From: Morinoia aosen
Taxonomy: Eukaryota; Arthropoda; Malacostraca; Amphipoda; Talitridae
Assembly: GCA_030386875.1 (NCBI GenBank)
Contig: CM059564.1
Coordinates: forward strand, 63,407,936 to 63,471,935
DNA length: 64,000 bases
Reading direction: 5' to 3'
Below are positions 1-64,000 of this stretch, piece by piece (position 1 is the first letter of the stretch; every line of letters begins with the position of its first letter). Made by a program: the position numbers and the translations under genes. Under the pieces are notes generated by a model. It did not search any database and had not been told where the DNA came from. It worked only from the letters and a program-made list of their open reading frames with translations.

Positions 1-14
1 CTTGACCAACGGAA

Positions 15-412
15 CTGGACGCCTTGTGAGGGTTGGAAGAATAGTGAAAGAAATTCTCAGTGAAAATTTGAAACAGCTTGGCGAAGCTTAAGATCTTGGA
101 CCCGATTTGGTCATTCAACATAACAACCACAAGCACACTGCAAAATCTCTTCAGAAATGGTTGGAAGACAATGAAAAAAATGTTTTGCAATATCAAGGCC
201 GAAGTTCAGATCAAAATCCTTTCGAAAATTTGCGGTAGATTCTCAAGAGAATGTCAATGCCACGAAACCCAAGAATTTGGAAGCATTGGAAGAAATCGTC
301 AAGGAGTGGTCCAATATTTCTTCCGTCGATGTTTGCGAGGACTTAGTAATGAATTACAGTAAGCATCTGGAGGCTGCTATTAAAAATAAAGGTATTGCAA
401 AAATTATCGAGA
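15..412 (+). pseudogene. Tc1/mariner-type transposase remnant
   Basis: This is the C-terminal half of a Tc1-family DDE transposase, readable only by switching frames. Recognisable blocks are KHTAKSLQKWLEDNEKNVLQ (around 130-190), then SSDQNPFENL (around 205-235), then in another frame ALEEIVKEWSN and a C-terminal block ending near AAIKNKGIAK. In the family these correspond to the QDNDPKHT motif with the second catalytic Asp, and to the DLNPIENLW motif with the third acidic residue. Here the Asp-containing motif reads QHNNHKHT, so the catalytic Asp is lost. Frameshifts and in-frame stops confirm a dead copy. The N-terminal half lies outside the window. One in-frame TAG sits just after ENLR, where a polar residue would fit, but decay prevents any conclusion about the code. 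Confidence 0.85.
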
Positions 413-3400
413 TGAGCTTGAATAAATTCATAATTATTTATTCATAATTTGCTTAGAATTTTATGCTTAAATACTTTGAATTTGCATTTTCTTTTAAAAA
501 ACATTCGAGAATTTTAGCTTAAGCATTAAAAGAAAAAAGTAGCCAATTCATGCTTATATTCAAATATATTCAAGAATAAAACAAGGGTACGAAATACTAG
601 GGTTGCATCAGTGCGTGTTCAGAAGAACAAGACGGGTGTGATCTCTATTTACTCGAGATCTTTTCAAATTTTTTACAACAAGAGTGTTATTAGAAAATGT
701 AACATGCAAGAGTGAGCAAGTGAACTAGTTGAACTATTTTGAATGATAATAAAGAATTATTTGCAAAGATAAAATATATATTAATAAATTTAATGGGTTA
801 ATTTGCAACAGATATACATTTACGCCTAGTCATTAGTGTAAAGAGCATTTCCTTGAAAATTACTTTTTTACTCTACTAGAAAAGCCATTAAAGTAATAGG
901 AACCTTGGAATATGATGCCAGTACAAATGATTCTTTCAAATACCAACCTACATTTGAGCTCTCTGATCTCTTCCAATTTTCCTTTCTGTATCCATGCATA
1001 AAACTCGGCGTGATAAAGACCTTTAACAAACAGTATCGTCTCACTGCGGCCATCAAGGTCATTTATCTAAAAATGGAAGGAAATTCCATGTCTCTTGCTG
1101 AAACAAATCCCAACCTCAGCTTTTCTTTCTTCAGATGCCTTCGTAGCGGAAAATTGGGCCGATGCCTTCTATTACCCACGAGAAAACTATTATGGAACGT
1201 TTGAAACGAGCATTGAATGTTGTTTTTATCCGATTATTGATGAAACTAGATGTTCAAGAGCCAAATTTATCCTCTATAGGATACATTTTTATTATATTCC
1301 TCTATATCGAGCGTACAATATTTGTAGTTTGAATGGTCAGAAATGTGGCGAGTTCTAAGGCTTTTCTTAAATATGCTGATTTCACTTGGTTCATTATTAA
1401 ATTATTGCAGAAATGACCGTCGTATTCCACTTTTTCATGTTAAACAACATTTCGGTCAGTTCAGCGCACGGTCAATGCAAGCGTTCCCAATGAAGTGATA
1501 TAAAATGCACTACTTTGAATAAAATACACTAGAATCAATGCAATGAATAAAATACACTAGAATATGTTTGCTATCGAATGCCCTGAAAGTCACCGACCTC
1601 AGACGGGCCCACAAGTAATTATAGTTTCAATATATCCATTGAACCATTTAAACAATTATTGTCTTGATATTCTGCTAGTGGAAAATTGATTGTTTAACGT
1701 ATTTTATTTAGATATATTTTCGAAAAGTTCGAAATGATGCATACTTCTCCTCATTAGCCGATAAAATTTACTTAAAATAGTGAAATTTTTCTAGTGTTAC
1801 GAATTTTTGTTGAACGACCAATCGCTATGAATTTTTTAAAGTTTTGAAAATAAAGTTTTAAACTTTCACTGATATCCCTACCTTTAGAAAATGTGATCGA
1901 AAATCTAATCGAGTACATCAGAATCAACCTATTGCTCGTAAAATAATCTTACGTGTGACACAATATTACACACACTAATGCACTTGTTCATATTGCACGA
2001 GGATACACTATTTTTCTGAGAGTGAAGCTCGCGTACAGTTCTCGAGCTACCAGAAATGGTGCGCTGGTAACATTGGCGCACAATTATGCGTACAATGCCT
2101 GGCCGTCCGTGAAATTCATTTCGACGAAGTGGTCAAAAATTCCATCAACTCATCACATAATGATTTCCAAGTGTTTAAACTTTGAAATTTGACTCAAAAG
2201 GATACTGAGAAGTATTATTTAGTATAATATAACTCGTTAAAATTATTTTATATTCAGCTAAAAAATTGTGTGAGAGAACTAGTATAAATATATCCGGCGA
2301 TACTCAGAGAGAATCCTCAGGCGATTTTCGAGAAGAGGTGTTAGAAAGGAAGAAAAATGGATTGAAAGGAGAAAATATCTAAATCTATCTAAAGGAAGAA
2401 AATAGTAAAATAGATTCTCAAGGTTCCAGATCAACCGTTAAGACTGAAAGTAATTACTGAAGCTCAAGTAGTTTTTTTCACAACGCAATTCTATCACTAT
2501 GATCTCGCTGAGATACGAAAAAATTCGTTACAATTGGAGTTAGATTGACCGATAACGTCGCTACAAAATGGGTTTCACTCAGCAACACATTTCATAAAAT
2601 GTTAGATAATGTTCAGTTGAGTAAAACAAAAGTAGCCAAGGAACTGTCATAAACTGCATCAATTTTAATAATTTTTTTGGGGGAAAAGATTTCTATTTGA
2701 AAAATTAAATGTTAGGCAATGTCTTCTGATCATAACACATATCCCGAGAACCCAAACCTTTGTGAACCTTGATTGTAATCCTAATTTAATGTTAACTTAA
2801 GAAATGATTTTCAGCGTTTTGGGGAATTTTTTATTGTCACCAAAACAGTATATCATTGTTTAAACATTTAGCATGAGGAGAAATGAGAGCCAAAGACCAT
2901 AACTTTTCTAAAAGTTTCGCACTTTCAAATATTTTCTTTTGTGGACACGTTTTTGCTTGTTTTTCAAATATATAATAAAATTTATCACGGGATTGTGATG
3001 AAGTAACACAGGCCAATTTTTTTGTCCTAAACAGTTAAAAAGAACACGGTTAAACTAAATGTCTACGGTTAAATAGCCAGGTACAAAAAAACTGACTTCA
3101 TTGACAGAAAAATATCACAACGAACACATAATTACGAAAAAGTGTTGGCCTTGTCGTTCATGACTTTTAGTGGACTGCTTTTTTCGAGTGCGTGTGGTTC
3201 TATTTTCCGGTAAATTGAACTCAAAACAATGCCGAGGTAAGTTTTGAGCATGAATGCTAAAAATTTGAATGATAAAGAAATTTTTTACAGGATTATAAAC
3301 AGATAAACATATTTAACAAAAGCTGCTCTCAGTTGCATTAGTGCGAGAGATTAGCGATGACTCGGGAAGGTCATTTCTCTTCCAAATAACCTTAGGCAAC

Positions 3401-4265
3401 TTTTTCGTGGAGAGTTATTGTGATGTAAAATCTATAACTAAACATTGTTTAGCTAGTCATATCATAGTCAACAACATTATGTTTTTGAAATTACGATAGA
3501 TGTTATTGAACCTCATGGAGCATCCATTCGGGTTACTGCATTTACAACACAATGTAAAAATTTAAAGACTGAATTAAAAACAAAAATTTTAAACAAATTC
3601 TTTAGAAGAACACACTTCCAGCCTTCTTTTGTGACCATGAACTGGGGAACACTTATTGCCGCTTTGGGCTACGATATGTATGGATTTTTTTGCATTTTGT
3701 AGCTACAATTTCGACGTTAAAACGCATATATGAAATGCTATTTCTAAATTTTTCACTCCTTGCGTTACGCTCAAAATAAGCCTTTTTTTATTGCTCATAT
3801 TAATTTAAAAATTCTTCTTGGGAAAACAACAGAACAAGTCAGTCGACAGCACGTAGTCGGAGGCACAAAACCGAACAGAAGTAAGACACGGCCGCATTTC
3901 AGACGGTCCGAGTGTTGACGTCCGCTGCATTTGCGCAAAAAACCCTTAACTAATTTGCGTAAAAAGCGAGGTAAATCAGTACCCAATGGCTGTTAAATGA
4001 TGTAAGGAATTTTTCAGAGGCGGGTAATGGATTTAGTTTTTGCGCAGAGGTGCGCATCGGTGGCAGTGTGGCCGCGCCGCCTCGCTGCGCCGCCTAATTG
4101 CTTCTGAAGACGCGTGAAAACTTCCATTAAATCTGACGCACTTTTGCGCCCGGCGTGCCGCGACGGCCAGCTCGCCTCAGCGTACAGGTGAGGGATAGGA
4201 TACCGAAATTTTGGTGTTTTACAGGTATTGCAGGCCTATGAAATGTTTCTGTATCTGTCAAACTT
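413..4265. other. AT-rich DNA without a supportable gene
   Basis: I see no gene here under either the standard or the TGA-only code. A short plus-strand frame (about 1095-1370) reads fairly protein-like but has no recognised family and no clear start. A GC-rich patch with many CpG dinucleotides lies at about 4030-4190, immediately before the minisatellites. Confidence 0.5.
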
Positions 4266-4613
4266 GCGACCTCAGCATCTGACGACCTCAGCATCTGACG
4301 ACCTCAGCATCTGACGACCTCAGCATCTGACGACCTCAGCATCTGGCGACCTCAGCATCTGACGACCTCAGCGTCTGACGACCTCAGCATCTGGCGAGCT
4401 CAGCATCTGACGACCTCAGCATCTGACGACCTCAGCATCTGACGACCTCAGCATCTGACGACCTCAGCGTCTGACGACCTCAGCATCTGACGACCTCAGC
4501 ATCTGACGACCTCAGCATCTGACGACCTCAGCATCTGACGACCTCAGCGTCTGACGACCTCAGCATCTGACGACCTCAGCATCTGACGACCTCAGCATCT
4601 GACGACCTCAGCC
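4266..4613. repeat. 16-bp minisatellite, about 22 copies
   Basis: Head-to-tail copies of a 16-bp unit, gacgacctcagcatct. The only variants are a few point changes such as gcgtct for gcatct and gcgagc for gacgac. There are no spacers between units. The array ends at cctttgataacctag and is followed within about 30 bp by a different minisatellite. Confidence 0.97.
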
Positions 4614-4640
4614 TTTGATAACCTAGTAATTTGTTCATGA

Positions 4641-5085
4641 AGACCCGCACATCCACCCGCCCTACACATCCACCCGCCCCACACATCCACCCGCCCTACA
4701 CATCCACCCGCCCTACACATCCACCCGGCCCATACATCAACCCGCCCCACACACATCTACCAGCCCCACACATCTACCAGCCCCACACATCTACCAGCCC
4801 CACACATCCACCCTCCCCACACATCCACCAGCCCCACACACCCACCTGCTCCACACATCCATCAGCCCAACACACCCACCATCCCCACACATCCACCCGC
4901 CCCACACATCCACCAGCCCCGCATATCTACCAGCCCCACACATCCACCCTCCCCACACATCCACCAGCCCCACACATCCACCTGCTCCACACATCCACCA
5001 GCCCAACACACCCACCACCCCCACACATCCACCAGCCCAACACACCCGCCAGCCCCACACCCCTCCCTCACACCCGCCGTTTGGC
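4641..5085. repeat. 17-bp C-rich minisatellite, about 26 copies
   Basis: Tandem units of the type acatccaccmgccccac, 17 bp, strongly C-rich on the plus strand. Because 17 is not a multiple of three, the translated frame cycles through Thr/His/Pro-rich peptides. Open frames on both strands come from the repeat lacking stops and are not evidence of a protein. Several units vary between acc and agc and between ccctac and ccccac. Confidence 0.95.
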
Positions 5086-6479
5086 GTCGTTCGGCGCACC
5101 AACACCCAGTCAGGTAAGCTGCCATTATCTACTCAATGATTGTGCTTTTCAATTGCGAAGGACAACTGGCGCTTGTAATTTCCGTCGCACGTCTCGTGAA
5201 AACCTCCTCGCTCTCAAGTGACCGCAAAGGATGCCTCCCTTAGTGTCAACTTGTTAGGCTGCACAATAGATCATCCCAGTCGGTGGTCTTTAAGTGGAAA
5301 ACCTCAAAGAGCTCTGCCAGGCAAGCGAGCAGTGTGTTCTGAGGCTTACTCACACAATACATCATCTCGACCAGCGGGCCAGTCGAGAGCCGTGTCTCAG
5401 AGCCGTGTACTCCCTGAATCGTATCGTGCTACGTTGGTTGTTTGTTTGCCAGCTTTTTTAGGTGTTTCCTCTCACTTTTTGTGTGTTTGTTTGCTTACTT
5501 GTTTGTGTGTGCGTTTCCTCGTATTCATATTACTCTCGTATTCGTATTATATTATTATTCATGTTATTCTCGTATTCGTATTATTTGTTTCCTCGTGTTT
5601 TCTCTTTTCTTTGCTTGCTCGTTTATTTGTTTGCCTGTTTTCTATCATTCTTGCTTGCTTATTTATTTGCATGTTTCCTTGCATTCTTCCTCGCTTGTTT
5701 GCTCACTGGAATCCTTCCTCTCGTGTTGGTTGGCTGCTAGCTCCCCTGAAAATGTTGAAGACATGCTAAAAATAAATTGCAGGGTCGACTATAGGTTTCT
5801 ATTCCAGTTTGAAAGTAGTATAGTATGGGGAATGTAAATCCGCGATGGGTGAATCAGCAGAGTATAGGCCACATACCATAAACGTATTTTTCATTCAGAA
5901 AATTGTTTTGCCGAAACTACAGTCTCATCATCAAAGTGTCATGAATTAGTGAACATACAGCGTATAGAAATCTGCACAAGCTTCTCACTTTTTTAAAATA
6001 TTTCAAGTTCATAATACAGAATCAATAAAACATGAAGTTTTTCAAAGCACTGCAATTCCTTATCATTAACAGATTGCGTTTTAGGTTGGATTTCGAATAC
6101 CAAGAGAGGATTTCAGTATTTTTCCCGTAATTTTAGAAGCATTGGACGTTGTTTCTTGAATGATATTTTTTCGTTTTGAATTCTGAAGTGGTCCCAGTCT
6201 CTTTTCAGACAAATTTTACAGAGAAAATAAAATGCCCAAATTTTTTTGGGGCATAGTTGTAAGGGGATTTAAAAACCGTTGGTCAGCAGGAAGGGTTTTC
6301 TACGGTTGGACGAGACGATCAGACTTATTGCTCTTTAACATGAAGGTTTGTTTCAGGGCTCCCTCTTGTTATATTTTCAACCAAGTTTTATTTTTCATAT
6401 CTTCCACTAATTTTTCAATCGTACAATTTTATTTTCGATAAAGGATCCTCTGAATAATTCTGCAAAGTTCAAGTAGCAA
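5086..6479. other. Pyrimidine-rich low-complexity DNA, no gene
   Basis: From about 5436 to 5720 the plus strand is a run of T-rich words (tttgtttgc, cttgctcg, attcgtatt). Overlapping open frames here are composed of Phe, Leu, Cys and Val and look compositional. I see no conserved protein or splice structure. Confidence 0.5.
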
Positions 6480-6960
6480 AAGTAGCGCTTATCATGCGCC
6501 AGTAGAGCTGAAAACACGCGTCTCAGACTTGCGATGCCACGATGTGCACCTGACTTTCAGTCTAGGAAACCCGCCCTGACGAGCTTATCTTCCATCACTG
6601 GGAGGGTAAACTCAGCCAGGCTGGTGAAACAAGCGCGCTACAGCCTCGTGACTACCATGAGAATGCTTTTCAAATGAGTCCCCATGAAAGGGCAGCACGC
6701 AGTACAGTTCCCGGGAGGTTTGGTAACAGATAGGGAACCCCACGCTGGGCAGGGTGCCGGTAATGGTCATTGTTAGCATATTGGTCTGAACTCCTCCGTG
6801 TTGTCAAGATTTTATCACCGGCTCCACCCGTGACGCCTGGAGGTCCCACCCACCGCGCATCGGGACCATGAGGGCCGCATGCCTCACAGCGTCACCTACC
6901 GTCTTCAACACGAGCTTTGCGTGCGCTCTTTTTGCGACGTCGTCGACTAAGATTTTGTTC
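6480..6960. other. GC-rich island of unknown nature
   Basis: About 480 bp with clearly higher GC and CpG content than the AT-rich flanks, beginning near agtagcgcttatcatg and fading after gcgacgtcgtcgac. I could not read a convincing protein in any frame and found no terminal repeats. It may be a fragment of a mobile element or an RNA gene; I cannot tell which. Confidence 0.4.
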
Positions 6961-8882
6961 AAAAGGATTTGAAGAAGCTTTCCGAACTTTAGGTATGGAC
7001 TGTTAAATAAATTATTCTATTTCAAGACTTTTTTGTCTAGCTGCTCACTTGTTCAAACGATGTGTTAGACACATTATTTAAAATGACCAGTTATGTTGAA
7101 ATGAGATGTGATAAATTCACTACTACTTTTAGCTTGCCGTCTTTAAGAAAATTTTCGCCAAAAAAATAAAATACAATGAGTACCTGTGAATGTCTATTAC
7201 CAATGAAATATGAGCAACACAATTTTTGACGCAGTTTCGCTAATTGCAACACTATTTCCATTGTCCGTTTTGTTGATACAAGAGCAGAGAAACCCAGTTT
7301 TCAGCGACATTATTTATTTCAATAAAATTTGCCCTCTGTGAGTCTTTTCACAAGTGTGTTGAATATTAATGTGATGATATGAATTTGTATCCATCTTGGC
7401 TTTTGGACATGGCCAGCAAATGCATGAACCAATACATAGCATGGCAGCGTAGCGACCTCAACACTAGTACTTTCTTTTGTAAACTTGCCGTGAATTATTA
7501 AATATTTTGCTGCAACCTATCATGCTCTAAATGCATAATGGTGTTTCGGTCATTATTCACTAAAAATAAAAAGCTTAACGAATGTTTCATGCTGTGGAAA
7601 GTTTAGCTTTCTTAAAAATTCCATCATGAAGGCTGAAAAAAAACATACTAGTTTTGATAAATAAATAAATAAATTTTCTCTAGAGTTTTCGGAAATTGCA
7701 TTGCCCGTCTTCAACAGGAACTATGAAAAAAAAGCAATAAGTTATCATTAAACTGAAAAGTGTTTAAGCGTATGGTAAAATTTGAAAGAGAGCGAAAATA
7801 CAGTAGTGGATGGAAGGCAGTGCCAACAAAACTAAAACTACCTAAAAGTACAGACTATGAAGGAAATCCGCCCTATGACGAATGAAAGCACACAAATATT
7901 GACTAGATAAAGTAGGCATCATATCGGCATGATGTTCTAAATAAATTCAGCGTTTTTAAATTGGTATTCATGTTTTAAAATTAATGCGTAGTTTTAAAAT
8001 AGGTTTGTTTCTTTAAAGTCGGTAATGCGTATTAAAATCTTTTGCAGCGCTGAGTTAATTGGCTGGGCAACTGACCGCTAAAATCAAAGCCCATTCCATA
8101 ATGTCGGGGACAAGGTGATGCGTTTTCACTGTTCAGATCCATTAATGTTCCAAAATTATCTCAGTGCCCACCAGTACATTTCTTTCTAGCATGGAAGTGA
8201 AATAATTAGCCTTTCATTATGCTGTTCTGTTATAAAAATATCCCGCAGAACGAAAGTTCTTTTTTTTCCATAAGTCTGTGCAGCAACATTCACTGGTCTC
8301 GGGCAGCTGCCTTGGGAATCTGTTCATTCTCTTCAAAATTTATGTTCCCTTGTTGGTCATGGGCCATATTTCCTTCATAGTCTATACTTTTATGTAATTT
8401 TAGTTTTGGCATTCCTGTATTTTATCCAGCTAATTTTTCATTTTCGTCGAATTGCATTACCTGTTTATGAACAGATAAATTGCAGTAATTGCTATTTCTT
8501 TTACATTTCTCATCGATTATTTTGCTCGAAAGCTCTAGAGACGGAGTTCGTAAAAGAATTCGAGGGTAGTATTTTTTCACTACTTCCATTTTGTGTTTTC
8601 AAATAAAACCTTGTTTTATTTTTCAGCGTATTTCTTATCAAATGTTACTCCCCCGCTCAATTTGAGTTATTCAGGAATGCGTTGTTGTTAGAAATCTAAA
8701 TGAAATAGATTGATTTCTGGGAAATCTCACTTTTAGGATAAAAAGGAAAACCAACGTGGCTAAGAATATCAAAATAAAAAACAGACGTTTCGTAATAGAA
8801 ATCTACGTTAGAAATTTATGTTTTGAACTTCACTGCATTGACTACCATAATGCAATTATTGTAATGTGCTACAGAAGCACAG
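6961..8882. other. AT-rich DNA, nothing recognised
   Basis: No protein-like frame, tandem repeat or element terminus was found. Confidence 0.5.
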
Positions 8883-9265
8883 CCCTCTCAGGGAGATACA
8901 ACTATTGTATATATGGGAATTTGCAATTCCAGGGGGAAAATGTGAGGTCCCAAGCTAATAGTTAGGTAGGCCTTCTTTCTGTTGAAATAAAATTGTTTTT
9001 GCTTTGTTATAAAGGACCATCTTTTTTCGGTTCACTGCTACCCAGTTTTTCAACAACTCTGACTTTCTTCAACTTATATATTGTTTCCTAACCTTCATTC
9101 TTAACTTCCTGTTTCTATGTGCGGGAGATCTTATGGGGGGAACACACTTTGTGCATAGATTCCACGTTCCCTAACTCCATACTACATACTAAATGGTGCC
9201 TTCATCCTTCATCTCTTTGACATTTTTGCGGTGGTTAGGGAGGCTGAAACTACATTATAATTAAT
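8883..9265 (+). mobile_element. SINE-like element, copy A
   Basis: Member of a roughly 360-bp dispersed family with at least six copies in this window. The head contains atacaactattgtat, a perfect 6-bp inverted repeat around cta. The body contains a pyrimidine-rich stretch with ttttatcttgttt, and the end reads ggttagggaggct followed by an AT-rich tail. No clear target-site duplication is visible for this copy. I see no convincing Pol III A or B box, so the origin of the head is unknown. Confidence 0.75.
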
Positions 9266-9279
9266 CAAACAGACACTTT

Positions 9280-9380
9280 CTTCATCAACTTTTATCTTGT
9301 TTAATGAACTACCTTCTCAACTTATTTTTTCGGTGCAATTTGTGCATTTGTGCACCTTCGTTGCGGATAGGGAGGCAATC
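9280..9380 (+). repeat. Truncated SINE-like fragment
   Basis: About 100 bp repeating the distal part of the SINE-like family: cttttatcttgtttaatgaac, then tgtgcaccttcgttgcgg, then atagggagg. It lies directly downstream of copy A and lacks the head. Confidence 0.55.
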
Positions 9381-12300
9381 AGATCGATCAAACTAAGGCA
9401 CAGCCGTACATTGTTATATCATTGCACAGTCATGGCTTGTACTCTAATGAAATTTAGTACCATTGCTGTGTCATTGTAGGCAACTCATGCATTGTACCGT
9501 CCTAGCTTGGGTCCACATTTCCTAACCTTAGCACAACCATTGCATTTGCACTTCCTCCTATCTACTATTGTATAACTGCAGCCCTTCTTTTCTAGAAATA
9601 GAATCAAACACCATAGCACCACCATTAGATTTCAATTGGTGGACTATTATTTTATACTCAGTACTGGTACCGTTCACAGCTATAACCCCAAAAATATCGC
9701 TATCATTTCCAATCTCGTGTTCAATTAGCTTCGATTTTTGCCTCTGACGTAATGAAGTCAGTTAACTTCTATACCCCTGGAACACACCCTGCGTAGCTTA
9801 CTTATGTTTCATCCCTACAAGTTAATTTTCTTTCATTTTACGATAGCGTCATTGCATTCAATATATTAATCACACTAATCACCTGTCGACTGCATCATCA
9901 GGTTCCACATCAGGTGTCTGCTGCATCATCAACTGAAATAATAATTCTTGTATGTCTCTTTGAAGCTTGTGTCCAGCTACTTTGGGCTTCAATGAAAACA
10001 TAATACATTTTCAGTCAAAAGCCTTCGTCGACGTGTGTTTGTAGAATCACAAGCTGGTGCTGTTCAGTATGCGTTTAATGCTATGGTAACAGAATGTGCG
10101 TCAGAAAATAATTCCAACACAAATAGAACGGGCTCATTTATGTGCATATCGATCATTCGAACGGCTGTTGTGCTCACTCATAATTTTTCCCTCCTAAGCA
10201 GGGTTACAGCTTCAGTTTGATGACAACCTCAATCTAAACTCTAGTTGGAGCATTTAGTCAGAGTCGGTAGGTGGATTCGGATACCTTCTTTAGGTTACTT
10301 TTCTTTGTCTGTTTCGTGGAGGAAATGCTTCTCTCTAGATATATTGCGCTGCCCTTCTGCCCCGCGGCTGGTCTGATGAGCACCAAACCCTTTAGTTAGA
10401 TAGCACAGCTCAGTCTGTTTATTTCATTGCGCTTGTTAATAATTTTGTGATCATGTAGAATTTGTTTTTCTTTTTATTATATGTCATAATTTTCCATGAA
10501 TATTTATCTTTTATTGTTCAAACTGTTAGTAAAAACAGTAACAGTCAGTAAAAATAAGCGTCCTACGCACAATTAAGATTTACGACCTAAGGGCAAGATT
10601 TCTGCCATGACAGTCAGCTCACAAAACGGAATAAACTATTATTATTTCCTAAGAAAAAAGGCTCAGCGCTGAGTTCATTAATTCAACGTTGAAATTTCCA
10701 GCTCAGATTTGGACGCAGAAAAGAGAACCTTATCCTGAGTAATGAAACATTCCTGATTTTTCTCAAAATTTTCAATGTTATATGACATCTTATACGACAT
10801 CTTGATCTTATTCGACAAGTAATGTCGTATAAGAATATTACACGTCGTGCGACGTCATATACAAGAGCCTGTGCTACTCGCTTACGCAGCGACGACTTGT
10901 GATTAACCAATAATGAGATTCGTTTTGGTCGTCCACACGCTTAAAGGATCTCCATTTTGAAGATTCCAAGAGTATACCCCAGAAATCCGATCTACTGCGT
11001 GAAGTAAGAGTAAAAGGAGTGAAACTGCAGGGTGCAGAGCCCCATCCTACGAGAATGATGCTGCTGGCTGTGCTCGTCAGCAGCAATCAACGAGTTCTTA
11101 CAGCTCCAATATGGAGCTCTGAAGCACAGCGCCATAAAGACCTAATGAGATCTCAAGGTCCTTTCATAGAGAGCATATCAAACATATAAAAATGCTATAA
11201 AACCAATACAGTTCCGGGACGAGAGGGCAATTTCAAGAATTGGGAGACTTCGGGCAAACTCTCGGTGCTTATAACAAGTTTCCAGGGGGACCAGCACACG
11301 GGCGCTGCTGCCGACCAGAAAGGTTGCGTTCTTTTTCAAACGCTGAATTCTAGCTCGCAAGGCGCTACAAATTAAGTTGAAATGAAGAAAATTCTGATTG
11401 AAGCATGCTATGTAGCTCTTTCTGGATTTGGGACGAAGGAAAAACTTTGAGTTTAATTAGGGCAGTGCGGTACGATCGAAGGGTGAGACTGGTGGACATT
11501 GTCCATCAGCCGCGCTGCTCGAACAGTCAATGAAACTATTGCGTCAAAGTGTTGCTGGTTATTGAAATCCATGAATAATTTTAGAATGGGCTAAAAGGAT
11601 TTGTCGAGGTAGGATTCCGTTATACGGAAACAACGCATCTTGCGCTGTCTTGGTGCTGGTCGAGTTCTTCATCTTTAGTATGATGGCTTTAGCAGTTAGG
11701 CTTTAGTCAAGCTGACGTTTTACATCTTTCCATGACAGTCATAATGAATTTTTAGGGGTAAAGTTCAACAGCCAGCGTAAGTAAAGCAAAGTTGCCCCAG
11801 GACGGAATTATTGAATCTAATTCGTAAAGAAAGTTTGCTTAAACAGAACATAAGCGTTGAACATTGACGCAAAAAACCATACCTAAAATCGTCATATTTC
11901 TCATTCATTCTAGACGTTTCTAATTACAGGTCCACTAATATCGGAATTTTGAGTCACTGAAACTATGTTTAAAATATTTGATAGGTGAAAATAATTTAGA
12001 TAATTTTTTCATGGTGTTCTTGCAAGTGTCCCTATATAGGCATTCTGCCGTAAACGCTATACAAATATACGACTTCTGTGAAGGCTGGCTCTAGTGAGAT
12101 GAAACATATTAACGGATGGTAATTAATACAGTTCAGTTTTCTGGACTATTTTTGCTTCTTTATACACCTCTTAAAAGCATAATTGAGCCCAATGGCCCAC
12201 GTTACATACAGAGTGTGTGACATCTTTGCCGCAACGCTTCCTCAGTCACGCTGACGGCAGGGCTGGGCTACATTGCTTGCTTGCTTCACTGGGACCATCG

Positions 12301-12390
12301 TGCAATGAGTGTTTTCTCGTTGTCATTACAGGAAGTGATCGATGCTTTAGTGATGTCCTCGCAGCAAGCCTTTCCGTGTCGTAGTTGCAG
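9381..12390. other. AT-rich DNA without a supportable gene
   Basis: No recognisable gene. It contains a perfect 13-bp inverted repeat, listed separately, and from about 12200 diverged precursors of the downstream 30-bp minisatellite. Confidence 0.5.
10788..10834. repeat. Perfect 13-bp inverted repeat
   Basis: tcttatacgacat at 10788-10800 is matched by its exact reverse complement atgtcgtataaga at 10822-10834, leaving a 21-nt loop. Further related words (tatgacatc, acgtcgtgcgacgtcatat) flank it, so the area is a nest of short palindromes. Its function is unknown. Confidence 0.8.
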
Positions 12391-12900
12391 GAGATGTTTG
12401 CTTACGCGCTGTCGTTGCAGGAAGTGTTTGCTTTTGCGCTGTCGTTGCAGGAAGTGTTTGCTTTTGCGCTGTCGTTGCAGGAAGTGTTTGCTTTTGCGCT
12501 GTCGTTGCAGGAAGTGTTTGCTTACGCGCTGTCGTTGCAGGAAGTGTTTGCTTTTGCGCTGTCGTTGCAGGAAGTGTTTGCTTTTGCGCTGTCGTTGCAG
12601 GAAGTGTTTGCTTTTGCGCTGTCGTTGCAGGAAGTGTTTGCTTTTGCGCTGTCGTTGCAGGAAGTGTTTGCTTTTGCGCTGTCGTTGCAGGAAGTGTTTG
12701 CTTTTGCGCTGTCGTTGCAGGAAGTGTTTGCTTTTGCGCTGTCGTTGCAGGAAGTGTTTGCTTTTGCGCTGTCGTTGCAGGAAGTGTTTGCTTTTGCGCT
12801 GTCGTTGCAGGAAGTGTTTGCTTTTGCGCTGTCGTTGCAGGAAGTGTTTGCTTTTGCGCTGTCGTTGCAGGAAGTGTTTGCTTTTGCTCCACCGTTGCAG
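12391..12900. repeat. 30-bp minisatellite, 17 near-identical copies
   Basis: Seventeen head-to-tail copies of a 30-bp unit starting gaagtgtttgcttttgcgct and ending gtcgttgcag. Variation is nearly limited to ttttgcg versus ttacgcg. Recognisably diverged copies extend on both sides, from about 12280 to about 13260, so a homogenised core sits inside an older, decayed array. Because 30 is divisible by three and the unit lacks stops in several frames, open frames exist on both strands; none has features of a real protein. Confidence 0.95.
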
Positions 12901-13260
12901 GAAGTGATGTTTTCGTGCTGTCGTTGCGCAGAGTGGTTTCGAGTCGTAGTAGCAGGAAGTGTTTGCTTTCGTTCTGTTGTAGCACAAAATACTTGCTTTT
13001 GTGTTGTCATTGCAGGAAGTGCATGCTTCCTTCGCAAAAAGTGATAATTTTCGTGGTGACATTGGAATAAATGCTTGCTCTCACCATGTTATCGGACGAA
13101 GTGCTTACTTCTCTGTCGTTGCACAAAATGCTTATTTTCGCTCCGTCATTGCAGCAAGCGGTTGCTTTCGTTCAGGCATTACCTGCAACGCTCGCTGTCG
13201 TGCTGTACTGCTTGATGTGCTCGCTATCGCATCTTGGTCGCAAGAAGTGCTTCCGTATTG

Positions 13261-14640
13261 CACGACGCCCTTGCGTACGTACGCACGCAATGCTGCAGTC
13301 CAGTGCACAAACATCTCGGAAGCGTCAGCGTATCACCAACGGTTTGATCATTAGTATGATCGGAGAGATACTTCGCTGCCCTTGCTAGTTCCTGATAAGT
13401 AATTGATAAATTAGGAAATCTTTTACTATGATTCAAACGACAAACCAGGCATCGTTGTTCACCATAAAAGATCAATTTCTCAAATAGAAAATGCATAAAC
13501 TGTACTCGCAATGCTACGATGTTTTAAAGGTCACCAAAATTGCGTTATCTTCAGTGCTACGAGAGGGATAAGTATTATGGAATGTGGTAAAAGTTGGAAG
13601 CACAAAAAAATATATTACAGCCATGCTCTACGCAGAAAATTTTTCACCTTCACGTATTTCTGACGCATTTCTACCCAGGTTCAAAATGTAAGCGTATATG
13701 GTTGAGGGAAAACTTGTTCTTTTCAACAATAGTTGAGTTGATATGAAAGAAAAGGCTTTGTATTTGAGGAAGAGCCCAACCGATCCGCATTAGTATTCCC
13801 TTAGTGATTTTGAACTGAGTAAAATTCATTAAGGTTCATTCACGCTCATGTTACCAGATACTTCCATTGAGATCGACATGATCATGTATTCAGACTTTAA
13901 TGGAATGTAATTGAATATGCCTCAGTTATATACAGTGATCATCCGGAGGAATGTTGTGGAAGTCTCGGCCTGTTATTCTTTGCACTCAAATACTATATAA
14001 TTCTTGATAAAATTAATAGCTTTTCAAACTATGAACTTCATTTCCATTAGATTTGTACGTATTTCCGCACGATCGCTTATTGTTAGTAAAATTATGCTTT
14101 GTTCGCAAATTTGTGCTATTTGCCAAATAAAATCTGCTGGATTTTTGACCGAGGTTCAATTTTATTTTACTGGTTGCTCATACTGCCGAATGGGGAGACA
14201 CTGCGGAGCGTCTCTGCTATTCACATTGATGTAGAACAGCTGCTGTGTTCCTTGGCTAGTGCAATGCTCATATCAAAGCACTAACCTGTCGCTCTTTGTA
14301 GCTTTATAAAACTCTTTCCTTTGCGGAACTCTTGTTCAAAATCAAATAACCTTCCGTGTACATTTGAGAGACACAAACATTAGGGCTTTCTTTTTACCAA
14401 GCTGATACGTTGACACCAACGTGCGCGATGACATTTGCGTCTCAAATGCGCGTCACTTCTTGCCTCTGGTGTTTACGTCGAGCATCGGCCGCAGTCGCGC
14501 AGCCGAGCTCGAGACATTTGTATGGCGAGGGTAATCCTTCAGCGGCAAGTAATCCCATCGTGGCGGCCACGGACGGCCTCTGTATGCGCTCCCCCTCGGG
14601 TCCCGATGCGCTTTTGTTTGCCACCTCGCGTTCGCCTGAC
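13261..14640. other. AT-rich DNA without a supportable gene
   Basis: No gene is supported. A plus-strand frame of about 104 codons (14099-14410) is open if TAA and TAG are read as sense, but nothing identifies it. The last 250 bp before the MITE are GC-rich. Confidence 0.45.
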
Positions 14641-14807
14641 CAGGGTTGCCAGGTCGGCTTTTTTGGCCAAGACTCTCAAATTTTGGCTTTCTTAAACATT
14701 GTTCTGCCATACCCAGCGTATTGCAGCCTCACAGGGTCGCATTTTTCAACTCATAAAATGGTAAATGCGAGTATCTTGATCAGAAAAAGACCAATCTGGC
14801 AACCCTG
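14641..14807. mobile_element. hAT-type MITE with terminal inverted repeats
   Basis: A 167-bp element bounded by cagggttgccaggtcggctt at the left and, at the right, aagaccaatctggcaaccctg, whose reverse complement begins cagggttgccagattggtc. The cagggttgcca terminus is typical of hAT-superfamily MITEs. Flanking octamers cgcctgac and cgtccaat differ at four positions, all transitions, which fits a decayed 8-bp target duplication. It has no coding capacity. Confidence 0.85.
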
Positions 14808-16368
14808 CGTCCAATCATTGTCCTCTCCGCACAATAGGCGCATTCTTCCCCTTGCTAAATTTCCCACCGTGCTCATGTGAGCATATCGCGTAAGTCCCTA
14901 CTGAACGGCGCTCGCTTCAAGATTGCGTGCAAGTCGATGAGGTGTTTGCAAGCTATTGAATTTTTCGCATTGCACTTCGTTCACTGAGGGTAGGTTCAAT
15001 GTGAAACGTGGATAACATTCTACTCTGCGGTGCTATGAAAAGTGCAATACCTCCATCCATTTTCTTAGTCGAGAACTCGCGCTTTATTTCTTCGCAACAG
15101 CAGTTACGACGTTAACATTAGCATTAATTTTTCCAAACTATTGCTGTAGAAGAGCAGCTCTCATAAGTCGTGACTGTAAGCATCCACTTCCTTGGTCTCA
15201 CAATTTCCCAATTAATTTCTATTAGGGTCACGAATAATCGTGTTCCTGCCCCGGAATGAAAGGGAATAAAATTGTGGCTCATTTTTTACAAAGCCCGTGC
15301 TCCTGCACAAGAAAAGCTGTATACCTGACCAACATTTCAAACTAGAATTCAAGCCCAAAGTCTAGCGTGTACGTTGCTTCCTCATGCAACCCGGACCGTT
15401 TGAAGTTCTCTAACGAGAACATGAAATTCCTGAAGTACCCGAGCGATAAATCTATAAATAACTTAAGTAGATCACCACAAGTAGTCTGCGAGGGAGACGA
15501 CTAGCACGAGGGTATTTTCTACACCTGCTACACCATAATCTCTTCAAGGCTCTTCAGCGACTTCGGCTCCCTCTACTCTACATGCATGAGCTCCGGTGCT
15601 AGAGTGGCATTTGTTGTTGTCCGTCTGAGTCGTCTTATATAATTGCGAATCAGGTTTACGAGTTCAACGTAGGTCTAACGAATATCTTGCAGGGAGTTTG
15701 TGCATGGTATACAAATGGTCAGTTGAGTAGTAATCAGGTGCAGCTGAAGTATCCTGATATGAGCAATAGTACTAACGGCGATCGTCAAAGACCCGTCAAA
15801 CGCAGTTTTTACGGATGATGGTAAAGAGTCCTTCCTAGACAGCTCACTTCTACGGATTTACGAAGTGCTTCCAAGAAGAGGTAGAAAGACTACCCGAAGC
15901 AAATAGCGGTGTGATCACGTTCAAAATCTCTGGTAAACATCTCGTCAGTGAGAGATGGCGATAACTCATGTTAACAGTAATTATATATATTAGTCATGAC
16001 ATCAGTGCACTGGACATAAATTTCAGTTTTTCATGCATTTAGTTACTGACATTCTCTAGCAGGTGATCCACAGTTCATTTGACTCGTCGCCCTGTACGCA
16101 ACAAATATTTCAGAAAAGTCGGTATGCTATGGTATAGTAAAACACAATTTCAACCATGAACCTTCTACATTTAAAAAAATCAACTGCACTACGTTGAAAA
16201 AAATCACACATGGAAAATTGACGAGAGAAGAAGAGTTATGACAGAAGAATGCGCCGAGGGGGAAGAATCGCGTAGCTATGCACCGCGCTCGTTGCTTCCC
16301 CTCTGTGTTATTTCCGTTAGGAAAAATTGGTCTATCCTCCTCCGGCGAAACCCGCGTTTACCACGAGC
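14808..16368. other. Unassigned DNA
   Basis: No gene, repeat array or element boundary was recognised. Confidence 0.5.
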
Positions 16369-16746
16369 TCATCTGCACGGATCCATTTATCCTGGTCTGC
16401 TATCTCCCCTCTATTTCCTTCCGTGTGAGGCGACTGCCGCGCTAATTACTTCATGCTCGGTGTCAGCTTCCCTCGTACCTTCCATCAATGCCCACTGCAC
16501 TTCCTTCTTCTTCCCGAGCGCGTCCTGTAGCTCCATCATCGACTCCGTTTATGTCTTAATGCGAGATTTTAAATTAAGAGTTATTTCTGTTAGCGTTTCG
16601 CCCGCTTTTCTGTAAGGATGGCTGAAATTTCCGATGGTTTCCTGAGTAATATCTCTGGTTTTTTGCTTCAGTGTGTCTCCGATGTATTCAGGGCAGTAGT
16701 GTTGCTTGAGGCAGTAGTGTTGAGGAAAAGTTTCACAAACGCTCAT
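16369..16746 (-). CDS. Candidate small protein (UAR read as Gln), unrecognised
   Basis: With TAA/TAG read as sense, the minus strand carries a 125-codon frame from an ATG at 16746 to a TGA at 16369-16371. Three internal TAR codons lie at 16549-16551, 16411-16413 and 16387-16389. The product would be hydrophilic, with a helical-looking middle (RIKTQTESMMELQDALGKKK). The coding strand is purine-rich, like the two confident genes. No family is recognised. The length is not statistically remarkable for a TGA-only frame, and purine-rich DNA easily yields Lys/Glu/Arg-rich peptides, so this is a weak candidate and could equally be non-coding. Confidence 0.28.
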
Positions 16747-16960
16747 TTTACTGTCATTTCACAGTCTGTCAAACACATTTATCAGCGATTTTCTTCGGCA
16801 TCACATTGCCTCCGTAAATATTTTTGCTCAAATACTCCATTTTCCTCATCCATCGCTTAAATCGATCGCTGAACTCAACAATTCTTTTCGATATTTTAAT
16901 TCATCTTTCTGTGTACTTTAACCCTAATGATGGCGTTGTGTGAACAATTCCCTCTCCCTC

Positions 16961-17353
16961 TCAACCCCTCTCCCCCAAGCAGTTCATTTTGCATCTCTCT
17001 CTCAATGAGCCATTCTTATTTATTTCTCTGCTAATTATTCGTAAATTACGTGTCCATTTAAATTCATAAGGGATTTATTCTTCTTATTTTGATATTCTTC
17101 TAAAAGTGCAGTTTTTGTTCTAGTATAAACACCGATTTTCGTTTTTATGAGATCTTTCGTTTTCAGTCTGCTCACTCTGAGCTATCCTACGCAACGACCA
17201 ATTTACGCTGTTCACTTTACCCCTAACATTTTTGTACGTTTTAGGTGTGAATTGTTGTACGTCTATAGTTTTCAAAAACTTTAGTTCGCAGCACGCATTA
17301 CTGAACAGTAATAAATTGTCCCCGTAAAATTCGATGTGGCGGCTACTCGATTG
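16961..17353 (-). CDS. Candidate terminal exon (UAR read as Gln), unrecognised
   Basis: On the minus strand a strong-looking 3' splice site (ctattcattttgcag, ending at 17354) is followed in phase by 130 codons and a TGA at 16961-16963. In-frame TAR codons occur at 17120-17122 and twice near 17075-17087. The peptide is charged and lacks membrane segments (for example TPKTYKNVRGKVNSVNWSLR, then KWTRNLRIISREINK). No upstream exon or family was recognised. The plus strand here is pyrimidine-rich, so compositional bias could mimic coding; confidence is low. Confidence 0.28.
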
Positions 17354-17449
17354 CTGCAAAATGAATAGAATTAAGTGAAAATTTACGATCAATAGATGAA
17401 TTCTACAATAGGCAGTAAGTCTGCATAGAGGAAGTTGGTACCCACGTCA

Positions 17450-19414
17450 GAATTTCATTTTAACTTGCTAGGAATAATCAACTGAAGTTAACCAATATAC
17501 CCCGAAGTCGAGCATCGACGACATGTACTGAAACAGAGCTAAAATTTCAGCGTAAATACAATATATTTTGCGCATGTGCTTGAGCACTATAAAGATGCGG
17601 AAGCAATTCCAAGTTTTATCGCTAAACCTCCCCTGCCCGGTGATCAATGCTCGCCCGCTCCATCAATTGGGTTCTTTTGCATTGCAGCCATTTGTGTAGA
17701 CGAGAGCTCGTACCTCAATTTACATCGATTGCCTTGTTTTCTCCGATGATTATTATTGCTGCTGCAGTTATTGATGCGAACCGCTAGAGGATAGGAAATA
17801 ATCGCGCGCGTTACAATAGCGGCTACAGACCCGCGTGAGCTGTTATTTTCCATCGCTGAGTATCCAGGATCCCAGCTGGCATTAGCATTCCATCCTCCAG
17901 GTAGTCCATGTCTGTCGGAATGTTAACGAAGAATTAAATAGTAATATTAGTTGAAAGTTAAGGCTACTTAGTACTGCAGAAATTAAACGTGGAAGATAAC
18001 GACATTCTTCACGACTGAGTGTTAAAACTGGGATAAAACATATTTTAAATTTGTTAATAGCGTAGAAAAAGTTTTTGACTGCAGATTTGTCTCAAATAAT
18101 GTCACCGAAATGACAGACTTTAGTTGTAATTTCAAATTTTTCGCTGGCGCTGACCACCTAGTTGCTTATTCCTTACGGTGACATTAAATGAGTTTCAATT
18201 TATTTACGAGTAATAACTATTGATTGGATATTCCAACATTCACGCTTCAAATCCGAGACCAGCATAGAACGATCAAGTGGGCAAATATATTTTCCTGAAC
18301 GGTTTACGTGAATAGATCGAAATGTTCAATATAATATAAAAAAGAGCCCCATTTTATTTTTTAAATATTGTCTCATAGATGAGTTGCGACAGTGGAGCTT
18401 ATTAGGAATACAATTGCGATGAAGACTCATTTGGCTTCTGAAACTCGAGTTAAGCGTTTAAATAAATGCTGGTTCTACGACTTGAATTGAATTGAGTCAA
18501 GTTGAATTTAAATTAAATTGAGATGAAGACTCATTTGGCTTCTGAAGCTCTAGTTAAGCATTTAAATAAACGGTGGTAGTACGACTTCCGGTTTTGTTTG
18601 GGCCTTTGACGAGGCACACTGCAAAATAGACTGATAGACTGACGTCTGCTTCCTTTTACATACCGCACATTCTCACCGTACTTATACTCTGACATGAATT
18701 GACTAGCTTGACGTTTACTCCCGTGTCTAATTGATGCTTCACTTTTTACCTTGCACTCAAAAATAATCCAACTTTTGTATAGAGTGACCAGCATTTTTTA
18801 GACATGAACGTAACATTTTCCTCGTTCTGCACGATGATCAAAATATTTATCGGATCTTAAAAATGGCTCTTGAGAGGCTTTCACCAGGTCTAATTTTTCT
18901 TGTAGATTCCGTTGACCAGCAGGACAACTCTAACTTGAGCAATGTAATGACAAAGATCAATTTAGTCATATGAAGTTTTACATGTATCCATCGATCATTT
19001 CCTGCAGTTCAGTCTCCAATAATTTTTTATGCCAGCATAATACCAGCACAGTGTTATTTAATTACGAATTTTCCTCCTCATAATTAACAAGAATAGCGAG
19101 TAATTTTCAACCACTACAATTTCTTAGTAAACTATTTCATAATTTTTTTTAAAGGACGCAAAATGTCAACAGCTTTATTATCGACACATTCGCACTTCCA
19201 CTTGATGCTAGAATTTGCCAAAAACGATGGGCAGTACAATTTCTTATCTACTTAAAAAACCAGAGTTTCCAACTCATTCCGAGCAGATGAGCCTTCATGC
19301 AGAGAAATTACATTAAGTACAAATAATCAATTGAAATTCGAACCATTTAGTATGCATGTCGTCAAGGCTTCTCCAAAAATTTTTCATAAGATCCTTCCGA
19401 AACTCAATTGATGC
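17450..19414. other. Unassigned DNA
   Basis: No firm gene. A minus-strand frame with an ATG at 18794 and a TGA at 18531-18533 (87 codons) reads protein-like and stays open upstream if TAR is sense, but it overlaps the 66-bp direct repeat and has no recognised family. Confidence 0.4.
18418..18587. repeat. 66-bp direct repeat pair
   Basis: 18418-18483 and 18522-18587 are copies of one 66-bp sequence starting gatgaagactcatttggctt and ending tacgactt, with roughly eight mismatches. They are separated by 38 bp of gaattgaattga-like low-complexity DNA. Confidence 0.85.
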
Positions 19415-21127
19415 TCACAAGACGAAGAGAGCCACACCGGCGGGCATGAGGAGCAGCCCGAGAACCACGAGGCTGTTAACAGAGCCGTCCCTGATTGCCA
19501 GCACGTCCATTACGTAAGAGTTGAGCTTATCAGGCAGTCGCAAGAGCGTCACGTCCACCCAAAAAAGCGGCAAGTCTCTGCCTTGTAATGCTCCGTGGAT
19601 GTCATCGTCTGGCATTCTTAGATTGACTTGCAGCGCAAACGAGCCATTGAGCGGCAGGTTCAACGGGACGAATACATCCAGTAGACTAGGATCGGCAGGT
19701 GCATGTTTAGGACACAAGGCATCAGTTTTGTGCTTGCTTGTCAGAAAAATCGGTTTTGCGAGAATATGTGTTCCGTTGGCTTGAACCTAGTTCTGGTTGG
19801 AACCTTAGCTTATATTCCTAATAACTGTAGTTTCAGTCTCATTATTTTCATAGCCCTCGTTTTCATTCTTTGTTCCGGTGACATTTTCTTTCGTAATATT
19901 TTAAGTTACATTCTAGAGAACAGGTTCCTTTTAAATTTACTCTCTCTAGCCATCCCCATCGTCATTTATAAAAGATAGAAGGTCCCCCATTTTCACAAGC
20001 GTTTACTTATCGTCGATACTTGTCTTTCGTTGGTATTTCAATTCGTGAGCTGGCCCAGTCTACGGTTCCGTCTAACTGGGCTGCAAGTGGTCCACTCGCC
20101 TCCTGTGCAGTAATGGGGGCTCGGTGACATATAAATTAAACGTTTCCAGGAGTTATTCCATACCTTGCAATGTGGGTTACGATTTCGCTAACTCAGGCCA
20201 CCAGAAGGTCTCGCCTACGTACACTTGAGTCATGGCCGGCGAATCGCCTCGACGGCGAGTTGTGTCCTGTATGAACTGGAGCTCTTCCATCCCAGGCAGA
20301 TGATACCTTTGTTCCGGCGAGCACAGGCTAGAGACGAGTGCTCTTGGCTGGTCGTGTTTTATTGCAAAAGTTGCATTTGTGGCTCTCAACTTTCCGTTGA
20401 ATTTAACAATCAGAGACTCGCACTTTTATATGAAACGTACGAGTTCTGATACGTTTTCCTGCGTTTCATCATCCAGCTTTGTGTTTTAAATTGCTTATAC
20501 AAGGTATTAAATTCCTTCTTCGATGGACCATAGATCAATGAGGTTTTTGTTTGACGACGAAAAATAAGACATTGTGAAGAGACTTACAGTATCGAAATCA
20601 ATATACTTTTTGAGTTCTTCTTCTTCTGCGAATGCTGAAAACATGCCAAGTATTTACTTTTATATTATCCATTTGAAGATGTCGATGTTGTGGTACTTCC
20701 TCTTCAAAAAAGACCTTTTCTGGACAACAACTTGACTTTTTTGGAGCAGCACTTCGAATATTAAAGGATCTGCCTGTGCAAAATGCAGTGAACCGGTCGA
20801 ATCAGAAACACAATTCTTTACGTCTTGGTCCTCGGTTGCTGACGATGATATATCTTCAAACTCGGAAATCTTCAGCTTAGCTTTCTCGGGTATAGTGTAG
20901 AAATGTAGCCTAATCTGTAAAGCGGTTCCAGCGAAGAAGTCAACGAAATCGAAATTATTATTATTAGAACGAGTCAACCTTGAACACTCTGCTTATTCTC
21001 CATACATGAGTAAGGCCGAGATCTTATGAAGCATCAAGTCGTACAATAGGCCCGTTGTTAACAGAAAGACACCAATTATCAGGTAAATTAAGCCACAGCT
21101 TCGATTGCTCAAATTCCAGAAGTACAT
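19415..21127 (-). CDS. CD36/SR-B-like two-pass membrane protein, UAA/UAG-containing gene
   Basis: A 570-codon frame runs from an ATG at 21127 to a TGA at 19415-19417 with no internal TGA and about 19 in-frame TAA/TAG codons. An upstream in-frame TGA at 21194-21196 leaves this as the only ATG near the start. The product begins with a membrane segment at about residues 13-33 (GLIYLIIGVFLLTTGLLYD) and ends with a second one at about 549-568 (LVVLGLLLMPAGVALFVL). This two-anchor layout is that of CD36/SR-B/LIMP-2 receptors, which bind lipids or lipoproteins at the cell or endolysosomal membrane. The C-terminal ectodomain fits too: a PIFLTSKH block, LDVFVPLNLPLNG followed by QVNLRM, and LPLFWVDV before the last helix. 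A segment at about 445-500 is crowded with N-glycosylation sequons (NVT, NIT, NVT, NET, NIS, NGT). The middle is diverged and lacks a clear Cys-rich CD36 pattern. No intron is needed. Family call is by eye. Confidence 0.8.
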
Positions 21128-21196
21128 TTCCGCTTGCGAGTAAGGGACATTTTCGGAGGAACCTTGAATATCAACAAAGAGGCTGAAATCGTATCA

Positions 21197-23535
21197 CTAC
21201 TACCTGAAGATCTCAATAAGTTTGCTTCAAATTTTGCTTCGAAATACCGTGCTTAAAGACAGCGTAGTTATCGTAGTATAACAAATAGAGGATTCAGGGT
21301 TCTATACCCGCGATAAAAATCAAGGACTCTACTAGATTGGGGAACTTTTCGGTATCTAGGAAACAGGTGGGGAATATTCGATGGGAACGGGAAACACCTA
21401 ATGCTTAGAGTGTAAATTTTAGAGTTGAAAGAGTCTAAACAATCAATAATTCAGCAGCAAGTCTATATTAAGAGTCTGAAAGAGGACTTGCTCTTTTTCA
21501 TAGAGTTGTTCTCTTAATTACATACTGTTTGTGTTGTAATTTCTCAGTCCGTAAGAATAATTGTTCACAGCTTTTTTCTACATACTAAGAAGGCCCCCTT
21601 CTGCCTGGCGGTTTTGCAGAATTCGCCCTGTTGATGTACTAAAGGGTTGAAAGCTCACCACAAAAAATTCTGTGGTTGAATTAACTATTTAATTTATGCT
21701 TGCAGCGTTACAGGTACTGTATTCGGATTTTATTTTGAGTTTCGTGAAAAACATTTAATTTAAAGTCAATAAAACTATGTTGCACAAATAGGGAAAGACA
21801 AGCGAGCGCCGATAGCGAAAAAATTCAGCTAGATTAACGTAGAGTTATGTTCCATTTTTCGTATCGAAATACTTCTTTTATCTGGATATAGTGACTGGTG
21901 TATTGAGGATAAATATCTTCCTTTCTTGTGCTTTCGTAAGCAAAAAAGACCTTTCATCTCATCCAAAAATTACCAAAGAACTGTTATGCATTTCCAGTGC
22001 CACAACGAAAACGGCTTTCAGTTCTCCAGTCAGTTGGAGTAGCGGGTCTCGAGTAATTGCATGAGCTCCGCTCCAGTATCAGGCGGCTCTAAACTTCGAC
22101 GCTACGTGCATAACAACTTTGATGCACCGAGGCACCTGCAGGCAGTCAGTTTGAAAGCATAATGCGGTCCCAACTTTCTCAGGCCCGGGGAACCAAAGAT
22201 GGATGAGCAGCGTAAAAATATTTACAGCCGCGTATCCTTTAAATGTATTCATAAAATTAAATTAACGTCTACTGTGACGATGGGAAATAGAAAGTGGACA
22301 ACAGTATCGTCATACATAATACTCCTTTGAAAAGGGGAGAGAAATATATGATACAGAGAAAAAGCCTTATGTCTCAATTTTTGTTCCATTGATCCATCGT
22401 CCGAACAGTGTAGAAAGATCGAGTTCATAAAACATTCATTCCATTATTGGCTTCAATATCTAACGAATTATCGTTTTTTATCTTGGATGCTCTAATTTTT
22501 TTTAACCATGCAAGAGAAACGGAAGTTGAGGACATAGTCCCGTACTCCCCATGCCCTATTGGACTCAAAACAGTAACGTTTCCAATTCCAGTAAATTATA
22601 ACGAAGAGCAAAAGAAGGCAACATCGGGCGATCCTCATATTTAATGGAGATGAAAGTAATATTTCTGTCCAATCCATCAGTTAAGCGTCAATCCCAACGG
22701 TAAGATTTTCACACAAGTGTGCGATATTCAACCCTGCTGCATGTATTTTCATTCACGTGTGCGTCAGTCATTGTTGCAGAATTTTGACATAAACAGACGT
22801 GCAACATTCATTCCCGCACTGTTTTCAGTCTTACAATCGTTACGCTTGTTGAAAGTTTGACCTTGTGGCCGAATTCATAATGGGTAGCTCCACGGCAGTT
22901 CCTATGAATACTGTCTCACTATGTAATTTGAATTTGCAGAGTGATCAATGCTCTGGTTTCGTAGACGGCTCTAGTTCAAAACTGATCAGAGCTAGTCCGA
23001 TGCGACAATGGGAGTCTTAATGCCGAAGAATTCCACAGTTTTTGCATAAACTCGATTAACGCAACGATTCACACATAATTTCAAATATCAGTCATGTTTT
23101 AATCCAACTTTGTACGCATTCAGTACATTAAAATGAAATATTAAATTGCACCAAATGATTTTCATGCCCCTGGCGATAAGGAAAATAAGATCAGTCATGT
23201 TAATGCAGTGTACCGAGAGACAAGTGTTAATTCGCTGTCAAATGATCTCCAGGGTTTAAGATAAATCAATTAGCAAGGTTCGTATGTTAGAAATTATACA
23301 TTTAAGTAGTGCTATATTTAAAACGACAGAGACCTTGCGGTAGTATACCCGTGGAGCTCAGTAAAGATTCGCAGATCGCGTAAATAATTTTCAGACTCCA
23401 CACAACAATCTGCTAATGTCTCGAACGTCGAAAATTACAGTTTGTAGGTGCATACATAACTAAAGTAGTTACTTGTTCTCGGCTTACAAAAATGAAAAGG
23501 CCTGCAGTGGATAGCATTAAGAAACGAGGAAGAGA
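21197..23535. other. Unassigned DNA
   Basis: No supportable gene. A plus-strand frame at about 22390-22650 (85 codons between TGAs) reads protein-like but is short and unrecognised. Confidence 0.45.
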
Positions 23536-23850
23536 AGTTATTACCCGCTGCGAATCGCATGATTGAGACACGAGGGTAGAGCGTTCATCAAGTGCAGAGG
23601 ATCGCATGATTAAGACACGAGGTGCAGTAGTTCTCCGAGACCAATGAGGTGAAGTTAAGTCCCTGGTGGCTGGTCTGTTGCTAGACCCAGCAAGTCCCGG
23701 TCCCTCGATCTGAGCCCAGCCCTCGCCGATAACGCTAATGTGGCTTCGATGCCGATTGATGCGTCCATCTATAAGGGGATGGCCCGCGCCCAACATCCCC
23801 GGGGGAGGAGGCTTACGAAGAAGAGAAATCTGCTGCCCTATCAAGAGGGA
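23536..23850. other. GC-rich segment with a short internal duplication
   Basis: A GC-rich island of about 300 bp. At its start the sequence atcgcatgattgagacacga recurs 57 bp later as atcgcatgattaagacacga. The rest (about 23640-23830) has the texture of a structured RNA or element fragment, but I cannot assign it. A 143-aa minus-strand ORF spans it and is Pro/Arg/Gly-rich, probably compositional. Confidence 0.4.
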
Positions 23851-24702
23851 ATCCTATTATAGGAACACTGAAGAAGCCAAATGCAATACCAGGCTCTTTT
23901 CTGGTGATTGCAAACACATTTTGCAGCTACATGAAGCCTCGCGTGTAATTTGAATTGAGAATGTAGATTATTTGAAGAGGTTCCAGGTGAAATCCGTTCT
24001 AAAGGCTTTCCTGCTCAATTCATTCTACCATTAAAAACCAATCGCAGCTATTCGTCGTGAGTTTAGTTCTCGTTATGAACTTGAATACTTTAGCTCTCAC
24101 TCGAATGCTGCTGTAGGAAAGATACGTTAGCTCGTTCTCTCGCGTAGCCATCCGAGACCATTGAATTTCGTATCATAGTTTTATCTTTGTCACAAGCATT
24201 GGTAATTAATTGTTAGAAGTTATACAGGTTAGCATGTCAAATATATCATTACTGAATGGATTGAAGGTTTAAGCTCCGAGTACAGGCTGCAATATCATTT
24301 TTAGAATTGTTCACTGCAGAATTTATTAAAGTTGTCTTTGGTACTCATTTTGAAGTTGTTTTTAATGAAGAAAAACGTACGTTGGATTTCTTCACGTGAT
24401 AATTAAGAACTGTAGTACGAGTAACTCATTAAGTGCCCCATATCTTTGAGTTTTGCTTCATGTTGGTTCTTTCATATTATCTCTGATCCATTTCTCAGTA
24501 CTTTTGTTCCAATTTGGGAGTATTGGTCATTTTTTTAATATAAGAGTAAAGAAACTAAGCTCAGCCGCTGTGCTGAAGCAAGTTGCAGTTTAGCATTTCC
24601 ATGTTTCGTTCTGCTGTTCGAAAAATATAAATTATAGACTTTCCTGTTGGCATAAAAATGCTAGTTACGGAGTATAGTCCTAGAGGTAATGATCTCACCG
24701 CC

Positions 24703-26072
24703 ATAGAAGTGATTCCACTGAGGTTGTCTCTGATCTGCAGTCGGTATTCCACTGAGGTTGTCTCTGATCTGCAGTCGGTATTCCACTGAGGTTTTCTCTG
24801 ATCTGCAGTCGGTATTTCACTGAGGTTTTCTCTGATCTGCAGTCGGTATTCCACTGAGGTTGTCTCTGATCTGCAGTCGGTATTCCACTGAGGTTGTCTC
24901 TGATCTGCAGTCGGTATTCCACTGAGGTTGTCTCTGATCTGCAGTCGGTATTCCACAGAGGTTGTCTCTGATCTGCAGTCGGTATTCCACTGAGGTTGTC
25001 TCTGATCTGCAGTCGGTATTCCACTGAGGTTGTCTCTGATCTACAGTCGGTATTCCACTGAGGTTGTCTCTGATCTGCAGTCGGTATTCCACTGAGGTTG
25101 TCTCTGATCTGCAGTCGGTATTCCACTGAGGTTGTCTCTGATCTGCAGTCGGTATTCCACTGAGGTTGTCTCTGATCTGCAGTCGGTATTCCACTGAGGT
25201 TGTCTCTGATCTGCAGTCGGTATTCCACTGAGGTTGTCTCTGATCTGCAGTCGGTATTCCACTGAGGTTGTCTCTGATCTGCAGTCGGTATTCCACTGAG
25301 GTTGTCTCTGATCTGCAGTCGGTATTCCACTGAGGTTGTCTCTGATCTGCAGTCGGTATTCCACTGAGGTTGTCTCTGATCTGCAGTCGGTATTCCACTG
25401 AGGTTTTCTTTGATCTGCAGTCGGTATTCCACTGAGGTTGTCTCTGATCTGCAGTCGGTATTCCACTGAGGTTGTCTCTGATCTGCAGTCGGTATTCCAC
25501 TGAGGTTGTCTCTGATCTGCAGTCGGTATTCCACAGAGGTTGTCTCTGATCTGCAGTCGGTATTCCACTGAGGTTTTCTCTGATCTGCAGTCGGTATTCC
25601 ACTGAGGTTGTCTCTGATCTGCAGTCGGTATTCCACTGAGGTTGTCTCTGATCTGCAGTCGGTATTCCACTGAGGTTGTCTCTGATCTGCAGTCGGTATT
25701 CCACTGAGGTTGTCTCCGATCTGCAGTCGGTATTCCACTGAGGTTGTCTCCGATCTGCAGTCGTTATTCCACTGAGGTTGTCTCTGACCTACAGTCGGTA
25801 TTCCACTGAGGTTGTCTCTGATCTGCAGTCGGTATTCCACTGGCGTTGTCTCCGATCTGCAGTCGTTATTCCACTGAGGTTGTCTCTGACCTACAGTCGG
25901 TATTCCACTGAGGTTGTCTCTGATCTGCAGTCGGTATTCCACTGGCGTTGTCTCTGATCTGCAGTCGGTATTCCACTGAGGTTGTCTCTGATCTGCAGTC
26001 GGTATTCCACTGGCGTTGTCTCCGATCTGCAGTCGTTATTCCACTGAGGCTGTCTCTGATTTAGAGTCGGTA
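24703..26072. repeat. 34-bp satellite array, about 40 copies
   Basis: Roughly forty head-to-tail copies of a 34-bp unit starting tattccactgaggttgtctc and ending gatctgcagtcgg. Most units are identical. Variants (ttttct, tctccga, gcagtcgtt, ctggcg, acctac) are concentrated towards the right end, where a compound repeat including the ggcg and cgtt variants appears, so that edge is older. The unit has no stops on the minus strand and 34 is not a multiple of three. Long minus-strand frames therefore simply cycle through the three readings of the repeat and are not genes. Confidence 0.97.
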
Positions 26073-28007
26073 ATTTTGTCTTGTGTGTATTAGCGTTTCT
26101 CATTTTGGGCATTGGTCTATCGCCCAAACTGTACAGAAAGATATTGTTCATGAAATTTTTGATGCATTCATGGCATCAATACTTGAAAAATTATCATTTG
26201 CCGTGAATTCTCAATGCTTGGAAAAATTAATGGTATCATATTTTAAGTTTTTCTACACGAAACCATTAAATATGGTGCAATGATCAGGGATAGCACTGTT
26301 GGGATTCTGCGTTATTTTCTTTAAACCTAGCGGTGATAAGGAAGTAATGCTGAATATTCCTTAAATTCGTCAATTTATTACTAAGGGATTGACGGAAAAA
26401 TTTTGCTCCTAAAATACATTGTAGCATTAATAATTAATATCAACAGCAGAAAATGTCTTGCAAAATTACATGTAACAGGCCAAGGTTTAGCAAATGATTA
26501 GGTTTTTGTGAGGCCTATTTCCTCATTTTTTTCATTAAAATCTACAGAGCACCGGCTGATAGTGCAGCTTTAAAATTGTATACGCCTACACACTGGAACA
26601 CTGGTTCAGTTTTAAGAAAATTTTGAAGTTGAAGATTGTGTCAGTGCAAAGGAATTTTTCGCGTTGATTTCGAATAGATAATGTGCAGTAAAATGAGACT
26701 TTGCAAAATATACTATGTTATCCCCATGTTTTGTTTAGTTTTTCAATCATTATTTCCCATTAATTTAGCTCGTGTACGAAAAAGACAGGTATTGTTGCAC
26801 TAGGAAATTTGACTTGCCAACATGGTTTTAGACTAAAGAATGCAGATAATTCATGATCCGTCTTAACGACAACCATAAATTACCATCCGAAAAACAAGAG
26901 CACATATTTTCACACGCTTATGTACTGACAGGTTTGAAGTAAGGGGTAAAATATAAGTCTCTGCAGTGAATAATTCCAATCATGATATTTCAGCATCCGG
27001 TAATGTGCTCAATACTCCAACTTTCTTGGGTACTGTAATGCCTTCTGTTCTTAAATGACATTTTTCTCTCTGAACATATCCTAAAGTTGATATCTATCTC
27101 GAATATAATTCGGCATGATAATCAAAACCTAAGTAGCCATGGTTTTACCGAACATAAGAACTTTGTACTGAGAATGTGGTTGCCTCCGCTAGAGGCGGCT
27201 GCAAGCAGCGGTACACGTCTTTTTCTATGGTAGTCTATACTTACACCACAAGTTACCCAGAAATATTTAGGACGCATCAATTATAACGCTACAATGCCTG
27301 AAAATTTCATCGACTGCCTCTCGCTAATAACAGACGTTGCTTTCCTCCAGCATAATTCCTTCTTTGAAGCTGGGATAATCTATCAGCTGCGGCTACAGCC
27401 GATTTGAATAATTTCTGAGCAAGATTCACTTCTTCAAACTGTGATATTGAACCAGCACAGGCTCCAGTTGATTTGAATGTTCTTCGTGCAATTTAATGCT
27501 GGATTCCAGTGTGGCCGCGGCTGGATCGGGCTCAGTAACTTTTGAATACTCAGTGTAAACGCTAGCATCGGGAATTCCCTAAGATGGGGTCGTATGAAAA
27601 TAGGAAAGTACACTTAACATTTACGTTATAAATATCGGGTTTGTTCAATGTAGTCAAACTTCTGCGACGTCACGATCTATGTAGGGTTGCAATATTCTGA
27701 CCTAATTCCTAAATGATGTCTCTAATATACGTTAAAAACGGCTTACCATATCGTTTAAAATTTTAGGCTTCAAATATCTTCTGCTACGTTGTCAAAAAAC
27801 AATTCCGTAAACGAATATTTTCATTTAACAGAACAGTCGTTGCTTTCGGAATGGCAAATGGACAAAATTTAGTTTTAGAAGCTCAGTAGACATTCATAAT
27901 TCTAAAGCTCTTACGTTGAAAGTTTCTACATATCGTGTTGTCCCTTTATAGAATGAGAAATTCAATATATAAAAGAAAGATTAATAAAATTTTTCCTGTT
28001 TCTTCAG
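26073..28007. other. AT-rich DNA without a supportable gene
   Basis: No gene recognised. A short GC-rich stem (gcctccgctagaggc, followed by gctgcaagcagc) lies at about 27183-27210. Confidence 0.5.
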
Positions 28008-28277
28008 TCAGTTCTTTTTTTTTGGAGCAGTAGTTTCTGCACGCATACATTAAAACCTAAGAACAATTTAATTGAATGCTGAACAAGACTCGATTTTAGC
28101 AACGTGCACGAAAGCATCAATCCGGGAAACTATGGTAGCGTTCTCCGTGGAGTTGCGAACAATGGCCGTTAATTGAGGTCCATGGTGAGATACGCTCCAA
28201 CTTCGGATTACATTATGGCCAAAGTAGTGATTAACAGGAGCCCTGAAGTGCGTTACTGTAACTACAGCCTTCGGCAT
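28008..28277 (-). CDS. Candidate 89-aa frame (UAR read as Gln), unrecognised
   Basis: The minus strand has an ATG at 28277 directly preceded by TGA, then 89 codons to TGA at 28008-28010, with two internal TAA codons (28068-28070 and 28050-28052). The first 68 codons are open even in the standard code and read like a folded protein (APVNHYFGHNVIRSW, then IVSRIDAFVHVAKIE). It could be a short gene, an exon or chance. No family is recognised. Confidence 0.25.
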
Positions 28278-29954
28278 TCAAACCTTTCAAGGATGCTCGA
28301 AAATATTGTCAATGTATACGCGGTACAGGCTTAGTTCTTTGTAGTCAGTGAGGCAAAAAGCACAGGGTTTTGTCCTTTGTTTATTAAGGAGCTACTGAAA
28401 TGCTTTCATAAACAGCAATATTTTGCTCTTGCAGGCTCTATTGAGACTCTGTCTATACAAAAGGTTTCAAATGAAGGAACGGTCCACCGGATGGAAGAAT
28501 TCTGCCCTCATGTTTCACAAGCTAATTCTCAAAGAGAATATGATGTGTTCAAAATTGCCTAGAATTTAGTAGATCCAAAATATTATCTTTTATTTTGAAA
28601 GTTAGGCAATATTGCTGTTGCTTTTACGCCACCATTTCAACGATTGCAGAATATTGTAGAGAAATTTTTTAACTAGCTCTGAGTGACGAGTTCATTCATA
28701 TTCTGTGAGGGCTTTGCAATAGATAATAAAAAACAGTTGAAGAATATTTAATAATTTTTTCTATCAAAGGGAAGCACGAGTGAAGTCATTCCTTAGATCT
28801 TCTACTATGGATTGATTGAATTGTCACTACTTTAGACCCGTATAAGTTCGGTGACTTCTTGAACATCGCACGGTAATCGTATCCTAATGTACGAAAATTT
28901 AATTAGGGTAGAACACATATCATTTATACATATATACTTGGGAATAAGTCAAAACTATTTTCTTTGGAGCTTACGAGACTATGGTGCAGCCATGCGTAAG
29001 ACGGGTAGCGTTGGTGTCATTCATTCCTCCTTTTCTTCAAACTTAGTTAAATTTTCACTTCCATTTTATTATCTTATGTTACGGCGAAAGTCATGGTAAC
29101 CGATCACATATCCTTACCATTAACTTGCCACTCAAAAGTCCTACAATTTTGGATAGTAATGAACGTCAAGAAACAATTGAGAAAATCTATCAAAGTGAGT
29201 ACCTAGATTCATTTTTCAAAAAGATTAACTGCGATGATTAGTACGTGCGCGCAATTTTCTCACGTCGATGGATAATTCAATTTAATCATTAAAAGGTGCT
29301 CAAGCGCAAGTGCCAGGTCAGTGGAAGGCGGCAGCGAGGCCATCATTTTGCTTGAATTACTTGATTATGTAGCGAGAACTGGCCGCCGCGCCATATTTCT
29401 GGCGTCGCTGAACGTAAAGCCTGACGTATGAAGGCCTTACAATATTTGTAATGAGAGCCTGTACCTGGCTCTGGCTTACATTCACTCGATGCTCTTCAAT
29501 AATGCACGAGTCCCAAACTGGCGGCTTACTTTTGCAGCGCATGCAGCGTTCTGGAGTCTCGAGCAGCCGACTGCAGCAGCGCCACGTCTGCCAAAATATA
29601 GGTAGGGACAATGAAAAACGTTCGTGATGCATGCAAATCAATCAAGCGAGCGAAGCAGCCCTGAAATATACAGCAATTGTAGCCAGTCGTGTTCGCCTCC
29701 GACAAGATATTCCCATAAATCTGAGTCGAGATATCGTGCCATTGATCACCGAGATTAAAGAGAGCTTTTAAAGGACGCGCCAATACTCTTATGACACCTC
29801 ACATTAAGGGCACCCAGCTCAGCAGTGTGTTGAACGGCCATCGGGCGCAGCAAGCCTTGTATTGCGTTGTTTTGGCTGTTTTGCTCGTGTGACGGGAATT
29901 TTTTGTTACCTCCTGGAACCTGTTGTTCTTCCCTTTAGCACGCTCGTTCAAGCC
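28278..29954. other. Unassigned DNA
   Basis: No firm gene. A minus-strand frame of about 97 codons between TGAs (29496-29801) is moderately protein-like (QWHDISTQIYGNILSEANTT), without a start codon or a recognised family. Confidence 0.4.
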
Positions 29955-30190
29955 GTTCTATCGCACTGCAGTGAAAGTCCTGCCACTGCACTGTGCATTA
30001 CAGTGGAAGTCATGCAAGATCACTGTGCACAACACTGACTGATGCCCCTACTCTGAAAGTCGTGCCACTGCACTGTGCATTTTATTGGAAGTCATGCAAC
30101 ATCACTGCGCACTGCACTCAAAGTCATGCCCTTGCTCTTAAAGTCATAACACTGCACTGAAATTCATGTTGCTACGCTGCACACAGCCGA
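29955..30190. repeat. Degenerate tandem repeat
   Basis: Imperfect repeats built on the words gaaagtcatgcca and cactgcactgtgca. A longer block of about 84 bp starting gaaagtcctgccactgcactg (about 29971) recurs at about 30055 as gaaagtcgtgccactgcactg, followed by shorter, more eroded copies. The array is old and partly scrambled. Confidence 0.65.
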
Positions 30191-31859
30191 CAATGTAAGC
30201 ACTAATGCATGATCGATACTCCATGCAAGCACTGCACAGCACACGCTGCTAATGCCTCCACCCCAATCTCGCGCTATTACGCGATTTTTTTCAGTCTTCA
30301 TCTTACAAGAACAACGTGTTGCTGGACGCCGCTATCTCGAGCTGCGTCTACATTTTTCAGGATCAGTAACTATCCAATATGCAATTGCTGCTTTGAGTTG
30401 CGCTGTCAATTCTAGGAAAATTTATTCCTTTGATGTTTTTGAAATTTCTCCCGAAATCCGAACTCATGAAGCTGTTAGTTTCATCGTCACAGGCAGCGCA
30501 GGTTTTTGACATTTTTCTGTTCACGTGTTTTTACTTCTCTTTGTGCTTCTTATTCAAAATCTCAGCGAGGTCTCCGTATATTTTCTTCCCAAGAGACGAT
30601 TGATATGCTCTTGTGATTAGTTGAAAGTAAATGCTCCAAATGCTCCAGCTCTGCCCAGCTGAGGTGTTTGCTACACGGAGGAAAGAAAATTCACAACTGC
30701 TTCAGTATAAAGATACCAAACAGCTGCAAACAGCTTCAGCTATTCAACGTTCCAATCTAAGCCACAGACCCACCAACTTGTGGGAGATGCGCATGATCAG
30801 TAGACACATACAGAATAGTGTAGCAGCTGATTAATGTAGATAGCAGGGGAGCAGCACAGTTCTGCATTCGTTATACTGTACTTCCCTCTGTGAGAATTTG
30901 TAGCTCTTTCAACCCAGTTTTACGAGCTCTTATGGCTCTCCATTTCATGCACCAAGTTTATTACATGTTATGGGCATAGCCATTATCCCCGCCGTATCTT
31001 GACCGCTGGCTAAGCAGAAATGAATTTGCATTATCCATCGTTCGTGCATCGGTAGTGATTGGGAACACTCTCATTTTCACCACGTTGCTGAGAGTGGCAC
31101 CTCTAGAAGAATGGATCACTGGTGCATAGTCAATACTTTGCATCAGACTGAGGCTTGTCGTGAAAATATCGAACATATTGGAGGAACGCAGACCCAAGAC
31201 GCTATCGAGTAACAGCTGTTTCGTGCCAGTTCAATGCTGGCTTATTTGATTTTAAAGATGGTCTTATGAATATAAGAGTATATGGCTGTCAAATTTGGTT
31301 TCTTGTTTTTTATAGACTAAGTAGCAATTATCTATAATTTTATGCCTATTATAGTCTCCACAGCCCTCATTCACCTCACCAGCATTTCGATAAGATATCA
31401 CGATTCAGAAACACAGTTCATGCATTAAAATCTCCTTCGAAGCCCGTACACCTGTTCTCAATACCATGAAGCTTCACCACGACAAGTATTTTATCCAAAC
31501 ACTGATCTACAATCTCGGCTGCATGCACTAAAAATAAATACAACATTGCATAAGGAGTTACCTTACAATGCAGTTGTGAGGCACCATTGCACGACAAAGC
31601 TCACAATCAAGAACCACGCGCCTCTACTCCACACAAAGCCTAGCTCTGTGAGCGTTATGCGCAACTGCATCCTCTGCTGCTGCGCTGTCCTCACCTGTCG
31701 ACATTCAAGCTCCTGGTGAACAAGGTAATGGACTGGGGAATTTGCAACAACAGCTGCTTAAGGCTGCATCACGGCACCCGCTGTTGTGCTGGCACTATCT
31801 CGCACCACCATCATTCACAATACACCTACAAGCAAAATATCGCCGTGCAAGACACCACT
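30191..31859. other. Unassigned DNA with one dispersed repeat
   Basis: No firm gene. A plus-strand ATG at 30252 opens 85 codons ending in TGA (30507-30509) with no internal TAR and a plausible peptide, unrecognised. The segment 30658-30769 is a dispersed repeat, listed separately. Confidence 0.4.
30658..30769 (+). repeat. Dispersed repeat, copy 1 of 2
   Basis: About 110 bp starting gaggtgtttgctacacggag is found again, in inverted orientation, at 38395-38484. The best-conserved 70 bp align without gaps. Translated in the same frame both copies give EVFATRRK, then LLQ-Y/F-KDTKQLQ, so this could be a decayed piece of an element's coding region. Confidence 0.7.
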
Positions 31860-32145
31860 ACGCACAATACCACAAAGCACAACAACCCCACCATAAAAAA
31901 CACCCTTATGCACAACACCACTACGCACGACAATACCGCCACGCATAATTCCATCACGACCAACAGCCGCCACCACCACCACCACGCGCAACAACCACCG
32001 CCGCCGCGCACCACAACCACCACCACCATGCAACACAACCACCACGCACCACAACCACTACCACCACGCACCACAACCACCACCACGCAACACAACCACC
32101 AGCACCACGCACAACAACCACCCCCACCGCCGCCACGCACATCGA
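31860..32145. repeat. CAC/CAA-rich simple-sequence tract
   Basis: Imperfect trinucleotide-type repeat of caccac, caacaac and cgcac words, strongly C/A-biased on the plus strand. It opens long frames in several phases (His/Thr/Pro one way, Val/Gly the other) that reflect composition only. Confidence 0.85.
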
Positions 32146-33746
32146 CCGTGAGGCGGAGAAGGAAGCGCGTGCGTGAAGCAGCGTTGGGCCGGGCCGCAGA
32201 TTACAAGGCAGCAGGTGCCATGATTGCCACCCTCACTTGATGAACGTCGATGACTAATACTATACGGCCGCATGACCAATTCAGGTGACTAATGCTCCTG
32301 TTGCTGCTGCTCTTTCTGCTGCTGTAGGTGGCTCAGCCCTGCTGGTGCTGCAGCGCCTTTAATTTCTGCAGTTTGATCGAGTGCAGAAATTCGTGCAGCC
32401 TCTGAGGGTGCAGTTTGTTCCGATGGCTATTGTGCTTCGATACCGTAGGATGCTTGGCTTATTGTGAGGATAGCATAAATTAATCATCACTTGTAGGATA
32501 AGCTTAAAAGTTACAGTACATGTCTCTGTATTTGAGTTTATTCGAGCTCGTGTTACGCTAAATTTATCAAATTAGTGAATACATGCGATGTTAGTGTAGG
32601 AAAATGATCTGTGATAATTCACTCGAGTTCCCGAATACAAGAGTTCTTGAGGCTATCAGCCCACTAATTAACGCAGTGCAAGCAATATGATCAAAACCCC
32701 AAAGGTGCTGCTTACAGCCCCTGAAAATTAGAATTAGTGAGCCTGATCTCTGTGAGTCTTTTCATTAAATTCCACAGCAAAATATATTCCGGTAATATCG
32801 GAAGTCCTTTACATGAAATTCATTAAAGCGAAATTTGTTTCTCTGTGTAAAGAATAAATTCGAAGTAAAATTTCTTGAGGTAATAAAATAATCGTTAACC
32901 TTCAAACCCTTGGATTTAAACAAGGTCCCGTAATTTCGCGATCTACGAGCAGCGATCTGACCGAACTGACTTCTATCAGGAACCTGAACAATGCGACTAT
33001 TATTATCGTGAAATAATTCGAAACATGCCATTTCAAACATTATAGTGACTTGTGTCTCCCGTCTTTTAGCTGGCTAAGTTTGATTTTGCTCTTAAACTGC
33101 ACACGCATGAATACACGATCAAATGAACATCTACTAAAATAGTACATTGGAGACCGAATTTGTGCTTCCCAATAACATATGTGAACATATTACATATTAT
33201 CATCTATGTAGACAGAGACCAGTTATAGTTCAAAATTTTTCTAGGATTTACTACTATTTTTCATCCTCAGTGAACTGCTCAGAGTTAGAATTGATTTGGT
33301 TAGGTAATTGGTGAGGACAAGAGGAAACCATGCTGTTCCAAGTGGTTTTTAATTGAATGATTACATTTTTAAGAGAGTTACCCTGAAGCAACGCTAAAAC
33401 TATGAACCACTTTTATTATCCTCATGTGCTATTTAGAGCATCCGATTTGCTAAAATTTCCAGTGTAAAGATTACCGTCCGTCTCGGTGAGTAGGGACATC
33501 CAGAAACCCGATGCCAAAATTTTATAGAGGAAGCTAGCAGCTCGCGTACCGCGCGCATGGAACTAAATCTGTCACTTTTCACAATTTGTTTCACGTTAAA
33601 ATCAGAGACGATAGGTTCAGGTTCATGTTAGGTTAAATTCAAATAAGATGGGTTTGGTTGGATAAGTTAGGTTTTGGCTCATTTAATTTGAAAAATTAGG
33701 ATGGATATAGGCCGGTAATATTAAATAAGTAATGATAACTATTATT
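32146..33746. other. Unassigned DNA
   Basis: No gene recognised. The stretch immediately left of the Penelope-like element is ordinary AT-rich DNA ending in its target-site copy. Confidence 0.5.
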
Positions 33747-33760
33747 ATGATCATTAATAT

Positions 33761-34545
33761 GATTAAATTAGGTTGGAGCACTCTTGACAGTTTTAAAACA
33801 AAAAAGATAGCAAAGACTCTGAATTTGAAGACCTTGACTCTGAATTATTTTAAGACCTTACTCGAAATGGCTGTGCTGAATTCAGTGTTCATGTTCCGAG
33901 GTAGATTTTATCGGCAGACAGAAGGTTTAGGAATGGGTCTCCCATTAGGACCGACGTTCGCAAATATCTTTATGTGTCATCATGAGGTGAACTGGTTATC
34001 TGAGTGTCCGCTAGACTTTAAGCCAATTTTTTACAGGAGGTATGTTGACGACACTTTTGTTATATTCCGTGAGGAGTGTCATGCAAGTAAATTCTTGGAG
34101 TACATCAATTCCAAACACGCCAATTTAAAATTTACGATGGAATGTGAAACTAAACATAAGCTTGCTTTTCTGGACTGTTCCGTTGAAAAACAAAATCAAA
34201 GGTTCATAACTTCTGTTTATAGGAAAAATACCTTTACGGGTTTGGGCACTAGCTTTCTTAGTTTTTGTTCATTTAGGTTTAAACTCAATAGCATTAAAAC
34301 CTTGTTGCATCGCGCTTTTCATATAAGTTCAACGTACCACAATATGCATAATGAATTTAATTTCCTACAAACCTTTTTCAGTAACAACGGTTTTCCGAAT
34401 AATCTAGTCTCTAAAATTATAAGGCTATTTTTAGACAAAAAATATATGCCGACCTACTCTGAGACAACTGTAAAGAAAAAGAAATTCTACTGTAACTTGT
34501 TTTTTATGGTGCAAAGTCCGAGAAGCTCGCCAGTGAAGTTTCAAA
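33761..34545 (+). pseudogene. Penelope-like reverse transcriptase, C-terminal part
   Basis: The frame enters from flanking DNA and becomes element-derived after the target site. Motifs in order: QTEGLGMGLPLGPTFANIF (RT motif B region), YRRYVDDTFVIF with the catalytic Asp pair (motif C), LAFLDCSVEK (motif D/E region), and VYRKNTFTG, which is typical of Penelope-like elements. Motif A and the fingers domain are absent because of the truncation. A -1-type frame change near a T-run at about 34499-34506 separates this from the endonuclease frame; it could be mutation or a homopolymer error. The copy cannot encode a complete RT. Confidence 0.92.
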
Positions 34546-34972
34546 GCTGGTGGAGAAATTTTACAATTGCTTAGATTTTATTCCAATATTGACAAACAAG
34601 CGTAGTATAGGATCATTTTTTAGATTTAAAGACCGTCTTCCTGCTGAACTGTGCTCTCGCTTAATCTACAAGTATTGTTGCACGCTGTGCGGGTCTAGCT
34701 ACATGGGTTGCACCCAGCGTAGTTTTAGAACAAGATTTTTTGAGCACGTTGGTAGGAGCTCCAGAACGGGTAGAGTTTTAGCAAAGCCATCATTTTCAGC
34801 CATTAGGGATCACGCAGAGCAGTGTAGTGTAATAGTAAGCAAATCTGATTTTTCAATTTTAAATTTCTGTGCAAATAAAAACGACCTACATATACTAGAA
34901 TCTCTTTACATTAAAGAATTAAAGCCAGCTCTAAATTCAATGTTATCATCATTTCAGTTAGAAATAGCCTGA
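34546..34972 (+). pseudogene. Penelope-like GIY-YIG endonuclease domain
   Basis: This continues the element protein after the frameshift. RSIGSFFRFKDRLP is the usual linker motif, followed by CTLCGSSYMGCTQRSFRTRF and a conserved EH pair. That is the GIY-YIG nuclease core of canonical Penelope-like elements, with the second tripeptide as YMG rather than YIG. The C-terminal block SFSAIRDHAEQC, then LHILESLYIKELKPALN, matches the family's end. The stop is TGA at 34970-34972. The domain nicks target DNA during retrotransposition. Confidence 0.92.
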
Positions 34973-35110
34973 TTTTCAGAATTAATTGCAGTATAATCTC
35001 TATATTCTTTTTTTTTGTCGTTTCTTGTACTCTTTAAAGTTGTATTCATTTTGTCTTTTAGCTGTGTCTTGTTTTCTGTATTTAAATTCGCTTTTACAGG
35101 TGTTTATAAT

Positions 35111-35132
35111 GGCTTGAGCTTTAAGCCGAAAC
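35111..35132 (+). ncRNA. Possible decayed hammerhead-ribozyme core at the element 3' end
   Basis: ggctt (35111-35115) can pair with aagcc (35123-35127) and is followed at once by gaaac (35128-35132), the arrangement of stem II plus GAAAC in hammerhead ribozymes, which Penelope-like elements are known to carry. The CTGATGA half that should precede the stem is not recognisable (ttataat here), so this would be an inactive remnant at best. Confidence 0.3.
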
Positions 35133-35160
35133 GTTCACGCATTAAAATGATCATTAATAT

Positions 35161-36576
35161 ATTTGTTATTTCATGACTCCCTGGCAACAACAAATGCAAT
35201 CTCAAGAGAACTGAAAGAAATGCCTATTAGTATGGACTGTAGATGGAGGGGAATCTATGCACAATGTGTGTTACCACTCTAGATGCTTTGCGCATTAAAA
35301 AAAACCTTGGCGTTGAGTAGACAAAACTAATTAACCTAAACTTTTAGCTCATCTCATGTCCATTGAAGAGTGTCCAATTTTCATATGAGTAGGCTATCTG
35401 AGCGCTGCATGTGGCCCCTGAAATCTGCTGTATCAACTTCCACAATTTTTTGAGCACCTACGATTATACTTTATGTATCTTGCATAAATACAACTCATCT
35501 ATATATAAATATATATTACATTTAAAAATAAATACTTGCATGCATACGATTTTGTAATATATAATCATGGAAGTCTATGCTCTGGATGCTAAGTTTACAG
35601 TATGCAGTGCTCCAACGTGTGGAAGTGGTTCTCGGTTTCACTTTAGTGAAGTCATGCTGTCGTGTGTGTGCCATAATTATTTAGATCAATAGAAAAGCTG
35701 CGGTTTCACGGAAAGGAAGATAATTCAATAGACGACATCCAACGCACCACTTTTTCATCTTCGACACGGGCTGTAGTACCTCATGTTCCGTGCATCCCTA
35801 TGCGAAAACCAAAATATCAATACCAAACATAGGAACGCAGGTGACGTTTCTGTATGCACTTAAGGGTGCGAATTTTGAATTACTCCACGGTAACATAAGA
35901 TGATATCCTGACATTTTGGGAAGCGTTGGAACTAAAATAACGTTGGCTTAGTTGTGATTTCAACTACACAGGGTGTTCGGAAACATAGTGCTGCAAACTT
36001 TGACGGATGAAATGTTAAAAGAAACGAATTTTGATGGGATGAGTAAAAATTTAAACATTTATCGTTTTTGAGATATTTATCCCTAAAAGTAGTAGACCTC
36101 TTGACAATTTTTTATTGTCCGCTTAATCTTAGATGTGCACATTATGGTAACACTTGTTTATTTTAATGGTCGTCTGCTGTCAGGTAACATTGTGTATAAA
36201 ATGTTTCCGACAGAATAAATCGCTTTCAAGTTTCGGAAGAGACAAAAATTGAACTTGGAAACATATTTGACTCCGTACGATTCATTTCAAATGACCTACC
36301 AGTGTTTGAATGTGCTTAGAATCACTTCTGTTTAGATACCAGACCTGCAATGACGTAGTAGGAGCACATTTTGAACTCTTATTCCAATTCCATTTCTTGC
36401 AATTCCAATTCCAAGTTCTCGTTATTAAATAGGTTTCAATCACCTACTACACTGAGGACTGTTTCCCCTATAGTTGGGTAGACCTTACTCCTCTCTGATG
36501 TTTGATATTTCGAAACGATTAATGTTTAGATTATTACTTATTCACGAAAAATTTTTTCTTCCGTGTCTGGGACATA
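35161..36576. other. Unassigned DNA with element fragments
   Basis: No gene. At 35968-35985 acagggtgttcggaaac is a terminus seen on many dispersed arthropod repeats, but I could not find a matching second end. At about 35495-35560, words such as tatatattacat and aaatacttgcatgcata resemble the arms of the fold-back element at 36.6 kb. Confidence 0.4.
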
Positions 36577-36764
36577 CTTTTACGTCGAGCGTGAAAGTTG
36601 ATTATATATATTACATTAACGTAAAAATACTTGCGTGTATGTATTTGAGACAAATAAATACAAGTATTTAGGATATTCTTTTATGCATTATAAAAATCTA
36701 TACAGGCAAGTATTTATGTGTATATGTAATATATAAAATCAACTTTGACGCTCGACGTAAAAGG
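36577..36764. mobile_element. Fold-back element with about 58-bp inverted arms
   Basis: The left arm begins cttttacgtcgagcgtgaaa (36577) and the right arm ends as its near-perfect reverse complement, tttgacgctcgacgtaaaag (about 36763). Complementarity continues inward through ttgattatatatattacat to aaatacttgc on both sides, giving arms of about 58 bp around a loop of about 75 bp. It has no coding capacity and no confident target duplication, so it is MITE- or fold-back-like. Confidence 0.85.
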
Positions 36765-38036
36765 ACGTCACAAACGCAGAGTTTGTGCCATTAGTTTCCG
36801 CTCACTCTGTATGAACGAAATGAAAATCCTTTATGCAAGCAATAATGCGTGCAATATTACGATAACCACTGTCTTCATTTACTGTTTAATTCATGTAATA
36901 ATGTCGGAATGAAATTGGAGTTATTGAATAATTTTGGCTCCAAAGGCTCTGCAAGGATTTGAGCTTTACAAAAAACGTAAAGCGACGGAAGACGACAATT
37001 TTCATTGCAGTCGATTTCGCTCTTTGTTGTGCTGAAATTCTTTTGAGCTTCCTGGTAAAGCCGCGCGCTATCTCCCTGCATAGCGGATAAAAGAAATATA
37101 GGTGACTAAGATGCGATTTCGCATGGCTTACTATTATCGCTTAAGCTTATCTTGAATCTCCTCGCACAATCGTGACTCTTGAAGCTTTAAAGAACTGTCT
37201 CGGCGAAGGATCGTACACTGGTCTAAATGGAGCTGCTTTGCCGTGACCATATTCTCTTCTCTAAATAATTTCTCTTAAAAGTCTACAACGCGAGCTTCTT
37301 GCGGGCATTTAGGGTATTTTAGTCTTGATTTGCGCGAGGCATTTGCGAGCCACCGCGCATCCCAGTAAACCCTAGGAAAATAATTACGGCATTCTTACGG
37401 CTGCCGACTGATCCATAAGAACCTTATGAATTTGCCTTTGTTTCTTGAGCTGAGGAGAAAGTCAAGCGTAATGGGTCGTTCGTTTGAAGGACCCTTTAAA
37501 TGCGTTGGCTGGAACATTCGTAGGCATTAAAGACAGAGTTCTCGGCTCAAGCGCTTTATCAAACTCTAGCAGCGGGAAAAAATATTCACCACTTACATTA
37601 AACGTAGCTTTCCGTTCTTTTTGTTAGGGTAGAGATATTACTTAAAAATTGAACAGAACAAAATGAATGAGATATAGCACAGAGTAGAGATAGTACATTT
37701 ACTTGGAGAAATGAAACTTCGACGGGCTTTCAATTTACTATGGCATGACATTGGAAACTTTTCTGTCGTTAAATTTATGACGTCTATAATGCTCACTGTA
37801 AGTTTAATCGTTATTTATGGAGTACGATGGCTGAAATAATAACCAGAAGCTTTTTTTTCGTTGCAGTTGTTTCTGCAGTCCGTGAAGGGTTAATACTCGG
37901 TAATTCAGACCAGTATTTTAAAATTAATTTGTTACATAATAACGCGACAACTGTACAGCGCTCATTTGACTCATAGGAAGTGTACACGAAATGTTTATTT
38001 GGAACTTAAGCCAAGTATTCCGTGATGTTAATTGTT

Positions 38037-38117
38037 AAATATAAATATGTTAATATGTTAATATAAAATATGTTAATATTTTATGTTAAATATGTTAATT
38101 TATATATTTAATATAAA
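38037..38117. repeat. AT-rich atatgttaat repeat
   Basis: Irregular reiteration of atgttaat, aatatgtt and ttaatata words over about 80 bp of almost pure A and T. Confidence 0.7.
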
Positions 38118-38394
38118 ACCTTAAAAGTCTTCATTTTTAACGTATTTATGACCACTCCCTGCTAAATTAATGAAATAATAAGTTGCGCGAAAGAAATGGT
38201 GTGTAAATACTAAAAATATATCTACTGCTGATACTACCTGCATGCTGTGGCCTTCCCCCCCATCATCACGAATGTACACGCAATATAGCGTTAGAATTTT
38301 CCTGTTGAATATCGTTTTAGCGAGCAACCATTGTGCATTGTCTACCGTTCGGTAATTCGCAACGGCCATTCATATTGTGGCCTAGATTAGAGCG

Positions 38395-38484
38395 TTAAGT
38401 AACTGCAGGGTGACTGCAGCTGTTTGGTATCTTTAAACTGAAGCAGGTGGAGACTTCCTTTCCTCCGTGTAGCAAACACCTCAC
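38395..38484 (-). repeat. Dispersed repeat, copy 2 of 2
   Basis: Inverted partner of 30658-30769. The reverse complement starts gaggtgtttgctacacggag and includes ctgcttcag, then aaagataccaaacagctgca. Homology fades beyond tctaggccaca. Confidence 0.7.
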
Positions 38485-41400
38485 GAGTGTTTGTGTGCAG
38501 ACTGTATCAGTTAGGTTAGAGCGTGAGGCAGATAACGAATACTAATATTCAGCGCAACACTCTACATAAAATTGCTAGTTATTTTCAATACGAATTTTTG
38601 GAAATGAAACTCCAGTTGGATTATGAACTACATTATTGGAACTTGGTGTGCCGTCCCTCAGGAGTCCGGTCACCACGTCTGCAGCAGCCGCTGTATAGAA
38701 CATCCGACATGAATAACTGACTGGCTGCGCGTTCGTCTTTGAACTTCGTTCTCCTGGCTTGATCCTTTTCTATGGTAATTGCTCCATTATAATAATCACG
38801 TCCTACAATAGATTTTAACTTTTATCCTAAAGGAAAGAGTGAGTAAAGTGCTAGTTCAATGAGTGTAAGAATTTCGTCTATAAACTCTTCTACCCGTCGT
38901 CTTCTCCGTTTTCTATAATCGCCAGAAGAGCTGCTTTTGCTGTGGTGAAGATACCTCAGTCGCTGTTTGGATATGAACGAGAATCTTTCTTTTTTAAAGT
39001 GTGGTACTTAGCTTTCACTCCAGGCAGTGGCTTGGTGGTGTAGTGCCCAGGCTCGGGGAGAAACAACAGTCTCTGAATTAAATCTTTTTTGCCATAAACA
39101 TTTCCCAACAGTTCCAGATATGCCCCATCGACCGTCTCGCATGTGTAGCTAAAACAAACACAGGAATTCTACAAAACCCAGCATGAACTAAGGAATGAAT
39201 TGTAATTTTACTGGTTAGAGGTCTAGTCGCTCAATAATGATTTAATTCTATTTATACATTCGCATACACACCAACTTAAAAAATTTGTGACACTCAATTG
39301 AACTATTGTCAATTTGACAGTTTGTCGTTTCATTCGAGGTTCTTAAACAATGTAGAGAACAGATGGGACTTAGAATTTATTTTGCGAGGTCTAAAATTCA
39401 AGTTAGTATTTTTTGATTTGAAATACGTAACTTTGTCTCCGAACTAAAATGCCAAATTTACAGCGAAAGAAAGAGCCAAGTTCCAGTTTAAGGTCCCCGG
39501 AAATCACCTGATCGTAAATATGAATCAGCATAATTCTCGAGGAGAAATGTCGTTCCTTCCTTTTTTAATCGTCCCCGAGGAACTAGAGTTATAGTCAAGA
39601 AAAATGACCTGAGCTTCTAAGGCAGTATGGAAGCAAAAACTGGTTCTATGGGAGTGCAACAAATATGTGGCTGCCAGGTCGGTATTGCGCAGCCTTCTCT
39701 TCTTGGTACAAGAAAACATCATCCGAGGTGTTTCAATGTTTAGCATTTGTTTTGTGATGCTACGACTGGCTGGAGCTCGGGCAACGTCATTTGCTTTCAC
39801 CCAAGTTTTGAGTCACTTTGAGGGACTCATACTATCATACTGTCTTTCAAAATTGATGCTCGACTCAAAATGGTATTCGTCATTCAACATCCAGGCACAC
39901 GTCGGAACCCTTCTCGCTTTCGGGAAATACTTACTGAGTCACCGTGGAAGTGATGAAACCACCGGAAAGTCGTTGAGCAGTTCGATGCCGTCGGCCTGCA
40001 AGCAAAAAAGTGATGTATGAAATCCGCTTCACATGAAGCGTGACCTCTCCATGGAACGCACGCGCTGTCTCCCAACTCGCAAAGCTCGATATACATAATA
40101 GCGGCGGAGCCATGAATAATAATTGCGCGTTTCGCTCAATAAATCGCATGAATTACTCAAATTTAAATGCAAATTATTCTTATAAATGGGAATTTTACTA
40201 TCGGGAGTTTTCAATGACATTGTTTTGTGATGACATTTTATTTTACGCTACCGCAGAACCGATCTACATTGCTGCTGTTTATGTAATATACGCTTTATTA
40301 GACCTTGCAGTGCCCTTATGTGTGAAAATAATTTTTTGCAAACATTTTCCAAGCTGCTGTCAGAAATTTCATCAATGTTCGTTAAGAATCCCTCTCGTAT
40401 ATTTGAAAACTTAGTCAAAGCTATAAAGTAACTTTACACGCGTGAGCTTTACATGGCTGGGGCGCGTCATAATTGTGACATTGCGTTCGTTGCTGTGATC
40501 GATTGCCCGCGAGTAACGGTTGAGCGTCGAATTCGGTAATTTTAATTTAAATCAATTAAATCTAAATTGACTAAACTGATTTTCCCAAAGAATGATATTA
40601 GAGAGTTAACCAGACAACCATGGCTAATACATCCGTAGTGTAAATTATTCTATTTTGTAGGAGAAGAGGTTCCATGAGGCATTCATTCGTCTAGCCCGTA
40701 TAGCACACTAGAACCATGAACTAGCAAAACTTTATCTGGCGCTCAATGAACACAATGAAATGTTTTCGCCAGTCATACGTCAATTTGATGACCAGTGATA
40801 TCTTGTAATGAGCTCGTAGTCTACCGAGAAATATTATTTGGGAAAAAATAATTACGCTGGAATGAATTATTATCCTACATAATGGGCTTTATGGCTTCCA
40901 TAATTACGGACAACAATTAATCAGGATTTCAGTGCTGAAGTCGATGATGGTCGAATAATAGGTGATTGCAAATACTTGTTCTTTCCCCCGTATTTAGATG
41001 TTGTGCCTTTACTGAGTCCGTTAAAGCTTAGATGTGCGTAAACAGCCAAACATAAACAACGTGGGACAATTGACAAAAGGCTCAATAAGAGAATTAAAGG
41101 GAAAGAAACAGTCCTTCTATTTAATCTCAAACTATCGTGATGCATGGCAGTCATCCGGTGCAATTGATCTATCATGACGAATAGCAGTTACAATTTTCTG
41201 TTAAGGGAACAACCGAACAGTGTGACTATTTTCAGCTCATTTCTCTGTTTTAAGTCGAGCAGGAGATATGGTATCGACACTCAACGGTCCATAACAGCAG
41301 CCGATATCAACTCACGGGAAAATGGAAAGAACATAATTACGGAAATGCAGGTAATCGAGCCCATCTAAATGGGCTATTGATACCTCACCGATTGGTGTGA

Positions 41401-41627
41401 CGAGGCTTTCTTCACTTCATAGTGATATCATAATGACATTTTTTATTTCTAAACATCATATCGTCGGCCGTACACTTCGAATTATTTCTCTAGTTAGTTA
41501 CATCAGCTAATCGCTCAAATTCACGCAAATGTCCATGTAGACAGCCAGCGTTCGAGCCCAATTTGCAATTCACTGTCGTACATCTACGTCAGCCCATGCA
41601 TTGCGTCAACAACCAGAGGTCCACGTA

Positions 41628-41990
41628 TTCTAGATTAAATAAGATGTTAGCTTGAGCTTCCCTAACCTCAACAAAGGCGTTCCAAAGAGAAGAAGGAAGA
41701 AGGCACAATTTAGTGTGAAGTTAAGGGAATGCAGAATTTATGCACATGGTGCATAGATAAGTAAGTTGAGGAAGAAGTTCATGAAACAAGCAAAAAGTTG
41801 TAGGAGAAAGTATTAGGTGCTGAAAGAGACAGGACAGCAGTGAAACAAAAAATGATTGCCCTTTGCACAACAAAAACGTTTTATTTCAACAAAAAGATGA
41901 CCTTCCCAACTCTCAGCTCGAGACCTCACATTTTCCCTCTGTTAGTGCCGAATCCCAGAGATACAATAGTTGTATACCCCTAAGGAGACT
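41628..41990 (-). mobile_element. SINE-like element, copy B
   Basis: 363 bp, minus orientation: the head (reverse complement of gatacaatagttgtata near 41970) is at the right and the gcttccctaacc end at the left. It is bounded by a short candidate target duplication, cacgta, at 41622-41627 and 41991-41996. Length and structure match the better-defined copies D and E. Confidence 0.78.
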
Positions 41991-41996
41991 CACGTA

Positions 41997-43353
41997 GACT
42001 TCTGTGTCTATTGCAAATGATATTGTTGAGACTATTTTCCTCTGCCTTTCGCAAAGACGATGTACCGCTAAATTCTCTTGGTAGAATACAATCAACGGCC
42101 ATGTCCCTATAGTCTGCTCGATACGATACACCACTATTCAGTAAACCGGTCTACCATGAACCGATCGAATTTCATAACGTACTCCGCAAGCGTGCACACT
42201 TTGGGACGAGTAGCGTTATTGAGTTGTAAAAAATGTACTATCGGCTATTTTCCACCATGCCTAAAATCGACCCGTCCATAAAAAATGAACCACTCATTTG
42301 AGGTTTCATTAGCAGGTCCTGTGGTAGTCGCAGCTAGTGAGCATCCCTGAGTGGCTGTGCGTGTAGTGAGGGTCGTTTTAAGGTATTCGCGCCATTAAGG
42401 TGAGCATTTTTAGCAATTTTTGCACTCTTTTGGCCTGGGAAATTGGGGCAATTTGGTGGTGCCGGGCCCCAATCCAACGCAATGGCCACTCCGTTCAGCT
42501 TAAGCAAATTGTCGAAGCGGCGGCGGATTTGCGCCGTTCGCTTATGAAACGACAGCCAATGACAAAATTTGCGCCTTCTCTGCCCCGTTCCATTTTTTTT
42601 CTTTTTTGTGCAAGATGACAAAATTTGCTTTCGTAGGGCAGCAAATGTGCGTGCGCCTTGAAACCACACACAGTCCCATTTGCGCGGCATTGACCAGCGG
42701 TAAAAGGAAATAAGCAATATATTTTCCTACGAATTTGGTGTTATTTGAGTGTATCGAACAGATTGTGTTAAATTTTGAAATGTTTTGAAAACATTTTAAC
42801 ATGACGGTATACAAGTATTTCCGCCATTGCGCTCTTGATGTTGTTGTTTTCATCACTGAGTGATGAACTTTGCGACGAGATCTGCGATGTATTGTCCATT
42901 TTAATGTCATTAAGCGACGATTAACTGATGTAAGACTTTCTCTTTCATCCCTTCATGATTTTCCGTTTCGCTTTTCATGTTTTCTCCCTCATTACCGTGA
43001 AAAACTTTTACAAATTTACGAGTTGTAACCCATGAATTCTCGAAGTTAAACTTTGCTCAGGGTTTTCTTATGGATTTCTTTATTCATCTTGTTTTAATTT
43101 TTTTGAACCAACATTTAATTTTTACTTCAGTTTAAAGATGTAAAAATTTACGCCAATGAAAAGAGTTAGCTAAAACTGTCAATTCTTTTGTATAGGGAAA
43201 GGTTTACCGAAATCTTGGAAAAAATCAAGAAAATTTGAAAAAATATTTTGCTTGATTCAATAACGGTAAAATGAAAGCGACTGAATTATGTACTGGTATT
43301 TAGTTTTTTGAGCATATTATACATTATTAATTTCGTCTCATAATAACTGACTT
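41997..43353. other. Unassigned DNA upstream of the giant gene
   Basis: No firm gene. 42360-42600 is GC-rich. An in-frame TGA at 43351-43353 is the last stop before the giant gene's frame; from there the frame stays open to 52218. Confidence 0.45.
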
Positions 43354-43743
43354 TTTGTACTGAAATCGTCTATTTAATACAAGTTTGAACTTTTGTTTGA
43401 CCTACCTACGTCTGAATAAAGGCTCTTTATAGTGCTGGAAAAGAGATTAATTCAATTGATGCAACGACTGATCTAAAATTTATTTCAGAAAAATCTACTC
43501 GTCCTTTCAAAATTTGAGTATTTCGTTCAGCCTGTATTCTGGATACCCCAGTACCATCCTTCGTAGTAGAAAAATAGCGAATCCGTAACCAGCTGTGGAC
43601 TGTGGTTCTTCATCCCAACTTTGAAATCTTTTTCACGAATACAGAAGGAAGGAGCGTCCCAAGACGGGCTTTTTTAAGAATCCAAGTTTTCTCCGAATTT
43701 GAAAACCTGCGCCCAATATTCCGATCAATAATTCTTGTTGCAG

Positions 43744-44040
43744 GGTAAAAATTGGCCTCCGATACCTCTCGACTGGTGGAAAAGTATTCCCCCAGTCTCC
43801 TTGAGCCTCATGAGTTGCTCAAGAGATGAGGAGTGCCGGGGAGAAGTCCTTTGGGGCAGACATCACTACGTCAAGAAGACTCATAGACGTCCCTAAAGTT
43901 CGAAATCTTCAAAGAAAATCCAGAAACCAACAATGGATGGCAGAGGAGCATCTATAATCACCAACACTCAGACAAGATCCCCTGAATAAAACGGAGGTTG
44001 CGGGTGCGTGCGTCTCGAATTTCAACTCAGTTGTAGGTCG
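43744..44040 (+). other. Probable 5' coding segment of the giant gene, frame unresolved
   Basis: A good 3' splice-like sequence (attcttgttgcag, ending 43743) precedes this stretch. Immediately after it, the most protein-like reading is frame 3 (DTSRLVEKYSPSLLEPHELL), then from about 43820 frame 2 (ADITTSRRLIDVPKVRNLQ, then RNQQWMAEEHL with one TAA), before frame 1 takes over near 44040. A 23-nt GT...AG segment (starting gtgcgtctcg, ending caactcag) near 44010 would join frame 2 to frame 1 exactly. So small introns, indels or sequencing errors may lie here, and the true N-terminus is uncertain. Confidence 0.45.
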
Positions 44041-47000
44041 GAGTCAAATGAGGCCCTCAGGTCATTACCTCCGCTGGGAAAGAAAAAAGAAACCTGCGAT
44101 TTTCAAAAATGTCGACGTCGTTGTGCTGATAAGCTTAATGACGGCAGTGACGAGGAAGACTTGCTGCGGAGGTAAAAGTAATTATTGGATGAGAACGCTA
44201 ACTTTCAAAAGTAGTTCTTGTAGAGCCGTCGTCTAGCAGCGAGCCGGGAAAAAGTACGCTAAGCGTTAGAAAAGAAACGCGTAAATAGTTCAAAGTAAAG
44301 TAGTCGATAGAATGAATCCAAGCGTTAAATCTTTCTGAAACGACGTCCTATGCTTTTCTAAACGTCCCCAAACGATGATTACAATTACCAAAAAAAACTG
44401 TCTGAATTGGAACAGTTTTATGAAGACATAATCTATCGCAAAGACGCCATGATCTAAGATATGGAGGCAGACTTGAGAGAAAAGAACAATGAACTGAGGA
44501 AAGCACGTCTACAATACTACTAACTTCGTCAACGAGTTCCATCCCAGTCTTAGGACAGATCTCGTAAAAGAAGATCTGCAGAAGATGTTAGCTACTCAAA
44601 CAGATTTGGATCTGAGATGAGAAACGTTAGATTCCACCATTAAAATTAGGATTATAATGGCTTCAATGGCACGTATAAGCGGCAAAAACAGGGAATAATA
44701 AACTCTGACTTTATTCGGAGGTTGAAGGAAGACCACGATCAACTTTTGCATGACAGGAACTCGCTGCGAGAGCTAGTAAGGCAACTGGAAGAGAGTCTAG
44801 TGGAAGCCAAGCAATAACTTAGCAAGGTTTAGAGCTAAGCCCTCAGTCATCAAACCAAGGACGAGGAGAAGTAAAAAATACAGAATCTCGAAAGTGCAAT
44901 CCGGGAGTAAGATAAAAAAATTGATGAGTTACGCGATTAAAAAAGTAATGCTAATTAAATAACTTCGTCCAAAACTGACGGTGCGAGAACAACAGGAAAA
45001 AATGAAGGTAAACATGAGAACGATTTCTTGAAGCTTTAACTGGAGAACTTGGGTTGGTGCGTCAGAGAATGTGTGGATATGCTGAGGAGTGCTGGGCAGG
45101 AAATTGGAACCGATGTTCAATACCCAAAAAATGACTCACTTGAAAACGAAGATCATTTTTCTGAGAGTATCGATCAGAATTCTGAGTTGCGTGGAAATAA
45201 GAGCATGCGTGAAGGTATGAGATGTGATGGGCTTGTCCTGATGAAACTCCTGTAAAATTACATCAAGAACTCGAAACAACGCTGGAAAAAATTCAGAGCA
45301 GCCAGCGATCGCGATGCGAAGGAAAAGGAGGAACAACTGAACGAGAAAAATCATGAACTTGAAGAACTCCTGAAACAAGAAAAGGACAATCGGTATAGAA
45401 AAACAGAACAGGACCTAGAAAATGTGGAGTTGAAAGAGAAGTTGAGAAACAGAAACGATGTTATCAGAAAATAAGAGTAATAAATAGAGAAACAAGAATA
45501 GTTAATTTTCGATATGGAGCAATAGCTAGTTGAAATGGTGAGAGAGAAGCGATTCAGTGAAGAAGAATCAAAACAAGCTAACGCATAGATCAAGAAAGCT
45601 GAAGAAGAAACACAAGTACTTTCATAAAAACTCAAAGAAATGGAGAGAGAATAGAGAAGTGTCTAGTCTAACTTGGAGGAGTAATTTCAATAACTGGAAC
45701 GTGTAAGTGAAGACGAATTGGCGCGATTAAGAACTTAGCTTGAAAATGCTGAAGACTAAGTGAAAGGACTTCGGTAAGAACTTGAAGCCACATACGTTGT
45801 GCATCAGAAGTAAGTGAGCGAAATGCAGAGAGAACAATATGACAGCGAAGATTAACTAGAGAGGGTGAAAAATTTATTGAATTAAAAGGAAAGAGAATTA
45901 GCCGAACACAAAATAGAGATAAAAAGTTTAAAGGATTAGCGGAAAGATTTGAAAAATATGGAAAGGGAGAAATTTGCAGCAGAGAAGGAATTGAGCAAAG
46001 TAAAAATTTAATTAGCAAATTCTGCAGCAGAAGTTGATTCTCTTTCATCTTTGCTAAATCAGTTCGAAGACGATCAGAAAACTCTTCATGAACAGATTAC
46101 GAAGTAGAGAGGAGATAATGAGAAATTGGGCAGAGACCTTCGGAAGGCGATGCAAGAAAACGCTGATCTTCAGGAGTAGCTTGATGTAGCGTTAGGGTCC
46201 ATAGAAACTTCTGGCGCAGAACGCAGCAAACTCAAAAATAAAATCTCCACTTTGGAATCATAATACTCTTAAGATAAAACCAATATTCGTAAACTCGAAG
46301 AGTAAGTAAGCGAATAGTTAATTTTGTTAAATCAAGCAAGGTCATAAAATTAATAACTGAACGATTAATACTCTGCATTGCATCGCCTCCATAGTGAATG
46401 TGAGGCATAAAAAGCAAGATAGACTGCTGATATTAACGGTCTACAGAGGCAACTGGTACGGCGAGAAGAGCACAAAGAAAAATTAGATGGAAGATTGAAA
46501 GATCTAACGGATACTGGAGAAGAAGTTTAAAAACTTTAGAAAGCTCTCAATACTACTCGAGATAAACTAGATACCAAAACTGAAGAAAGTAAATCTATGC
46601 AAAAACAACTTAAAAATTTATAAAGTGATTTTGACGATATGGAGTACACACGCAGGACACAGCAAGCAGAAATGTTATCTCAGTTAAATGAATTAGAAAA
46701 TAAAAATCGACGACTGACTGATGAGCGGAATTCACTGAAGCGTCAGGTGGAAGAATTAGAGTTACTGAGGTCGTCTACCGTAGACAAAAGTCTGTACTAG
46801 CAGCTGACGAAAGATTTTGACATGCTGTATGCAGATAGAGAATCATTATAGCGCCGCCTAGCAGACGAAGTGCGGTTGGCAACAGCTTCGCGGAAGGAAA
46901 AGGAGCAACTTGATGAGCTTAAGTAGGATTATGATGCGTTGAAAGACGAGCGAGATTCTCTGTAGTAACGCCTGGAGGAAGAAAAATCAAAACACCATTT

Positions 47001-50000
47001 AGTTGTAGAAAGAAGCCTGTATGACTAGCTAAAGGAAAGGAATGTTGGTTTAGAGGCAGAACGGGATTCTCTGCTACGACGCTTGGATGAAATTTCTGAT
47101 ACACCGTAACCTGCAGTTGTCCCGTTAGACGAGTACAATGCATTGAAAAGAGAACTTGATGACGTAGAAGCTGATAGAGATAATTTGAAGCGTAGCATAC
47201 AATCGCTAATGAATGCCCCGAAGCCTGCAGTTGTAGAACTGGACGAGTTCAACGCACTAAAAAGAGCTTATGATACTCTAGTAGCTGATAGAGATGAATT
47301 GAAACGTCGCATGAGCTCTATATTGGATGCCCCAAAACCTGAAGTTGTCGAAATAGACGAGTTCAACGCTTTAAAAAGAGCGTATGATGCACTAAAAGCA
47401 GACAGAGATAAATTGAAACGTCACCTGAGCTCAGTGCTGGATGCCCCAAAACCTGAAGTTGTGGAAATGGACGAGTTCAACGCTTTAAAAAGAGCGTATG
47501 ATGCACTAGAAGCAGACAGAGATAAATTGAAACGTCACCTGAGCTCTGTGCTGGATGCCCCAAAATCTGGAGTTGTGGAAATGGACGAGTTCAACGCTTT
47601 AAAAAGAGCGTATGATGCACTCGAAGCTGACAGAGATAAATTGAAACGTCACCTGAGCTCAGTGCTGGATGCCCCAAAACCTGAAGTTGTGGAAATGGAC
47701 GAGTTCAACGCTTTAAAAAGAGCGTATGATGCACTAGAAGATGACAGAGATAAATTGAAACGTCACCTGAGCTCTGTGCTGGATGCCCCAAAACCTGAAG
47801 TTGTGGAAATGGACGAGTTCAACGCTTTAAAAAGAGCGTATGATGCACTAGAAGCAGACAGAGATAAATTGAAACGTCACCTGAGCTCTGTGCTGGATGC
47901 CCCAAAATCTGAAGTTGTGGAAATGGACGAGTTCAACGCTTTAAAAAGAGCGTATGATGCACTAGAAGCTGACAGAGATAAATTGAAACGTCACCTGAGC
48001 TCAGTGCTGGATGCCCCAAAACCTGAAGTTGTGGAAATGGACGAGTTCAACGCTTTAAAAAGAGCGTATGATGCACTAGAAGATGACAGAGATAAATTGA
48101 AACGTCACCTGAGCTCAGTGCTGGATGCCCCAAAATCTGAAGTTGTGGAAATGGACGAGTTCAACGCTTTAAAAAGAGCGTATGATGCACTAGAAGCTGA
48201 CAGAGATAAATTGAAACGTCACCTGAGCTCAGTGCTGGATGCCCCAAAACCTGAAGTTGTGGAAATGGACGAGTTCAACGCTTTAAAAAGAGCGTATGAT
48301 GCACTAGAAGATGACAGAGATAAATTGAAACGTCACCTGAGCTCAGTGCTGGATGCCTCAAAACCTGAAGTTGAAGAAATGGACGAGTTCAACGCATTGA
48401 AAAATGAATATGATGCAGTAGCAGCTGACAGAGACGAGCTGAAACGTCGTTTGAACTCTATTCTGGATGCCCCAAAACGTTCGATTAGGAAAAAAGACCA
48501 TTTTAATGAATCAGAAAGAAACTATGTTGAAACAGAAACTGATAGGAATGCTTTGAAACGTAGCTTAGAAACTGTTGTGGATACTTCACAGCGTTCTGTT
48601 GTGAACGAGGATCTCTTGGATTCGGGATACCCAAACCACAGTTCATTGGGAGAAGAAAAAGAAGACGATCATGAAATTCGATAGACTTCCGCGATTGACG
48701 CTGCAGTAACATCTGCGGGAGATAAATCTAAATTCAATCAACAATAATACAATACTACTTCAGAAGCAACTGACAAGGATACACTGGAACGGCAGCAGAA
48801 TTTCGCACAAAAAGCTTTGAAGCACTCTGCTGAGGAGAGAGATTTATTTGTTTAGCTAAAAAGCGACGATTCGCTTGTAGCGGAACCAGCTTATCTCAAG
48901 AGAATATAAAAAGATCTAAGGGATTTTTCGAAAAATTTAGCAGATGATGACGACCATCTTTATGATCTCAAGGAGGATTATGAATTAAAATCAAGTAGTG
49001 AATTTCTTGGAGGCCACTCTAGAGGTAAACTGGAGGCTCCAAGTTCTCCTGCATAGGGATAGGGCAAAAAGCGAGAAAAGGCAAAATAGAAATCCTTTGA
49101 ACTTCAACAAAAAAATAAGTCAAATGAATAACAAGAAGCGTAAGTCGTAGATGAAATTTCTCGCTCATTTTAAGAAGACGATAGTGAGATAGGAAGCTAG
49201 AAAGAGCATGTTAAGCCGGAGACCACCTCAGAAAATTAAGTGCTAAAGAAACAAATTCAAAGTTTGGCCAGAGACAACGAGACGTTGAAAGATAATTTAC
49301 GGGAAATCGAAAGAAGGAACCGCTAAAATGGTTCTTAATTTAACCAATTCATCAAATATTTGATCAATTGGTTGTAGAAACTCTACAAGAACTGTAACTT
49401 ATCCGATGAAAACACTGAAACTCGTCTGCAAAACTCGACTGAAGGTGATGCAAGCGGAGGTATAAAGCCAACGGTCGCTTACATGACTTCATTTGAGGAA
49501 ATTGACTAGCATGTCATAACACAGGAACAAAGATAACAGCTAAAAACTTAATTTGAAAATGTGGAAAACCACCATCGGGATTTGCACGACTAAGTAGACA
49601 TGCTTAGAAAACACCAAACCCAAACGGCTCAAGGCGAAACGGACTTACCCTAACGAGGATTTTAACGTCCCACGAGTTCGAAAAATGCCGACACAGAAGA
49701 TCAATAATTTTAGAGGAGCGTCCAAAAATTGTCGAGAGAAAAGCTCGCCCTGGAGGAGGAGAACGAGTCGATGAAATTGAAGTTTAATGACGTTATTGGT
49801 TAACTGCGGCGACTTTAGGATGATCACGACCTCATGATGCAAAACCAGCATGAATTGAAGCAACTGATACTGCAGTACGAGCGATAATTGGACTAAGCTG
49901 CTGAAAAACTTAGACTATCATAGTTATCATCTGAAAGAACAAATGAAGTTGAATAAATATTAACGTACGAAATCAAGCGATTGAAAGACCAAGCGACAGA

Positions 50001-52218
50001 TGCTGAGAAATATCTTCAAGAAATGTCAAAATTGCACGAAAACCAAATGTAAAATCTCGCCCGTGAAAACGGTCGGCTCGTAAACGGTTTGTAGGAGTAA
50101 ATTAGCTCTATACAGTAAGAACGGAAACTGCTACAGTCTTCAATGCAAGAAATTTAAAAGCCTTCGGATGCGCTAATGGAGGATTATTATAAACTCCAAT
50201 TTAGTTTGGAAAAAAGTAAGGCAGAATTAGCGGTTGTCAAAGAGTAACTAGAAAACAAAGAAGGAACTGAAAAAATGTTGAGAGGCCAGCTGCAACGATT
50301 GACGGAATAACTTAAAATAAAAGAAGATTCTGTGAAAAAAATATCTGAAATGGGTGAGTAGTAAAGGAACAAATTAGCAAGAGAAAATGAGTAGGAAGTA
50401 AATAAGATGCAAAGAGAAATTAAACTTTTAGAACAAGATAAATAAAAACTAAATTTTCAAGTTTAAGAAATGAAAACTAATGTAAACGAGCTAGAGGATG
50501 CTAACTAAAAGCTTTAACTTAAACCCGAAGAATCTTTGAAAAAATATTAAGAGTTGGAACGGACTCTTGATGAGACGAAGGAAGAACTAAAACAAGCTCT
50601 ACTGGACAAAAACACATTGTCCGCCCAAGCCCAAGATCTCCAGAAATAGATTAAGGAAGTCGAGACACAGGCGGAGAGACAAATCAACAGTGTCTAAGAA
50701 AAGTTAGAAGACGAAATAAAACAATTACAAAGCAGAATTTAAAAACTCGAACGTGAGAAGAATTCGCTGGAAAAATAGAACAGTGACCAAAGAAAAGAAC
50801 TGGAAGATTAGCTAGAGGCCAATCTAAAATTGAAAGAAACTTTTAAAGAGAAGATAGGGGAATATGAATCTAAGTAATAAAAAGAAAATGAGGCGTCCCC
50901 CAGTAGGAAAATTCCTGTCTCCCAATCTCCTCCAAATGAAGATGAGCCGAATTATTTCGACGGACTTGACAGCTACGTCAAAGATTTAGAAGACCGACTG
51001 GGCGCAATTTCTTAGAAATACGAGTAGCTATTAAAAGAACACGAGCAGTGCCCATCCAACCCATCGGATGCAGAGGACAAAGAGGAGTACAGGCAAACCC
51101 TGAGTGACATTCAAAAGCAATTGAAGCTCACCGAGAAAAAATTGCAAGACAGAAATAACGAAATCGCTGCTTTGAAAGAATAGAAAAAATAAAGGAGGTT
51201 GCCGATTTAGCCTCGAATGAGGAAATTACAATTTTCGGATGAAAATGTAGGAACCACTGGCGTGCACCAACAGATTAGGCAGATAGATAACCCTTCGGTG
51301 AGGCACGACGAAATTCAAGAAAACTTTGATGAACTTTCTCGCCAGACAAATGATAAACCTTAGGTTTTTAATCGATGTCCGACCAGCTGCCAAGAAAATG
51401 TTGGTCATTACCACGAGAACCAAAAAGATCTTTGCCAAGATCCCATGTGTCCTTATCAGGGAGCATTTAGTTCTTGTCCTCACTGTCTGGAAAGTTAGCA
51501 TGAATGTTCTTTTGAACAGCAGAACAGTCTCTGCAGCTTATGGCCTTCATCCTAGAACTGTTGTGATTTATAAGTTCCATGTGATGCGACTCAAAATTTT
51601 TAAAATGAAAAGATCATCCACGAGCACCAACATTTAGAACGAACCGAGACCGACGACGACGAGTCTCCGACGCCTAAAAAGCCTTTCTCGATGTTCATAG
51701 TGCCACAAAATTGCGTCAACTTGTGGGGAGAAGCGCAAAAATAGACGTAAGCTGCTGATGTTGATTAGGCCTCGTAGAGTTTAGAGGACAACGTGGGGCA
51801 CCAAACTCAAATGTAAGAGTGTCTAAGAGACGAGTGTTCGCTGCGTTTTAGAAGCAGCGAAGACGGCAATTCTGCAAATGTTTGTGAAGACAGCGTTCGA
51901 GAATACGGTGTTATTCACGATTCCGGTAGCGGAACAGCTAATGAAGGAACTGAGGGCGAAAATGTTCCGCACTCCTATGAGGGCAGGGTTCAGTACGGCA
52001 ACGAGATAAGTTTCCATAGCGATGAGGTTATTTATGAAGTGCCTATAGACAAGATTCCTGGAGTAATTGACCCTAATTTGCTCTATGTTACGGAAAACAT
52101 GACCGAGGAGGAAAAACAGGCACTCTTTCTGAAATACTTTGAATCTGTTAAAGACAATATTCTTTCAGCCGTGATCATGTAGGCTCAGAACTACTCGGAA
52201 AATGGCTATGATGATTGA
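43933..52218 (+). CDS. Giant coiled-coil protein encoded with UAA/UAG as sense codons
   Basis: One frame is free of TGA from 43354 to a TGA at 52216-52218, about 2955 codons. By hand count it holds about 130 in-frame TAA/TAG codons from the ATG chosen here (43933, context aacaatgg), which gives 2761 aa; the true start is unresolved. TAR codons fall at polar positions of obvious coiled coil, for example DSL-TAG-TAA-RLEE and YD-TAG-LKERN, where Gln fits. CAA/CAG occur at similar frequency. Layout: charged, basic N-terminus (1-150); coiled coil (about 155-1050); thirteen 38-residue repeats (about 1058-1557); more coiled coil (to about 2470); a Cys/His-rich patch (about 2480-2560); an acidic tail ending NYSENGYDD. 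Composition is Glu/Lys/Leu/Arg/Gln-dominated with no membrane segment, suggesting a structural or scaffold protein. No named family is recognised. A local frame conflict exists at 45200-45300. Confidence 0.9.
47104..48600 (+). repeat. 114-b (38-residue) coding repeat array in the giant gene
   Basis: Thirteen units of 114 bp start at 47104, 47218, 47332 and so on to 48472, with a partial one after. Each encodes a four-heptad helix of about 28 residues (EFNALKRAYDALEADRDKLK, then RHLSSVLD) and a 10-residue proline-containing linker (APKPEVVEMD). The central nine are nearly identical in DNA, and variants alternate (EA/ED; KPE/KSE). The outer units are diverged, and similar helices recur upstream from about 46780. 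The central units contain no Gln codon of any type, so this stretch alone is open in the standard code. Confidence 0.95.
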
Positions 52219-52468
52219 AGTTTTTTTTAAATCACTGAATTTTCATCTAAATGTGACAAACCGGACGGTGCCCTTTCTGCAGCCGTAAGTCGAGTTGCTT
52301 CCACACCTTACGCACGTGACTTCCAGAGAACCGACTTCGATTGGGGAATTGATGTTTTCCACCAGACCCTGACTCTAGGAAGACAGCAAACATGCGAGAT
52401 TAAACCAAGTAATTCTGCTGCTTTACGTTTTTAACATAAATTTAGCTCCGTGATGTTACGAACGAAGT

Positions 52469-53098
52469 TCATAATGTAGGAAATGTATTAAATTATGACG
52501 AAAGTTTGCATAAATGCCTTTCTAAAATTAGTTTTATTTTAGTAGTCTTGTGTTCTATGAGAATAGTCATTGAGCACACCTCTAATTCTAATAGAAAACC
52601 TTGAAATAATTAAATATTGAATGATAAGCTATCAATTTTAGCGTCCTCGGAAAAATTTGGACTTAAATGTAGCGTTGACTGCATCACGAATTGCTTCGAT
52701 CGCCGTGTTTGAATGGTATGAAATATTGAACTACAGGTTCCTTTTTCAGAACATTTTTAGAGTTGTGAAGTCTGGCTTATGAAAACATACTTGCAGCTTT
52801 TAAATTCCTGGGCGTTCAAATTAAATCCTAAAAAAGCTACCAGTGATATGATTGAACAGCAGTTCTCCAGTAGCGTTTTGCGGGTTCTACCATGGAGTAC
52901 TATTTCTATCGTAGGAAATTTTGAAAAAAGCAGCTCCTTCCAGTAAAAAATTTGATCAAGTTTTTTGATAGACTTTATGTTCGCGTGGCGTGCCTGTCCG
53001 TAAGTTAGTTTCCTAAATTCGATATTTACGACGAATATATCAGCAGAGGTCCCGTTAATTTTATACGGTATATATTCGGATGAACATAAATTGATCAA
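52469..53098 (-). CDS. Candidate convergent gene fragment (UAR read as Gln)
   Basis: The minus strand is TGA-free for 209 codons and ends at TGA 52469-52471. The first 113 codons are open in the standard code. Three TAA codons follow, at 52757-52759, 52610-52612 and 52493-52495. The peptide is well mixed (NGTSADIFVVNIEFRKLTYG, then WKELLFSKFPTIEIVLHGRT) and unrecognised. It has no ATG near its start and its upstream end meets SINE-like copy C, so it may be a truncated gene. It would converge tail-to-tail on the giant gene with about 250 bp between them. The length alone is not statistically exceptional. Confidence 0.33.
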
Positions 53099-53106
53099 TT
53101 ATAGTT

Positions 53107-53500
53107 GTGCCTGTAGCCTCTCACGGGGATACACTAGTTGTACCTGTGAGAACTAGCGCTCACAAGAGGAGGATGTGAGGGCCCGTAGTGGAGGTTAGAA
53201 AGCTTTACTTCTGTTAAATATTTAGAAGAGGTTTTGTTTGGTTACGCACCATTTACGCTTTACTGCTGTCCTGCTTTTCAGCAGCTACTACTACTACTAC
53301 TACCATCTTTACTTTTATCTTGTTTCATGAACTTCCTTCCTAACGTGTTGTTTTTATACACAGGGTGTGGGACATACCAAGTGCATAGGTACCTCGTTCT
53401 CTTAACTCTATACTTAATGGTGCCTTCATTCTTCTTCTCCTGGGAACATATTTGTTGTGATTAGGGAGGCTAGAACCAACTTATAATCTATAATCTTATG
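53107..53500 (+). mobile_element. SINE-like element, copy C
   Basis: Head gcctctcacggggatacactagttgt is at about 53115, the cttttatcttgtttcatgaac body near 53310, and the gattagggaggct end near 53460, followed by an AT-rich tail. The flanking 7-mers tatagtt (53100-53106 and 53501-53507) may be its target duplication. It includes a short (cta)n run at 53286-53302. Confidence 0.7.
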
Positions 53501-53507
53501 TATAGTT

Positions 53508-54975
53508 TTACCATAACTGTCGATGGAAAGAATCATGCTGGCTACAAAAAGACTTTACCTTCTTTATTGCAATTGTTTACATCCTTCCAAAAAGTTCTAA
53601 CTCGGAAGCATTTGACCAGCATCTTTTATCTTTAAAATTGCTCTTGCTCTTATTATTTTAGCTGAAATTATTTTCATATTCGCAATACCTCTCTAAATTC
53701 TACAATATCAAAGAATAAATATTATTAGTGTAGGTTTTGACGGGAACTTTTTATACCTCTGCAGCCATATAATCATCTTGGCACAAAGAATTGCACTTCT
53801 GTCTCATCAAGCCTTCTAATGCAGTGGTAACGACCAGATGTTGCAAGTAATCTAGTAAGATCTGCAAGGTTTCTATAGCTGCTCCACAAAATGTTTTCTT
53901 GCGTCATTCGCACAGCGAAGAAAGAATGAGTGACTGGGATGAACAGGAGTGGGTATTGAGAAGCTTCCATGGATATCAGTTATTAATGAATGATGGCAAG
54001 TACAATTAATACCAAAGAAATCGTGACATTATTGAAGAAGCCTCTCACGAAGACGTTCAAAAATTAATGCAGAAGCAGAAAGTGAAAAGATTTCGTTCGT
54101 TTTAAAGTTTTCCTATACTGTTCGGGTCGAATCTAAAAATATTATTTTTAAGAGGAATCTGTTGTGGATTTAAACTCTTTGGGAGGAGACAACTGTAACC
54201 AACGATTTCGTTTTCCTGTCGTTTAGAAAATTCCAAGAACCGACCACCAGTGCTATAACTCATTCACTTTGTCCGAATAATTTATTTATTTTCATTATTG
54301 CTGGAAGCTAGCGCTGCCATTGGTGGAAAAACATTTCAACTACCATTGCGAAACTATGTCATGTCTTAACGTATGGAAATTTACAATCGAGTCATTAGTT
54401 AATATACCTTACGTATGTTCGAGTGCAGTTATGCTATTTTTCATTGCCCTTTTCTCTCCCACTGATATGCATTGCGATTATTGTTCCGTGAAGGCTCACG
54501 TTTCAAACTAAGATTTCCAAAGTTTGCCCAATCGATCAGTGTTCTTCCTCGAGTCCACCCATCCTTTACTGAACTGATGAGGAACACGGCTGCTGTTGCT
54601 CAAACGATCTCGGCCATCTCGAGGTGCCTCACCCTATTTTTGATGGTGTTCTGGGAGACGGAGAGGAAGAGCTGAGTTACTGTGTTCAAGGAGACTTTTT
54701 CAAGGAGAATGAAATTGCTTAAGAAATATTCAAAATTACTCGCACATGCCTATTGGCTTTGAAGTAATTATACTCTTTGATGGGTTTCATGATTTAAGTT
54801 ATAAATGTTCAAGCCATATATATTTTGTGACGTCTTATTGGGTGCAACGGACTAACATTTCGGACCACCTGCCAGCAAGTTGTTCTTCCAGTTGCTTGCC
54901 CCATGACCCTTAATCTACTGCATACAAAGAGTTAAATAATCAATTCATGATTAAAACTCTTCATAATTCATTTCT
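53508..54975. other. Unassigned DNA
   Basis: No gene or element boundary recognised up to the piggyBac left end. Confidence 0.5.
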
Positions 54976-55418
54976 TAACCCTATATGGCACGCATTTTCA
55001 GTTTTGGTAAAAAAAATTATTTTAACACAAAACCTCGTTAATAACAGTGCTAGAATGATATATATCGTCTTGAAAAAATTCTACCATGAGTTTGTAAATT
55101 TTTTCCGGATTGTTGCCTCAAAGCAACATTGTCCCACCGAGGATGTTTTTGTTTGTCCAGTTTGTTGCTCTAAAGCAACATTGTGCAACTGCGGCAAAAG
55201 TATGCAATTTGCTTAGCCAAAAGTTTTCACCAAAGACATTTAATCCGCAAATTACAATAAATTATTTGTATTAAAGGCTTTTGAATAAACATTTATAGAA
55301 GGGAAAACAATATTATTGATACACAACAATATGCTACAAAACAAATAGTCAAAACTTCATCCCTGTACAACTAAGGTACATATGAACTAAGGAGGGCAAA
55401 ACTTGAAGATATGGTGTT

Positions 55419-56278
55419 TTAGGATATAGTGCGAAGCACAAAAAACTTTGCATTTATGCTAAAAAATTTCACAATTCCACTGCAGCCTCGATATTTGTAA
55501 CATCCCTTCTTTTCTTCATATTGACGAAAATGACCGATATCATCTAGTCTGACATCATTTTTGTAAGTAGGGGGCAGTGGGACCTTTCTTTGTTTTTCTT
55601 TCGCAATGAACAAACATCCTTGTTAGATGATTTTCCTCCCTTCAGTTTTTTTGTCAAAGATTTTCCCTGTAGTAGAAACAGAGATCTTTAGCTTGAACTT
55701 GGAAGTTGTTTCATATTCGGAATGTTGAGGCACTTGGGTTTACGTCTATACAATAGCCAGGCCGACATGACCATCATATTCAAAAAATGCCAAAGCCATT
55801 CGTATTGCTTCTAGAATTTTACAGGTATGATATTCAGAGTCATTAGTGAATTCAACATTAGTGAATCTGTTAGCATTAGTGGCTTGGTTTGATTTTCGTG
55901 AATTGAATATTTATTATATTTATCCACCACTTTACTAAGTAGACTTCCATCTCACAGCTCTTTGTAGCATTCAATCGGTTTCTTCACTTCATTGCCAGGG
56001 TGGTATTGCTGTCCAGTAAAATCAGACCCATTATAAGAAATTATAGGTGGGCCTTTTGTTTTCCATAGAAGCTTTCTCCCTTTTATATTTGATGAAAAGG
56101 GCTGTTCCTCTTTTTCATATTCTGGCATTTTATTCTCAATCATGTTTTCTTCAAGCATTGCAAGCATTTTGAAAGGCCTTTCTATTTCATTGGCATCACT
56201 GTCACCGTCAGATTTTGTATGTTTTCATCTCTTGATTCAGATGGAATAGTAAGCCGTAGAACTTTTTTATCATCCATC
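55419..56278 (-). pseudogene. piggyBac transposase remnant (N- and C-terminal parts only)
   Basis: Starting at ATG 56278 the minus strand encodes an acidic N-terminus (SDANEIERPF in a shifted frame), then the family motif WKTKGPP, then PIECYKEL, aligned with the usual P-EYF region. Next comes YEWLWHFLNMMVMSAWLLY, matching the late helical segment, and then the Cys/His C-terminal motif VRLDDIGHFRQYEEKKGCYK. Most of the DDD catalytic core between the N-terminal block and the late helices is deleted. Frameshifts, a TGA at 55952-55954 and TAR codons interrupt the rest. The gene is dead. Confidence 0.85.
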
Positions 56279-56527
56279 ACTGGAAAAAATATACATGAAT
56301 TGTGGGAGAAATAGCAAATATATATACATAAATTTAGGGGGGTAAACTGGACAAAATCTCAGTAGTATTGGAGCAGAGTAGAGACTTGCATATTATGTAT
56401 CTTCAATCAAGGTATATATCTTCAATCAAATATATTTGTATCACTTTTGTCATCTCTATATATGAACAAAATATGAAAAATAGATAACGAAAGAACTATA
56501 CTATCACAAAGCTTAGCTCGAGTTACT

Positions 56528-56885
56528 TATTATTATTATATAAGAAAGTTTTAGCCTCCCTTAACCACGACAAAGATGTTCCAAGAGAGGAAAGAGGAAG
56601 GCACCATTTAGTATGGAGTTGAGGGAACGCGGAATCTATGCACAAGGTGCACAGAAACAGTAAGCTAGGAAAGAAGTTCCTGAAACAAGAAAAAAGTTGA
56701 AGAAGAAAGTAGTAGGTGCTGAAAAACAGGAAAGCAGTGAACCGAAAAAAATGGTCCGTAACAAAACAAAAACCTATTTTATTACAACAAAAAGGAAGCC
56801 TACCTAACCTTTAGCTCGGGCCCTCACATGGTTCCCCTGGGAGTGCTAATTCCCATAGATACAATAGTTGTATCCCCCTAAGGGG
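56528..56885 (-). mobile_element. SINE-like element, copy D, with perfect 13-bp target duplication
   Basis: Best-defined member of the family. The 13-bp direct repeat agctcgagttact flanks it at 56515-56527 and 56886-56898, giving a 358-bp insert. In minus orientation the head is ctccccttagggggatacaa and the 3' end is ggctaaaac followed by a tata-ataataata tail at 56528-56540. A target duplication plus a simple-repeat tail is the signature of LINE-mobilised retroposition. It is nested in the piggyBac element and is therefore younger than it. Confidence 0.9.
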
Positions 56886-57374
56886 AGCTCGAGTTACTAT
56901 GCTAATTCCAAAAAGAATATACTCAGTTGAGCCGTGTTGCTCTCAAGCAACAAATAGAGTCCGGTAAGAATACGCTTAGTTGCGAAATGTTGCCCTCAGG
57001 CAACAAACAGAAATTAGGATCTGGAAATTTTATTTTCTGATCAAATCATTTCTAACTACCCACACATAGTCTTTAGAACAGTATATATTTACAGCATAAT
57101 TTATTTTCATACCTACTCCAAAAACAGTGAACAGCATGCAAAGAGAAACAACCGTTAGTTTGCAAATTACTTAGAGCACCACTGCAGCACAATCTGTTCC
57201 TTCTTGTGCACGTGCTCAACAGAATCTGGTTAGGTGGGCGTCTTGCAGCGGTAGTCTACATCCCAAGGTATTGGGGGAAATCTTATTTGTTTTGTTTCCT
57301 CAAATACTCTCTGAGATATTAAAGTTTTTTCGGTATGTTGCCTGAAAGCAACATTGTGCCATATAGGGTATTAA

Positions 57375-58700
57375 GATTGTAGTTGTAGTGTCTTTCATCC
57401 GTGAAAATCCTAATGAGACAGGCAGCTTCAGTTCAAGGATGTATATTAGTGAAAATCGTTTCACCATAGACAGCAAAAGCATCGAAATGGCATGAACTTA
57501 AGTAGCTCACTTAGAATTAAAGTCTTTAACTAATAAAAATAAACACTTGTTGTTTTGTAAAGGGGTATTATATTAGCCCGTCACTCTTACCTTACCTAAA
57601 GAAACATGTTGCACATGATTATACGTAGGAAATGGAGCCTGTACTACCCTCATGGATTAAAGTAGCTTTTGTGCTGCATAGCAAGAACCAAATCAGAAAT
57701 GTGTTCATTACAAACTATGTAACTCCGGCGAGAGATACATACGCTCAGACGTGTAGCTGCATGTAGACCTCTTCGAAGCTCCAATAAATGTCAAGTAAAA
57801 AACCATAATTCAAACCTGACATTTCGGTGTGTATTAACAACACTCTTGCTCTTTCTTCTGATGTACGGGGCACAAACGATCAATTTTTCATGTCCGTAGC
57901 GCAGCGCCTATCCAGTCAACATCCAGTGACAGACTACATACGTACGATGAGATGTGCTCATGTTAAATCGTCCGTCTTCTTCTCTCGAACTGATTCTGAC
58001 GAAATTACTTCCTGTCTCAAAAGAGTCGTATCTTAGTAACGAAATTCAGGATTCTCATCCTTTAGCAACTGGTGACTCATTAGTTATTTGATCTCATCTG
58101 AAATTTTGAATTAGTTTATTGCTACTAAAGATGTGTATTGTGTATTCTAATTTTTAGGAATGTGTTAGAAACACATCTAAAGTCAGGTGACTTTACGTCC
58201 GAAGTTAATTACCACTGTATATCAACCTTACTCATCTTTAACAATTACAGGAAGTTTCAAAAATGTACTCATACTTTAAACTGTAATAAAAAAAATTATT
58301 TTACAGTTTGTGAGGTTACATTTTTGGGAAAATAAAGTTCAAATCTGATTTGACAAATAAGTATGCTTTTTTAAGCAAACTAAATGTTTGAATGGCTAGA
58401 TTAATTCTTAACCTTCAAAATTTTTTACTTTAACTACTTTTATTGCTCCCACCATCATTAGACTGGCACAGGCATCAGGTTGTCACCGACGTAAGAACAG
58501 GGACAACCGCCTCTAGGTATCGAACTTCGAAAAAATAATGAGGGCAAACATTCAAGAAGAATAAAATACACGAGCATTTTCGGGCCATTCGTACATAACA
58601 CGTGGGGCAGTGAAGGATTAAATATTCAAATTGGAATCCTTGATCAGCAACGATACATTTGTGCGTACGAGTCACAACTTCTCACCGAGGAGTTCTTTTG
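57375..58700. other. Unassigned DNA
   Basis: No gene or element boundary recognised. Confidence 0.5.
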
Positions 58701-58708
58701 GAGTCCTG

Positions 58709-59071
58709 CCTCAGGGGGATACAACTATTGTATCGATGGAAATTAGTGCTCCCAGGGGAATGTGTGAGGTTACGTGCTGAAGGTTAGGTATGCCTCTATT
58801 TTTGTGAAATAGAATCGGTTTTTTGTTTTTTCACGGACCATCTTTTTCCGGTTCACTGCTGCGCTGTTTTTCAGCGCCTACTACTTTCTTCTTCAACTTT
58901 TATCTTGTTTCATGCATATGAACTTCTTTCTCAGCTCTCAGTTTCGATGTACCTCGTGCATAGATTCCGCGTTCCCCTAAGTCCATTCTAAATGATGTCT
59001 TCCTCACTCCTCTCTTTATAACGCCTTTGTTGCGGTTAGGGAGGCTTAAGCAAACCTGTCATATAATCTGA
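58709..59071 (+). mobile_element. SINE-like element, copy E
   Basis: 363 bp between 8-bp direct repeats gagtcctg at 58701-58708 and 59072-59079. The head is cctcagggggatacaactat and the end is gcggttagggaggcttaa with an AT-rich tail. Full length, same size as copies B and D. Confidence 0.88.
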
Positions 59072-59079
59072 GAGTCCTG

Positions 59080-59575
59080 GGCATATAAAAGTTATACACA
59101 CTATGCATCGACATAGAAACGTACATTTTTATCCTCACGATTAAATTTGTGTACAAATGTGATGCAATGCTCTCTTAACAGAGGGTGAAATCGTCAACGT
59201 AGCTGCACCAAATGGCAGATGTCCTTTCGAGGTTTGAAGAGCGGAAACAGGTTATTTAAGAAGCACTGGAAGTTTGAGCGAGTTGCTGGGGTTGAGAGAT
59301 TGCTGGGATTGCAAAATCTGATTTTGAAGGGTGAAGAATGAATTTTCTATGACACTTCAAGGTAAGAAAACACTTCTATCGGAGCACCCTGTATATGCAA
59401 ATTCCTTCACCATCGATTAGCAAATTTTTTAGATAAAGACTTTGTAATTTTCTTCACCAATTTGGGTTTTGTGTGGAATTCAACACAACTTACGTAATAT
59501 TTCATATTTTTAACTATTGGTTTCCTCGCATTTCATCACCAGACTCATACGATATCTTCAGGTTTAAATTTGAAG
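59080..59575. other. Unassigned DNA
   Basis: No gene. At 59381-59398 ggagcaccctgtatat is the reverse of a tacagggtgctcc terminus seen on many dispersed arthropod repeats; no partner end was found. Confidence 0.4.
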
Positions 59576-59907
59576 AAAATGTTTGATTCAATAGATAGAG
59601 GATCTTCCATGAGAAACTTCGTTTTTATGGCCGTAGAAGTTTTACTAACGCTCTCCTGAAGAGCCAGTGGACAGAAAGGTACCAATCTGTTTTATTTTGT
59701 AATTCACTAAAGTCTCGGGCCCTGAATGCAGATGTTCGTGTGCTACAAGGATCAATTCTAGTGCCTCTACTTTTCAACGTTATCATTGTCACCGTTTTTA
59801 TCAGTCCAGCATGGCTGATTTTATTCACTGATGAGGCGGTGTTTTATGTTAATTCTTTTTCTTTTACGGGCCAGTTAAACAAAATTAAGTCGGATGAAGA
59901 ATCTTAG
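59576..59907 (+). pseudogene. Non-LTR retrotransposon reverse transcriptase remnant
   Basis: KMFDSIDRG matches RT motif A (FDSVDR-type), followed after a frameshift by HEKLRFYG, then LQGSILVPLLFNVII (motif B, normally QGSVLGPLLFNLYIND) and LFTDEAVFY (motif C, normally LFADDTALY). The second catalytic Asp of motif C is Glu here. Together with the frameshift and the short length, this shows a dead fragment of a Jockey/CR1/R1-type LINE. The frame reaches TAG at 59905-59907, but decay makes that uninformative about the code. Confidence 0.88.
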
Positions 59908-62394
59908 CCTGTAGTGTTCACTAGTTTTTAGTGTTTGGTGTTTATTTTGTTGGTTCCTGATTGCCGACACATGTAAACAGATACAACCGAGCCTATAATT
60001 TTCTGTTTGATAATGACCTGAATGTTACACATTGTAAATTGTAACGGTGAAGCCCTCGATAGGGTGAGGTTTTCATGCATGTTGGAATTACACTGGATGA
60101 CAGGCCAACCTATGTAGAAATGCGTAGTGCTCCAGCTTCAAAGACTTTACGAGTTATTTTAAATTGTGAAATAAAATCGTACGCCCAATTTTTTGTTAAT
60201 AAACATTTAACATGAAGAACCATGTCCAAGAAGAAGAAGAACCATGTTTAAATTTTCATAATAATGCCTTTCAAACACGCGTATTAATCTTTCCTCCTCA
60301 GATTTAAAGATCCTGCCCTGCCATCCCCCACTCATGTCCAGGAAATATTTTACAGATCTCTACCCTTCATCTTCAATTTGCCCTCTGTGAGGCTCGAAAA
60401 GGAAAAATGCAGTCCAAAATCTTCCCAAGTATTTTAATCTTTAATTCATTAGCTCTTGAGCTTCAAAAATTTAAATGACTGCCGTTTTACGTAAAAAATC
60501 TAAGTCACATAACAACCCGAACGAATTCTAATTTTAAATTTCATTCTTATTTTGGTTCAGCAATGGTCTCAGGCAGCTTTTAACGGTCCGACTATACTGC
60601 GTTAGTATCTTCGTTGGTACATTTCGTTAATATCTTCTTGCCTATATATGGCTGTGTGAAGCAACCGTCAAGTTTTAGCCAAAATAATTTCGTAATGAGT
60701 TTTGCAAACATGTCTGAATTTTTAATGTTTGCATGATTTTGGCCGTCTTCTCATGCGTCATTACCTGGACCAAATGAAGTCAATCGATCTCAAATGATTA
60801 ACTGATAACAAGAAATTTATTTTGACCTTTACTCGTAAATTTTATTTTCGTTAAATATGGAAAGAGAAGTTTGCTACGACACTCGGGTCCAATTGGTGTT
60901 ATCCTCCTTTGAAACTACTACTGTGTTTGAAAACTGTTGTATATTCTTTCCTTATTTGTAAAATTGTTATTTTTTTTGAACTGCTTAAACGTCTGTTGAA
61001 TCAAAAAGTATATAAAGAAGAATTTCCTCACTGCACTGTCCGTACAGTTATGGAGACTTTTGTACGAACAAAGGGTGCTCGATTAAAAATAAATCAAGAC
61101 AATTTTTAAACCGCCGTTAAAACTTCTATAAATTGAAAACAATTTTAGGATCAAATTTTCTAGCAGGATTCGTGGACATAAATGATATTCGATGATCGCA
61201 ATCTCCAATTAATTTGAAAAAACGTAGCGATGCTGAAATATTTGTTCCCGAGTCCGCCATTACCGACAACGGGTCTCCGAAATTTCCCTCTGCTCGTGTA
61301 TTTATTTGCTGATTTGCGAAGGCCTCCGTCGAAATCTTAAGGACCTTTAATTAATCCTTCAATTCCGATGAAAGTCAGGATTACGCGTCCGTAAATCGCT
61401 CCTAATTCTCCAGCTATTTTATTGGCTTTGGAACCGTAGCGAGGAGACGGAATTTTGAGCGGCCCTGACTAGCGCCGCCGTCCCCAAGTCTGCACTCCGG
61501 CGTCCTCATTCTTTCGTGAGCCGCAAAACTTCAAGAATTGGAATATTCAAGGTTGGATACGAACGCTTCGATTACTTGTGATAAAAGTTACCGAGATGCC
61601 TCTCTGCGTAGTTCGGATAGTCTTGTAGTTGCATCGCATAACATATTGGTGTTGGTGAATTTGACAGACTGTCTGCCATTTTTTCTGAGGGAATGTTGAA
61701 AAATTTGATTAATTGAGATGCTGTTAGTTTTTTGTATGTTTTCCATTTTAGAGTCGTCATTTCACGAAAAAAACATCGGAATTTTTTTAATACACGCTAA
61801 AAAGTTCATGTTTTAATACGAGAAACTGTTGGCGCGTTCGTCCATTTGGTTCAAGATTTTTCACGGGATTTGGTCGGTTTCCGGTGTGCGCGTCAGGAAA
61901 CTCGTTGTCTTCTATTTCATTTGCAATATTTTTCAGCCTACACTTAGAGATTCTATTGCCTACTGATGTATTCGCGGAAGTTTATCATTGGGATGCGATT
62001 GCCTTGACTATTCAAGATGCAACTTATTCTAAGGTATACATCTAAGTAGTTATAAACTAAATTTAAAATATTTCATTTTAATCGGATTTATAATACTTTT
62101 TATCTGATTGTTTGGCAACTTATTTGGGAACTCATCTAATTTCCACCTTAAGAAGAAGACATCAAAAGTTTCAACAATCTTCGCACAGAAATCAATAATC
62201 ATGCAGATCAGAGTTCTTCTTCATGCAAAACTAATGCTTCGTACTCTACACTCTTTAGGCGTCCCCAAAGGTATTATTGATGGCATCATGTCACGAGACC
62301 CGAGAGACGTCGATCTGGATCTTCGCTGTCGAGTGCAGCAGCTAGCCCAACCGAGAATTCAAAAATAAAGGGGAAGAGTTTCATTAAATTAAAT
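59908..62394. other. Unassigned DNA
   Basis: No firm gene. A plus-strand frame at 62108-62368 contains a charged peptide (SLGVPKGIIDGIMSRDPRDV) after an acceptor-like sequence (acaatcttcgcacag), unrecognised. Confidence 0.4.
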
Positions 62395-62779
62395 TAGATT
62401 AGATAAATTTGGTTAAGCTCTCCTAACCGCAACGAAGGCGTTCCAAAAAGGAGAAGGCGGAAGGTAAAATTTATAATTGACTTCAGCGAATACAGACGCT
62501 ATGTACAAATTGTGCTCCTTCTTAAGATCCCCTGCGTATAGAAACCGTGAGTTAGGAAAGAAGTTTGTGAAACGAGATAAAAATTAAAGAAGGAAATAGT
62601 AGGTGCTGAAAAACAGAATAGCAGTGAATCGACAAAAGGATGCCCGTAGCAGAACTAAAACCTATTCGATTTCAACTGCAGATAAGCCTGCCAAGCCTAT
62701 AGCTCAGGACCTACCTCACATTTTCTCCCTGGAAGTGTTAATTCCCATAGATACGTTAGCAGCGTCTCCCTGTGGGGGT
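62395..62779 (-). mobile_element. SINE-like element, copy F
   Basis: Minus orientation: ctctcctaaccgcaacgaag marks the 3' end side at about 62418 and the head complement tcccatagatacgttagcag ends near 62765. The 6-bp palindrome of the head is mutated here. A weak attaaat match flanks it. It is more diverged than copies D and E and carries a small internal insertion. Confidence 0.75.
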
Positions 62780-64000
62780 TGAATTAAATAAAACTTTTGC
62801 ATTCCAAGTCTCTGAAATGTTGAAGATAATCATTTTCGAGTGCCCCTATGTAACGTAAATTATTTATATTTAACCTTTGATTAAAGTTGGTTTACATGAA
62901 TTCTTAAATACTATGGATGAGTTATCTTTGTTCCTTTTACAACATAAACAGGGCAACTTTGACTGCAGCAGCAGTGTGCTGGAGCGTCGGATCTAATTAT
63001 CATCTTCCATTTGATCACCAGTCCTGAGTTTGAAGTTCTAAAATGAGTTCAACATTTGGGACATCAAGGTAATTTAGTTACCCTGACCTACGACAGCGGA
63101 GATCATAAAGTGATGAATGGGCGTGTGGGCTACTGTTTTGAAAGCCACCCATCAGTCAAGCGATGCAGGTAGCAATATGGGTACCTGTGGGCTGCTTTGG
63201 TTGAAAAAAGTTAGAGGTGCTGCTCTTTTATCGATATCAACACTTTTCTCAGCTTTACCAGTACCTTTAAATTTTTTGCGTGAGTTTTGACTGAAGTTTT
63301 GTAAGCACTTTAATTGAAGTATGAATGTTGCTCAAAAATCGTTCAATCAAGTTGTCTCGGCAGAATTTCCTATAAAATATTTCTGTTGCAACCCCATATT
63401 TTTCTCAAAATATATGTGCTTAAGTCATCACATGCGTGTTCTTACATCAACTTGAGAGCTTCCGAGTAGAGCAGACTGTCATTATTTGGTGTCAAGCAGC
63501 ACAGTTTGTTAGTGAAATATGTACAAGACATTTTTTCCCGTCACTCAACCAGCAAGTTAATCTAACAAAAGTTCTGTCGATGGGCTCGGCTCTCTAGCAC
63601 TAAATAACAGAATGCTGTACTAGTATCTTCGTCACAAGCGTCTCCGAGAACTAGTCGGGCTCATTATGTTTTTATTCAAATACTGCACTTTAACGCTGAC
63701 ATATCGTGAACGCTTTTCTTCGGCAAAAATAAATCCCCCGGGTATAAAGTTTTCTCCGTAGCAGCCAAATGAATCATTTGATAAAATTTTTATTTGCACA
63801 CACAAAAGTATAAGCACGCTTGTTTGACGAACGCTTAACCATTTCCAACAGTGAGTACTTCTCCGATGAGTGGAGCATCTCCACATAACCTGCAGTATTA
63901 ATTATAACCCCTTCAGACCAAACGGTGGAGTGGGCACAAAACATCTCCAGCGCGTGAAGCTGCTCCGTTCCCACACTGAATTTCTTGCGGGGGAAGTTGA
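62780..64000. other. Unassigned DNA
   Basis: No gene or repeat recognised up to the window end. Confidence 0.5.

Follow-up and report, generated by a model that had tools for sequence, protein, structure and literature searches.

A giant coiled-coil gene with in-frame TAA and TAG codons suggests that an animal may read some of its genes by a second genetic code

How can one frame of an animal chromosome run through more than a hundred TAA and TAG codons and close at its only TGA, and by which code would it be read? The locus lies in a window (the whole stretch of DNA analysed, 64,000 nucleotides, without any N) that is part of chromosome C9, an 86-Mb contig within a 1.99-Gb genome.

The reading frame of the giant gene

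The preliminary description of this locus had proposed a TGA-free frame of about 2955 codons that ends at TGA, with about 130 in-frame TAA and TAG codons from its chosen ATG onward. When counted, the plus-strand frame at 43351-52218 comprised 2955 codons, including 87 TAA and 53 TAG (140 TAR), and its sole TGA was the terminal one (52216-52218); the two other forward frames over the same interval contained 88 and 162 TGA. With ATG 43933 (context ACAATGG) as the best start, the TAR-coded giant coiled-coil gene occupies 43933..52218 of the plus strand and would encode 2761 amino acids, with 132 TAR codons, in agreement with the number proposed. The upstream extension of the TGA-free frame (43351..43932, plus strand) is Trp-rich, lacks purine skew and is probably not coding. 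Because the TGA-free frame is not coding-like over its initial 190-260 codons (43351 to about 44100), the start of the gene, for which 43933 and 44350 are candidates, is unproven. The open frame that had been described is real, but its first part is probably not coding sequence. A further correction concerns the in-frame tandem array at 47213..48478 (plus strand; about 11 units of 114 bp, or 38 aa, with 93% matches and a pN/pS of 0.30 between units), which has zero Gln codons, neither TAR nor CAR.

From about codon 260, where coding-like composition begins, the gene contains 131 TAR (80 TAA and 51 TAG) and 118 CAR codons, and a long TGA-free frame with TAR at such a Gln-like frequency is what would be expected of gene-restricted UAR=Gln decoding. 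In this part no TGA was found against 24.8 expected from the positional base composition, and 300 mononucleotide shuffles gave a mean of 52 TGA per frame with a minimum of 34. If TGA occurred as often as it does in the two other frames, the probability that 2695 codons are free of it would be about 2e-51. TGN codons are scarce overall in the gene (26, none of them TGA; Trp and Cys are rare), so the TGA deficit partly reflects the low frequency of this class. At the same time, 24 CGA codons are intact. A chance frame or a pseudogene was rejected on these TAR and TGA statistics. The residues flanking the TAR codons resembled those flanking the CAR codons, and a context classifier, itself weak, ranked Gln first of 12 residues for TAR in 41% of 200 resamplings (in the controls, only 34 of 100 trials assigned held-out CAR to Gln, and 16 of 100 assigned held-out Glu to Glu). 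Taken by itself, residue context speaks weakly for TAR being Gln.

The gene is intron-free, and the GC content of the ORF is 39.8% compared with 39.0 and 37.0% in the flanks. In a Pfam search the giant protein matched HALZ above the cut-off (55.6 bits) and gave two additional weak matches, all of them leucine-zipper- or coiled-coil-like. A PDB sequence search gave no match, and no relative of the protein was found in viral contigs, where records near the window's genome were possibly excluded.

tRNA-Gln-like genes with stop-reading anticodons and a divergent eRF1-like gene

The search for tRNA-Gln genes with UUA and CUA anticodons, which had been suggested as a check of the proposed decoding, was positive. 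A narrower pattern used earlier gave 5 matches, all with the anticodon TTG, and the suppressors emerged with a wider pattern, whose 61 matches included nine tRNA-Gln-like genes with stop-reading anticodons (5 UUA and 4 CUA) and, among the rest, 36 ordinary Gln anticodons. In this genome-wide pattern search all nine were located on C19 and none on C26 or C27, where the cobiont-looking genes sit. The genome that carries the giant gene thus also carries cognate tRNA genes for both UAA and UAG. No match to the pattern was obtained in viral contigs or prokaryote genomes, records near the window's genome being possibly excluded.

ARAGORN called all nine suppressor genes as tRNAs, and their Rfam scores were 66-73 bits versus 57-70 for three ordinary Gln tRNAs. 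The bodies (72 nt) share a mean identity of 96% (minimum 92%), the mean identity of the 25-nt flanks is 35% before and 44% after the gene (maxima 60% and 76%), and TTTT begins at base 4 or 5 downstream in every case. Retained bodies, mostly diverged flanks and the TTTT together make up the pattern expected of selected, working tRNA genes. Some copies are recent, since two pairs have flanks in common (L068/L069, 86% over 162 nt; L071/L072, 83% over 144 nt), and L071, which is altered at both ends (A1, G73), may be decaying. When compared with five host tRNAs, the suppressors were closest to Gln (56-58 identical positions, with 41-46 for His, Trp and Arg), and eight of the nine have T as the last base, as in tRNA-Gln. 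Together with the frame statistics, these tRNAs support the original proposal that in the giant gene TAA and TAG are sense codons for Gln and TGA is the sole stop.

In addition, a second, divergent eRF1-like gene was found on C16 (263 bits to the eRF1 of entry 1dt9, residues 3-330). Its frame gives 333 aa from ATG, with a GC3 of 0.70 and zero TAR, and 24 of 56 residues are identical to the host eRF1 exon on C6, which retains the canonical TASNIKS. The stop-reading motifs of the C16 gene are altered, with KSSNIKS in place of TASNIKS and IYDCGKSF (RFIYDCGKSF) in place of LYLCDNKF, while RGGQ is retained; an altered TASNIKS and 122-131 region with an intact GGQ is what is expected of a UGA-only eRF1. 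However, Asp is aligned to human L126, where Phe would be expected, and Glu55 is kept. The possibility that this gene is truncated was dropped, as its frame ends at AG/GTGAGA, which is splice-donor-like. According to PMC4482090, Phe is usual at the position of human L126 in UAR=Gln species, and the equivalent L123 of yeast affects the UGA specificity of eRF1; in the Paramecium eRF1, Glu55 and Thr58 are reported to be changed (PMC5681627). As far as these accounts go, the C16 gene, like UGA-restricted ciliate eRF1, is changed at T58 and within the YxCxxxF region; it differs in the two residues named above and in that it exists in addition to a canonical eRF1 exon, as a second copy.

Genomic setting and the code of the host's other genes

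Host repeats stand on both sides of the giant ORF. A dispersed, SINE-like repeat of about 350 bp lies upstream at 41627..41988, with 68-85% identity to loci on chromosomes C3 (L014), C25 (L041), C8 (L043) and C15 (L044), and repeat matches mark a downstream copy at 53117..53502 and a third at 56535..56886. On the upstream side the repeats come to within 1.9 kb of the ORF and on the downstream side to within 0.9 kb, and the sequence between is unbroken. At 33729..34571 on the plus strand lies part of the reverse transcriptase of a dispersed element that by eye looks Penelope-like (RVT_1, E 6.7e-8), and the stretch 34000-35157 is host DNA, because it has at least 44 matches at 95-98% on other chromosomes. 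Among the TGA-free stretches listed for a 103-kb region that contains the window, those next in length (974, 930 and 605 codons) represent a 28-bp tandem array, those of 512, 490 and 452 codons overlap a 34-bp array, and others measure 592, 503, 483, 468 and 442 codons.

The genome contains one intact copy of the giant gene, that on C9, as judged by searches that included the last 325 residues of the protein, and two decayed relatives, one with 74% over about 212 bp, the other with 78% over 94 bp. In the first of these, 37 codons could be compared in two stretches: 2 TAG are kept, 1 TAA corresponds to CAA and 2 TAA to TAT, and 1 Lys codon to TAA. Decayed relatives with partly retained TAR codons suggest that the family is old and has long resided in the host genome.

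The host mtDNA is arthropod-like. An anomuran decapod was considered as the host and dismissed on comparison with the gene orders given in PMC10848379, PMC12798672 and PMC2442616. Within the first 600 codons, each of the 14 HSP70 genes read has 20-24 CAR; 13 of these genes are without internal TAR and 12 end in EEVD-TAA, although several are near-identical duplicates, so the effective sample is smaller than it appears. The single internal TAG (L017) falls at a site where the paralogues have Tyr, and this gene is one of the 3 among 53 scored HSP70 matches that contain one TAR. In the tubulin family (65 matches, 7 of them on a bacterial-looking contig), 58 were without an internal stop, 5 had one TAR and 2 had TGA. 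No TAR-rich nuclear gene was seen among the scored candidates of four families (EF-Tu, 74 of 117; HSP70, 53 of 348; eRF1 domain, 11 of 11; tubulin, 90 of 90), and the giant gene is the only intact TAR gene found. Neither TAR as sense in ordinary conserved genes nor UGA as the sole stop, both to be expected if table 6 were the code of the whole organism, was observed in the HSP70 genes, and an organism-wide UAR=Gln code was rejected on this ground. Such a code, as in ciliates and hexamitids, had been implied by the preliminary description and found no support. The host code looks standard, and the evidence from mtDNA, HSP70 and the C6 eRF1 exon implies that the altered decoding appears limited to some gene or genes in a standard-code animal, which is a greater surprise than the code first proposed. 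At the same time, a ciliate-type mitochondrial CO1 is present in the assembly (C26:20.50 Mb), and thus UAR=Gln DNA is probably in the sample.

Candidate explanations and known systems

As far as can be read from sequence, these findings suggest that an animal decodes certain genes by a second genetic code. We consider it rather probable that the giant gene is the animal's own and that its UAA and UAG are read as Gln. For a fuller proposal the chances are about even: two nuclear codes would coexist, the standard one for general genes and one with UAR=Gln and UGA=stop that serves a group of genes in a certain tissue or stage, with the UUA/CUA tRNA family and a second, UGA-preferring eRF1 as the switch. 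The tRNAs would be charged with Gln and be active only in a certain cell type or stage, where they would prevail over release at UAR codons; synthesis of the giant coiled-coil protein would terminate at UGA, and the divergent C16 protein could perhaps be the source of UGA-preferring termination in that setting. With 131 TAR, a reading efficiency of about 99.5% per codon is needed for half of the ribosomes to finish, so ordinary readthrough would be insufficient and a near-complete loss of UAR termination would be required there.

The main alternative, though unlikely, is that the ORF is protist DNA from a ciliate or another UAR=Gln organism, perhaps along with the tRNAs and the eRF1-like gene, and that it either entered the host recently by horizontal transfer, non-functional from the outset, or was joined by chimeric assembly. 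The ciliate-type CO1 and the intron-free gene would agree with such an origin, a UAR=Gln ciliate has just such suppressor tRNAs, a UGA-only eRF1 and TAR genes, and the stretches read at the C19 tRNAs (2.5 kb) and at the C16 gene (2.9 kb) showed no host repeat. However, the flanks of the ORF are those of the host, in unbroken sequence of an 86-Mb contig, its GC and CpG are close to the host's, and a foreign origin would be needed for three loci that are unlinked and sit on three different large contigs. The four scored families lack a TAR-rich nuclear gene, the C16 frame combines its high GC3 with zero TAR, the decayed relatives suggest long residence, and the tRNA bodies were kept while their flanks mostly diverged.

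That the suppressor tRNAs serve some other purpose (e.g., regulated readthrough), unrelated to the TAR gene, seems improbable, since the UUA and CUA forms fit the mixed TAA and TAG usage of the gene, and a gene without readthrough of TAR could not long stay free of TGA and frameshifts. A change of the animal's whole nuclear code to UAR=Gln, or to an ambiguous code with context-dependent termination as in Condylostoma, is disfavoured and given very little weight: it would account for a TAR-rich gene and for suppressor tRNAs that match UAA as well as UAG, but not for HSP70 genes that use CAR and place TAA right after EEVD, for the 58 of 65 tubulin-family matches that are stop-free inside, or for the canonical TASNIKS on C6. 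Hardly credible is a pseudogene, a chance open frame, an antisense gene or RNA editing of the TAR codons, in favour of which no evidence emerged. The single unbroken frame extends over 8 kb with 0 TGA against 25-52 expected and with its CGA codons intact, the longest standard-code antisense stretch among those listed for the region is 142 codons, and we know of no animal U-to-C editing of such scale.

To our knowledge, stop codons have not been reassigned in any animal nuclear genome, and no report of this was found in the open-licence literature. If an animal with the standard code indeed reads certain genes by another, its cells tolerate and regulate two meanings of UAA and UAG, the ambiguous-intermediate route of code evolution becomes directly testable, and genes of such kind escape standard annotation of animal genomes. 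The UAR=Gln nuclear code (NCBI table 6) is ascribed to ciliates, hexamitin diplomonads, some ulvophytes and oxymonads in PMC5304391, and PMC4967479 describes tRNA-Gln for both codons in such codes. Like the giant gene, table 6 codes have UAA and UAG as sense, UGA as stop and tRNA-Gln cognate to UAR; in contrast to table 6 organisms, the host is an animal, its other genes examined are standard, and TAR as sense was found in the giant gene only. The code-switching, crAss-like phages of genetic code 15, as presented in PMC9523058, resemble this host in having a recoded subset of genes and predicted suppressor tRNAs within a standard-code cell, whereas here the gene, the tRNAs and the altered eRF1 are on animal chromosomes and UAA and UAG are both recoded. 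Stop codons of double meaning in one genome are described for Condylostoma and Parduczia (PMC4967479) and are likewise suggested for this host, but in those ciliates even essential genes contain the recoded codons, and the host HSP70 genes are without them.

Codon usage of the TAR-rich frame

On the plus strand at positions 43351-52218 we observed a frame of 2955 codons containing 87 TAA and 53 TAG codons (together, TAR), with TGA only at its very end; the remaining two forward frames carry 88 and 162 TGA codons over the same stretch. From about codon 260 onwards the frame has 131 TAR codons, 118 ordinary Gln codons (CAR) and no TGA, against an expectation of 24.8 TGA from positional composition and 52 from shuffling (lowest value 34, n = 300 shuffles). 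A general scarcity of TGN codons (26 in the frame, none of them TGA) accounts for part of this absence. CAR and TAR codons occur in near-equal numbers, and their neighbouring residues are much alike. The furthest-upstream start codon in good context, the ATG at 43933, gives a product of 2761 amino acids with 132 TAR codons, and the alternative ATG at 44350 one of 2622 amino acids with 123. The predicted protein looks like a giant coiled coil and includes about 11 tandem units of 38 residues, with the differences between units biased towards synonymous sites (pN/pS 0.30). Protein family and structure-sequence searches gave no good fit to a named family. Near the window, a 28-bp unit repeated about 91 times (L048:127-2680) also produces long minus-strand frames without TGA.

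Host genetic code, tRNA genes with stop-reading anticodons and a second eRF1-like gene

The nuclear code of the host looks standard. HSP70 was read at 14 of the 15 loci tried, leaving out a match with one TAG (L030), and the set contains several near-identical duplicates. These genes have 20-24 CAR codons each in their first 600 codons (n = 14), 13 of them lack internal TAR, and straight after EEVD 12 end in TAA and one in TGA. In the HSP70 gene L017 a single internal TAG stands at a position that is Tyr in its paralogues, and a TAA follows later. Among the 53 HSP70 matches scored out of 348 candidates, three contained one internal TAR and two one TGA; in the tubulin search (65 matches) five contained one internal TAR and two contained TGA, and all seven of these tubulin matches were partial or low-scoring. 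HSP70 clusters with near-identical scores occur doubled at C3:7.0-7.1 and 11.6-11.9 Mb and at C4:94.5 and 95.4 Mb, perhaps as segmental or haplotype duplications.

The preliminary description proposed looking for tRNA-Gln genes with UUA and CUA anticodons, and nine such tRNA-Gln-like genes were indeed found on contig C19, where seven lie at 16.095-16.115 Mb and the other two at 39.31-39.32 Mb. A first, narrower pattern gave five places, all with a TTG anticodon. The wider pattern, which detects only tRNAs near the Gln pattern, gave 61 places genome-wide and 30 in the reversed control. Ordinary Gln anticodons were present at 36 of the 61 (35 exact, one with two mismatches) and UUA or CUA at nine (five exact, two with one mismatch and two with two); the 16 three-mismatch places were mostly random-looking, apart from an alike pair on C25 that resembles decayed tRNA-Gln and one place on C18 that resembles the CTA arm. 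At L077 (C18:46983851-46984010), a 27-nt piece that matches the CTA tRNA's anticodon arm at 93% and lacks the surrounding tRNA is perhaps a decayed copy.

ARAGORN called tRNA-Gln at seven of the eight ordinary-anticodon places checked and assigned tta to five and cta to four of the stop-reading tRNAs, labelling the latter Pyl from the anticodon. Rfam scored the nine at 66-73 bits, compared with 57-70 for three ordinary Gln tRNAs. Their identity to host tRNA-Gln is 56-58 of 72-74 positions, compared with 41-46 of 74-75 for host His, Trp and Arg tRNAs, in a comparison covering five host tRNAs. Pairwise identity of the tRNA bodies averages 96% (36 pairs, minimum 92%), and mean identity is 35% in the 25 nt before them (16-60%) and 44% in the 25 nt after (28-76%); in all nine, TTTT begins at base four or five downstream. 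Conserved bodies with mostly scrambled flanks are the expected result of selection on working tRNA genes. Flanks are also shared by the tRNA pairs L068/L069 (86% over 162 nt) and L071/L072 (83% over 144 nt), and thus duplications of differing ages are mixed here.

A search for the release factor eRF1 returned exon pairs on C12 that by eye are Pelota-like, an eRF1 exon on C6 and, on C16, a long frame. The C6 exon carries the TASNIKS motif, and the one TAA counted within its match is read as the match extending into an intron. The C16 locus (L065, C16:35503301-35505200) holds a second, divergent eRF1-like gene whose first exon is long, 333 codons from its ATG; this frame stops at AG/GTGAGA, a probable splice donor, so the gene probably has further exons. 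Its protein matches the eRF1 of 1dt9, which we take to be human, over residues 3-330 (263 bits), and shares 24 of 56 residues with the host C6 exon. It retains RGGQ and departs from eRF1 in the stop-reading motifs, with KSSNIKS versus TASNIKS and IYDCGKSF versus LYLCDNKF; in the 1dt9 alignment with literature numbering, T58 is replaced by Lys and L126 by Asp. According to an excerpt of PMC5681627, the UGA-only eRF1 of Paramecium is altered at Glu55 and Thr58. An excerpt of PMC4482090 states that codon use correlates with the residue at the position of human L126, which is usually Phe in UAR = Gln species, and that yeast eRF1 was made UGA-specific by F, A, S, G and others, Asp not being named in that excerpt. 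The C16 factor may act together with the TAR gene.

Host or foreign origin of the loci

The serious rival to decoding by the animal itself is that these loci are foreign DNA from a protist in which UAR encodes Gln. A mitochondrial CO1 that carries a long insertion and reads TGA as Trp (L058, C26:20498401-20503000, about 20.50 Mb) speaks for it; judged by eye against ciliate sequences, we take it to be of ciliate type, and a ciliate was probably sequenced along with the animal. Bacterial-looking EF-Tu, HSP70, CO1 and tubulin/FtsZ-family genes at C27:55-72 Mb and on C26 near 20-21 Mb probably represent several bacterial cobionts. Cobionts are thus present in the assembly (1.99 Gb, 29 contigs), on C26 and C27. 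The window itself is C9:63407936-63471935. However, the TAR gene, the tRNAs and the eRF1-like gene sit on three separate large contigs, and the TAR gene is flanked by host repeats: a dispersed repeat about 350 bp long (41627-41988, 53117-53502 and 56535-56886), with copies on other host chromosomes, and a reverse-transcriptase element (about 33.7-35.2 kb) with at least 44 matches of 95-98% on other chromosomes. The window contains no N, and composition is host-like (GC 39.8% in the frame versus 39.0 and 37.0% in its flanks). Moreover, four family searches, scoring all candidates for the eRF1 domain and tubulin, 74 of 117 for EF-Tu and 53 of 348 for HSP70, gave no TAR-rich nuclear gene, and the stop-reading tRNA copies have mostly aged in place.

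Old remains of the frame also weigh against a foreign source. Searching the whole genome at the DNA level gave a single intact copy plus two decayed fragments, on C22 (about 212 bp, 74%) and C14 (94 bp, 78%). In 37 codons of the C22 fragment aligned in frame, TAG is kept twice, TAA has become CAA once and TAT twice, and a Lys codon has become TAA once; from this little sequence, the fragments argue for long residence of the family in this genome. Host repeats were absent from the stretches read on C19 (2.5 kb; GC 37.6% at the tRNA locus) and C16 (2.9 kb), so host origin there rests on the contigs, GC and, for the tRNAs, likeness to host tRNA-Gln.

The invertebrate mitochondrial code gives a good reading of the mtDNA contigs C28 and C29. 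Their minus strand carries ND5, ND4, ND4L and ND1, and CO2 is followed by K-D-ATP8-ATP6-CO3, presumably an arthropod pattern. Animal mtDNA at L056 (C29:1-10000) has a big tandem-repeat block ahead of ND2. Since C29 (62.9 kb) far exceeds one mitochondrial genome and CO1 is present twice on C28, both are probably concatemers. A CO1 with nine TGA and one TAA internally (C22:9485994-9487145) is probably a nuclear mtDNA copy.

Proposed restricted decoding of TAR codons

The computed completion across 131 TAR codons is 27% at 99% reading per codon and 0.1% at 95%. Because such losses accumulate, UAR termination would have to be nearly abolished wherever the TAR gene is made; as ordinary genes end in TAA, such UAR suppression probably does not prevail throughout the animal. 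Most likely, decoding would be confined to one tissue or stage in which the UUA/CUA tRNAs are present, perhaps together with the altered C16 eRF1. Searches of an open-licence library for animal stop-codon reassignment or arthropod suppressor tRNAs gave mainly protist, phage and ordinary-readthrough papers; among the papers listed none reported such a case, which is no proof of absence. An excerpt of PMC9523058 describes phages that work in a similar way, with TAG decoded as Gln in late infection via predicted suppressor tRNAs.
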